From Datisca glomerata (Eukaryota > Streptophyta > Magnoliopsida > Cucurbitales > Datiscaceae), in the NCBI GenBank assembly GCA_003255025.1, contig QANY01013371.1, positions 951,263-1,015,262 on the forward strand: a stretch of DNA of 64,000 bases, written 5' to 3'. Made by a program: the position numbers and the translations under genes. Below are positions 1 to 64,000 of the stretch, one piece after another; position 1 is the first letter of the stretch; the number at the start of each line of letters is the position of its first letter. Below the pieces are notes generated by a model. It was not told where the DNA came from. It ran no database searches and saw only the letters and a program-made list of their open reading frames with translations.

Positions 1-1393
1 AAATCTCGAAGCAAAGTAGTTCTTGAGGAATTAGCGTTTGATGAGATCAGACCACCTTCATTATCAATTGATAAACAACAACCACAGAAACCACAGTTCC
101 TGTTAAGAAAATCCTGGCAAGATGCCCTAGTGTAAGACACTGATAATGATGATCCATTATCTTATGAAGAAGTAAAGTATGATCCTGAAAATGAGAAATG
201 ACAAGATGTCATGAACCAGGAAATGGAATTGATGTATTCTAATTTCGTTTGGGAATTTGTAGATCTACCTGAAGATGTCAGGCCCATTGAATGTAAATGG
301 ATCTTCAAGAAGAAAAGAAGTGAAAATGGAAAAGTAGATACTTTCAAGGCATGGCTAGCAGCCAAAGGTTATACTCAATGGGAAGAAGTCGATTATGAAG
401 AGACATTCTCCCATTTTGCCATGCTAAAATCCATTAGCATCCTTTTGTCCATAGCCGCTAGTTTAGACTATGAGATATGAAAAATGGATGCCAAGATAGC
501 TTTTCAGAATGACTCTTTTGAAGAAAACATCTATATGATGCAACTAGGTTTCGTGAAAATGAGCAAGATTCAAAAGTATGCAAGTTTCTTAAATCCATGT
601 GTGGATTAAAGCAAACATCTAGATCTTAGAACCTTACTTTTGATGAGATTATTAAATCATATGGCTTCGAGCAAAATGTTGACGAAACTTGTATTTATAA
701 ATACATCAAAGATAATATAATGGTTTTTTTAGTTCTTATGTCGACGCTATTCTACTCATTGGGAATGATGTAAAAACTTTGTCAAAGGTAAATAAGTGGT
801 GAGCTGAGAAATTCTAAATGAAAGATTTGGGAGAAGCGAGCTATGTTCTCGACATGCAAATCCCAAGAGATAGAAAGAACAAGTTCTTGATACTTTCTAA
901 GGCATCTTATATTGATAAGATGCTGGAGAGATTCTCTATGAAGAATTCTGAGAAAGGTTCCTTATGCTTCAGTTGTTGGTAGTATCATGTATGCCATGTT
1001 GTGTACGAGACCAGACATGTGTTATGTGGTGGGAATTATCAATCGTTATCAATCGAATCCAAGTTTAGAACATTGGATTGTAGTAAAGCATATTCTAGAG
1101 TATCTTAGGAGAAGGAGAAACTATATGCTTATTTGTTCAAGTGGAGACCTGAATCGCACTTGATATACTGATTAGGAATCAAATAAAGATTGTCAAAAAT
1201 CGACGTCTGGGTCATACACTAAGGTGATCAAAATGTTATGAAGAGAACATTGGATGAGAATCTGGCTCTGATTGTTATGGAGATAGTGTCGGATCAGAAC
1301 CTGGTTGACCCATTTACCAAGACACTTCCTGCAAAATCGTTTGATGGTCATGTGCAAAACATGCGGTTGAGAGAGATGCCACATTTGCTTTAG
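1..1393 (+). pseudogene. copia pol remnant (reverse transcriptase to RNase H)
   Basis: Would encode the C-terminal half of a copia polyprotein: reverse transcriptase, which copies element RNA, and RNase H. The clearest piece, 211-480, reads WEFVDLPEDVRPIECKWIFK, the N-terminal copia RT block. At about 737-748 the catalytic YVDD box reads YVDA, followed by ILLIGND. Further blocks in other frames are KDLGEASYVLDMQIPRDR (about 820-870) and LVDPFTKTLPAKSFDGHV, the usual C-terminal end. The stretch between SGSYTK and that end is much too short, so the RNase H core is deleted. Many stops and frameshifts (for example TGA at about 478) rule out function. The copia family call is firm; the reading frame is broken. 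Confidence 0.88.
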
Positions 1394-1407
1394 GGCAAGT
1401 GGGAGAT

Positions 1408-3580
1408 TGTTGGGGGTTATGCCCTCAAAGCATGTGTATTGACATTATAAAACGAAATTTAATGGAATTACATTTTTCTTATAATTGTTCTTTTAAATTA
1501 TTGTTGAATAATTTATAGATATATCTAAAAATTCCATATTCATTAATGAGACTATGATCTTGTATTAGTAGGAGAGGATTAAGATCATATATAATGAATA
1601 AAAATATCAGCAACATATTAAAGTATAGAATCTTTAATGAATGGTTGCTAGTAGGTTCATTAAGCATTATAAAAGCGTGTAATCTTGTTCCGGATTATTG
1701 ATGTGGATAGACATCTTAATGAATGTACTTTATATAATAAAATTATATATGACAAGACCGATGTGCTTTAATATCTTTATTAACGTGTCATTTATCATAA
1801 ATATTTAATACATATCAATCAAATGATCATATGTAGATCAATGTGAATCCTAAGTAGTCATGCACTTCTATACATGTCTGTTGGATCTTTTGATTCACTC
1901 GTTAGTGTTTATTGTAAACATGCTAGTAATTTTTGTTTTAGAGATTCAGTGATATAGATGACTGGGAACATGATCTTACAAGATTTGGAATCTAAGCTTT
2001 CTTAACAGATCCTATATTGGTTCTTTTAAAGGAGCTAAATGGTTATTGAGCTCAAATTTATAATACAATTATAAATTAGTCATTCATTAGTGAATTAATT
2101 GTACTCAAGGATCAAGAGATAATTAGAGTGGTAAAGTGACAATTCTGACCAACTCTAATTTACAAATTAATAATTTGAGGACATAACTATATGAAATGAT
2201 TATATCAATGAAATACACGAGAATACTCTGTAAAATATTCTATAACCTCTAAGAGTGCAATTCTATATTTATAGTGGAGTAATAATGAAATAATCTAGTT
2301 AAAGTGTTTAATTAATAATCTAGTTTATTGGAGCTTAAGATTATAAGTCCATGGTCCCTAAGTCATCTCTGTACTATGCAGTCTAGGGTGTGAATATTTC
2401 AAGATATGAGGAAATGACTGACATATAAAATAAATTTTTATTCAGGGACAAATACATAATTATGTGTGATTCATTAAAAAGAATTAATTAATTATATTAT
2501 TTATATTAATTTTTGGAAATTATATATAAATAATTATATAAATTAATTTTTTAATTATCGATAAGTGAGACAGAATATCTTATTTATGAAATTAGATAAT
2601 TATAAATTATTATTAGATAATAACTAAGTCAACTAATTGTTATTTGTGAACTAACATATAAACTAGTTGATTGTGATGATCAGATAAGTTAATTTTAAAG
2701 TAACTAATATGTATATATTTATTTGATTAAAATAAATATTTAAGTTGTAGTAATTACCACGTGTCAATTACTGATTGAGAATCAGAGATTGACATGAACT
2801 ACTGTAGTGACACGTGGCACTACAGTTGTGGGCGTGCAGTACAGTAATGTCATACGACACTACTATATTGCTACACGACACTACCGTAGTGCCGTGAGCA
2901 CATAATGCCATGAGACATTATGATAGCTCACGACAATTGCAGTGGGCCTCCGCTGCAATGATAATTTTGAAATTAAATATTATTTTAAGTTTATCTCTTA
3001 AAAATTTGATGAGCCTAGAAATTATATATAGGTATGATTCTAATGGTCTTTGTGTTAGTTTGTGTGTTGAGAACATAATTGCTATGAGAGTGAAAATTCT
3101 CTGTGATTAAAAGTTAATAAAAAACTTTGTGAAAATAATCATCATATTCTCTTAGAGTATTGTCTCATAAAATTAATCATTCTTAGTAAATCTCTAGATC
3201 TCATGTGTTGAGTACATCTAGAGACATAAAAAGTGTCTCTGAATTATTCTACGTGCCTACACACGTCCTAGTGCGTTTGGGGATTGACTAGGAAGATTTT
3301 GGTGTGGATCTCAAAATCTGTTGTTTGTAGGAACACATGACCGTTGCTTTGCGAGGACGCTTGATATAGACTATAAGAGATATATGATTCATATCCATTT
3401 ATGTCTTAGATTTAATATATAAATATATAATGGATCCTGATTGAAAGAAGTTTTCAATAAAAGTTTTTTATTTTGGAAACTACAGCGTTGTGCTTGTTTT
3501 TTGTTTTATCGAAAAATATTCATTTTTCATAAAATTTTAAAAGTCACACTTCTACCACGCGAGCGCCGCCGTTTCCAACA
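1408..3580 (+). repeat. 3' LTR of the Angela-like copia element
   Basis: 2,173 bp from TGTTGG to CCAACA, directly after the polypurine tract. Long for copia but in the range of Angela/BARE LTRs. It is AT-rich with no coding sequence. A cluster at 2757-2935 holds two G-box cores (CACGTG, in ccacgtgtc and acacgtggc) and several short GTAGTG/CACTAC inverted pairs. The last 350 bp are richer in GC. Confidence 0.85.
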
Positions 3581-3589
3581 TTGTGTCTC

Positions 3590-4060
3590 TCAAATATGCT
3601 CATAAGGTGGCTGAGATGCATGTTTGCTACTTTAGAATGTATCATCTACATAATCCTCCACAAAGTCATGTATCATGATGTGGAACATTTCCATCATTGC
3701 CCTTTCATAAGTAGCCGCAACATTTTTCAATTTGAACGACATCATAACATAATAAAAATTCCCAAATGGAGTCTTGAAGGTGGTTTTCTTAACATCCCCA
3801 GGCATCATTTTGATCTAGTTGTACCCACTGAACCCATCCATGAAGGAGAACATCTCATGCTCCACCGTGGCGTCCACCCAGGCGTCTACATTGGGCAGTG
3901 GGAAATCATCTTTTAAACATGCCTTATTCAAGTCTCTGAAATCAACACAAAACCGTATCTGGCCGTTCTTTTTTTTCATTAGAAAAATATTGGTAAGCCA
4001 AGCAGGGTGTTTGATTGGTTTTATGAACTTAGCCTCCATGAGCTGGTGATCTCAGACTTT
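3590..4060 (-). pseudogene. gypsy reverse transcriptase fragment
   Basis: Part of the polyprotein that copies element RNA to DNA. The minus-strand segment 4039-3815 reads MEAKFIKPIKHPAWLTNIFL then RFCVDFRDLNKAC, DDFPLPNVDAWVDATV and MFSFMDGFSGYN, the standard N-terminal gypsy RT blocks including the first catalytic Asp (FMD). The next 200 bases continue with KTPFGNFYYVMMSFKLKNVA and the active site DYVDD (codons at about 3642-3653), followed at once by a stop. A TAG also interrupts NQIKM. RT is cut off at 3580 by the copia LTR. Family assignment is secure; the fragment is not functional. Confidence 0.88.
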
Positions 4061-4204
4061 TTTTACAATTCTACTTCGGGGTGAAAGTGTCGTGGAGGTT
4101 GCTTAATGGGGCTACACACCATAGAGATGACCACGTGAACACATCCTGAAATTCTCGAAGCAGGGTCAATAGGCCTTCTCTCTGACCTTAAGCCATACTT
4201 TTTG

Positions 4205-4770
4205 CTAGGAGGATGGGTATCCGCCTACCTTCCCATCAAAGAACACTTCCTCCCATTCCTCTTGTGATGACGACAATATTGGTTTCAAAGGTTCTTCTAA
4301 CACTTCGTTATTCATCACGTATGTTCCACTTATATGCCCTTGGTGTTTCACGAATGCCTCCTCTTTCATCATATCCTCATATATTCCACCGTTAGTGGGA
4401 TCATGGTGTTCTCTTGACCTCAAGCACCATCATAAACGATACGCTCTCTTCCCATTTGGTAGTGTCACCTTAATGACTACTTCACTGCCCGCCTTCACAA
4501 ACACCTTCCCTCATGTATCTTCCCATTTTGGCAAATTGATGGCCATGATCTTCCTTGGGACAACCATCTCGACGACAACGATCTTAACAAACAGAGTGGC
4601 CTCAAGTAAATGGGCCTCAGTCTCGTCAAGTGGCATGAAATTGATCCCGGACCCATTATAAAAAAAGGCCATCCTAACCTACATCCCATTAACTAGAGCT
4701 TCCGCATACAGAGGGTGATTGTGCCATACCATCTTCACCATGTGATCTACGTTGGTGAAGTTAATGGCTC
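4205..4770 (-). pseudogene. gypsy aspartic protease region
   Basis: Corresponds to the aspartic protease that cuts the gypsy polyprotein. On the minus strand it reads WHNHPLYAEALVNGM, then FFYNGSGINFMPLDETEA, GKVFVKAGSEVVIKV and LPNGKRAYRLWW. In related plant gypsy elements the active site is VDNGSGIN, where the Asp is catalytic; here that codon is TAT (Tyr), so the catalytic residue is lost. Stops interrupt NGM/VRMAF and EDT/GKV. Upstream on the same strand, 4939-4679 carries a leader reading LELDQEARRQLTQKLVNIC. Assignment rests on order and motif only. Confidence 0.65.
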
Positions 4771-4929
4771 CCTTTTCATTCTTCCTTATTCTCCCCAAAG
4801 GCGGTTGAGAGAAGTAGCATTGTGCCCAGACCTTGCTTTCTTCACAAATGTTCACCAACTTCTGAGTCAGTTGACGCCGAGCCTCTTGATCTAGCTCCAA
4901 CATGTCAAATAATTTCTTGCAAACCCTCA

Positions 4930-5414
4930 TCATCAACATGATTCTATGAAGGCAGCATGTGCTCCCATATGCACGTCATTGTCCTCTTGTTTCTCATCAT
5001 CTGTCATGGCCCCTTATGATGTAGAGGGACCTCCAACCACACTAACCATTTTTTCATTAGCCTGTGATGGGAAATGCTAGTCCTCCATGGCTTCCACATC
5101 CTTAGTAATGATCTCCCCTCCCCTTTCTTAAGCTTGTCATGGAAGATCCGCCTTAAATTTTTATAATCTTTTGTTGCATGGGTGGTGTCCCGGTGGAAGC
5201 AGTAATACCGGGGTGATTTAATTTCTTCTCTGGTGAGCAACTTGTCCACCCAAGATCTCCGTATGACCTTATCCTTGACTCAGAAGTCCAAAATTACCTA
5301 AACCTTGTCCATGGAGCAAGGGAAATGTGCTGGAACATCTCTTTCACTCCAGCCTCATTTGCACCGCACCCTTGGGGTTGTGCCATAGCTACTTGCGGTG
5401 TGTACCTCTCGGGA
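4930..5414 (-). pseudogene. gypsy gag, C-terminal part
   Basis: C-terminal part of the gypsy gag (RNA-binding capsid) polyprotein. The segment 5249-5004 reads MDKLLTREEIKSPRYYCFHR then DTTHATKDYKNLRRIFHDKL, matching the plant gypsy pattern RYCxxHRxxxHxTxDCxxLRxIF just after the capsid. In this copy the Cys of DC has become Tyr (DYKNL), so the knuckle-like motif is incomplete. Just upstream the frame continues with ILDFWVKDKVIRRSWVDKL, with a stop. The 5' half of gag lies past the hAT element, starting at 6849. Confidence 0.78.
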
Positions 5415-5592
5415 TTCTACGCTAGGGGTGTAAGTAAAACCGCAAAAATCATTCAAACTGACCGAACCAAACTGATGCGGTTCAGTCAGTTTTGTCAATT
5501 CTGGCAGTTCGGTTCAGTGGCAGTAGTTGAAAATAAGTGCAGTTCGGTTTAGTTTACGGTTTATGTAAGAAAACCGCACCGAACCCCCCATA

Positions 5593-5619
5593 TATATGTG
5601 TGTGTGTGTGTGTGTGTGT
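5593..5619. repeat. (TG)n microsatellite
   Basis: An uninterrupted run of TG dinucleotides after a short TA run, within the hAT element. Confidence 0.95.
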
Positions 5620-5704
5620 CTCATTTTACCCTAATTTCCTTCCCCTACCTTGATTCTCATCTCACCATCATTTCACAATCCACAAACCCTAACCCCCCTT
5701 TGGC

Positions 5705-6095
5705 GATCGAAGACCTGCGACTGTGAGTAGTGCTCAAAGACCTGCGTTACTGGGCATCTCTCGTCGTGCTCGACTGCTCAATGCTCACAGCTCCTTCGAC
5801 GAACTGTAACTGGTCAATCTCTCTCACAATCTCTCTAATTGTTTGTTGTTCTGTCGGTTTGTTAAATTTGTAAAGTTGGGGATCGATGAATTTGGTGATA
5901 GAATACCTGTGACTGCGAGCAATGCTCGAAGACCTGCGTTACTCCCTGTTGCTCAGCGTGCTCGACTTCTCAGTGCTCACAGCTACATCGACGGACTGTA
6001 ACTGGTAACTGGTATCTCTCTCTCTCTCTAATTGTTTGTTTTTCTGTCGATTTGTTAAATTTGTGAGGTTTAGGATCGATGATTTTGGTGCTATT
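5705..6095. repeat. Tandem duplication, about 192 bp x 2, inside the hAT element
   Basis: Two diverged copies begin at about 5705 and 5896. Shared landmarks are GACCTGCGTTACT (5739 and 5931), GTGCTCGACT and GACTGTAACTGG, followed in both by a CT-rich tract and TTGTTAAATTTGT. Offset is 192-193 bp. It reads like duplicated 5'-UTR or promoter sequence, but no gene follows. Confidence 0.8.
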
Positions 6096-6848
6096 TGATT
6101 TAAGATTCATCACCAATATTTTGGGCTTTATAGTTTCTCATAATATAGTACCGAGTATAACTATATCCCTTGATGGAAGAAATCCGTAACATGGACTACT
6201 TTAAGCTTCCATACGAATTCTTTCTTTCACAAGCTAGATTATTTCAGCTGAACTCTGAGTATATTTTTCTGTTCCGGTAAGCTTAGTTCATTATAATTCC
6301 CAATCCCCCCTCTGTTTGGTTTCTGAAAAATTAGATATTGAAAGTTTGTATACATTTAATTTCTTTCTGGTTTTAGCTTTCATTTCCCCCACCTTATTAG
6401 TGTTGATGACTAAGGAGTGTGCAATAGTGGAGGGCGATGGAGAGGAGTGATTACGAAGCAACTACTGTTTAGTTGTTTTATTATTTTACATTTTATATAA
6501 CTTTTGGACAATATTATGCTTATGTGGTTGGTTCTTGCTAAGGTGGTTTGAGATGATTGAAATTTGATATTTTGAACTTTGAAGTCTGTTTTGGTTTTTT
6601 AAAGTGTTTTTGGATTGAGTAATTTGCAATGTTGGTAAAATCATATGTTTTTTATATGGGTTGATGATTTGAATATTGTTTATCAGGTTTATTTTGGCAG
6701 AATTGTTTTTGGATTGAACCGTAAAAATCAAACTCAACCAAAACGGTTTGGTGTTTTAGTTCGGTTTATGTATATTAGGTGATTTGGTTCAGTTTGAAAA
6801 AACCCTTAAATCGAATCGAACCAAACCGATTACACCCCTATTCCACGC

Positions 6849-8012
6849 ACGCCCTCCGTGCTCACTCTGCTCCACGACTTTTGGCTTGGGCAGTGAAGTG
6901 TTGGTGCATTGAGCAGCCATGTTGAGGTGGGAGAACGTGGTGATGTTGAGGTTCTCTAGATGTGCCTGATACTCATTTATCATCCCGCAAATGCACATCT
7001 TCATTAAGGCTTCCACATTCTGCAAATGCTCACAATCTAATGCCTTATCTTTGAACTATATGACATAGGTAATTAGGTTCTCATCATTTATTTAAGACTC
7101 ATGCACCAACTTAAGAATGCCCATCTTCTCTTCAAACACAAAGAACTTGGTCATGAAGGTAGAAATTATATGCGGCCAAGTCAAACTGATCCTGGCGCCA
7201 GATTGGTGTACCATGTGTATGCTTGCTTAGTCAACGCTTTGAGAACTCTCTCAGCCTCATGGACTCATCACATTCGAGTAGTCCCAAGTCATCAATGAAA
7301 TGTACGATGTGCTCTCTTACACATCCTTCCTTCCCATTATAGTTACGGAACTTTGGAGGCACATAGTCAGATGGGTAGGGCCTCATCGCCAACTCAGACT
7401 GCTAAAAGGGGCAAAAATCTACTATTGTCTTGCTCAAGGCAGCCTTGGGCCTCTCCATTTCCATAATTTTTTGCAGCACCTCTCTTGTGAGGAAAGAGCC
7501 AGGATCAGCGCCATCGATCGGACTATCATGCATCGGCGTAGTCTGTGGAAATGCTTGTTGGAAGGCTGCTTGTGGAATGATGTTTGCGAGGTTGTTTGAG
7601 TCAACCACATTCTAATCACTATTTTCTATCTTGAATCTGGATGGGCCTTTGGGTTTCATAGGTAAGATGGGTACATCGGCCCCAACTTGGCTCAACATGG
7701 GTGGTATAATATGGATATAAGGTGGCGGTGGAGCGGGATTTTATGCAGCCGCGAGGAATATGGTTAGTGTACCAAGACGTTTGTGGTTCTCGGGTTGTTA
7801 GAAGCCTGCAGCTCCCTAATAGTATTGGTTTGCTCCATTGCTATCATGGTGGTGCCAGTGGCGGCGGCAAGGGTAAATCTCTCACGGGAAGTAGTTTCTT
7901 CCGCGTCTTGATTCTCTATCAATGGACTATTATCTCCTTCTATGTGAGAAAAAGCTCTCGTGATTCTACCACGTCCAACCATACTCAATGAAAAATGCAG
8001 GAGACAGGTCAC
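6849..8012 (-). pseudogene. gypsy gag, N-terminal part
   Basis: N-terminal two thirds of the gypsy capsid polyprotein, minus strand, in several frames. Near 8012 it starts MTCLLHFSLSMVGRGRITRA. Downstream blocks are LTREVLQKIMEMERPKAALS (7608-7402), RPYPSDYVPPKFRNYNGKEG and HIVHFIDDLGLLECDESMRL (about 7400-7250), and LMKMCICGMINEYQAHLENL with NITTFSHLNMAAQCTN (7025-6789). This is the gag organisation I know from Tat-like plant elements: EHIxxFIDDLG, LREFSK, ICIxGMxxEYxxxLENL. Frameshifts separate the blocks. The hAT element at 5423-6840 splits gag here. Confidence 0.78.
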
Positions 8013-8030
8013 TCCCCAGTGGATTCGCCA
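8013..8030 (-). other. Primer-binding-site-like sequence of the gypsy element
   Basis: On the minus strand it reads TGGCGAATCCACTGGGGA, beginning with TGG as expected for pairing with a tRNA CCA end. It lies six bases inside the proposed LTR edge (8036) and just before gag. The same type of site occurs in plant Tat/Athila elements. The tRNA species is not assigned. Confidence 0.65.
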
Positions 8031-8035
8031 AAATA

Positions 8036-9180
8036 TGTAGGGTTTTCGGGTGATATAGAAATGAGCGACCTACTCTATGACAAGTAAGCCTAGGAATGTG
8101 AGAATGGTGTGACTAAAATAGTGAAAGACAAGCACCTTAGGTTGACCTCATGATGGTGACAAAATGCCTTTAGTGTTCTAAGGTTGAAGAGAACTCAAGT
8201 ATGGAATATTCTCTGGTTTTGACATAGGAAAAAATGAGAGTGATGATCCTCATAATGATACTAACGACCCCCTTATATAGATGGGGTCATGTAGGGACTA
8301 CAAATTTGTCATTTGCAATGACACGAAAATCATTTATAATAATCGTGGTCACGCCTAGAACGTGATCACACTCATAAATATGGTCACATTCATAACATAT
8401 GATAACACTTTACACCCTCAACTATTCACGCCTTCATATCATCAAGTAGTCATATAACGAACCAAACCAACTCATAGATGGGCTGCTTGAACTTTACCAT
8501 CAGCCTTTGGGCTTCCTCAAAGGCTTATGTATGAATACCCACTCTACGACCTGTAAAGGAGGCTAGACCACCGCACCCACCTTTGGGCTCCCGAAAGGTG
8601 GAAAAACCATGGCGCACTCCTTTGGGCTCCCCTGAAGGCGGGTGTACCATCATGTCCATCTTTGGGCACACCAAAGGCGACACTGTGGGGTTTTTCTCTG
8701 ATGGCGGTGCATTGCGCATTTTGACCCATCTTTATCAGAAAGGGGAAAATGCAAGGTGCCTAAGGAGGCCATACCCTTCGAGGAGGCTTTCCTCTCTTGG
8801 TACATCGTAACCTTATCCTAATCCTACCAGACCACAACCCTTAGATTATTCTCAAGTAAGGAATGGCCTTTGAGCCTTTGTCACTAAGCTCGAAGGCGGG
8901 TTACGACTGATAACTTAGATAATTCAACAATGGGCTTGCCACCTTTATAGGTTCAAGAGTGCCCCTTACAAGTGTAGCCATTGGGTACGCTTCCTTTATA
9001 CTTAAGTATCATCCCTTATAAACATATTTGCTATTATAATACATTGATCTTGTCATGCGACGAAGGGTGACCTAGGCTTCTCTTTGGGTGCCACGTGTAT
9101 ATCTTGACACGTCGTATATGATGAGGTGATTCACAATTTGCACACGTTCCAAGAAAAAGTACTACTTGATAATAAAGATT
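8036..9180 (-). repeat. LTR of the minus-strand gypsy element
   Basis: On the plus strand it starts TGTAGGGTTTTC next to the PBS. On the minus strand a TATA box, CTATATAAGG, lies at 8271-8280, correctly placed to drive transcription toward gag. At 8508-8680 there are four degenerate copies of CCTTTGGGCTCCC followed by GAAGGCGG, each a small palindrome, spaced about 38-72 bp. The far boundary is unclear because no second LTR is in the window. Confidence 0.6.
8271..8280 (-). promoter_or_regulatory. TATA box in the gypsy LTR
   Basis: CTATATAAGG on the minus strand, about 240 bp before the PBS-like site, oriented toward gag. Confidence 0.5.
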
Positions 9181-9224
9181 TAAGACTTGCCAAATCATGA
9201 TTTACATTTTATGGTAGGTACAAT

Positions 9225-9551
9225 TAGAGGTGTACATGGTAAGTTTAGTTCTCTTTTTAAGCTAAAAATATAACCAAACTGAAATCTTATTGGTGATATA
9301 GTGAACCAATTTGAACTGTAAATCTCATATAAACTGAATCCAACTGAACATTTTGGTTGGTTCGGTTGTTATTTTGATTAAATATTTGATTTGGTTTGTA
9401 ATTTCATGGAATATTTAATCGAACAAAAAATTATATGTTATTTACATGACCGAACCGGCCTAAATCGTGGATAATTATAAACCTGACTGAACCTGTCCTT
9501 TTGTTCTCTTCGATTTGATCAGATCAATTATGTATATATTTGCACACCCCT
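9225..9551. mobile_element. hAT-like MITE (about 327 bp)
   Basis: The left end is TAGAGGTGTACA. The right end is TGCACACCCCT, the inverted form with one or two changes. Flanks are GGTACAAT (9217-9224) and GATACAAT (9552-9559), an 8-bp target duplication with one mismatch. Internal AACCAAACTGAA and ACCGAACCGG blocks resemble the larger hAT element at 5423. The terminal base on each side is ambiguous by one position. Confidence 0.72.
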
Positions 9552-9942
9552 GATACAATGTGATGCTTTGTTAGCGATATATTTTGCACTTTTGTCTTTT
9601 TTTTCATGATTAAGTATTGTTACTTTATGATTAAAACTCCTCGTTTGCGTATGATGATTAGGATCCAAATTTTACATAAGAAGATTGATGAATATTTGTA
9701 CATTACATGCCAAACTCATAAAACCCATTTCAAATAAATAGAAAGGGACGTATGTGCTAACCCTATATTTTTATTTATCTTCACTTTTAAACACAACAAT
9801 AAAAGAGAAATGGCAATGCAAAGTTGGGGAAACTTTACAATGCCAAGAATAATTTTCCAGCATTAGTGCAGGGCCATTGTGGCCCTTAGATTGGTTTTGA
9901 AGCAATCTGGGCCACACAAAACTCAACAGGTAACTTTTTTTA

Positions 9943-11029
9943 CACCAATTACGTAGTGAAGTTCATTAAATACGTACAAAATAATAATTCTTGGAGGAGT
10001 TCACCAAATATGTAGTGAGGTTCACCGATTACGTAATAAGGTTCACCAAATACATACCAAATAATAATTCTTAGAGGGGTTCACCAAATACATCTAGGGT
10101 TCACCAAATACGTAGTGGGGGTTCACCAATTACATAGTGAACTTCGTGAAATATGTACAAGATAATAATTCTTGGAGGAGTTCACCAAATACGTATTGAG
10201 GTTCACCAATTACGTAGTGGGGTTCACCAAATACGTAAAAAATAAGAATTCTTGGACGGGTTCACCAAATACATACTAGGGTTCATCAAATACGTACTGA
10301 AGTTCACCAATTACGTAGTGAGGTTCATCAAATATGTACAAAATAATATTTCTTAAAGGGGTTCACCAAATACGTACTGGGGTTCACTAATTACGTAGTG
10401 GGGTTCACCAAATATGTACAAAATAAAATTCTTGGAGGGGTTCACCAAATACTTACTGGGATTCACCAATTACGTATCGAGATTCACCATTTACATAGTG
10501 GGGTTCACCAGATACGTGTAAAATAATAATTCTTGGAGGGGTTTACAAATTACGTACTGGAGTTCACTAATTACATACTGGGATTCATCAATTATGTAAT
10601 GTGGTTCACCAAATACGTACAAAATAATAATTCTTGGAGGGGTCCACCAAATACATACAAAATAATAATTCTTGGAGGGGTCCACCAAATACATACTGGG
10701 GTTCACCAATTATGTATTGGGGTTCACCAACTACGTATTGGGGTTCACCAATTACGTATTGGGGTTCACCAATTTCGTACAAGTTAATAATTCTTGAAGG
10801 GGTTCACCAAATACGTAGTGGGGTTCACCAAATATATTTAAAATAATAATTCTTGGAGTGGTTCACCAAATACGTACTGGGGTTCACCAATTATTTACTA
10901 GGATTCATTAATTACGTAGTGGGGTTCACAAAATACATACAACATAATAATTCTTAGAGTGGTTCACCAAATACGTACTAGGGTTCACCAATTACGTACT
11001 AGGGTTCACCAATTACGTACTAGCGTTCA
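9943..11029. repeat. Composite minisatellite, 20/21-bp monomers
   Basis: About 50 tandem units of the form GGGGTTCACCAAATACGTACT, with two main variants (CCAAATACG and CCAATTACG). Every few units one is replaced by a 20-bp spacer, ACAAAATAATAATTCTTGGA. Spacer copies occur at about 9981, 10061, 10162, 10242, 10343, 10423, 10523, 10624, 10662, 10784, 10843 and 10944. Intervals are 80, 101, 80, 101, 80, 100, 101, then 38, 122, 59, 101: multiples of about 20, with a regular 80/101 alternation first. Open frames inside merely echo the repeat (GVHQL-type peptides) and are not called as genes. Confidence 0.93.
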
Positions 11030-12321
11030 GAAAAAATGAATTTTAAATTTTCGTTAACCCCTAAAGAATTTGTTGTACATCACTAAGTATCTGGTGAACA
11101 CCTAAAACCTAATCGTCATACCTACTAAGAGGATCACCTATTTTTAGCTCCTAAACACCATCCTGAAGGTGCAAATCGCATCGTCAAAGACAAGCACTTG
11201 TTTTACGCCTCCAATCGCCTGTTTCACTCTCCAAACGCCATGTATAAATAGGCGATCACCATTCTCCCTCCTAATCATCACATTTTTTGGCTTAATCACC
11301 ATTTATATGGCTCTAATCTCCATTCTTCATAATTTTCCTTAAAATTGATATTTTTGTAATTATTTACTGTACACAAGGAAAATCATTGATAAAAATAGAA
11401 AAACTCATTATTTTAATGCAAACATTCATGATACTCACTTATTATATGAAATTATATTAGATTAATTAAGGATTCCTGAAATAATTGAACACTTAGTCAT
11501 AAACGCGATAAAAGTTATCATTGATAACGTTGTTGTGCTTTTGTAACAAGTATCGGGCAAGACGAGTTTTCACCAAATATAATTATATGTCGTGACGTTA
11601 TGATGGTTGATAAATCTTATTCATCACTTTGACGAACATGTATAGCCCTTAAGTTTGGATTCTACTGTTGAATCGAGCATATCCACTAGAAATTTTGAAA
11701 TTAAATATTGAAATTGAAATTTAACCTTTTATTTTATAATAATAACCCTATAATTTTTGGAAAATAACCCTTTATGTTTTAATTAATTAATCCCTATAAA
11801 TTTAATTCTCAAATCTAACCTTATTTCTTATCAAAATTAACAACATTAAAAAAACCATTCCCCCTTATTCTTAAAAAATCGATACTCACCCTCCCCCCTC
11901 ACTCTCAACACTTAATTTCTCTTTACTTAAACCCTATTCTCCTGCTTCTTCATCTCCATCTTCATCTCTATCTTCATTGCAACACACGAGTCAAACCCTC
12001 AATCTCTCATTGAACACATCCCTTACAACACACGAGATAAAACCCGCCCCAAGCCCGAGCCAAATCCCTCCAACCCACGACCCCAAACCCCATATCCTTC
12101 TAATATTGTATTTTTTTCACCAATAATGGCTAGAGGATAGAATAAAATTACAAAGGGAACATTGAGTGTGATGACGTAACCAAGTTCGAGCTCGAGTGTT
12201 TCGAAAGGGCCGTACGATGCCACCATTTATGGGGTGAAAAGATTTCATCCAAAGAATCGAAATCTTAGTAGCCCTATTCTTCATATTGCTCCAATGGAGC
12301 ATATATCTCACCCAAGCAGGT
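11030..12321. other. AT-rich stretch without a recognised gene
   Basis: Contains GGCG-flanked short motifs around 11170-11260 (ATCGCCT, AACGCC, TAGGCG), AT-rich DNA to 11870, then a pyrimidine-rich tract (11860-12000). No protein similarity was recognised. It may include the left end of the Mutator-like zone, but no terminal inverted repeat was found. Confidence 0.5.
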
Positions 12322-12872
12322 GTAAGTTTTTCTTTAAAGATTTTGAATTTTATGTGTTATATTGTTAAAACACCTAATATATACTTGATTCGTTCTGTAA
12401 ATTGGGTGTTTTTATGTGATGATTATAGAAATGTATGGTTGTTGGTAGAAATACATGTCCTAGATGGAAAACTATAGTATTTTCATGAGTGCCCAAAAAG
12501 TGTTCGACGAAATATCATAATGAATTATATGGAGTATTTTTTTCATTGTCCGTAAGGTGCTTGATAAAATGCCAGATTGAGATTTATACTATATTTATAT
12601 GAATGCCCATAACATATTCGATGAAATGCTATATCCCATCCAAGGATAAAATGTAAGTTTCTTTAACAAAAAATTTGGTTGTTATAAGTTATATTGTTAA
12701 AACACCAAATAGATACTTGAATCATTTTGAAAACTAAATGTTTTTTATGTGATGCTTCTTGAAATGTATGATTATTTGTAGCGATATATATTTTGGATGA
12801 AAAATTATAGTGTATGTTTATTGCCTGTAAGATGTTCGACGAAATGTCACAATAGGGATTATAGTACATTTT
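12322..12872. repeat. Diverged tandem duplication, 330-bp period
   Basis: The two halves begin GTAAGTTT at about 12322 and 12652. Both carry GTTATATTGTTAAAACACC (12356 and 12686), TTTTTATGTGATG, GAAATGTATG and GTTCGACGAAAT. It sits just upstream of the PMD gene and looks like duplicated promoter or intron sequence. Confidence 0.78.
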
Positions 12873-12927
12873 TCTCCGCACACCTTTTTCTCTGAGTCAT
12901 ACTTACAATTTGGTTTCTTAGGCTGAG

Positions 12928-14940
12928 TTCTATGATCTTGGTATTCGTGGTTTTGGAAACACTACACTAGTAGCTCGATGGTACAGTAGGCTTTCTGAAA
13001 ATGTGAGAAGGAATATTGATGCTTCTGGGTTTAGTTATTTCATAAGTATATTGAAAAATGGGCAGGTGGATCTCGTCTCATTGAAAAGTCTGGCCGAGAA
13101 ATGGTGAGATACAACCTACACCTTTTGCGGGTGAAATGACAATGACCCCATTGAACTTTGTTGCGATAACTGGCTTGAAAGTCGACGGTTGACAACTAGA
13201 CTATGATTTGGAACTCTATAAGAACAAGAAGACTTTGCAAAAATAGCTAGTTGGCAAACCGTTATCGGAGGTTGGAGAAACAAAGTTAGTTATCAATGGA
13301 TATTTGATAATTATGTTAGGTACGAGTGTACTCCTAAGCAAGAGGACATTTTGACGAGAGTTTTTCTTCTGGTGCTCTTGGGTAGTACTTTTTTTACGAC
13401 AAGAGCAATAAAGTTTATTCGTACTTTCTCCCCAACCTACAAAAAATAGATGAGATACGAGAGTATAATTGGGGTGGTTCGACGTTGTCCATATTGTATT
13501 GCCATATGGACGCTTTATGTCGCGATAAAAGTGTAGGGACAATGGGTTTTTGGAGAGCATGAGAGGTATGGGCTTCTGAGTACTTCCCGTGTTTGGTACT
13601 GAACAGACCATTGGGTGGTCCAAACACATTCTCAAGAGTAGCACGTTGGATAGACATTGAGTCAGGAACAAGGGTTCTTGGTCACTGCCTAAAAGAATTT
13701 CGTGTTAAGCTTTGATATGTGAGGCCCAATGAGGTATATGTTTTATTATATCCATTCTTATCTTGTGCCCCCCTGAGAATGAATAATGTTTTACTGACAA
13801 ACTGTTTGTTTTTGAACTTGCAGATCAATTGGAACCTTTGGGGACAATGTACAAGTTTTCCAGACTATTGCATCGACAGTATAGCTTCTACCCCATGAGA
13901 ATTTTACTACAAGGACCTGCTGGAGGAGCATGGTACTTGGGTGAGCGCGTTTCATGGTATAGTATGGGAATCGATGGACCGTACATCCCACACAAACCCC
14001 CAAATTCAATGTTATGTGACCAACCATTCATTAAAGAGGATCTGTCTTGTGGTCTTGGAAGTTTCAAAGTGACACACTTTATCGTTGATGTAGACAGTGA
14101 TAATGAAGATATGACTTATGATGAAGTCCAAAAAAAGTGGTTGTCTTCATCTTCGCAGGTGTTAAACGTCTCTAAGTGATTTTTAAATATAGGAGATTAA
14201 TCATATTGCTATACAATGTAATTTTGTAATCTACTATGTATAGGCAGCAAAACTAGCAACCACAAAAGCCACAACAGTACTAGGAGCATCAGGGTCGGCT
14301 AGAGCGACCGTTGATGATACAAGAGTGGCTGACATCCCACTACCATCGTGGTAGATTCAATTACCGCTCCCAGATGGTGGTAATGAGTTGGTTGACATTC
14401 CAAATGATGTTCCAGTCTGGGGTCTTCCATCTGCTGAAGTCGATTATATGAGTTATCATGTTAATATGTATTATTTAGTCATTCAATATCATATTAACGT
14501 ACAATTTGGATAATACAGGTGTCAGCGGCATACGCGACATGCATGATGCGCATGATTGACGATGTCAACAAGATGTTATTTGAGAAATTGTTGAGCGTAC
14601 GTGAGGCAATGATGAAGGCGATGATAAAGGCCAAAACGTCAATGAAAAAAAGGATAAGAAAATGATAAACTTACGATCTTTCCCTTTTTATTTTTTAGTC
14701 TGAAAATAAAATATATTGAATATGTACACTTGTAGGCGAAGTTGCAAAGACGCATGCTCATGTATGAAACTCAAGAAAGCAGACATGAGAGTGATGACAA
14801 TAGTGAAGATTCAGTTAAAAGACGACACCAATGAGGATATTGAATCAGAACGAGAACATGAAGGACGTACAAAGCATTCACATGCTGCTTTGTGGAAAAA
14901 GAGAAAAGTTACACCATGATGTTTTGTCAAAGTTGATATG
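12928..14940 (+). pseudogene. Plant mobile domain (PMD, MAIN-like) pseudogene
   Basis: PMD proteins (PF10536, aminotransferase-like plant mobile domain) occur in transposon genes and in the host proteins MAIN/MAIL1. Here 12928-13107 reads FYDLGIRGFGNTTLVARWYS and SLKSLAEKW, then a TGA (13105-13107) where a second Trp is expected. A frameshift follows, then GEMTMTPLNFVAITGLKVDG. Further blocks: LGSTFFTTRAIKFIRTF, and after a GT (13734) to AG (13823) intron, YPMRILLQGPAGGAWYLGER and SMGIDGPYIPHKPPNSM (13829-14179). A charged tail with NEDIESEREHEGRTKH lies at 14716-14919 after more intron-like sequence. Stops and shifts show decay. It lies upstream of a FAR1-like transposase, a setting in which PMD genes are often mobilised by Mutator-like elements. 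Confidence 0.8.
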
Positions 14941-15369
14941 AACTTTTTGTGGATATAAATATGCTGGATTCTAAGTTTGTTTGGATTGGATTCTAAGTTT
15001 TATAGGATTATAAATTTGTCAAAGTTGCATGATAGTCGTCTGACATTTTATGGATATAAATATGCAATTAATATTGTGGGTTTTCTAATATTTACAGGGA
15101 GGTTCTGTCGAATCGTTGGTTAAAAGTTGGAACGGGATTCTAAGTTTTTTATTGTATCGTTGATTTTTAAACTTGATCCTAAACATTTTGTGTATGAGGA
15201 TAACATTTACAAACCATCAATCTATCCAATTGGATTCTACGAAGAGTAGATTCACCCCTTATATTATGGTTCATCACGCGCTTACAAACCGTCAATCTAT
15301 CCAAACATTTTAAATTTCTAAATTTATTTTTTAATTTTTCCATCCAATTTTTTAAGCATAATAGGGAGT

Positions 15370-15665
15370 ATTGAGACCAAACGCATGACACAAAGGCGTT
15401 TGGCCCATGTCGATGGACACAAGCCAAATGGTTGTTACAATGGCGTTTGGGGCTCAAATGCCATCAGCAGGACCCAAATGCTTGGCACAAAGGCATTTGG
15501 GGCCCAAACGCCATCAACAGGCCTGAAACGCCATCCATTATTGGCGATTCGCTGTCATGAATGGCGTTTGGGGTCAGCTGGTTGCGTTTGGGCCCCAAAC
15601 TCCTATTACTATGGTCATTGTAAGAACACATAAGGGAGCAAGTCTTTTGGCAGCGTTTGGGTCAT
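15370..15665. repeat. Cluster of GGCGTTTGGG / CCCAAACGCC motifs
   Basis: At least ten degenerate copies of GGCGTTTGGGGCCCAAACG-like half or full palindromes in both orientations, about 20-50 bp apart, between the PMD gene and the transposase gene. Local GC is clearly above the surroundings. Related AACGCC/GGCG motifs recur near 11200-11260. Function unknown; it could be a transposase-binding array or a degenerate minisatellite. Confidence 0.75.
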
Positions 15666-15900
15666 AATTGCCTAGTTTGACTTTTTATTGGTTGGTAATG
15701 TCATATGGTTCATGTTTAATAAGGGTAATTACTCTTCGTAAACCATCTTGAAAAATTATATATTCACTCAACTAAACACATTCTCACTAATTTTTAAGTG
15801 CTCTAAACTTCAAATACACTTGCTTCTTCATTTTCTTTGTTTGGATTATCCAATTTCCATCTCCAACTAAGTGATCGGTTACACCAAAAAGGTAATGTTT

Positions 15901-16015
15901 GTTTAGTTTTCTTTAATTTTTTTAAGATTAAGCATATTCAAAGATGAGTGATCCTGATGTTTAGTTTTCTATAATTTTTTAAGATTAAGCATCTTCAAAG
16001 ATGAGTCATCATGAA
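15901..16015. repeat. 58-bp tandem duplication at the transposase 5' end
   Basis: GTTTAGTTTTCT at 15901 and 15959, then AAGATTAAGCAT and TTCAAAGATGAGT in both. The duplicated unit includes an ATG, so the transposase region has two candidate start codons, the second at 16001. Confidence 0.85.
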
Positions 16016-18375
16016 ATGCGCATATACTCGGGTGAGACAAGTACACGACGAGGTTCATCCACATTAGCAAACTTACGAAATGAGGGTGTTATTGGTGAAA
16101 ATTTGATACGTTACAAGAGGCCGAACATTTCTACTTTACGTATGCAGCCGATGTTGGGTTCAGTGTATGAAAAGATAATAAACGCAAGAACATAGAGGGA
16201 AAAACTGTGCTACAGAGATGGGTTTGCTCAAAAGAAGGAATTCAAGGGAAAAATATATAGGTAGAGAGGACACCAAGTGAGAACCAATAGGCTTGGCAAG
16301 GGTGGATTGCCATGCTTGTTTTAGGGTGAACATGGATAAGAAGACAAAAAATAGGTCGTTAAAGATTTTGAAGCTAGCACAACCATCCCACCACCTCATC
16401 ACAGGACGTGCCCTTTCTTCGATCAAATAGAGTAGTGAATGAAGCGGACATGGCCCATGCAAGAGGATTGTACAATGTTGGTGTAAGGCTAAGCGAAGTG
16501 TTTGATTACATGGTCGACCAAGTAGGTTCTTACGAAAATATGGGGTTCTTACGGACATATCTCTACGATAAGATGGAGAAACAATGAAAAGCGCAGGCCA
16601 TCAAAACTGATTCAGAAGCAGCTATTGCTTTTTTTACTGTAAAATTGGAGATGGATCCAAATATGTATTGCAAATACGACATTCACATGGATAATCATGT
16701 AGCGAATTTATTCTAGGCAGACTCAACATGCCAAGTTGGCTATCACTGTTTCGGTAATGCATTAGCGTTCAATACAACCTACAGGACGACTGCATACATG
16801 AAACTGCTCGTGATTTTCCTTGGCGTGAACTATCACTACAAGACCATAATATTTGGTTGCACATTGTTGGTTGATGAGACTGTGGAAACCTATCAATTGG
16901 TGTTAAAGACTTTCTTGGATGCCATGAAAAACAAGATGCCTCAATCAGTCATTACAGATGTCGATAAGGCAATGCGTAAAGTAATCAAGGCGGTCCTCCC
17001 CAATTGCAATCATCAGCTTTATGCATGGCATCTCGAATGAAATGCCCAATCAAACATGCATAACCCAGATTTTCTACAGGCATTCCAGAGAGTCATGTTT
17101 TACGTACTTAGTGAAGGGGAGTTCGTAGAGGAATGTGATCATTTGATAGAGTCGTTCAACCTCAGGCAAAACAAATGGGTACAATGGATGTATGCCAAGC
17201 GTGAACGTTGGACATAGGCCTTCCAACATAGAAAATTCTTTGCTTTCATGAGAACGATTCAACGATCTGATGGTATGAACGTGTATATCTACTCATTCGT
17301 TGAACATCAATCTAAACTATTTGAATTCGTGCTATAATTTGATCAGGCGTTGTCACGTATTTGACACGAGGAGAGGTTGGAGAATTTCAAGTTGACAAAT
17401 GAAACGCCAGTGCTTCAGACTCACTTGCGTGCGTTAGAGCAACACACGACAAATGTGTTCACATAAAAATTATTTAAACCTGTGCATAAGGAGATCATGG
17501 GTGAAGCATCATTTATAGTTTGTGCTCTGACACATGATGGGGAGGCTCGAAATTATTCGTTGGTCGAGTTTGGGGTGTCGAATGACTCATACATAGTGAC
17601 ATGAGACCAAAAACTTGATACGTTCAAGTGCAGTTGTGGTAAGTTTGAATCAATGGGGATATCGTGTCATCATATGTTTACTATTATGAAAGCAGAACAT
17701 ATGTAACAGATCCCAAACACACGCATACTAGACTGGTGGTGGATCACTGTGAAGAGTAGTATACTACCAACTGGGTCAAGCCATTCCCATCTGGATACAG
17801 ATGATACAGTATTGCTATGCTATAATTCAATCCAACCAGCTGCCAAAAGACTTGCTCACTTTATGTCAAAGTCAAATGAATGGTTGACTCGAGCCAAATT
17901 GGAGATTGGGATGCTTTATGCAAAATATGAGACCTTCTGGAAGGAGAAGGTCGCCAATGAACATGATGTGAAGCACGAGGATGGTGTAGAGATTAAAAGA
18001 GGCCCTGTTGAATACCCGATAATTATGAAGACGAAGAGCAGCCAAGGTGCTAGCTCGAGTAAAGCACGACCAAACACCCGTCGATGTGGTCATTGTAAGA
18101 ACACTGGACATACCAAACAGATATGTCCAGAATTACCGAGCGATGTGCATGTCACGATGCCCGACGATAATAATGATGATCCAGTACCATCTAACGTGCA
18201 AGGTTCACATGTGACAGGGGTCTCCAGACAAGGTGCGTCCCCATTCAATGTGCAAGGTGCGTACCCATTCAACCCATTTGCATACCCACCACCATTCAAC
18301 ACAAAAGGTGGGTACCCTATGTACAACACAAACATCCCATACTGGTATAATTTTCTGTATGTCCCGTCGCAGTAA
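16001..18375 (+). pseudogene. FAR1-like Mutator transposase, decayed
   Basis: FAR1/FHY3-like MULE transposases cut and paste DNA with a DDE RNase H-like core. In order: a leader (16001-16195); ADMAHARGLYNVGVRLSEVF (about 16450) and YENMGFLRTYLYDKMEKQ; MDPNMYCKYDIHMDNHVANL; FGNALAFNTTYRTTAYMKLL; FGCTLLVDETVETYQLVLKT; SVITDVDKAMRKVIKAVLPN and LYAWHLE (ends 17040); a SWIM zinc finger FKCSCGKFESMGISCHHMF (about 17626-17682); and an intact tail at 17749-18375 with a CCHC-like RCGHCKNTGHTKQIC (about 18084-18126) and a Pro/Tyr/Asn-rich end. The first catalytic Asp (AFDTTY in relatives) is Asn; the second (ITDVD) remains. In-frame stops at about 16588, 16717, 17038 and 17704, plus shifts upstream, make it a pseudogene. 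The frame is remarkably well kept from 16600 to 18375. Confidence 0.88.
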
Positions 18376-18448
18376 ATGTACATTTTTTTAACTTGCTTTC
18401 ATAGTTTTTTTAGAATGTTAATATATGAATATTTATAAACCCGCTTAT

Positions 18449-18668
18449 TTATAACAATACACAATAATTCTGCAAAATTTGCTAATTTATAACTGTACAA
18501 AATAATTCTACAACATCTATTTATCATCACTGTACACGATAACTTACAAAAACCTCTTTTATTTGTAGTTGTACATAATAATATACAAAATTTGTTTATC
18601 ATCCTTGTAAACAATAACTTACAAAATTTATTTATCTTCACTATACACAATAATCATATACAAAAGAT
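18449..18668. repeat. Minisatellite, about 36-39 bp x 6
   Basis: Degenerate units of the type TTTATAACTGTACACAATAA followed by TTACAAAATTTG, starting just after the transposase stop. AT-rich and non-coding. Confidence 0.8.
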
Positions 18669-18735
18669 GACACAAAAATGTCTACTTGGAGGGATGCTCG
18701 ACCAAGACATGCCTATGATCCTAATTCTATCCAAA

Positions 18736-18922
18736 ACTCACCCATTTGTCATTTCTAAGAAATTCGATGAGCTAGAGGTTATGGAAGATGACAATAACGA
18801 AGGGAAAATAAATTTTGAAGCGTACGAAGATATCCCTCTTCAAAATTTATTGGACCATCGTTATTTCCTTCTTCAATAACCTCTAGCTCACCAAATTTCT
18901 CAGAAATGGAAAATGGGTGAGT
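18736..18922. repeat. Long foldback hairpin (85-bp arms, 17-bp loop)
   Basis: The left arm 18736-18820 (ACTCACCCATTTG to AAATTTTGAAG) pairs with the right arm 18838-18922 (CTTCAAAATTTAT to AAATGGGTGAGT), with roughly a dozen mismatches and small gaps. The loop is CGTACGAAGATATCCCT. An open frame runs through the left arm, probably by chance. It could be a foldback MITE or a source of small RNA. No target duplication was recognised. Confidence 0.85.
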
Positions 18923-19194
18923 GTTTGAATAAGAACATAAAAAAATAGGTCATAATAATGTAATACAATATTATCTATCCCTTCATTTTTTTCCTCTTCT
19001 CAAGCCTTTTCTTTAAGTAGGACTCATCTTTAGTGGAGTCGAGTCTTCGATACAGATGAGTTCGTATTATAAAATTGATCAACTCTATCATGTAACGTAT
19101 CATACAAGATGTTCCAAGAATGGTTGATGATCTTCAACAAAATATTACACCGAAGATCGTACAATTTATACTTCTGTAAAAATGATCCCAATAT

Positions 19195-19720
19195 TCAACA
19201 AACTATCATACACCTTAACATATTCAATAACAACAGCCATAAACGAGAAAATCCAGAACAATCAGAAAATTTCCAATTACATAATAAAAAGAACCATAAC
19301 TTCAAACTAAAACAAAACAGAAAATAATGCTGTAAGGTTTGAACATTCACCTAACTATCATACACCTAAAGAAATTCAATAATAACAACCATAAATGAGC
19401 AAATCCACAACAATCAGAAAAATTTCAATTACATAGCTAAAAGTACCCAACTAAAACAAAACAGAAAATGAGATGCTCTAAGACTTGAATATTCACCAAA
19501 ACTATCATACACCTTAACAAATTCAATACTGATAGCCACAAACGAGCAAGCCTAGAAGAATCAGAAAAATTCCAATTACATAACTAAAGGAATCCTAAAA
19601 ATAACCAGTAATGACAACCACAATTGAGTAAAATCCAAAACAATAAAAAAATTCCCAATTAGAGAACTAAAAGAACCCAAAATTATAACAAACAAAAAAT
19701 AAAGCTCTCAAGTTTAACAA
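19195..19720. repeat. Tandem repeat, about 150 bp x 3.4
   Basis: Landmark ACTATCATACACC at 19202, 19353 and 19501, followed in each copy by ATTCAATA, CCATAAACGAG or variants, AATCAGAAAAATT and AATTACATA. A fourth, more degenerate copy lacks the landmark. It lies between the convergent transposase and Ulp1 genes. Confidence 0.85.
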
Positions 19721-19749
19721 AATGTAAATGATATCTGACAAATTACCTA

Positions 19750-22503
19750 GGAATAATAGTCGACAACAATTCCTGCCATGATGTCATCCATATATCTCAA
19801 GACCCACATGCCTCAATCATTTGTGCAAACGTAATAATAAATGCATCATTAAACGATCAACGAAGCCCAATCAAATTCGCGATCAGTGAACTTACCCATT
19901 TGATTGAGTGACCACTTGGGGCGGACCTGAAATTTTGAATGAAGAGAAGGTTGTTGGCAGGGGCAATAAATCTATGAGCTTAGGCCCAAATATGAAGTTC
20001 ATACCTTCTAACTATAATTTCATTCATAAAATATAAAAAGGTAATCAATGTCAAAATCACAAATGTTATAAGACAAATTACAAGTCATGATGAGGGGTTA
20101 GAACATACAATATTTTTGACATTTTCGGTTCGTCCCGCGTTAAGTCGGCCACCTGGCAAGGTGTCCCATACAGTGACTTCCTGGTCCATGATGGAGATCT
20201 TGGCCATAAACCAATGATCTTGACCGTCATGTACTGGAATACAGATCTAGATTACACAATACATTTACACAATCATACTGAGTCAACATTTAATATCTTA
20301 ACTACATTAAATTTGTTTACCGTCTTTTTAGCTCAAGCGTTGACACGTATCTATCCACAATCTTGTGTTACCTTACTAATTAGGAAGCTCTACTAGTTTT
20401 GAAATACATTGACTCTCCAGTGGCACAAAAAAACATATTACAATGTACATACAAATCTAAATAAGGATGATACTGAATAGAAGATACTCACAACAAAGAA
20501 CGTGAGAACAAACCAGAATCGGTTGTTCTTCGACACTCGATGAGCCTCCAATTTCAAAATGCGGAAAAACTAGCTATAACTTCCGAGCCAAGCCAATTTT
20601 CTAGGTTGAGAGTCTTTAGGTCCCTCTGTTTAGCATGGAGGCCAAAATTTCTAATGAGAATCTCACTATAAAAGACAAATAAAAGACAATATTAATCAAA
20701 ATTTGGTCGTGATGTTGTGTCAAATTTTGTTAGATTAGTGTGACTACTACCTATCCTCTAATCTTTTCTAAAAATTATACCTAATCGATCATCTTTCACT
20801 TCTAATGGGTCCAGCAACGTGTACGAACCTACTTTCAATAACTTCTTGTTGCGTTTAGTGGTCGGTTTACCCTTCAAATAGGGTGAACTGAGTAGAAGAC
20901 CATCTCTCCTCTCCCGAGTGCTACGCAACTGCATCAGGAATTGGCTATCGATAGACTCGGACAAGACATGTTTGCTCTACCAAAACACATCCCCAAGTAA
21001 GGTGTTAGATTAATAAAAAGATGAAATATGAATAAACAGAATAATACCTTTTGACGTCCTTTAGTTGTTCTAGTCAAAGATGGTTTCCTGACCAATACCA
21101 GGTCAGCGAATACATTGTCTAAAGCATCCAGCTGGATGCACCTTTCATCATTATCACCTTTATATAATGGTGATGAAGAGACCGGTAGCTCTTCTTCACG
21201 GGAGGGACTCATATGCTAATCAAAACCTCATTGTTCTTTACCTTGAGTCAGGCTGACGTGTGGCTCATCGTCTTGAGCTCGAGACTTACGAATGTCCCGT
21301 TCCAAAAGACTCATCAATGTAGTGCACATATTCTCTTGGATGACCATCATCTTTCTCTGCACCTCCATTAATTATGAAATATCTGCCCTCATGGAGCTGG
21401 ACTCCGCTTGAAGAGCGATCACTTGTACACTTAAAGCACCTAGCCCCACGACTTATTCTTTAGGTAGATCTGCACACACGTCCTTGCGAACGTGCTTACG
21501 CTCGCGGACCTTCCAAACCTCGTGAGGCCAAGCTTATCCTCCAAATTTGCAATATTCTAAAATGCTTACTACACCGCTTTTAGGCCAATCTTATCATCCC
21601 CTTGATTTTATAAAATAAATCATTTTTGCAACGACCCTGTCGTTCCACCTTAGCAGCAAAGGCTGGTTCAAGTCAACATAGTTAATAGCACATGCCAACT
21701 TCTCCAGATAAAATTGTTGCATCGAAATGAATTACTAGTAAATATACATATGTTATAATGCGAAGTAATGCCAATGTACACTAAATATATTACTTGTATA
21801 AATAACAAGTATCCGGTAATGCTATGGTGATGGTTGGTTTGATACCTCGTGACACCATCCACAAAATTTTTAAAACAAACGGAATCATAATTCTTCTGTT
21901 GGATGGTCGCGGCTGACTTCACAGTGCTCAACCATGAATGATTGTCGATTGGTTTTGATCGAGGAGATAAAAAACCCTGACAGTGTACAACACAAAGGCT
22001 TGCCTCCAGCAGTCACCGTCAGACTTCTCAATCAAGAATTTTGATAAGGCGTTCACCAAAATATCACATTTGGCGTTCACCCACTTCACCTTTAGATCTT
22101 TTATCTCATTCACATCGTCATCGAATTTGATCTCCTGCCCACCATCAAAGATGCCCAGTATAGAAGTCACATCATTTACGGTGACTTTGAATGTCGACTT
22201 ATGGACATTCAACGTGCAGGTGGGTGGATCGAAGCAACCTGATAGTTACTACAAGAAGTTCCTCTTCATCTTGTGACATTTAATATCCAACAACCCTCTG
22301 AATCCCATCTCCACGACCGTTCTCCTCTTCCCCTCATCGAAATTTGCAATAAGATCCACAAATTTCTCCAATGTACAACATGTGAGCAGCTTCCGTTTAA
22401 AGGAAGGCCTTCTCGGATGACTAGGACTGGGTTGTTCAGCTCCACCTTCAATGGCATGGATTTCATTTTCTTTCAAATAATTGAGTTTGACTTCCTTCGT
22501 CAT
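19750..22503 (-). pseudogene. Ulp1-like (C48) protease gene carried in the MULE zone, decayed
   Basis: Ulp1/C48 proteases remove SUMO-like tags; plant MULEs often carry Ulp1-like genes. The likely start is ATG at 22503, reading MTKEVKLNYLKENEIHAIEG. Then come CCTLEKFVDLIANFDEGKRR, MGFRGLLDIKCHKM, CFDPPTCTLNVHKSTFKVTV and VTSILGIFDGGQEIKF (22212-21928), the N-terminal region usual in these transposon proteins. After a shift: KNFVDGVTRYQTNHH and GYLLFIQVIYLVYIG. An acidic linker lies at 21212-20758. The catalytic part has His in DHWFMAKI (20214-20216), Asp in VTVWDTLPGG (20163-20165), an intron (about 20100-19930), then ND, a TGA (19813-19815) and GMWVLRYMDD, where relatives have NDCG. The nucleophile codon is thus a stop. 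It is convergent with the FAR1-like transposase. Confidence 0.82.
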
Positions 22504-24900
22504 ATTTTTTCACTTTAAAGCTAGATCTTTTCATGTCTACATATCAGAAACTCACTTAAATTACAGTCAAAATTTATCAATTCAATGTTATAATGTAATG
22601 TTTATATAAACATACTTACTTCATGACCACTCATCTTTTCATCTGCCGCCCTCATTTTAGCATATTTTTTCACATTGTTTTAGTTTTAAACAACCACATT
22701 AACATTGCAACAATTTAAATGATAATATATAACATTAAATTAATGATCTCATTAATTATTTACAAGTATACAAAGGAACCATTTTGTGCCTTCTTCACGT
22801 TGACATTTGTGTTAGCCATATGAAATATATGTTACTATGTCTTCTAATCATGATTGTCCCTGATATTAATTTATAATGGATTGGACATCATCTAGCAAGA
22901 ATGCTAAAATGGCATACCAACGTTATGTTCTTATATACATCCGCCCCTATTATGTTATTAATCAGCTTTATGCAATGACTATTTTAAATAACGAATTAAT
23001 TAGAAGTGACATCTATCAACAATTTAATAGATGCTAAAGATGATGTGTGAAGAATTTAAAGAATACAAGAAACTTAGTTGATTTAGTTGCAATATGCTAT
23101 TCTCCAAGTTTTTTCACAATTTATCATGTTAAAGGAATCATATTAGTAAATTTCCACCACGTAGGTAAGCTAGTTAAACACTCTATAAATGTTAACATCT
23201 CTACAACCATATAAAAAATGACGTTCATTAGTTCTCTCTAAAGTATGACTTTCTCTTTAATTTGATTGCCTGAAGGATAACATGCACAATAGTATTATAG
23301 AAAAATGATAACATATACATTATGTATTCATCTAATAACAAACATACATCAAAAAATAATATTGTTTCTATGAAATTAGACTGATCTTAAGTAATATCTA
23401 CTTCCAACTATAATATTCTGTATAGAAACATGGAAAAGGAAAAACATGATAAACTAGTCTAAAAAATAGCAAATTCCATTTTATTAAGTAAAATCAATTC
23501 AAGCTAATGATATTGAAAAAGAAATTCTGATACGAGTTCAAAATCCAAAAGTAAATGACTACCAACTTTGCAAATGCCGACAAGTCTTCCCTATTCATGA
23601 CCAATAATCAAGAGGTTTTACCTGAAAAAAGTAAGGAGAACTTTTATAACTGAATGAAATCAAAATCCAAAACAATATTTAGCACAGAGTAGACCATCAT
23701 ATTACATTGTCATAAACTGAAAGAGAAGAATCAACTATCCTATAAATAACTCACATCTAACTTAAAAATAACTGATAAGCACAAAGCAGACTATTTCAGT
23801 CTAACTCAGTAAATAACTCACATCTAATCAGCATAAAGCAGACTCATCATCTTCTTTAAATCTAACTGAAAAATAACTCACATCTAATTAACACAAAGCT
23901 GACTCATCATCTTCTAAAGTCCATATCAGGTGGTACAGAAAATAAGTGAATCATTTCAAATCCACAATTATATAAATTATAGAGCACAACTATATTTTTG
24001 AAAAGAACAGTCTAGAAGTGAGACCCTATAAACCAACCATAATCAACAAACATTAAAAAGCATCTTCTTCAAGAACAAAATCTCATACCAAACCAAAATA
24101 TACGAAAAATTTGATTTTAGATCACAAAGAAAAATCATAAAATTCCCTAGATTGAGGAAAGATAAGAACACTAGTTTAGTCTGAACACTTTCAACCATAA
24201 TCACAGACATTAAAAAACATCTTCATCAAACTTTAGTCAATAAAGCATAAATCAATTGTTTAGGGTTTGACTTAGTCTACTTTCCATGTGACCCTTTCTT
24301 CCTTAATCATTCACCAAACAAACAAAATAAAACTAAAAACAAAATAAACACTAGGAAATAATAAAATCCTCAGAAATAACCATTGCCAGAAATAAGTCAT
24401 AAATTCTTGACAAAACTAACAAAAGACAGAGCTCAATTTTGAATCAACAGAAAATGAAACACTAGAAATTCACTAGTCTCAAAGATAGTAGGGCAGAATT
24501 GGAAAAAAACTCTAGAAACCGTTTCAAGAAAGCTTTAATCCAATGTCAAAAAGTCTAATTGTAAAACCCTAGAAACCAGTATAAAGCATTCAAAATAATC
24601 AAATCTTTATAAATAATAAACATTCTACATGCTTGCAGCATATCTACTTGGATTTTTTTGCTGCTAAAATTCCTTCATTTGGCAGTTGTTCTTTTACCAA
24701 ATTTGAGGAATTCACTTGACTGAGTAGTGAGACATGAACACATTAGCTTATGCAAATTAGTTAAGGAATGAAAAAATTTGAATCTTTTTACTCTATGCTA
24801 TGAATTTCAAATTACTATATAAAATAATAGCATATCTTATGTAAGGACTGTAACAAGAACAATAGAGATTAAGAGAAGATGAGATATTACCATCAACAGA
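22504..24900. other. AT-rich stretch upstream of the Ulp1-like gene
   Basis: No protein similarity recognised on either strand. Between 22650 and 24860 it is A-rich on the plus strand and looks like the introns or 5' flank of the minus-strand Ulp1-like gene, or the far end of its element. It contains the 63-66-bp repeat listed separately. Confidence 0.5.
23744..23925. repeat. Tandem repeat, about 63-66 bp x 3
   Basis: Three units sharing AATAACTCACATCTAA, a CACAAAGC or CATAAAGC block and GACTCATCATCTTCT (second and third copies). Confidence 0.75.
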
Positions 24901-24984
24901 AAGTGCCGAGAGCAGGGAATCCCAGTGGTTGAAAATCACGTGCTATAGACGCAAAAACTCTTTGTCGACAGAAAGAGCTGGACG

Positions 24985-25010
24985 ATGGAGAGAGAGAGAG
25001 AGAGAGAGAT
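24985..25010. repeat. (GA)n tract in a purine-rich stretch
   Basis: A GA run inside 24950-25180, which is strongly purine-rich on the plus strand. On the minus strand this is a CT-rich tract such as often occurs near plant transcription starts. The long open frame across it (24943-25281, minus) is low complexity and was not accepted as a gene. Confidence 0.8.
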
Positions 25011-25281
25011 AGATGAATGAGGGGGAGAGAGGTGGACGAAAGTGGAGACAGAGCAGAGAGAGCCTGAGTTTGGTGAAGAAGAAGAAGAAATATTGCTTGC
25101 TTTTGTCATTCGCGGTAGAGATCGGAGGATAATTCAAGATTGGAGGAGAAATCGTTCGCGGTGGAGATTTAGGTGCCCTAGAGCTTAAGCTTCTAAACTT
25201 CAGTTGAAGCTTTCGATGAAAAAAAGTGGAAAGCTTCCAATTAACTAACAACTGGGGCAACAGGTAATGGCAATTTCCCAC

Positions 25282-27361
25282 CCTTTTTGTGATCTAATGG
25301 TTGGGAGTATCCTTGCCTCATCTAACGGTTAGGAATTAGTCCCGGCATTCATGTCGTTAAAAAATTCACGGTATGGGACAGCGACCCGTAAAGTTGGCAA
25401 ATTATGTCAATTCTGATATGACATTTTATGCGCCATACCTCCACTAGGCACCAACGTAAGATCCTTCGTGGAAGTTCCCCAAAAAATTGCTGCTTTCGGT
25501 TCTGGTCTTTGTACCTTAAGATAGTGATAATTGGCAACACATACAATTGATTTAGACATTTCAATTTGCTTTGGTTAATATCATGATGTGGCTTTAGGCA
25601 TCAATCCAGACAACATGAATTTCTTCTTCTTCTTTTTTTCCTTCTAAAGAGACTTTCTTTTGTACCATTTGAAAAAGTAAACGATGACAAAATTAAAAGA
25701 AAAACAAGATTAGCAAAGAGAGGGAATAGTGAATAATATTCCTTTTCACTTTGTGTCGTGACTAGGTATGTTTTGTCACATCTGAATTTGTCATGCAATA
25801 TGACCTAAGGTACGTACAAACGTGCTGTAAGGACAGGTACTTATTTTCATTTTCACCCTTTTATAACATATGTGCCAAAATGCTAAGATCCAATGTGAAA
25901 CATGTAAATGTATTTTGTGTATAATTTTTTTTTATAATATTTTATGTTTGATTGAGAAGTAAATGCGTTTGTAAGATGTAGTAGAAGACATCCTTAATGT
26001 AAATGTATTTCCTTCTTCTTTGCAATAAAATCTGATTAAAAAGAAAGTGAACCGTGTAGTTTTAATCTACACAGCAATAACCGTGTAGTGTTAATAATAC
26101 CCAATCGTAACCATATCACTATTGTAGAACTTTGAACAAATAATCTACAGTTTTAAATATGTAATCGCTTTCTGAAATTAGTAAAAGTCTTCCACAAGAT
26201 GAAAGATAAAGAAAAACTATCTCCGAAATTCAACGGAGCTTAGCTAATCTCAATTCACTTACCACAAGTGGTACCAAGTATGACTATTATAGGAGATAAT
26301 ATACATAATAGAGAAAAGTTCATTTATATACCAACTTAATTAAAATGAATATAATAATATTATGTTCATGTTTTATCCATAAGATTCGTTAGCATAATTG
26401 GATTCACTTCACATAGAAGTTTATAAACAAAAATTAAATGTAGAAGAGTGTTCACGGATTGAAATTCAAAACGGCAACTAATTTGAATTTAAAATAAACA
26501 TATAGTTTTGAAACATTTTTAACAAAGGCTCATAGAGAGAAATCTTAAAGTTTGAATCCCCTTCTCTTCCTCCAACTCGTACAAAAGTTCACGTTTTATG
26601 GAATTTATGTGAATAATAGGCCGTTTCATGTAAGCAATTAATAAAAAGGTATGTTGTTTGAGAATACGTGTGACTAGAAACACTTTTATCCACTAAAATT
26701 ATATAATTTTAGTTGAAAATTAGTTCATATACATACATGTATAAAGTACTCGAGTTGATGTTTATTTTATTTTGAAGTTTTTTAGGAATTACTTGAATAT
26801 GTGTTTTTTATAAAAAAAATATTTTTAAATATCAAAATTATATTCTTCAAACAAAAAATATATATGAATGAAATATAATTTAAAATAGTATTTTTTAATA
26901 CGTTTAAAATGTATTTAAACAAAACACTCCAAATTAACCCTAAGTCATAATTGAATACATATTTCAATTCTTCTTTTCTGCTTTTGGGGATGAGAGGGAT
27001 ATCTTGAGTGGGATATGAGTTGGTGAATGACCTGAAAATAGACATTAGGGAGAAAGGGTGAAGAAGTTTAGATTCGTGCTGAATCAAGTAAGAAAAGGAA
27101 AGACGTTGCTGTAGTGCTTCAAAGCACAAACCCCACTGATATAATAGCGAATAGTGGTGCATCCCATGCTAAAATTCTTCAGCATCCGATCACCGACCGT
27201 CCCATGTATGACAAACTCTCTCTTGCATTTTTTGCTAAAATAGAAACTTATAAAGTCAACGTTCTTGATAAATTCTGATCTACAATATCTGAATAAATAA
27301 ATCATGAGTTAATATTTTAGTCCAACATAATTAAAATATACACAGATGAATTGAGTAAGAG

Positions 27362-27394
<33 letters not shown>

Positions 27395-29650
27395 NTGTAT
27401 GCGTTATTGTGTTGGGAAATGAGTATTAATCGGCAATAAATTCTATTTTCAGATACTTTTTGTGGCTCGATTTCTAGTAGGACTCACATCTTATTTTGAT
27501 AGGTCATGATGATTAATAATCATATGCTAAAAAATGGTATGTGGGTGAATGAAAAAAATGATGCTCAAAGTGTACCTATGAAGTTAAAAAAATATAAAAG
27601 TGTGATCAGATTACACTTGTATAGACTTGTCGTCCGACTCTTGAGTTTCCGAAACTGTCCGAATAAATTCAACATTAAATTGTCGAATTACTTTTGAAAG
27701 TTCTTCATAATTAAATTGCAATATTAATTCCTCAACTTATTAGTTATGAAATAAATGTCATTTTTCAAAATTAACCATGAATTTATTTCAGAAGTAAATT
27801 CATTTTTTCAACTCTACAAACCCCCTGAATATAAATTGGCACATCCTTTCTTCATTCTAACACACCAAAGTCAAACAGTTTCATTTCTCTTCTCCGGTTC
27901 TGAGTTTTTAGTTGTTTGTCAAAAAATTTTGAGTTTCAGTGTGATACAGTTTGATTCTAATCAGTTCGCCAGAGCAATTTTTCATAATTGCACAAAAGCA
28001 ATTCATTCTGTCATTGCATCCTGAGAGACAAACGCCTAACAACCTCAAGCATCCATTGGAGGAGGTGAATATGTTTTAAAGAGACTGTGTAATAGATACG
28101 TCTCGATTCAGTTCGAAGATCAAGAAATTTCCTCTATCGTATTGTTTAGTATCATATTCGTAATTTAGATTATTGTAATTTATATTTTCGATATTATTCT
28201 TATTTTATTGTAATTTTCATATTATAAATATTATTTTGAAAATGATATTATTTGTATGAATATTGTATATAATCTCTATAACTTTATATATGGAATCACC
28301 TTGTTGCTTTGTCGCATATGCGATGCAAAGGCAAGGTTACATTAAAGGTGATTTTGATTATTTATGTTACCCAAGTGGTCAAGGACTTGAGGCTAGTTCA
28401 AGACAAAGAAAAAATGTTTTTTTTTCTCTCTTTAGTGGGTTCTTTCTTTTTTTATTTATTTATATATTTGGAATCATGTGGCATGAGGGCAATCGTTCCA
28501 GGATTGGGCCCACACATTACAACTATTCTCTCTTTCTAAGATTCCCACAACTCTTAATTTAGTTTTAAATAGTTCTCCATCAAACACGACCGTTGATCCC
28601 GCACATCAAATTGAGTTCGTCCGGATCCAATCATGTCAAAAAGTTTCCTCATGGGTCCTATATTAGAGGTTCCTCCACTGTCTGATCCAATGATGGTGAT
28701 TGATCATTTATATTCCCAATCATATTTATCATCATCAAAGCCAAAAAAACATATATATCCTCATAACATGTCAGAGTCAAAGTATATAAAATACAGCTCG
28801 TAAAGATGTGAACAACATGAAAAGACCAAAAAGGCCACTCCCCGCTTGACACATAATGCTCAAAGTCATGTTTTTCCTATAGGATTAGTTTTTAGACGAG
28901 TTACAAATTCTAAGATAAAGTTGTGATGTAAATGAATGAAACGAAGATGCAAATCAAAATGGAAAAATGGAATGGTAGGAATAAGCCTCATCAAAATATT
29001 CTAAACCTAGAATCTCTACTCATTTTCAGTTAGATTGATCATATCTTGAACTTAAATTTTAAAATTTTTATCCCACTCTAATCGTTGAGATTGAAATTGA
29101 GATTATGCTTAAGTAAAAACATGAGAATCCAGATGGAATGAAGTCCACACAAAAGATAGAAGAATGTTTTTTTTGTCAAAGACTTATAAGAGTGATGGTT
29201 CAGGTACTTATGAAAAAAAAAGAATTACAAAGCAATAATACAATTAATAAATTAAACACAAGATTGAATATTTATAAGAAAACTTCACATTAAGTCTCTA
29301 TTTCATCTCAATAACATCCTTGACTATTTTTGTCAACATATCATTTTGATACAATCTTTATTACAACATGCCTCGGTATTGCCATCAATCCTGATTCCTG
29401 GTGCACGCTATATAGAAAGAACAGAAAAAAGTAAAAGATAAAGAGCTTGTGGTTTTTTTAACTTTTAACGAGTCGGCACGGACTTTTAAAATGCCTTCTT
29501 TCTGTACGGCCGCCAATTGTAAGTACTTAATGACACGACAGTGACACCAACCTTTGCCAGTGACTCCCAACTTATAATTTCTTCCATGTATCATAAATCC
29601 AACCCCAAACGACAACATGCATTCATTTTTTTTCAAAAATATACAGTAGT
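25282..29650. other. Intergenic stretch, 4.4 kb, no gene recognised
   Basis: AT-rich DNA downstream of the isopentenyltransferase gene (which is on the minus strand). Open frames are short and low in complexity. Contains the AT microsatellite and unresolved base at 27369-27395, and a GTGTAGTTTTAATCTACAC-type inverted motif near 26050. No transposon ends were found. Confidence 0.55.
27369..27395. repeat. (AT)n microsatellite ending in an ambiguous base
   Basis: AT run followed by N at 27395. The N marks unresolved sequence, so the true repeat length is uncertain. Confidence 0.95.
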
Positions 29651-29706
29651 TAAAATAGCATATGTTGCCACGTGGAATGTTTAGAATAATTCTGTGGACC
29701 CTACCT

Positions 29707-30741
29707 CTATCGTGTTGCAGCGGCGACGGCTGCCATGGGGACGGGTGGCACGATGACCGTATCCGACGGCATAATGGTTGCGGTGCGTTGGCCATCGTAG
29801 AGAAAGTTTTCAACGATCATGGTGCTCGGTCCCGCCACGAACTTCTGCCACGCCTCGTCCGACTCTTCGCCTAGCTTCAAGAATGCTTCTGTGGCGTTGA
29901 GGCGGTGCATTTCTTTCGCAACTGGCGACAAGCTAAATTGCCACAAGTTCAGGAGGCGGTGAATCTTTTGCAACTGGCGACAAGCTAAATTACAAGTGTT
30001 TTTCTTGATTTGCGAAATGGCGGTCTCAAGAAACCGATCAAGGGTTTCATCATCGGCGCCACTGAGTTCAGCTCGGAGAAATTCATCGAGTTCAGGTACC
30101 CCAATCGCCTGTCTAATCCCGTGAAAATAATCGGCTTCTGAATCGAACATATTCCGAACCTCGTCCACCATCCCGGCTTTGACCATCCGGTCAACACGGT
30201 CCGTCACGAAAGAGTGGAGTACAGGGAGTGAGACGTCAACCCAAAGGAAGCAACATTCGTAACGGTAACGAAATTGGGCATGATCGTTAATTAGAGCTGC
30301 GATGTGGGAATTGGACCCACCGGCTATGATGGGGAGACGGTCACGCGCCACTATTGAATCTATGGCTAAGGAAGCGTGATGCGTGAAATCATGCACACTG
30401 AAATTTGAATTAGGATCAACGATGCCTAGTAAATGGTGGGGCACCCCAAAACATTCTTCTTCAGTGACTTTATTAGTAACTATGTCGAGGCCTTTGTAGA
30501 CTTGCATTTTATCCGAGTTTATAATCTCCGCTGGGAACTGGGTCGCGAGGTCGATCGCCAGCCGTGATTTTCCTGTCCCGGTTGCCCCCATTACGATTAC
30601 CACCTTGTCTTTCCGGCAAAAGAAAGTCCCCAAGTTGAGATTCCCGGCCTGGAAATTTACCAGCGGTTTTACTTGTTTGGAGGCTGACACGGTGAAACTC
30701 ATGATCGTCATCTGTCCGGCTGACCAGCAAAAACAAGTCAT
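29707..30741 (-). CDS. IPT: Adenylate (ATP/ADP) isopentenyltransferase
   Basis: Transfers the isopentenyl group of DMAPP to the N6 of ATP/ADP, the first committed step of cytokinin synthesis; plant members of this type mostly act in plastids. 344 codons, no intron, no stops, the normal family length. The P-loop GATGTGKS is at residues 52-59. NSDKMQVYKGLDIVTNKV (75-92) holds the catalytic Asp. PHHLLG is at 101-106, IAGGSNSHIAALI at 139-151, and the ADYFHGIRQAIGVPELDEF block at 203-221. The N-terminus is Ser/Lys-containing and could be a transit peptide. Met1, Met11 (MTIMSFTVS) and Met14 are possible starts; Met11 or Met14 looks more typical. Odd: residues 269-275 (FSLSPVA) come from a 21-bp insertion copied from the sequence encoding LACRQLQ nearby. 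It resembles the AtIPT3/IPT5 group rather than tRNA-type IPTs. Probably functional. Confidence 0.93.
   Translation of the reverse strand: MTCFCWSAGQMTIMSFTVSASKQVKPLVNFQAGNLNLGTFFCRKDKVVIVMGATGTGKSRLAIDLATQFPAEIINSDKMQVYKGLDIVTNKVTEEECFGVPHHLLGIVDPNSNFSVHDFTHHASLAIDSIVARDRLPIIAGGSNSHIAALINDHAQFRYRYECCFLWVDVSLPVLHSFVTDRVDRMVKAGMVDEVRNMFDSEADYFHGIRQAIGVPELDEFLRAELSGADDETLDRFLETAISQIKKNTCNLACRQLQKIHRLLNLWQFSLSPVAKEMHRLNATEAFLKLGEESDEAWQKFVAGPSTMIVENFLYDGQRTATIMPSDTVIVPPVPMAAVAAATR
29917..29937 (-). repeat. 21-bp templated insertion in the IPT coding region
   Basis: Plus-strand 29917-29937 (starting CGCAACTGGCGACAAGC) repeats 29969-29989 (TGCAACTGGCGACAAGC) with one mismatch, 52 bp apart. On the coding strand the source encodes LACRQLQ and the copy FSLSPVA, in another phase. 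Related proteins have about 7 residues between KIHRL and HRxDATEVF; this one has 14, so the extra 7 match the 21 bp. Confidence 0.8.
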
Positions 30742-30934
30742 TTATTAGTGCGAAGATCGTGCGCTGATTTTTTTTTTCAAAAACACACGATCTATGCCCA
30801 AAACAGAAAAAACACCATAGAAAAATCATGACATTTTCTTGGACCACTTTATTTACCTTTAATGGCAAAAACGCGGCAAACTGTGTGAGAAAATGCAGTG
30901 TACGGAATTGTCCTTTTTGGTTGCCGATAGGCGC

Positions 30935-30936
<2 letters not shown>

Positions 30937-31001
<65 letters not shown>
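30937..31001. repeat. (GA)n microsatellite upstream of IPT
   Basis: About 32 uninterrupted GA units, 195-260 bp upstream of the IPT start. On the coding strand this is a (TC)n run in the promoter or 5' UTR. Such tracts bind GAGA-binding BBR/BPC factors in plants and vary in length between individuals. A regulatory role is inferred only. Confidence 0.95.
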
Positions 31002-31005
<4 letters not shown>

Positions 31006-31009
31006 AGTG

Positions 31010-32760
31010 TAGTGTAGGGAAAGTAGTGGTATATACAAAGCTAGAAGCTAGTACTGCTATTGTTTGGGGATTTATTTTGGGAGCACCACATGATCAAGCG
31101 GTAGGAAAAATTAGTTTATCTTCTATAAGTATAGAGAAATCTATGGAGAAAATGATGTATGACATGCAATATGTTATTTCTGCTTGGAGCTTAGTTCACC
31201 ACACCAGCTACTGCTAGCAATGATCATCTTATGTATGCACAACTAATCATGGGGGATTAGAGCAATGGTATTTATGCTAGCTAAAGCTACTTTTCATAAG
31301 TGCTATGCAAAGTGCTCCTTTCTTTTCTTGTTATGTCCCTTTGATATTCTAAACATTATAATAAGAATCTTATTCTTTACCGACTTACTAATTCGAAAGG
31401 TGTCACTCATCTTACTTAGTAAATATTTAAGTTTGAGTCTTACTGTAAACAAACGAATGATCGTTAAAAATATGGAAGAATATTTTCTACCTTTTTTAAA
31501 ATTCAGAACAAAATAAATTAATGGAAAATTTTGCTTTTGCTTTTGCTTTATAAAGAGATTCAGGGTCTATGGTGCTGAGGAGGAATTGGGTCAAAGAGGT
31601 AAATGCCAACTTGCGTTGACTTTTAATCTGAGGATTGAAGAATGTGTGTTTTCAAAAACATTAATCTTTCAATCTTGATTTCTACAAAACTTATCCCTTT
31701 TTTATTTTTGAAATCTTAAATTACACAAGTTTCATGATTGAAGTAGTGCAAGGCTATATGTGTGGATAGTTCGCTGTTTGGAGAACTATAAAAATGATCA
31801 ACTTTTCAGTTATAATTATAAAATTTGTAGGGAAACTTTTTTTTGTAAAAATAACCAGAATATTGTAAATAAATCTTTACGTCTGTAATTTTTGTAAAAA
31901 CAAAATTTCCAACCATTTCTTACACAGCTTGAGCTGTAACGTTGGCTTTTGGTTATTTTCCGCTGTTTTTTTTTGCCAATTTTCTATTTTTGAAAAGTAA
32001 AAACAATCTCAGCCATAGAAAACTAAATTGACAGACATGATTTCTAAAATAATTTTCTGGTAAAGAGTTTGAAAACAACGCCATGTATTTAGAAACTCTT
32101 TTTCATTAAATTCGTTGGTTATTTAAAGAGTTTATTAATTAACAAAAATTTAAAAATATTTGACACTTAAATATATTTTTATTTATTTCAAAACAATTTT
32201 TTATTTTTACTTACCGGATGATTTTTGTTTTTAAAAGTATTTTCAAAAGGCGCTCCAGTCTAGTATATAAGATAAAATGATAGCACGCCAACATATAACA
32301 AAATATTTGTGTGGCCATGCATGTTTTTAAGAAAAGCAAGGGGGCAATAAGAATTATGCTTTATATAGGTTTTGATACTTAAAATATAGGGTCAGTTTAG
32401 GGTACAAACCCTGTATTAAATATTCCATTAAATATATTATGGCTAGGCTAGCTACATAGAACTTCCAATTTATGAAAATGTAATTTTCCTTTTAAAAATC
32501 CGTGTATATTTTGAGAATTCCATTACAAATGTTCGATTTGATTGATCATCTAATATTTCGATGTAACTTGTAGCTAGCAGTTCTCTTTATGAAAAATAGA
32601 CAAATAGAACTGCCTTAATATATGAGACATCTAAATAATGAACTCAAAAAGAATAAACAAATATTAAGTGAAGCATCATATTGTTTGTTACTCATTTTCC
32701 TGTTATCATGACTAGTTTACTCATGGATAAAATTTAGTGTAGAGAGAGGTTATCCTCTGG
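31010..32760. other. 5' flank of IPT and intergenic DNA, no gene recognised
   Basis: AT-rich, with short open frames only (31026-31217, 31265-31516) that lack recognisable similarity. It probably contains the distal IPT promoter. Confidence 0.5.
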
Positions 32761-33130
32761 GACACTGTTTAGGAGATGGATTTTGATTCGGATCGAGTAC
32801 ATAAATGAAGAGTCGTCTAACATCGAAGAAGTTCTGGGAGCGTGGAGGAAATTATGAGTATTCTCAGTGGTCTAGACAGTGATAACCGTCAGTAAATGCA
32901 CATTCTTGAGGTTTCTAAGGAGGTACTCATCATGGTGTTAGCTATGATGATTTGTTATATGAAACTTAATGAGTGTGTGAGAGAGACAATGCTCAATGGT
33001 AAATATTTGTCTAAATATAAAAATATCTAGTCCCCCTCAATAGGACTGTCATGCCTCTTTATATAGAGAATGAGGGTTTAACCCTATTTTGTGGTGGTCA
33101 ATAAGTGATTGTCAAGTGTATATAGAGACC
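32761..33130 (-). repeat. Left copy of a 370-bp inverted repeat
   Basis: Matches the reverse complement of 38181-38566 over its whole length, at about 80-85% by eye. Shared landmarks: ATTTTGATTCGGAT, AGGTACTCATCATGGTGTTA, ATGCTCAATGGTAAAT and GTCCCCCTCAATAGGA. On the minus strand it contains a TATA box (CTATATAAAGAGG, 33055-33067). It could be a terminal inverted repeat, or an LTR fragment lying opposite to the second copy. Confidence 0.85.
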
Positions 33131-36100
33131 GTCGTGAAGGAATATGGAAGAGTTCTCTTATTTCATGAAGAGATTTTCCATAGAGCTTCTAAAGAAAAGG
33201 AATCAACAATGAAGGAGCAAAAAAACAAAAATTCCATATATGCAAAAAATTCCAGATCTAAAATCGTTGCCGCATGAGTCGGCGTCATTGTCGTTCGGAG
33301 CGAAAGAAAATTCCAGATCTGTGAAAAATTCCAGATCTAAAATCACCACCGTGTGAGTCGGTGTCATCGTCGTTTGAGGTCCCTATTTCAGCTGCACTTA
33401 GCCGTCGTCAAACTTTCCTCAAAGTTGTTGGGCATGGTTTAAAGCAAAGGGAGGGAGGCTCCACAGCGTTCCAAATGCTCTCACCGTCGGGACTTACGAT
33501 GATGATTTCTTAGCTTCGCGGCAAGGTCTCGGTGTTATGGACTTCACGGTGTGGTTTCGCTCTGAGTTTTGTGACTTCTTTCTGCAACCAGTAACCACGA
33601 ATGAATATTGTCTCCTACAGTGAATATAGGATGGTAGCAAGATGAGTGGTGGAGTAAAAAGCATTAAAATGATTTATTATCCCGCTCATCATGGAGATAT
33701 TCAGTTTATTCACCAACTTATTATGCGTATTTTGGATCTATAAATCGACTTATTATGTGAATTTCTAAGGTGATTGTCTAACTCATCTTGAGATTTCTGA
33801 ATTTATCACCTGACTTATTATTGGTATTCATGGATTTATCAATCAACTTATTGTAAGTGTTCCTGGCATTACTTATTGCTATATATTGCCTTAGTCTCTG
33901 CCACATCGTTTGAGGAATTTTGGATATATATTTACTATTCTGTATTGGTATGCGGTCTCTACACCATTACTGGATTTTACCATGGTTGAGAAAATGGCTT
34001 GTATTTCTTCGAGATTCAAAAAGAAGAGAAAGATATTGTTATATACATATTCGCTATGACGCTTTTCACATTGTTATTCTCCTTAGAAACTCCACCCTCA
34101 TAGCTCATTTACTATTTTACTGAGAGATTCTTCTGCTGATCGTTAATCAAGACAACAAGAATAAATGCTTATTTTCTTTGAGAATTCTATTGTCCATAGT
34201 TGTATTATCATGTTAGCAAGAATTGTGAGAATAGCGGGAATTGAAGCCTTTTATATTCAATATGCTATGAAGTGTAGACTAAGCCTAGTCCATTGTCTCT
34301 CGCGCCTCATTGCTTTCTTATCTCTCTCTTTGTGGTTACAGTCTCTTATACTCTCTATCTCTCTCTCAAGCACCTCTCTCTATCTTTTTCAAGCACCTCT
34401 TGGTAAAAAAAGACCCCCATGAAACTCTCCATCCTCTCACCCTAAAGCTTGCGACTGACTGCCGACAGAGAGAAGTCAACACAGAGTTCCGCCACCACCC
34501 TACCCACTGGCCACGAGCTCTCCATCGACGGGGACTTCTTATTCGATGAGTCTTCTTCTTCGCAGCCCCACAAAGCTGACAACCTTCTTCTTCAACCAAA
34601 AGAAAGTGGCCAGTCTTATTCTTTGATGTGACTTCTTCTTTAACGGATAATATTCTTCTTCGTCGGCTCACACTAAGGTGAGCTCAGACTTAGGAAATTC
34701 TGCATTCTTAGTTAAATAGACCTGTAACCATTCTGAACTTTTACAGAAAAATCTTTATGTAATTTTAGGGGTTTTGTGATTTTAAAGAAATTTGTTTGAA
34801 TCGTGTAAATTGTTTTAGGGTAATTTTAGGGTTCTCGTGATACTAGAGGCCCCTGCAACTTATATCAAATGGGCATGCTTATACTCAAAAAATTAGAGGT
34901 AAAAGAGGAAAAATTGAAACTGGGTGCCACAGGGACAAAAGGTGAACTTTATTCTAAAATTGATTTCAATTAATTACTCAGAAGATATGTATTATTGTTG
35001 TACCCAACATTAAGAAGATTTTTCTCGGTTGACTTCATAGAATATTCACTCCATCCAGTTAATAAGAAAATGGTGAACCCAAGCTTTACAACTTCTTTGT
35101 ATAATCTCACACTTGCTGGTAACGCATGAGCATCATCTAAATCTACATGGACATCAAAATCCTTTTGTTGAACATCTCTTCTCTATGTCATATACCTGCA
35201 TTGAAAATTTACCTATTTAGCTAATCCAACAATTAAAAGAAATATATATATTTGTCACAAGGAAGGTTGGGCAGAATGTTATGACATCTTTTACATAGGT
35301 CAATGATGGTCAATTATGAACTGCTTGGGAGGCTTCACAAAGAAGTACTAAGGAAGGTTGGGCAGATATTATTTGACATTTCCTTCTGTAAAAATTGTCA
35401 TAGGGTTTATATTATTTGACATTTCATATACTTGTTTTTTGTCAAACCCCTTGCAGAAATAATGTATATGTATGCACTGCTTATCCATTTGCTTCTACTG
35501 TAATGTTGTGGAGAATTGTATTCTTCTTGTTTATTCATTGAAAAATATACGGTACTCTTTACTAAGCATATAAGTACATTATGTTGATGATTGCTTGTTT
35601 GCAGGTATCTGGAACTCATTGCCCGGTCCTTTATAAGTTAATCTTGTTAAGCTTTTCAGTTGTGGTCCAGTTCACGTGCGTTCGCTTTCTCGCTTTTCTT
35701 GATTTTCACTATATATAATGCTTATCCTAGTTTACTGTGATTCTAATGACAGTTTCAGTGAAGTTGGGGAGGCTTTCAGTAGGTTCAACGAAATTAGTTA
35801 GTGAGTGGCATTGATAATTTACTATCCTCAGCCTATGGTGGAAAGAATGATTACGATTTGTATGACTTTAGCTATGACATTATCAGTTGTATCATAGGAC
35901 ATTCATAGGATTGTAGATTTGTTTTTATCACTTTATTAGTCCCAACCAAATCATGGACAATCTTTTTAGATTGTTAACAGACTTAGTGTACTATCATGCT
36001 TTAATAGTCCAAAATATGTTGCTTCTGTCAGTGAAGCCTTAAAACTTTGTAAGTGTTCTCAAGTTAAGAAAAATGTTCTGAACAAAATCAAGGCGAGGAA

Positions 36101-37880
36101 CACAATAATAATTTTAGGATGGGACAAAATTTATTAGGTTCTTCATTCTGTCATGTCAACATTTCAAGTAATAGACCAATTTTAGAATGTGTGTTATCTT
36201 GACTATAGAAGAAAAGATAACCGTTTGATTTCACTTGAAGTGATTATTGAATATAAGACCTGGTTATTTACATAGCTGGAGATACATGACAGACATTTAT
36301 ATATCAAAATGTCTCCCAAAGTTAACTTATGAAGAAACTGCAAGTAGAAATCATCTAGCAAATGAGTATAGTTGATATAATGAGGTTCGCGTCTGATGCC
36401 CAAATCAGTTGATTTACCTGTTATTTTGTTGGTTACGCCATGCCTAATTGCTTGAAAATTTAGGAAAATACTCTTAAATACCACTAATCTTGTCTATTAA
36501 TTTCTTGGTTCTCACCATTCTCATAACGGGTATAATGGCGACCACAGGTTTTCTCAGGTCTCCAATCACGTGTTGGCTCTATTAATCAGTTAGTAGATGG
36601 CTTTTCATGGAGGCTTCATGGTTATTTGCTCTAGCTTTATTTACAATACTCTACCTTACTTTTAATATTTTTGTTCTTGTCGCTGCTTTTTAATTTCTGT
36701 GATTTTATAGTTTCAATTAAGTATATGGCTAAATAATCATCAAAGGGTTGTCCATAATTTAGAGGGTAAGGGGAGATGATAAAAGAGTTTTTAACACAGG
36801 ATTAATTTTCATATTTTCTATTTTGATTATGTTGTTTGGAAATATATTTTCTTTCTACTATAGGGTTATGTTAGTATGATGGATGTTATACTATTTGAAT
36901 AAGCTTAAATTAATTAATGAGGAGAGTAATCTATTTGCTGCATTAGCTTAGTCTACTTAGAAAATTTGTTATGGAATTAGTTCATTTTCTGATTTATGGT
37001 TCTTCCTAAGCGAAAAACAACTAGTCTGTTCATTTTGTATCAGATTTTCAGGTAGTAAAGGTGTTATGTAGTAACCGCAGCTTGCTTAATTTAATTTGGC
37101 TAATCTTTTTCAAAATCTATTTCTGAGCTTTTTCTAGGATTTTGTACATTAAGATTAGAAATAACCCATAAGTCGCATATTGGATTCATATTTTTCTGAT
37201 AAAAAATGTGATATGAGAAATCTAAAAGCACTTGAGAATTAGTATTTATATTTTCTTAATTTTACATTCATATGACATTGGATTCAATTCATTATATTCC
37301 TTTTGTAATTTGTGAAAATAAAACTTCATTGGAGAATTCATGGTATTTTAAATTTATTGTATATTAGTTGTGAGAAATTTAAACAAGTACAGTGACTATT
37401 TTCTTTAAAATGCAGGATATACAATCACTCAAGGCTTTTGAACATGGCATCAAAATTTGAGGAGTTGAAATCTGAAACTGTCAGTGAAAATTTAAAATTA
37501 TTTTGTAGCGTCTGTGAAACTTTTAAATACTTTTTATTTTTTGAAACGAATGATGATATTATTGTTTTAGTAGACTAACTAAGTACTAATACTTTTTATG
37601 ATACTTTTGGATGATATTTTATGAAAATAAAATGATGTATGAATATTTTTTAGTCTAGTAATGTATTAATTTTGAATGCTTAAATAGGTATGTAAACATG
37701 TGTGTATAAATTGATTGTAAAAAAAATAGCATTTATAAAATGTTAGAAAAAATTATTTATAAGAGATATAATTTATAATAAAAAACTATTTCAATGAGGT
37801 TCAAAAAAGTTTATTGTATCTAATTTAATAGGATACAAAAATACATATTGAATAAAAGTAACATGAGTCATAAAACCTCA
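33131..37880. other. Interior between the inverted repeats, intron-like
   Basis: No transposase or other protein recognised. 33245-33380 contains a tandem pair of AATTCCAGATCTAAAATC plus GTGAGTCGG(T/C)GTCAT units, 84 bp apart. 34300-34680 is pyrimidine-rich followed by a good donor-like site (CTAAGGTGAGCT, about 34674). From there to 37410 the DNA is T-rich as in plant introns, ending at an acceptor-like TGCAG (37411-37415) before a short exon-like stretch. Possibly a captured or host gene with an untranslated first exon; unproven. Confidence 0.4.
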
Positions 37881-37889
37881 TTAAATAAC

Positions 37890-38075
37890 GTTCTACAGGA
37901 TTCGAAAAATCTTATAAAAAGTGAGAAACCACAGGGGGTCTTCACAGGAGGCGTTGCGCATCGCGAAAAACGTGGACTTTTAATAGGAGGGACTGTCACA
38001 GGTGCCACATGATCCTTGTAGATTACTTTTCATGGGGATATCCGCCTCTTGTAGAATGTTATATTTCTTGTAGTG
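37890..38075. mobile_element. CACTA transposon terminus (one end only)
   Basis: Ends TTTCTTGTAGTG at 38075; on the minus strand CACTACAAGAAATATAACA, a typical CACTA terminus. Inner sequence has short inverted motifs such as TGTCACAGGTGCCACATG. No matching left terminus was found, so it is a truncated or distant-ended element. It sits just outside the right copy of the inverted repeat. Confidence 0.65.
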
Positions 38076-38180
38076 ATCGTTGTGTCGGTGCGCACGCCAC
38101 GACCACCTGAGTAGATTTTAGACGAGTTGTCCTCTCATTGAGGATGAACCTAGAGGCACATGACAACGTTCTATTCGTTG

Positions 38181-38566
38181 ACCTCTATATATACTTGATA
38201 ATCACTCATTGACCATCACAAAGTAGGGTTTAGCCCTCATTCTCTATATAAAGAGGCATAACACTCCTATTGAGGGGGACTATATATTTTTATATTTAAA
38301 CAAACATTTACCATTGAGCATTGTGTCTCTCTCTCTCACTCATTACGCTTCATATGACAAATCGTCATAGCTAACACCATGATGAGTACCTCATTTGACA
38401 ACCTCAAAGAGGTGCGTTTACCGGCGGTTGTCACTGTCTTGGTCACTGAGGATGCTCATCTTTTCCTCTACGCTAGACCTTTACGTTCTCAAGACTTCTT
38501 GGATGATTAAACGATTCTCCATTCATATATTCAATCCGAATCAAAATTCATCACGTAAATAGACAC
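38181..38566 (+). repeat. Right copy of the inverted repeat (386 bp)
   Basis: Inverted partner of 32761-33130. It has the TATA box CTATATAAAGAGG at 38244-38256, here on the plus strand, followed by a CTCTCTCTCTCAC tract and GATGAGTACCTCAT. Confidence 0.85.
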
Positions 38567-40053
38567 AATATAAGTTAAACAATAATTAAGCGTCAAATTT
38601 ATATTATAAAATTGTGAACCTTTCGAGTCGTAGTACATAGCTCTCACTTTTCATATAATTTATAACTTTAACATAAAAAATAGGTCTAGAGGTTCATTTC
38701 CTGATAGAATGCAAAGTTCTAAGCCGGAAAACTTGGAATTCCAATCGAAAGGTTAAAATTTGTTCATATTCTTTGAAAATACTAGTTTAATAATTTAATT
38801 ATCTTTTTTTTTACCTAAAGACTGATTATTCATCAATATGGAATTCCATGAAATGGAATGGACTTGATAACATTTTTTTTTACATAAACTAAAAGAGAAT
38901 AAATATAACCTACTATTAGTTTTCAGGGAGTGGGTTGTAGGGACCTGTAGAACCTAAAGATAATCTAATTAGAAATAAATATTCCATAATTTGATTGACT
39001 ACACACATTCAAGAATCTTTTACGCTCTCTCATTTCTTTTATAGGGGTTACATCGGACAAGAAAGTTTTCAAAAGAAGTTCCTAATATAAGAAAAAAAAA
39101 TACACACAAAAAACGTATACAATTATTTAGAATTTTTAGAGCCCATCTCTTTGAATTAACAATTATATTGATGTGCCCATTCTCATCATTAATTTAGCAG
39201 TTAAAAAAGTTTAATCTTTTAACCTTTTTCTTCCCTCATTTTCTCTATGATATATTCCCTCAATTTAATTTGCAAAAGTAGTCGTTGTAAAGGATATATA
39301 TATATATATATATCGACATGGTTTGGCTAACTGCAAATTTTACTTTATAAATTTAATCACTATCTACTTGGGGCCACTAATTATTTTCTTTATTGAGAGA
39401 ACACTCACATTAGTTGGTTATTGAGAGAACACTCACATTAGTTGTAAATATAGTCCTTCGAGTTTTAGTTTTAACAATTCGATCTCTGTAATTGTTTTGC
39501 AAGAATTTGATCCTGACTTATATACATCATTAAGCAACTAAGGCACCTGGCCTCACCATCCATTAACTGTTTATGTGAGAAATTAGGGAAAAATCTTTTT
39601 TTTTTTTAACGAAACGTCTTGAGTTTCCTAGTCTTTAAATAAGAAAATGACATGGTTTTGCCTTACCTAAATGGACTATGTAAGGTGATAACAGAAACTG
39701 CTCATGGATATTGAGAATTTTTTTGTTAAAGAAAAGTATATTATAACAAAAAATAGAAAATACACAATACAATAAATTAAAAGACCAACAGCTAAGGGAT
39801 CAAACCTAGAAGTGAAATAGAACCTTCCAAGTTCACAACAACGCTGAAAACAAACATGTTTAAACTAAGAGCATTTAACAACAAATCAAAAAGCAAAATA
39901 TTTCATAAGCTTGACTCTATTGAAACTTGTTTTATATTGAAGGTTCAAAAGAGGAATGTAAAGCCACCTTAAACCCTAAGCTTTAACAGAACAGAATGCC
40001 TAAGGACCCCGAACAACTTAGACTTAACCAGAGCAGCCAGTTGACTTAAGAAA
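38567..40053. other. AT-rich stretch without a recognised gene
   Basis: Holds a (TA)n run at about 39293-39313 and a perfect 29-bp tandem duplication at about 39391-39446 (unit includes ATTGAGAGAACACTCACATT). No coding similarity. Confidence 0.6.
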
Positions 40054-40296
40054 TGACAGTGGTCATAATCAATAAGCTGATGTACACATAAGCTTGTCAT
40101 ACAAGTTGATGAGCTAAACCTAATTCAGTTAGCTTTGGTTAACAAAGATTTTATCTTATAATTATCTGTTAGTGAGCTAACCTTTTATGTATATATACTC
40201 AATATAAGTGTAAAGAATATTAACTTCTTGATAATTGAATAAAAGTATTTCTCTGTCTTCTCTCTCTGCATAGTCATCTATTTGCCCCTATTTTCA
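40054..40296 (+). repeat. 5' LTR (243 bp)
   Basis: Begins TGACAGTGGTCATAATC, ends CCTATTTTCA. Very short for copia. It differs from the 3' LTR at many positions, so the insertion is old. Confidence 0.78.
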
Positions 40297-40306
40297 GATT
40301 ATAACT

Positions 40307-40320
40307 TGGTATCAAAGCAG
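40307..40320 (+). other. Primer-binding site (initiator tRNA-Met type)
   Basis: TGGTATCAAAGCAG, one change from the common TGGTATCAGAGC, ten bases after the LTR end. Confidence 0.8.
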
Positions 40321-40352
40321 AAGGTGAAGATAGTTAGCTCGAAGCTACAATA

Positions 40353-40880
40353 ATGGCTACCGAATCAAGTGCAAACACAAAGAACAATACATGTGCAAAC
40401 TGTTCTTCGTTGCAATCCTTTAATCCTACACCGAATTCTTCTTTGTTGATCATATTAGATAGAGACAATTTTATGCTTTGGAAGTCTCAAATTGTACCTG
40501 CAGTAATAGGTCATTAATTAGATGAATATTTGTTTAGTTTCTGTGAAAAACCACCTCAAAAATTAATTGATGGGAGTATTAATCCTCAATATATTACCTG
40601 GATTAGGAACGATCAGTTTCTTTTCAATTGGTTGAGATCGTCGATGGCTGAGAGGATTCTTAGGACAATCCTTCAATACAATCATTCAAGAGATATGGCA
40701 AGCTTTCAAATGAGTTTCTCCAATCAATCAAACGCTAGGATGTTGCAGATGAATAACATGATGCAAACAATGAAGAAATGAGGTCAATTAGTAGCTGACT
40801 ACTATGACAAGATGAGAAACGTTATTGGTGGTTTGGCAGTAGCAGGTAATCCTATCAGTAAGCAAGATTTGCTCCTATAG
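40353..40880 (+). pseudogene. copia gag remnant
   Basis: Capsid part of the copia polyprotein. It starts at ATG 40353, reading MATESSANTKNNTCANC, then NSSLLIILDRDNFMLWKSQI, the usual gag opening (LDRxNYxLWKSQI). A TAA at about 40515 breaks the frame. The segment 40530-40781 continues FCEKPPQKLIDGSINPQYIT and WIRNDQFLFNWLRSSMAERI, followed by MRNVIGGLAVAGNPISKQDL in the same general frame after a TGA. The zinc knuckle and protease are missing, and 40885-40990 is an unrelated-looking GC-richer patch. Confidence 0.8.
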
Positions 40881-41039
40881 ATTTTTAATGGGGACAGGTT
40901 AAGGCAAGGCCCTCTAGGCTTGCTTCTCATGGGATTGGGTGAGGGAATCGGAAAGGGGCTCATAAACCGGGCGGGCTTTTGGGCACACGAAAATGGCAAG
41001 GAGAAGCTTGTGGTATGTGATAGTAAATCTTTACTGACA

Positions 41040-42020
41040 AGTCATATAGCATCATCTTTCCACCCTGCACCTTATAAATCATTGCTTTTAAAACTGAATC
41101 CATGCTTAGCGTACCTAGTATAAAAAAGAATTTGATTAGTGCTTCCCAACTAACCAAAGACAATCATTTATTCATTGAGTTTCATTCAATTGTTTGTTTT
41201 GTCAATGGCGAAGCAACCAAGAAGGTTCTTTTCAAAGGAAGGCTTAAAGGAGTTCTGTATGAATTGATGAAGCATGGACGGAAAAGAGTGGCAGCATTAA
41301 TATGTCAACTCATTGATTCAAAGTCTTCTTCTTCTGAGAATTCTAGTAAAGATAATGTCAATTGTTCTAAAGTTTCCTTTTCGAAGCCCGTTTGTGATTT
41401 TGTCAAGTGTGATCATACTGCTAGCTCTAACTCATTTGAGTGATGTAAATATGTGAATAAAAATGATAGTTTATATTTTCCTTCTGTAAACACTGAACAT
41501 GAAATAAGTTCTTCAATTCTAATGAAAAAGCATGCTTACCAACTACTCTGAACAATGCTAACTAGTCTTTCAAATATTAAATCAGCGTGATATAAGAGTC
41601 CCTGGTAAATCAATTTCCTTCTATAATGCTTGCCCTCAAGAAAAAATCCATGATCAACATTACTCTAACTACTGTCACACCCCACGAAGCAACTGGAATT
41701 AGTCCACACAAACCTATGGAGTCCCTCACCAGTGCATTCTCTTGAAAGTTTTAGATATTACATCTTGTTTCTTGATGATTACAGAAGATGCTCATGGATT
41801 TTCCCCTCAAACTTAAATCAGAGGCCTTCAAAACCTTTATTCAGTTCAAAACTCTAGCTGAAAACCAATTTTCTACAAAACTAAAGACAATATTGTCAGA
41901 TTGGGGAGGGGAATATAGAGCCTCCTCAAAATTTCTGTCTGATCATGAGGTTCAATTTAGACATTCCTGCCCTCATGCACACAATCAAAATGAGAGGGCT
42001 GAGAGAAAACATTAACATAT
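41040..42020 (+). pseudogene. copia integrase remnant
   Basis: Would insert element DNA into the genome. 41102-41270 reads MLSVPSIKKNLISASQLTKD then IEFHSIVCFVNGEATKKVLF, the pre-integrase leader. The core follows from about 41690: HTNLWSP, where relatives have TDLWGP (first catalytic Asp now Asn), FLDDYSRCSWIFPL-like residues in a shifted frame, and 41788-42015 with LKTILSDWGGEY (second Asp) and NERAERKH (catalytic Glu). The His-Cys zinc-binding region is missing or unrecognisable. Confidence 0.75.
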
Positions 42021-42819
42021 CACTGAAACAAGACTCACAGTCATGGCTCAAGCTTCTATACCAACATATTTTTTGTGGCAAGCTTTTCATACTTCTATCT
42101 ATTTGATAAATAAAATTCCCACCACTGTGTTATCTAGTTTTCACCCTATCAAACCCTCTTTGGTAAATTACCTAACTACAACTCTCTAAAACCTTTTGGT
42201 TATGCCACCCCCACCTCAGACCTTAACATAGAAATAAACTTCAACTCTGAAGCACTTTATGTGTGTTTATTGGCTATTCTATGTCTCATAAAGGATACCT
42301 ATGTTTGCATCTATTTGGTAGAGTTTACATAGCTATAAATGTCATTTTTAATGTGTCACACTTTCCTTTCTGTATAGGATTCATGTCACTTAATACAAAA
42401 TCTTCTGCATCTACTAACCTTTCAGGTGCTCATTTCTAATTTGGCCCTTATCAAAATGTTAATGTAGTCATTTCTCTTCATTCATCAGTTTAAGCTTCAG
42501 AACCCCATCAAGCCTCACTTGAGCAAATGAACTTCTCAAGTAACCTATTTCATTCCCAAAACATGTGTAATATTACCTCATGTCATTATTCTGTTTCTAA
42601 ATCAACTATACTTGTCATACAAGTTCCTTTAGCATCCTCATCTTCTAACACTCAGCCAAACTCACCAGTAGTTGCCACTAAAAAACCAAACCCCACACCA
42701 GTAAAAATCTACCACACCCAAGCTCTACATCATATGATCACTAGCCTCAAAACAAGATCTCTTAAACCTAAGGCCTTTCTCACATCCAAACACCAAATAT
42801 CCTTAGACCCTAGCTTATA

Positions 42820-44350
42820 AGAACCTACCACTTTTGCTCAAGCTTTAAATAATCATAAATGGAAATATGTAATGGATGTATAATATAAGGCTTTATTGCT
42901 GAATGAAACATGGGATTTGGTTTTCTACTATCACACGATGAATCTGATAGGCAATAGATGTATATTCAAGCTAAAATACAATGCAGATAAGAGTGTACAA
43001 AGGCACAAAGCCATATTGATAGTCGAGGGGTTCCATCAAACCCCTGGTCTTGATTATACTAAGACATCTCTCTAGTTGTCAAACCCCTGACAATCAAGAT
43101 AGTCTTGACCTTAGCAGCATCATTCAATTGGGAAGTCCACTAACTAGATGTGAATAATGCTTTCCTATATGGAAAGCTTGGTGAATCTATGTACATGATT
43201 CAAACTCAAGGGTACATTAGCAAAACTTTCACTGATCATGTGTGCAAGCTAAATAAGGCACTTTATGGGCTTAAATAAGCCTCTGGGCATGATATGACAG
43301 ACTTAAAACAACACTACTGCAATATGGCTTTCATAACACAAGCTTAAACACATCATTATTTGTACTTCAAGAGAAAATGTCCACAATTATATTACTAGTG
43401 TATGTTGATGATATCCTTGTCATATAAAATGTTATCAAAATGATTCATAAACTCATCGGTGAACTTAAATCAAAACTTTTCTTTGAATAATTTAAGGCAT
43501 AGACATCATTTTCTTGGAATGAAGGTAATTAGAAGTCAAAATGGTTTTTATCTCTCTCAAGTAGGATATCCCACTTATTTTCCCCAATAACCAACATGGT
43601 GCAAGCCAAACCATGTGCTACTCCAACAAATGTCTCTATAAAATTGCATCATGATTCATCAGGTCCTTTCACATATACAACACTGTACAGAAGCACCCTG
43701 GGAGCCTTACAATATCTCATTTTAACAAGACCATATGTGGCTTACATTGTTACTAAATTGAGTTAATTTGTTCACAACCTACCATTACACACTTACAAGC
43801 TTGCAAACGTCATCTTAGATATCTAAAAGGCTCCATCTATGACCGTATTCTAATAAAACCAGCTGCAACACTTACACTTCTACCTATACTGATGCTAATT
43901 GGACATCCAATCTAGATGATCGAAGATCAATATATGGCTATGTAATGTTTTTGGAAAATTCACTCACTTCATGCTCCTCAAAGAAGCAACCAGTAATTGG
44001 TTGCTCTAGTACATATAGTGAATATCATGCATACTCAAACAAGATACTGAACTTGCATGGATTCGATCTCTCCTCACTGAATTACATAACCCTTTATCTC
44101 AGAGTCCCATTATGGTGTGACAACATGACTGCTACATCACTAGTTGTCAATCCAGTTCTCCATGCATGTATGAAACATATGGAGATTGATCTTCATTTTA
44201 TACATGATAACATACTCAATAGACAACTTGAAGTTCATTTTGCACCTTCATGTCATAAAACAGCTGATGTCTTAACCAAATCTATTCTAGAAGCACATTT
44301 TTTATATCTTAAGACCAAGTTCCAGGTGGCATCTTCCCCCTTTCGCTTGA
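42820..44350 (+). pseudogene. copia reverse transcriptase / RNase H remnant
   Basis: Copies element RNA. The N-terminal block is FAQALNNHKWKYVMDV and LLNETWDLVFYYH (about 42836-42930), then GNRCIFKLKYNADKSVQRHK and ILIVEGFHQTPGLDYTKTS (about 42951-43070). The YVDD region near 43400 (GTATGTTGATGATATC) keeps YVDDI in a broken frame. The C-terminal RNase H part, 43945-44424, reads VIGCSSTYSEYHAYSNKILN, LWCDNMTATSLVVNPVLHA and HMEIDLHFIHDNILNRQLEV, ending ADVLTKSILEAHFLYLKTKF. Many stops separate the blocks. Confidence 0.82.
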
Positions 44351-44356
44351 TAGGGA

Positions 44357-44606
44357 TGGCACTGTTCATAATCAACCTAGCAAAGTCATCCAACGTAAGC
44401 TTGCTATATAAGTTGATGAGCTAAACCTAATTCAGTTAACTTCAGTTTACTAAGTTGTTATCTTATAATTATTTATTAATGAGCTAATCCTTTATGTAAA
44501 CATACTCACTATAAGTGTAAAGATGATTAACTTTTTGGTAATTAAATACAAGTATTTCTCTATCTTCTCTCTCTCTGTGTAAGTCATCTGTTTGCTTCTA
44601 TTTTCA
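44357..44606 (+). repeat. 3' LTR (250 bp)
   Basis: Begins TGGCACTGTTCATAATC, ends CTATTTTCA. It runs directly into the hairpin, with which it shares its last bases. Confidence 0.78.
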
Positions 44607-44768
44607 TATTATAAGTACAATGTAAGCATAGAGAGAACACTCATCTACTGACTATATCATTGATATCTTTTGCACACAACTAAATACTTGGTTGTGAAAA
44701 AGATATCAAAGATATAGTCAGTAGGTGAGTGTTCTCTTCAAGCTTACATTGTACTTATAATATGAAAA
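44601..44768. repeat. Long hairpin (about 80-bp arms)
   Basis: The left arm starts TTTTCATATTATAAGTACAA and the right arm ends with its complement, with only about five mismatches. The arms include AGAGAACACTCA and CTACTGACTATATC. The loop is only a few bases. A third partial copy of the inner arm, TTGATATCTTTTGCACACA, follows at about 44792-44810 in direct orientation. It lies between two copia elements. Confidence 0.88.
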
Positions 44769-44836
44769 CATGAGAAAAACAGAGGACTTTATCTTTGATA
44801 TCTTTTGCACACATCAACTAAAATTATAGCACGTGG

Positions 44837-45540
44837 TTGATGTATATAGAGTCGTATCTTCAAAGGCAAGGCTTCTGGGATATTATGAGTGGTGGTGAAA
44901 AGGCAATGTGTTCCATCAGGACCACAATTGAGGAAGAAATGAAGGAGCACATCAGACAAGCAAACACATGTAAGGAAGCGTGGAAACCTTTATTGCGCTG
45001 TTCTCAAAGAAGAATGATGCAAGCTGTAACTTTTGAGGAATGAGCTTCTCTCAATCATACAACGTGACATGACTATAAGCCAATATTTTATTAAGGTAAA
45101 GTCTATCTGTCATGAAATCTCTACATTAGTAGACTCTTCTACTGGCATGTTGGATTCTAGAATTAGAAGAATAATTATTCATGCATTGAGGCGAGAGTAT
45201 AGAGGTTTTATTACTACTATACAAGGTTGGTCAACCCAACCATTTCTTGTGGAGTTTAAAAATTTGCTAGCTGATCAGGAAGCATTAGCTAGGCAAATTT
45301 CTGTAGCCTCATCCATGAATGAGGATGAATCACTCTTTAACAATAATAGCAAAGGTCGACCAATAAAAAACACTCATAGAAGAATGAAGAAAAACGATGA
45401 CCAAGATAGTCGACATGGAAGTCCTCAATAAGGGGGAGCACAGAAGAAAGACAACATGAGTGGTCAACTTCGACAACATAGAATATTTGGTGGAAAATGA
45501 TATAATTGCCAAAATAAGGGCCATATGGCTTAAGACTACT
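44837..45540 (+). pseudogene. copia gag (UBN2-type) remnant
   Basis: Capsid protein of the copia element. It begins within gag at WLMYIESYLQRQGFWDIMSG and TTIEEEMKEHIRQANTCKEA. A frameshift near 45040 leads to MRNELLSIIQRDMTISQYFI and KSICHEISTLVDSS, then the basic tail ending at 45431. A zinc knuckle follows in another frame, YNCQNKGHMA, a stop, then DYW, where relatives have CxxCxxxGHxxxxC: the first and last Cys are altered. The first 30 or so residues and the leader are missing. Confidence 0.82.
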
Positions 45541-45689
45541 AGTCGAAGAAGAAAACAGCAGCGAGCAATGCAGTCATGTCAAGTGCCGAACGAACGAGCG
45601 ATGGTGAATGAGACGTTGAAGCCTCTTTTGCTGTAGAAGAAGAAGAAGTAGCTCTGACGGCTAGTGTTTGTGGCTCAATCGAATATGAA

Positions 45690-46560
45690 AATGATTGGAT
45701 AGTTAACTCAGTATACTCAAATCATATGGCAGGAGACAAAGAGAAGATGCAAACATGATCAAGTATAAATGAGGTAGCGTGGTTGTCAGAGCTAACAACT
45801 CAATATTTCTGATCGCCCATATCAGTAAAACAATAATCGTGCCACGATTTAATTCTGACAAAGTACAATTCCAGGATGTCTATCATGTACCTAGAATGAA
45901 GAAAAATATGCTATCAGTGACGTAACTTACTGATTCAGGTAACCACGATGTATTCAGTCCCCATGATGTTAAGGTATACATAGACCTTAAGATCTTTGAA
46001 ACACCAACGATGGATGGATGACATTTAGATCTTGTCTACATGTGCCATATCATAAACTCAAGATAATGATGAAGTCTATGTTGAAAGGTCTTCCTCGACT
46101 CGATGTTGAAAGGCGCATCAATTATCGTATGAACATGTAAAGTTTATAGCAAAGGCACCATTGGAGCTTATCCATTCTATCGTATTCAGGTGAGTTAAGC
46201 ATCCATTAATCAGTGGTATGATGTACATGGTTACATTCATTGATGACTTCTCATGGTACATGTAGGTCTTCTTTATGAAAGAAAAATCTGAAACGTTCTC
46301 AAAGTTTATGGAATTCAAAGAAATGGTAGAAGGAGAAGTCGACATGAAGATTCAATGCCTACGAACAGACAATGGCGGTGAATACACATCAGAAATTTTT
46401 TAAGTATCTGCGAGAATGTCACATACGCCACCAATATACATGTACAAATACACCACAATAAAATGGAGTAGCTAAGTGGAAGAATCGTCATCTTGCAGCA
46501 ACATGTCGAAGCATGTTACATGTAAAGAATGCCAGGAAGATTTTGGGCAGAATGTGTGAG
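45690..46560 (+). pseudogene. copia protease and integrase remnant
   Basis: The protease site reads DWIVNSVYSNHMAGD, where functional copies have DSG(C/A)SNHM: the catalytic Asp is Asn and Gly is Val. The leader block PRMKKNMLSV follows at about 45890. The integrase part has KAPLELIHSIVFR (about 46146-46190; LxHxDxxG in relatives, so the first catalytic Asp is not visible), [35 protein letters not shown] and [17 protein letters not shown], which holds the second Asp. The catalytic Glu region is frameshifted. Multiple stops; not functional. Confidence 0.78.
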
Positions 46561-47039
46561 GACAGTTGCTCATGTGATTAACAGACTTCCCTAACCCAAG
46601 TTAGGGTTTGTTTCACATTTTGAGAAACTGTGTTGTTATAAACCTGCAGTTAGTCACTTTCGCGTCTTCGGTTGTATGTGCTACGTGTTTGTGCCAAGTC
46701 ATCTATGTAGCAAGTTTGATAAGAAGGCAATATAGTGTATCTTTGTAGGATACGATAACCAAAGGAAATGGTGGAAGAGTTACCGGATTTGATGGAAATA
46801 GAAGACAATTTACAAAGAAGATTGAGGAGCCAGTTGTTGATATACAATAAACTTCAGAAGTGGCTGAAGAAGAACCAAGCAAAGAAGATAATATTGAGGA
46901 TGAGACAACACAGAGTCCCTGACAAACAGGAGTGCATCGAAGAGCAACAGGCAATGTGAATGATAGGCAACTAGAAGCAGCAAGTCCAGAGCTTTGAAGA
47001 TCAACAAGAATACAAAAACTGAATCCCAAGTATCCAAAC

Positions 47040-47561
47040 ACCGCAATAGCTAAAGAAGAAAGCTTCAGAGAACCAAATATATATGAAGAGGCGTATCAGA
47101 GCACCAAGTGGTTAGAATCCATTGATAAAGAGATAAATGCTCCAATGAAGAATCAAACTTGGGAGTTGGTGCCAAAGCCAAGGGGAGTGAAACCCATATC
47201 GTGCAAATGGGTTTACAAGGTGAAAACTCTTCCAAATGGAACAATTGAGAGATATAATGCTCGACTAGTAGCTCGAGGATTCTCTCAACAATATGGGCTA
47301 GATTATGATGAGACATTTAGCCTGATTGCCAAGATCACAACAGTTTGGACCCTGCTAGTAGTCACAGCAAGAAAAGACTCGAGACTATAGCATATGGATG
47401 TGAAGAATGCCTTTCTACATGGAGAACTAGATCGGGAAATATATATGGTCCAATCCAAGAGGGTTCGAGGATAAATCTCATCTTGACTATGTATGTAAAC
47501 TGAGAAAGACACTCTATGGATTGAAGCTGACCCCAAGAGCATGGTATGGTAAGATTACTGA
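47040..47561 (+). pseudogene. copia reverse transcriptase, first half
   Basis: Reads NTAIAKEESFREP, then MKNQTWELVPKPRGVKPISC, KWVYKVKTLPNGTIERYNAR, LVARGFSQQYGLDYDETFSL (47145-47390), a stop in place of Gln after DSRL, MDVKNAFLHGELDREIYMV, and LRKTLYGLKLTPRAWYGKIT up to the CACTA insertion at 47562. This is the fingers and palm part of copia RT including the first catalytic Asp (MDVKNAF). The other half resumes at 52156. Confidence 0.88.
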
Positions 47562-47839
47562 CACTACTACAAATATGGGCTTTAATGACAGCATGGTAAT
47601 GGTTGTGATGACATGTCTCTTAAACCTGTCATTGAAAAATAGGTGTGGAAATGGTTTTTTTTTACTTTTTGATATTATGACAGGTTTTAAATAACATGTC
47701 ATCCTATACTTACCTATAATGACAGGCAATTCTTAAATCTATCCAAAACTATTAACTCTTTTAATTCAATTATTTTTACTTTCTCATTATTACCAAAATG
47801 CCATCTGATAACCCTAATCTAAACCAATTTCCACAGCCT

Positions 47840-48200
47840 CTCCCTCAACTCCATCTCTCTCTCTCTCTCTCTCAAAAATAAAAAAACAAGGGTTATTGAT
47901 CAGCTTCTTTCGAGATCGTCAGCACAACCATCGGTAGAGACCCCCGAGTTGGGGTTGTGTTTTGGTCATGACAACCATCGAGGAACAGAGAGCTGGGGTT
48001 GCGAGCTTCATCCCCACAACCACTGAAGAGCGGATCTAGGTTCACAATCGTGGTCGCCACAACCACCAAGCTAAGATTCTGAAGAAGAGAGATAGGGTTG
48101 AGAGCCTCATTACTAGAGCCGTCGAGCTAGGGTCCTAAAGAACAAAGAGCTAGGGTCATGAGTCTTGTCATCACATCCATCGAGCTAGGGTCTCAAAGAA
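47840..48200. repeat. Degenerate tandem units ahead of the captured gene
   Basis: After a (CT)n tract at about 47853-47872, three to four copies of a 60-75-bp unit share AACAGAGAGCTGGGGTT/AAAGAGCTAGGGT and (C/T)CACAACCA(C/T)C. They run up to the presumed first QPT exon. Possibly the 5' UTR or promoter of the captured gene, or subterminal CACTA repeats. Confidence 0.55.
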
Positions 48201-48363
48201 CAGAGGTAAGAGTTTCATTCTCAAATTCTTCTCTGATTTGAGTGATTGTCTGATTTGGTGACTTTTGAGTTTTTCTGATTCTATTAGGATTTGTGTTCTC
48301 AATTTCTGGACATGGGTCTGCTCCAATTCATTTGCTCTTGTTGAGCCTCTTACTGTTGCCGCC

Positions 48364-50939
48364 ATGACAGTGAATCCGTTGAGTCCCTTACTGTTGAGGT
48401 AGGCAAGTGATCTTGGAACATCTTTTGCGTCCATGATAGTGAAGCCGCCCTCGCATCCTACCTATGATTTAAAAGGCATAATCAAGTTAGCACTTGAAGA
48501 GGACTCTGCCAGTATTGGTATAGATTCTGTCACACTTGTTAATGATGCATTTATATTGATCACATGTATAACATATATGCTTAGAGCAATATATCTACTT
48601 CGTTGATAGTTGATGTGACATCCATGGCCAATATTCCATCCGACATGGAGGTAGAAGCACATTTTCTAGCAAAGGAGGATGGTGTTGCTGCTGGTATCAA
48701 CCTTGCAGAAATGGTATTTCATGATATTGATCCTTCCCTCAAAGTACCAAGATTGTTTGTTGTTTGCAAGGAATTGTTTGTACAGTTTGTATTCTTGCTC
48801 ATTTTGTGCACATCTGAATATCAGGTCCAATGGAACTGGAAGGATGGAGATTATGTTAACAAGGGACTAGAGTTTGGAACAATTTCTGGTAAATACAAGT
48901 ATCTTTGATTAGTATTTGTAGAATTAAATGGGTAACTGTACCAATAATCATGTGCAGGGCGAGCAAAAAATATAGTTCTGGTTGAAAGAGTAATGCTAAA
49001 TTTTATACAGAGAATGAGTGGAATAGAAACTCTGACAAAGGTATTCATGTATCAATTTAAAATTTTGAATTTAATCAAGAAATTAGTGTTATGATCCACC
49101 ACCTGGAGCATTTTTTTTTACGTGCATTAATTCATTTCATTGAACACGTATTATGATGGGTGGATCCATTTGGAAGGATAATCTGGATCCATTTGGAAGG
49201 ATAATCTATTACATCTCCATAAATAGATGTTGATGGCCAAGAATTTTGATTCTCATGGAGGTCAGAGTTGAGACTGCTGCTATTTATATGAGAGCCTAGT
49301 GTCCTATTGTTAAAGTTGGGGATAACTTACATTTCTAGAATGCTTATCATATATGTCATAAATCATAACTTGCTTCAAGGACGTGCACTTTTATAATAAT
49401 GATTTACAAGGTTAAAATTCATTTAAAATGTTTGATTAACACTCATGATTTGTTACAAAGGAGATTTCCTATCTCATGTGTCTCCTCATACATGTATATT
49501 ATTTGGTAGAGCTGGTGAAGACATTTTGAGTTATTTTCTAGCTTGGATTATAAGTCTTAATTATGAAGACCTCTTGAATGATCTTCTTTAGCTCAGTGTT
49601 TTTAACCATTAGTTTGATTATCTAGATAGAGAGAAATAAGAAATTTTGAAGATTCCTTTGAAGTGTAGGAAAATAATTGGAATAGAACTAAATTTCAAGT
49701 CGTTATTTGGGTGTCAACTACTAAAGATTTCAATTCAATCTCTTTTTTTCTAATTCATCAGGATTTCTAACCTTTTTGTATAGGTAACTATATTTTTTAG
49801 AGTCCCGTTACATTTCATATCCTTTATTAGTTTTCTTGTATCTCCTTTTTGTCAATACAAATTCCAGTTTCGTATAGACAAAATGTTGTATGATGGAGAG
49901 AGATATTACATAAAGTTTCTTGACCTTTTTTTAAACAATGAACTTAAATTTTTAACCATATTATTCATAAAAAAATATCTAATGAAATCTATTGTTAGAT
50001 GTGTGAGGGAGAGATTTATGACATGCATCATTTTGCAGGCAATGGCAGATGCTGAACGCCCTGCATATATTCTGGAAACTAGAAAAACTGCTCTAGGTTT
50101 ACACTGGTGGATAAATGGGCGGTGTATATCACATCCTTGATTATATTTTCAGTGATATATTCTTCCTACTTTTTCCCACAAAATTTAACTGAACTAGTAC
50201 TTTTTAGGTATTGATTGGAGGAGGTCAGAATCACAAATTGAGTTTGTTTGATATGGTACAGATAAAAGACAATCATATATCAATAGCAGGAGGCATCACA
50301 AATGCTCTTAAATCAGTTGACTCGTATCTAGAACAAAGAAACCTTAAACTGGATGTTGAGGTAGTAACCTCAACCTTTAAGGGTTATTTTGCATCTTTTC
50401 TTCCTTTATTTTTTGTTTAAAATTTTCTTATGTTTATGTTAATAAATTTGTGGACAAAACCATACTTTTATTGTCCAACTCAAGAAACTTTTGTTGCCAA
50501 ATTTAAATTACCTTTTAGTATATATATTTTGTAGTTTATCTTGCCATGCTATTTAAGTTTGTTAATTGTTTTATTACTCTCTGCGTGTGTGTGCGTATAC
50601 GCGTGCTCATGTGTACTTGTCCAATCTTCTCCTATTTATTGTGTAAGTATGTCTTGCATTCTATTAGATGAACTCTTGCACTGAGCTTGTTTTCTTAATT
50701 CATTAGAGGATCTCACATCAGAAACCATTCATTTTGGTTGGTAAATTTTTGTTCTTGTGCAGGTTGAAACCAGAACATTTGAAGAAATAAAAGACGTATT
50801 GGATTATGCTTCCAAAACAAAGACTTATTTGACTCGAATAATGTTGGATAATATGGCAGTACCATTACCAAATGGCGATGTTGACATATCCATGCTTAAA
50901 GAAGCTATGGAAATGACCAATGGGAGGTTTGAAACCGAT
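48364..50939 (+). pseudogene. QPT: Captured quinolinate phosphoribosyltransferase (QPT), 3'-truncated
   Basis: QPT converts quinolinate and PRPP to nicotinate mononucleotide in NAD synthesis. Exons by eye: about 48364-48510 ([20 protein letters not shown]), about 48602-48743 ([20 protein letters not shown]), 48825-48888 ([19 protein letters not shown]), 48958-49040 (NIVLVERVMLNFIQRMSG), 50039-50121 (RPAYILETRKTALGL), 50208-50360 ([22 protein letters not shown]), 50763-50939 ([40 protein letters not shown]). GT-AG introns are kept, so genomic DNA was captured, not mRNA. Defects: exon 2 is short of bases at GDRGDV; a 1-bp loss in exon 5 destroys GLRLVDKWAV; RKTAPG reads RKTALG; the last exon block (SGNVTLETV to the end) is missing. 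Inside the CACTA element; probably non-functional. Confidence 0.9.
49163..49208. repeat. Short tandem duplication in a captured QPT intron
   Basis: TGGATCCATTTGGAAGGATA followed by ATC occurs twice in a row. Confidence 0.85.
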
Positions 50940-51276
50940 GTACTAATTTTTCAGTTTGAATTACCTTTCAACTATTGCTTTGGGAGTTTGGCTAAAAAAT
51001 GAATAAGATCATATTTGGTTAGCCTCTTTATCCTTCATTATATCCATCATGATGAGTAATTATTTCCAGCTTTTTTATCTTCTTACTGATACGAAAATAA
51101 TTTTCATTTTATGTACTAATACTTGAATGTTCTACTGGCTTATCAAGATTGTAGGATTTGTCCTTCCCTTCACTGTAAATCTATTTTAAGTACTAAGATT
51201 GCTCATGTTATCTAAACACTTTTCTTTTGTATAGCTTGAAGTGTGATAGATTATCTTTGATTTCATCTTCTTTTAG

Positions 51277-51366
51277 GCTACTTAGCTCACCAACATGTCG
51301 GTTCTTGACTCGTTAGGGAAGAAACTATCCTTTGAGATTGCAGTTGGATTAAACGGCCGTGTCTGG
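51277..51366 (+). pseudogene. RRP40: Captured exosome subunit RRP40 exon fragment
   Basis: RRP40 is a cap subunit of the RNA exosome. This 90-bp exon-like piece follows an acceptor (TTCTTTTAG) and ends before a donor (GTATTT). It reads SVLDSLGKKLSFEIAVGL then NGRVW, matching the region of plant RRP40 that begins the KH-type part. A TAG interrupts the first residues (AT, stop, LTNM). It lies 340 bp after the last QPT exon on the same strand, so QPT lost its end and gained a piece of a second gene. No other RRP40 exon was recognised nearby. Confidence 0.72.
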
Positions 51367-51729
51367 GTATTTTTCTTATGATCATCAAATTCTTTGTGTC
51401 TGGTTTTACATTATATTCTGTAACTGGTATCCTTTTCAGATGATAAGGCTTGTACATTTGTAGGAACAACAACATACGGACCTTCAGAAGTCTTCAACTG
51501 ATCTCCTGTAACTTTCAGGTGAGGATTCTTCTCTTGATGAATAAACATCACTTTAACGATAAAGATGCAAAGAGCCTAATGTACTTTTTATTTTCCTTTC
51601 CCCTTGCTTGCTTGTCTGATGAATTTTATAGTTTTTTATTTTTGATGTTCAATAACCAATTTTGCTATTCGTAATTGTTTAAAACAGGAATGGGCTATGG
51701 GCTCTTGTACATAAAACTACAATTGATGT

Positions 51730-51732
51730 TTT

Positions 51733-51769
<37 letters not shown>

Positions 51770-51825
51770 CTACAATTGATGTTTTACTTTATATATATAT
51801 ATAATATAACTCCTATTATATGTAT
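51730..51825. repeat. (TA)n with a flanking tandem duplication
   Basis: ACTACAATTGATGTTTTACT plus a TA run occurs twice in succession (starting about 51717 and 51769), with different TA lengths. Confidence 0.88.
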
Positions 51826-52155
51826 ATTCTTATAAACTACTTCAAATAACAACATTGCCTGTGCCTTCACCCAGTAATGAAAGAAGCTGCCATGAAAAGG
51901 CTAGCCTTTCCATGACAGTTTTTTAAAATAATTCGGCTATTAAATGATGGAAATCCCCTTCATCTAATTGCTTTTTGCGGTAACTTATGTTGACGGGGAT
52001 TCCCCGACAACTAACTGGATTTCACGGCCGGCCTATATTGACAATTTTTTTCAATACTTGAGATGTCACCTGGGTATATGACAGTCGTATCCCTATCATT
52101 AATGGGTTTTGATGACGGGTTTTCACCGTCATCTAAGCCCCATTTTGTAGTAGTG

Positions 52156-53080
52156 TGAGTTCTTAGTGGACAGTGGATATGTCATGGTGCATGAGGATTC
52201 AAGCTTATACGTTAAGGTAAAATAAGCAAAAATCGCGGTTGTACTGGTATATGTGGATGATCTCATCATCACAAATGATGTTGAATTACAAATTTGTCAA
52301 ATGAAGGAGAACTTATTTGTTCGCTTTCAATTGAAGGAGCTTGGAGAATTGAAACACTTCCTCGGATTAGAAGTTAATCAAACTAAGGAAGGTTTATTTC
52401 TCTGACAATAAAAGTACGTAAAGGACTTATTGTAAAGGTTCAGAATGGTTGAGTGCAAGCCCATTTCAACACCTATGGAAGTCAATGCCAAGTTATATGC
52501 TCATGAAGGCAAGAATTTACAAGATGGGGCAATGTATCGATAACTAGTTGGTAGTCTGATTTACCTAACATTAACTCGACCAAATATTTCACATGCAGTT
52601 GGCATAGTGAGTCGATATATGCAACATCCCAAAAAACATCATTTGGAAATAGTACGACGAATATTGAGGTACGTTAAAGATACTATTGACTATGGTCTCT
52701 TATATAAGAAAGGTGATGTGTTTAAGATAGCTGGATATTACGATGCTAGTTATATTGGAGATCATGATGCCCGTTGATCAACAACTGAATATGTGTTCAA
52801 GCTTGGATCTGGAGTTGTATCTTGGTATAGCAAAAGTCAACCGGTGTCCTTATCAACCACGAAAGTAGAGTATAAAGTAGCATCAATGGCATCTTAGGAG
52901 AGTATATGGCTAATGCAACTGATGAAGGACCTACATCAGTCTGCTATTCCTCTAGCAGATAATCTAGTTTTCCATGCCCAAACGAAGCATGTGGAGATGC
53001 ATTATCAGGAACTGGAGATGCACCAAGTGAAGAGTGAAGATCAAATAGCAGTCTTGTTCACTTAAGTACTCAACACTACA
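52156..53080 (+). pseudogene. copia reverse transcriptase, second half, and RNase H
   Basis: Continues the RT interrupted at 47561. With the target duplication counted once, GKIT is followed in the same frame by EFLVDSGYVMVHEDSSLYVK. Then come [16 protein letters not shown] (active site YVDD intact, about 52237-52284), [35 protein letters not shown], and RNase H with VSLSTTKVEYKVASMAS (the usual AEY Glu is present as VEY) and LADNLVFHAQTKHVEMHY. Stops occur at about 52230, 52405, 52543, 52777 and 52897, with a final tail near 53060. Not functional. Confidence 0.88.
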
Positions 53081-53150
53081 AGGTTTCATAAGTTAAGTGA
53101 ACAACTAAGCATGCGAAAGAGGAAAAATGAGTCGGTGCTGAAGGGAGAAT

Positions 53151-53562
53151 TGTAGAGGCAGCACCACCTCTAAGTGAAGGAGCTAGAAATTTCTAGCATT
53201 GGGCTTAGAGGCAGCACCACCTCTAAGTGAAGGAGCTAAAAACTTCTAGCATTGGGCTTAATCCCATGTTTTAGATTTTTGTACCACTTTGGCAAAGTCG
53301 GTTACTAACCGACTTAGAAGCCTATAAATAGGACATTTGGTCTTTTATGTGTGTGTGTCCAAGTGTGTGACTAAAATAAGTGTGTTCAAGTGAGTGTTCC
53401 AAAGAAGTAATATAGTGAGTGTGAGTTAGGGTGCGAGTAGTGTAGTGTGTTGTGGTCGTGTAAAGAAAGCCTATATGTCTTGGTTGTTATAAAACTAATG
53501 AGTGCTTGGTGTCATAATAAAAGTAATTACATTATTTTCATCACGTGTCGTTCTGTCCAGCA
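53151..53562 (+). repeat. 3' LTR of the split copia element
   Basis: Starts TGTAGAGGCAGCACC after the polypurine tract GAAGGGAGAAT. It includes a 53-bp tandem duplication (53155-53207 and 53208-53260), a TATA box (CCTATAAATAGG, 53321-53332) and a T/G-rich leader. The end at 53562 (GTCCAGCA) is an estimate, since there is no 5' LTR to compare. Confidence 0.68.
53321..53332 (+). promoter_or_regulatory. TATA box in the copia LTR
   Basis: CCTATAAATAGG, about 170 bp into the LTR, on the element's coding strand. Confidence 0.6.
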
Positions 53563-55810
53563 TATTTCAAAGAAGGGTAAAACCTAGATTAACAAAAAAG
53601 TAGAAAAGCTCTCAACTGAGATACGTCACAATAAACCACCCCAGCAGCATATAGCTAACAAAGAATCAACGAGCAAGGAGGGAGAGCAGACACCAATCCT
53701 GCACTCAAGTTCAAGTTCCGAACGCAACCATAAGCTAAGTTAAGTTCAATCATAGCAACTCCATATTCAATTCTCAGCCAGTTCAGCTCTAAACTGGTAA
53801 GATCAACATGTTCATTAAGCACAAATTCTACAATAGGCCTAAAATAGCTGTTGGACGAAAAAGACCAGGTCTAACTAGCGTGGTCTCTAGGTTGGGTGCT
53901 AATAAATTTGAAAGCTCATGGATCAAGTTAACAAATTAAAATTTTAACAATCAAATCAACAGTAAATACAAACTTTACAGGTCTAATAATTTCTCTCATC
54001 GATGGTGGAGTTCTTATTTTCAAACTTTAGACGATACAGATCTATATGAAGCACTAGTTAATTAAGGTCAAATTCAACTTTGAAACAACATATATGTTGA
54101 TATCATACCATGAAAGCCGTTGAAACATTTTCTCATTTGGATTCATTCATCTCCACTTAATCTCAATTATGTTGTAAAATAATTAATTTTGACTAATCGA
54201 AAGCCCAAATTTAGCACTCAAATGGACCACACGTGCTACCCGATTCGCAATCATTAGGAACTTACAACAATAATTAACATTATCTAGAAGTTAGAATAAT
54301 CTCTAGCTAGTACCCAACTTGTCACATAATTTATCAAAATAAATTGTACTGTAAATGAATGTCAAACTTAAACCTCTGATCTTGATATAATAAATGAAGT
54401 TGGGCATAGAGATTAGAGTTATTTTACACATCTATAATTGAGCGTATGGAGTTCTATAATGAAATAATGGGCATCGATCTAGTGTGAGTGAAGAGGAAAA
54501 GGTGCTTTATTTTCATACAAATTTTCAAATGGTTGTGGCACTAGAATTTAAATATGATGATAGGTAAACAGAAAGTTCTCTCCACAAATCCAAGCTTTTT
54601 GTTTCTTTGGCTCTTGGTGGCCAAATCCCTTTGTTGGCTTCCATTTTATTGAATATTCAAACTCATCAACACACAAAACTAATCATATCATGGATTTTTA
54701 TTGGGATGTTCAATCATATTAATTATATCTACCATTTCATATCAGCATTTAGGTGTGCTCTCTCTTTTCTTTTCTAACATCCCTAGTACTCTATTTATTG
54801 ATATCAAATTAATGTGAGTTATACAAAGAGAAAAACTCTATGTAGTACTGCAATATTGATATAATTGTGAATTGACAGTAAGTTTAGTCTCACCTCAGAT
54901 TGTGATAATAATCAAAATATAAATAAAATAAAATTTGAATGTGAGATATATGTAATCTCCGGTCAGAAGATTTCTGATACTGATCCTGGAGTATTGAGTT
55001 TTCTTCATATTATAGATAAGAGTCTAGTTATTCTTTTTTCTTCAAAATATAAATAAAAATTATATTTTGAGACATGTAGTAGAAAATTAATGAAAAAAGT
55101 ACTAAAAATTTATCCAACTGATACCATAATCACGTACATTATCAAACTGTGTTTGTGTCGATCAAATGAAAATATATGAGAGAAGATACAAATATGGACT
55201 TTCACCTCCACCAAAGCACTATATTTGTAAGTTGATTTCAAGCATAGTTTGTGTCTTTTGAGGAATCACACTCAAGAGAAATGATATAAGACTATAGCAA
55301 GGCAATCATGAGAAGGGTGATGATGATATAAGTCAATACAATTCAGGGAAGAAAAGGAAATATGTTTATTTTTTATTGTTAAAAGGAGCCAAACCGCGTG
55401 CTATACCTAATATGAAATATCAATGAGATATTAAATATATATAGTACACATTATAAATAAATGAATAAATGAAAAGCTTTATAGAGATGCATACTGACAT
55501 ATCCATGTTAATTTAATCAAGGGTTTATAATAATGGCCTTCACTCTTGAAGAAATACTTTCCTTTGTGATTCCAAAAATAGACCCCATCTTCTTCCATTC
55601 AGTGCATTCATCCGAAATTCCATTGAATTCCACAATTAAAATTATTTTTTTTAGCTAATATAAAAACATTAGACATTAAGAATCAAGAAACCAGTTACAC
55701 TGTGTCTATATTTGGCTGATTTACAACGCTATTTCGGTCATCTCTCAATTAAGTTAATGAGTCAAACAAAAAAAGAGAATTTGAATTTTATGCAAAACGA
55801 AAAAAAAAAG
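53563..55810. other. AT-rich intergenic stretch, no gene recognised
   Basis: No open frame with similarity and no transposon ends seen on either strand. Base composition is typical of the surrounding non-coding DNA. Confidence 0.55.
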
Positions 55811-56707
55811 AATCTTCTTAAGTGGTTTTGTTTATGCTTTGTCAACATTATCAAAACCTTTATTCCGAATCATGGTTGAAAACTAACCATATTAAAAAGG
55901 GAATATACAGGCGCACGGGTACACACAAATATATACGAATTGTTGATTCGAAAATTATGCCCGCATCTACTGTCGAGATTATCACCACGCATTGCTTAAT
56001 CATTTATTCAAGAATCTGTAAAAAGCAAGAACGATCGTGAAAACAGTAGGCGGGTACCGAGATAGTGTCCCGCCTACTACACTTCGATGATCAAGTCAGT
56101 AGAGTGCTTACAGTATAATAGCAGTAAGGAGAATTGCTTCCGTTTAAATAGGGGGTCATCATATATTTATAATGATTATGTATCATTCAATCATCCCAGT
56201 TCAATGTATTTCCTCCTTATTCTTATAAGGAATGAAGGTATTTATGGAGAATATTCCCAAAAGCATGATATTTCAGTGATGATCGTATCTTCTTTAACAA
56301 CATTGAGATTGCCTCATAGATGTGTTGTGTAGTTCTCATTTCCTTGTATGACTAACTATTACATTTTTGTCGTGTCAAAGAATTGATCTCGGCTATCTCG
56401 AGTACCCGCGGTCGCAACATGGGAGGACCTCGGTCATCCATGTGACCTCGGTAGTGTGAGCATAGGTGGGGATACGTCCATCGCACTGGTCATGACATCA
56501 GTCGTGGAGGGGACCTCGGTCATCATGGTGACCTCAATCATGGAAGAGTCATCACCCATCATTGTGGCCTTGGTCCTAGTAGGGTTGGTCCATGGTAAAA
56601 CGTCCCTAATTTAGACTTAATATAGGCCCTCCCCTGGAGTAGGAGTATTGGGCCTTGCTTGGAAGTGTTATTAAGTGGATTTTAGCCTGAGTGTTTTTTC
56701 TCCCTTA
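55811..56707. repeat. Direct repeat R1 (about 897 bp)
   Basis: Matches 60477-61373 in direct orientation over its whole length. Shared landmarks: AATCTTCTTAAGTGGTTTTG at the start, AACCTTTATTCC, AAAAAGGGA, TATGTATCATTCAATCATCC, GACCTCGGTCATCATGGTGA, TCCTAGTAGGGTTGGTCCA and TTTTTCTCCCTTA at the end. It could be an LTR, but it lacks TG/CA ends and a PBS. Confidence 0.85.
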
Positions 56708-58049
56708 TAGTGTATACCCATTTCTCGAGTCTGAAGCATAGCGTTAAAGCCGGGAAGTATGCTCTTGTGGGAACTATGAGTTTTTACCCTAGATTCTATA
56801 TGTGCATTTAATCGAATGTGAAGCATATGCCATGGTGTTGGGATCACTAAGCAGTGAAGTTTGTATCCAAACATCTAAGCATTTGATGCTAATTCAGGAT
56901 GGCGTCTCAAAGTATCTTGTGTCTGAGGTGGGTTTTCTTCATTTTTTTACTCTTGGTAAAAAGGTTGACATCTTGATTAATATTGTACTTCCTCATGCAA
57001 CAATGTACGTGACACTATTTTTGGGACCTGAATCTCTGTGGTTCATATCTGCGCGAGTTGATATGAGTAGTCATTGGGATTTGAGTCCTTATGATTTTAA
57101 TCTAGGGGTCAGGCGGCTTGAGTTGGATTGGTGGTCATCACAACTAAATTTTTATATCTTAGTCTGAATGCAACGTCAGGAGTTGTGGTTAGGATTGAAT
57201 TCCTTTTGATTCAGTGTAGGCGATAAGATGACTAGTCCTCTGGGATTGCTTTACTGTAAATTTGACTAGGGATTTGATTTTTTCAAAATCCTACATTACA
57301 TTATCATATTGATCCATGCTTAACCATGTAACCTGTACATTATTTTGGTATCTCATGTCTCATGGCGGATGATGGAGTTATTACACTCAATGACATGCAT
57401 AATGAGGGTTCTTCTTTCCTTCTAGAGTCACATTCTTATAAAACCAAATCGTGGATGAGAACCAAAGGTTTAAATGCTTTGGCTGTTGACTCTATCTCGT
57501 TACTCAATGTCTGAGTTTTTTTGTCTCTCCAAGTCATGTAGTGATTCGGCTGTCTGAGTCGTCCGTTGCTTTGTCAGAAATATATAGTGATTTTGTAGTG
57601 TAGCTTATAAGACGAGGGTCTTTGAGCTAGCCTTAATGAATCTCGAGAGGTTTTTCTCTTAGAGAATGAAGGCCTTTTTTTAGTATCTATGGGGGGATGC
57701 CCCCATCCTTGCGTCCTGGGTTTGGAAATATTTGGGAGTTACTGAAATTATTTAGCTTCTACAAATGTATATCATCAAGTAGTGGCTCTCGATTCGGTCT
57801 TGCTATTTGACATTCTTAACTTGAAATGAAATTATTGCTCTGTTTAGCTTGCCGTTGCATCTTTGTCCACTGACGTGGCTGCACACCTAAGTCATTAACT
57901 CTCTCTCTTTCTAACGGGAGGTTTTGGAGCCTTTTTTCCTTATCTGTTCGAATCACATTTGACGAATCTTTGACGGTGAGCTCCTTTGGAGCCGACTCTA
58001 GTAGAGTACCAAGATCCTTTAAGGTTTGTGAGATTCTGTCAAATCTCAG
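56708..58049. other. Interior of the R1-R2 segment, left part
   Basis: No gene recognised. The open frames at 56802-57167 (+) and 57816-58061 (-) show no similarity that I know. Confidence 0.5.
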
Positions 58050-58590
58050 TTCCATAGTCATCGATGTGGCTTAGGATGTCGTTATTATAATTGTGATCCC
58101 GGGTACCATAGTTATCTGGGTAACTTCGGGTACGTTAATCATTTGTGTGGCGTAGGGTATTATAGTTATCTTGGTAACTTTAGGTATCATACTCATCTGG
58201 GTAACTTTGGATACCTTATCCATCTGTGTGACTTAGGGTATCATAGTCATTTGCGTGAGTTTGGGTCTCATAGTCATCTGGGTGATGACCATAATCATCT
58301 ATGTGACTTCAGATACCATGGTCATCTGTGTGACTTTGGTTCCCATAGTCATCTGGGTGACATCGGATGTAATAGTCACATGTGTGACTGTGGCTACCAT
58401 AGTCATTTACGTGACTTTAGATCCTATAGTCATCTGGTGACATCAGGAGTTATAGTCATCTGGATGACGTCCATAGTCATCTATGTGACTTCATATACCA
58501 TAGTCATCTGTGTGACTTCGGATCCCATGGTCATCTGGGTGGCATCGGGTGTTATAGTCATATGTATGGCTTCGGGTGCTATCATGGTCC
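58050..58590. repeat. Minisatellite, about 27 bp x 19-20
   Basis: Degenerate units of the form CATAGTCATCTGGGTGACTT followed by CGGGTAC. A 163-codon open frame (58143-58634) runs through it only because the unit is a multiple of three; its product is a His/Ser/Gly/Asp-rich repeat with no known relative. Confidence 0.9.
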
Positions 58591-58607
58591 TTTTTTCCCT
58601 ATGTAAG

Positions 58608-59240
58608 GTCTTTTCTCCTAGTCATCTTAGGTGAGTAGGAGGCCTCAACCAACAGTCGTGGCCTTTATCGAGGTCTTTCATCCGAGCATCTTGTGTACTC
58701 GGGGGCCACGAAATATTACCATAGTCATTTTGCCTTATGCATGGTATTTTCTCTTAGTCATCTTACTTGAGTAAGAGGCCTTGACGGTCATGACCTTTAT
58801 TGAGGTCTTTCATCCGAGCATCTTGTGTACTCGGGCGTCATGAGATACTACTATGGTCCTTTTACCTTATGCATGATCTTTTCTCCTAGTCATCTTAGGT
58901 GAGTAGGAGGCCTCGGCAGTCATAGCCTTTATTGAGGTCTTTAATCTGAGCATCTTATGTACTCGGGCGCCATGAGATACTACTATGGTCATTTTATCCT
59001 ATGCATATTCTTTTCTCTAGTCTTCTTAGGTGAGTAGAAGGTCTCGGCGATCGTGGCCTTTATCGAGGTCTTTCATCTGAGCATCTTGTGTACTCAGGTG
59101 CCGTGAAATACTATTGTGGTGTTTTTTCCCTATGCAGAGTCTTTTCTCCTAGTCACCTTAGGTGAGTAGGAGGCCTCGATGATGTGGTCTTTCATCCGAG
59201 CCTCTTGTGTACTCGGGTGCGTCTTATCGACCATCATGAT
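58608..59240. repeat. Tandem repeat, about 132 bp x 4.7
   Basis: Landmark GTGAGTAGGAGGCCTC (or variant) begins at 58631, 58766, 58899, 59030 and 59162. Each unit contains CTTTCATCCGAGCATCTTGT then GTACTCGGG. The fifth copy is shortened. Confidence 0.92.
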
Positions 59241-60476
59241 TTTTTATACTTGTGACCATCTTGAAGTTACAGGTTCCTGAATGTCTTTTAGGTTTTTTAT
59301 CCGGATATCTCGTGTATGAGTTTCTGTGTAATCTGTGACATCTAGAGTCTTGATTATGCTTGCTCTCTCATGGGAGCATTTTTCTGCTTTAAGTGCATTA
59401 ATATATTCCTAGGGGATTCACTATACTTTTGATTTCTAGTTTTCAATCCCATGTTGAGCGTTCCCAAGCAACTCATAGGCCTCGTGCTAAGGTGTTGTAG
59501 TGATATAATTCAAAGATTTTGAGACTTATATCCCATTTCTTATCAGGGGCTCAGACTTAACATTATGTTAAATTAAAATGCTCTTTAAATATCCTTTAGA
59601 AGAATTGTACGACTGAGTATGAACAATAAATAACGTACCTCAAATTCTTAATAGAGATCAACGATGTGACTCTCGAATTTGAGAGAGTATAAAAATTCCA
59701 AAATAATACAGGTTCGAGCTATGTGGTCCGAGTCTAAATCCTAAAACTTGCTCTTTTTTGAGATGCTGAACAATATTGATGGAAATAACTACCTTATTCT
59801 CCTGACATTAAGAACTCATCCAACAATGCAAATTAATCGAGGGGAATTGTGTAAATTAATTTTAGAGAAGTAATAAAATATATAAATAATACACAAATAA
59901 ATCTTCCCTCAAACGGTGTTTTCGTTCGAATTCTAAAGAAAATAATTGCCTCATTTTCATTACTGTATGGGTGTGGTCGTAGACACTGATGCTAGTGCAT
60001 AGGAGCTATCTTCATAGTACGTACTTCTTGTTAGGCGTGCACATATGGTCTGCAAGGCACGAACGTTGGGCTATGAAACTTAGCTCTCTTATCAGGAGTG
60101 AGCTGCGCATGGGCTACTTTAGCGAGGACTTGGACCATCTAAAGCGCTAAGGCCCCTGCATAAAAGCTTAGGATACGCGGGTCACGCTGGGGCGCGGGTC
60201 ACGCATTCACTTTTTAAGTCATCTTCATTGAGCGTGTGTGGGCCTTCATCTATTCTCTGTAGCCCACTACAACGATCTCTTTTGGGATCCTTTCATGGGG
60301 CACGAGTTGGAGCTCTTGTGGGCTCCTAGCATGGACCGACTAGTTATGGACCGGGTAGGTCAACCCAGCAAGATGGAAGCGAATAAGTAAGGAGGACCAC
60401 CGCAGGTGAGCGCGTGGAGCGCATGAGACCATGTCCAGTGACCATTGATGATCGTAAATGGCTTTAAACGGCCAAA
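59241..60476. other. Interior of the R1-R2 segment, right part
   Basis: No gene recognised. 60000-60460 is richer in GC, with GCGCGGGTCACGC-type motifs in two copies. Confidence 0.5.
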
Positions 60477-61373
60477 AATCTTCTTAAGTGGTTTTGTTTA
60501 TGCTTTGTTAACATTATCAAAACCTTTATTCCACGAATAATGGTTGAAAATTAGTGCATATTAAAAAGGGAGTATACACGTGCGTGCATACAAACACATA
60601 AATATATACGTATAGTTGATGCAAAAAATCTACTCACATAGTGTCGAGATGACCACCACGCATCATCCGGTGATTCATCTAAGGATCTGTAAAAATCAAG
60701 AACGATCATGAAAGTAATAGACACGACACCGAGGTGATGCCCCATCTACTATACTCCGATGATCAAATCAGTAGAGTGTTTATGGTATATTAGCAGTAAA
60801 GAGCATTGCTTACTTTTTAAATGGGGGTGATCATATATTTCTAATGATTTATGTATCATTCAATCATCCTAATTCAATATATCTTCCTCCTTATTCCTAT
60901 GAGGAATGTATATATCTATGGAAAATATTTCCCAAATTAGGATATTTCTGTTATGATTTTAAGCTCTTTAACAACCTTAGATTGCCTTATAGAGGTGTTG
61001 TATCGTTATCATTTCCTTGTATGACTGATTATCATATTTTTATGATGTCGAAGAATGGAACTCAGTTATCTCGAGCAACTGTTTGTAGGCATGGGAGGAC
61101 CTCAGTCATCCATGTGACCTCAATAGTGTGAGCATATGTAGGGATACGTCCATCATCTGGCCTTGGCATCGATCCTGGAGGGGACCTCGGTCATCATGGT
61201 GACCTCAGACATGGAAGAGTCATTGGCCATCATTATGGCCGTGGTCCTAGTAGGGTTGGTCCAGGGTACAGGGTTCCTAGTTTGGACTTAATGTGGGCTT
61301 TCCCTTAGTAGTATTGGGCCTTTCTTGGAAATCTTGTTAAGTGGATTTTAGCCTGTGTGGTTTTTCTCCCTTA
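60477..61373. repeat. Direct repeat R2 (about 897 bp)
   Basis: Second copy of R1, clearly diverged (many substitutions and small indels). R1 and R2 enclose 3.77 kb that contains both tandem arrays. Confidence 0.85.
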
Positions 61374-62219
61374 CACGCATGGCATTTAGTTTCATGGATG
61401 TATAAGTATTGTCTACAAGTAGTTAAAGAAGAAAGTACGTCATCTTGTCAAATATGATTGTGCATTCTCAAATTATTCATTATATATCAATTACCCTACT
61501 GGCATGATTACTTAGTTTATCAATTAACACAATAGCTTATGAGTAAATCCTCGAGGTGCCTCTCTCGCTCCCCATAGATTTTCAAACTAAATTTATCAAC
61601 ACAAATTGTTCTTTGAGGAAAAACTATGTTTATTGGTCAAAACATTTACTTTCTAATATCCAGTAATACATAATGAATAATTAGAGTAAAATCTAACTTT
61701 AATGGTGTTTGTGTGTAATACATAATGCGTGTCTGAGGTCTACCTCTGTCATGGTCCAAGAACATCTTGACGGACAAGGCCTATCACCCAACTCGAACAT
61801 ATATGGTAACTTTGTAGACATGGAAACACTAGCCTAGGATCCTCTCTAAAAGGAAGGTTCTAAATACCATGAGTAGAATTGAGCTAAAGAAGAAATTATT
61901 TTGATTATCGAAACTATATGTGAGTATCCTCCTTTCCTGATTAGAATCAGGAATGGAGGTACATTGAATTCTCCTAGTGTCCAATCCATTCTCCAAATCA
62001 TTATATTGACTTGATCATAAGAGTATATTAGACTGGACAATATATCGATGTCGAGTGCACACCATTATCGATCTTCTCTTCTTGCTGTTGAACTCAAACT
62101 TCAAGAGGTGAACCTCTTTGGAGGTGACATAGAGGTGATATCTACCGCAAGCGGTGATTGAATTAGACATCCACAAGTAAATGATGTTTTGATCTACAAG
62201 TAGGTGATGTCTGACATGC
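61374..62219. other. Non-coding stretch before the plus-strand gypsy element
   Basis: No LTR end, PBS or gene was recognised, although the 5' LTR of the gypsy element below should lie in or near here. Confidence 0.45.
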
Positions 62220-62259
62220 TAGAAGGTATATTATGCTTGCAGTTTTCTTAAAGCCTGAA

Positions 62260-62700
62260 AGGGGACGCGATAACTTGGTTTGGGAGCCTGAAGGCTCTAA
62301 TTGTAAACTCTTTTTCTTAATTTTTGACTCTCTTCGTCGAACAGTTTAAAAGAAACAAAAGAAATATTAAGAAACTGCATGACTTCTTCACCATGGTTCG
62401 GAAGAAAGTTCAGTCCCTGGGGGAATACATCAGGAGATTCAAGAACTAGAAAATTTGTAAAATTCAATGCGATGACACCGTAATCGCTAAAGGTCAAATG
62501 AGCTAGCAGAATGCCTCAGTATGGTTAATGAGTTTATTATGCAAGATGAATATATGGTCAAGAACAATGAAAATAGTAGTGATAAAGAGACATGAGACAT
62601 GAGAGATCGAAGAAACACGGGTCAACATTACCAGTAGATTGGGTCTATGAGTTACCCAGAAAACAAATTACCACCTCTGGTTGTTACATTGAAATAGCTA
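62260..62700 (+). pseudogene. gypsy gag remnant
   Basis: Capsid part. It reads DSLRRTV, then (shifted) LHDFFTMVRKKVQSLGEYIR and RFKN, matching the Tat-type gag block LFxxxQxxGESLxxYIxRFN. Further blocks (LAECLSMVNEFIMQDEYMVK) look like the usual continuation. Several stops occur. The N-terminal part is not recognisable. Confidence 0.62.
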
Positions 62701-63399
62701 GTCTAACAGACTGAAGTAAAATATCTTCTACCAAAACCTCTATGCCTGAAAACTAAAATGGGGAGAAGAAAAGATCTTTACAAGTATTACGATTCTCAGA
62801 GGGATCACGGTCAGGGGACAGATGACTGCTGGAAGCTGAAGCGTGAGACAAAATCTCGGATAAAGTAAGGAGTATCTCCTAGAATAAGTGGGTAAGCATC
62901 CAAGGAATAAGGATGAGGATAAACCCCAAGGAGAATACATAGATAAGAGGGTAGTACACGTGATCCATGAGGTAAATCTAAGAGGGTAGTGCACATGATC
63001 AGACACAACAAGGACAATGCATATTAGAGCTGTATGTTTGCCTATCTTTTTATTTAGTAAGGTACCTTAGACTAAGCCCATCCCAAGAATAGCATTCACG
63101 GATGAAGATATGGTCAGGGTATATATTACCCCTAAGATGACGCCCTAATAATTTGTCTCAATGTGGAAAACTACTTAGTAAAATGGATACTGGAGATTTA
63201 TGGGGATCAAGTTGTGGCCAGAAGCTTCTACCTGACCATCTTCAAAAAGAAAAATAATCAATAGTAATTACATGAAAAGTGAAAGACCTTAGATGCACCA
63301 CCCATTGAAGAAACAATAGAGGTCTCGATCCATCCATCTAACCTTAAGAATGTTGTGATGATAAGCTCGGACCTCAGAGATCTTCTAAAACCTGATCCT

Positions 63400-63850
63400 G
63401 TTTCTAAAGGATAATTGAAAGACATTTGCATAAAGTATTTTAGACATACTTGGGATCGCTTCGTCAATCGTATTACACAAGTTGAAGGTGTACCTTACCC
63501 ATAAGTCAGCCAGGCAGAAGATGAGGAGGTTTGCGCTTGATAGATTAACAAAGAAGTCTAGAGATTATTGGAAGCAGGATTCATCAGGGAAGTGCATTAC
63601 CCTATCTGATTGGAAATTGTGGTTGTAGTAAAAAAGAAGAATGGAAAGTGGAGGATGTGCATTGAATTCAAAAATTTGAATAAAACATGCCCAAATGACA
63701 ACTTTCCTCTTCCAAAGATAGTCCAGTTGGTGGACACATCAGCTGGACACAAGATGTTCAGCCTCATGAATGCCATCTCTAGGTATAATCAGATACTCAT
63801 ACTCCTCACAGATTAAGAAAAAACTCCATTTATGACTTAATGGGGCATGC
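63400..63850 (+). pseudogene. gypsy reverse transcriptase remnant
   Basis: Copies element RNA. It reads LLEAGFIREVHYP (about 63568-63606), then after a stop LEIVVVVKKKNGKWRMCIEF, KNLNKTCPNDNFPLPKIVQL and VDTSAGHKMFSLMNAISRYN (63610-63816), then EKTPFMT. This is the Tat-type N-terminal RT sequence. In relatives SFMDAYSGYNQI carries the first catalytic Asp; here it is Asn (SLMNAISRYN), so this copy is inactive even apart from its stops. Downstream sequence to 64000 no longer matches in frame. Confidence 0.85.
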
Positions 63851-64000
63851 ACAGCTAGAAGGAGATGTCTTTCATGCTGAAGAACATTGGAGCCACCTGT
63901 CAGCGGATGGGAAATGTGGGAACCACATAGGGGGAAGGTCAATGGGTATGAGGGTGAGAATGATGGGATATTTCTAGCCAATGATGGATTCTGATGCTGT

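Follow-up and report, generated by a model that had tools for sequence, protein, structure and literature searches.

A probable Pack-CACTA element with decayed pieces of QPT and RRP40, nested in a copia reverse transcriptase of Datisca glomerata

In a 64-kb stretch of Datisca glomerata DNA (contig QANY01013371.1; hereafter the window) we found a non-autonomous CACTA element of 4594 bp at 47562-52155, which is very probably a Pack-CACTA transposon that sits in a copia reverse transcriptase (RT), carries pieces of genes for quinolinate phosphoribosyltransferase (QPT) and RRP40, was moved by a transposase supplied in trans, and has since decayed. An initial annotation had described the region as a Pack-CACTA with these two cargoes nested in a copia RT, and we found support for that description in the termini, the subterminal motifs, the flanking TGA, the frame of the reconstructed empty site, Pfam matches and plant homologues. 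QPT is an NAD-making gene and RRP40 encodes a subunit of the RNA-degrading exosome; the two are mutually unrelated, and their pairing looks like an accident of capture. The element is a well-bounded instance of exon shuffling by CACTA, since one can read both ends, the duplicated TGA, the copia frame that was interrupted and the introns that came with the captured gene, and its decayed cargo is a case in which captured pieces did not become a gene.

Ends of the element and the interrupted copia frame

The 5' end of the element reads CACTACTACAAATATGGGC and the 3' end reads GCCCCATTTTGTAGTAGTG, each adjoined by a TGA (target-site duplications at 47559-47561 and 52156-52158). The left terminal inverted repeat (47562-47589, + strand) begins CACTACTACAAA and the right one (52128-52155, - strand) finishes TTTTGTAGTAGTG; these are CACTA-type repeats with CACTACTACAAA at both termini, in which 23 of 28 bases agree without gaps and a gapped match is better. 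A repeat finder likewise returned a 33-base inverted pair at the element ends, 82% complementary and including a few flanking bases. As a control on the choice of termini, we searched the window, which contains CACTA 48 times and TAGTG 84 times, for pairs spaced by 300-20,000 bases that have the same 3 bases on either flank, and obtained 15. The 47562/52155 pair ranked first among these (17 of 20 terminal bases, vs 14 of 20 for the runner-up). Both CACTA termini, their coordinates and the TGA duplication stand as first proposed. On its + strand, the 64-kb window contains CACTACTAC and GTAGTAGTG once each, at the element ends. The duplication is 3 bp long, as the bases past TGA differ on the two sides and no 5-nt duplication is present; in the portions of the sources available, PMC8978399 gives 3 bp as the length for CACTA, and PMC8903248 gives 5 nt for CACTA elements of rice and maize.

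The subterminal repeats claimed at the outset were confirmed by counts of TGAC[AG] on both strands. The left subterminal region (47562-47781, 220 bp, + strand) holds six such motifs against a shuffle mean of 0.58, and the right subterminal region (51876-52155, 280 bp, + strand) holds seven against a mean of 0.70, counts that none of 1000 dinucleotide shuffles reached at either end. The middle of the element (48300-51500) showed no enrichment (nine motifs vs a mean of 10.5). With the stricter motif ATGACA the left end still had six copies, reached by 0 of 1000 shuffles, and the right end was weaker, having only two, a number reached by 11 of 1000 shuffles. Inverted repeats, a 3-bp duplication and clustered subterminal repeats in both orientations, the features of CACTA (EnSpm) membership, are thus all present.

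Inside the left end lies a 5' internal region (47782-48408, + strand) that contains a CT microsatellite as well as imperfect direct repeats of 58 bp, where the ORFs in or overlapping it gave no Pfam domain above the cut-off; toward the right end, 3' of the RRP40 cargo, is a stretch with a TA-repeat (51367-51875, + strand). The absence of a transposase, also part of the first description, held for all 29 of the 29 ORFs of at least 48 aa that overlap the element, none of which had a transposase domain by Pfam in a scan limited to that length, which short transposase exons could escape. Above the cut-off these ORFs matched QRPTase_N, QRPTase_C and, in one ORF that starts in the copia flank, RVT_2; below the cut-off were P-II (E 0.086), Ribosomal_S2 (0.13), PSY3 (0.047) and a further QRPTase_N piece (0.00017). 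The element has internal host gene fragments and, among ORFs of at least 48 aa, no transposase coding sequence, two features of Pack-CACTA and Pack-TYPE elements.

The 5' part of the copia RT (46998-47561, + strand) matches RVT_2, the copia-type reverse transcriptase profile, in two ORFs and two frames: positions 1-75 of the profile are matched by ORF 46998-47390 and positions 99-152 by ORF 47431-47694 in a different frame. Because ORF 46998-47390 is closed by an in-frame stop upstream of the insertion site and the frame then changes, the RT is broken upstream of that site. The 3' part (52156-53056, end approximate, + strand) contains several stops, and its designation as RT / RNase H comes from the translation rather than from a profile search. 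When the flanks were joined over one TGA, the empty site read LYGLKLTPRAWYGKITEFLVDSGYVMVHEDSSLYVKVK, followed by one stop and then 19 more residues in the local frame. The claim that the RT continues in the same frame on the two sides was therefore right insofar as the reconstructed empty site restores the frame locally, but the RT is not intact, given the stop and frame change upstream and the stops downstream. We found no LTR pair spanning the interrupted copia copy.

The captured QPT and RRP40 pieces

The QPT cargo consists of seven exons on the + strand (48409-50939), in the correct order and separated by six GT-AG introns as placed: E1 at 48409-48517 (the hand-placed 5' limit is uncertain), E2 at 48610-48743, E3 at 48825-48888, E4 at 48958-49040, E5 at 50039-50121, E6 at 50208-50360 and E7 at 50763-50939. 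Pfam searches of hand-spliced pieces gave QRPTase_N at 4.9e-22 and QRPTase_C at 3e-18, and the unspliced ORFs matched the same domains at 7.4e-12 and 6.1e-14. The best 120 of 7601 QPT homologues all spanned the whole query, the top one being that of Vitis with 74% identity, and residues 12-275 of the 329 in Vitis QPT align in order to the + strand of the element. Both Pfam and these plant homologues thus bear out the multi-exon QPT piece that had been claimed. Since an alignment of Populus QPT extends, past an interruption, as far upstream as 48361, the 5' limit of this cargo is uncertain. Exon E7 stops at Vitis residue 275 of 329 with its donor GT kept, and when we sought the C-terminal and N-terminal exons in the element the scores did not exceed shuffle level; the cargo is without the C-terminal end of QPT, and the transit-peptide part has left no detectable trace either. 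Because the introns were retained, the cargo was captured as DNA; a retrocopy origin is ruled out by the six introns.

In a tree of QPTs the captured copy fell beside a group that includes the Benincasa and Cucurbita proteins (support 0.846), a placement that we do not trust as the branches are long. Elsewhere in the window is an IPT-like ORF (29707-30741), whose best named relatives are ~68% identical over at least 90% of the query, with no near-identical one among the 120 listed. In an IPT tree from which three rows of at least 420 aa were dropped, it was placed beside Prunus and Pyrus (support 0.913); this disagrees with the QPT tree, and with its long branches it too is not trusted.

Downstream of E7 the interval 50940-51118 (+ strand), which starts as a QPT intron, contains the junction between the two cargoes. 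The first RRP40 piece, R1 (51119-51150, + strand, ILECSTGLSR), was found as the match ILECSTGLSRL at 51119, with a score of 35 against an RRP40 consensus of the 15 residues preceding LLSSPTC in 114 of the best 120 homologues, the other six being without LLSSPTC or too short. No shuffle among 500 (maximum 27) attained this score, nor did any of 140 segments taken on the forward strand within the first 47 kb. The comparison with plant RRP40s had likewise given a weak match immediately 5' of R2. The second piece, R2 (51277-51366, + strand), reads LLSSPTC and then, past a one-base deletion, VLDSLGKKLSFEIAVGLNGRVW in a different frame; it encodes a KH-domain stretch (Pfam KH_6 2.6e-9 for the hand-spliced piece) with 91 to 96% identity over 23 residues to the four plant RRP40s compared. 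The end of R1 is followed by GTAGGA, an intact GT donor, and its splice phase is compatible with R2; RRP40 is thus present as two exon pieces and the intron between them. Where one RRP40 exon had been proposed, its identity is upheld by Pfam and the plant homologues, but there are two exon pieces and not one. The next (last) RRP40 exon, when sought in the element, scored no higher than shuffle level, and the cargo is without most of the length of the gene.

Origin and decay of the cargo

We propose that host DNA lying between CACTA ends would once have been mobilized together with them, and that in this way QPT exons and introns in genomic form, along with a short stretch of RRP40 (two exon pieces and an intron), would have become internal cargo. 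The route of capture may have been tandem insertion and aberrant excision, as proposed for Pack-CACTA, a mechanism for which Catoni et al. 2019 is reportedly the source. An autonomous CACTA relative presumably supplied the transposase in trans. The copia RT would have been resident when the element arrived, the insertion itself being directly readable with its duplicated TGA, and the cargo would have decayed after capture. The direction of capture, its breakpoints and its age are inferred.

The QPT and RRP40 pieces more likely came from two source loci, because in our homologue tables the two genes lie far apart or on different chromosomes or contigs in the plants compared. It is unlikely, in our estimate, that a single event picked up both fragments at a host locus in which the two genes were already close, a possibility raised by the shared strand of the cargoes, by their spacing of ~180 bp, and by the probable location of both genes on one chromosome in Glycine max, Stephania cephalantha, Lotus japonicus, Prosopis cineraria, Senna tora and Morella rubra (a non-exhaustive comparison by eye of the two lists of best 120 homologues). 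However, in two of these six species, which have gene numbers on both rows, the numbers differ by hundreds to more than 1000: in Glycine max they are 02G201000 vs 02G106500 (from two different annotations) and in Stephania 023000 vs 021313. In Populus trichocarpa (008G vs 12G), Cinnamomum, Carya, Durio, Telopea, Quillaja and Tripterygium the genes are on different chromosomes or contigs, and the last QPT exons, which would be expected between the two genes if these were neighbours, are undetectable in the element.

Whatever their origin, both cargoes have decayed. Each has a one-base deletion, in E5 after LGL and in R2 after SPTC. We called a QPT column near-invariant when it was the same in at least 118 of the 120 listed QPTs, which gave 118 such columns, and 13 of the 118 are changed in the cargo, including an R to K change in GGGRNHR. 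When the 120 QPTs were held out one by one, the maximum was four such changes and the median was 0, in a set that, as the best-scoring 120 of 7601, is biased toward conservative sequences. The captured QPT also has the longest terminal branch in the tree of 121 (0.248 vs a median of 0.028). From the near-invariant changes and the branch length together we conclude that the QPT copy is a pseudogene; the open frame and conserved residues expected of a functional QPT are lacking, as the frame is shifted in E5, the C-terminal part is undetected and these columns are changed.

We consider it extremely unlikely that a functional chimeric gene is expressed from the element. The splice sites as placed are canonical, the QPT exons have no stop except through the E5 deletion, and the soybean CACTA element Tgm-Express1 does yield chimeric spliced transcripts (PMC1947982, in the text available), but the E5 deletion closes the reading frame ~150 residues after the first ATG of E1, conserved QPT residues are altered, and splicing of E7 to R2, itself carrying a deletion, leads to a stop two residues into R2 (FETDAT*). 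A fused QPT-RRP40 protein was rejected, since the frames do not permit an in-frame fusion as the sequence stands. The statement in the initial annotation that two host genes had been joined is accordingly correct for pseudogene pieces lying side by side, but not for a fused coding sequence.

The cargo is most likely without protein function and would at most give rise to aberrant or small RNAs. It is very unlikely that the element is transcribed and that small RNAs from its cargo affect the intact QPT or RRP40 gene of the host in trans; if they did, a transposon would be tied to NAD synthesis or to the RNA exosome, and a piece of an exosome-subunit gene could affect the decay of the element's own RNA. 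An old segmental duplication or QPT pseudogene with CACTA-like strings at its flanks by chance is barely conceivable, though the cargo is plainly pseudogenic: the copia RT breaks exactly at the termini, the TGA on one side has its match on the other, the excess of TGAC[AG] is seen at each end but not in the middle of the element, and the empty-site reading already contradicts this explanation.

Comparison with known CACTA elements

A Pack-CACTA with two cargoes fits what is described in the available portions of the literature. The view that gene capture by CACTA is known in plants was correct, with examples in soybean (Tgm-Express1, PMC1947982), among Pack-CACTA elements (PMC8903248) and in Chenopodium (PMC8978399). 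Capture by Pack-CACTA has been proposed to proceed via tandem insertion and then aberrant excision of neighbouring elements (PMC13317346, PMC8903248), and maize Pack-TYPE elements often combine DNA of more than one locus, Pack-CACTA combining the most loci (PMC8903248). A literature search limited to QPT, CACTA and gene capture showed no report of the QPT-RRP40 pair among the papers listed.

Tgm-Express1, as described in the accessible part of PMC1947982, is a CACTA element of similar size (5.7 kb) with unrelated host gene fragments that include exons and introns. It differs in having five fragments, in lying in intron 2 of F3H and in its known chimeric transcripts, whereas the element here has two fragments and lies in a copia RT. 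The Pack-CACTA elements of Arabidopsis, rice and maize also have CACTA ends and host coding fragments and are without transposase, but in the part of PMC8903248 available they were annotated as clusters of copies, with singletons removed, through BLAST matches to genes of the same genome, while ours is one copy, known from the window. The CACTA-like elements of Chenopodium likewise carry a captured host gene fragment; according to the text available of PMC8978399, the fragments there are located upstream of a conserved domain, 'TAD', that belongs to the element itself, and we found no such domain in the element here. As CACTA elements with multiple fragments are already documented, we regard the element of D. 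glomerata as one of the same kind with a different cargo.

Direct repeats on either side of the interrupted copia copy

Within the window we saw two direct repeats of ~220 bp (40086-40304 and 44393-44614; 84% identity, spacing 4.3 kb), which are probably the LTRs of a separate retrotransposon lying immediately 5' of the decayed copia reverse transcriptase that is split by the CACTA element. Downstream of both the CACTA element and this copia copy, a second set of direct repeats in the window, ~900 bp each (55808-56707 and 60474-61373; 80.6% identity, 4.7 kb from start to start), is probably the LTR pair of a further LTR element, an old one.

Inverted pair and tandem array

The window also holds an inverted pair of ~370 bp (32765-33127 versus 38562-38183) with 82% identity and ~5 kb between its members, and a complex tandem array (9943-11038) whose base unit of ~21 bases is of the GTTCACCAAATACGTA type and whose higher-order periods measure 80, 101, and 181 bases.

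An isopentenyltransferase-like reading frame

An uninterrupted 344-residue ORF on the minus strand (29707-30741), probably a host gene, is similar to plant adenylate isopentenyltransferase, an enzyme of cytokinin synthesis, with ~68% identity to its best named relatives among the matches listed in the homologue comparison.
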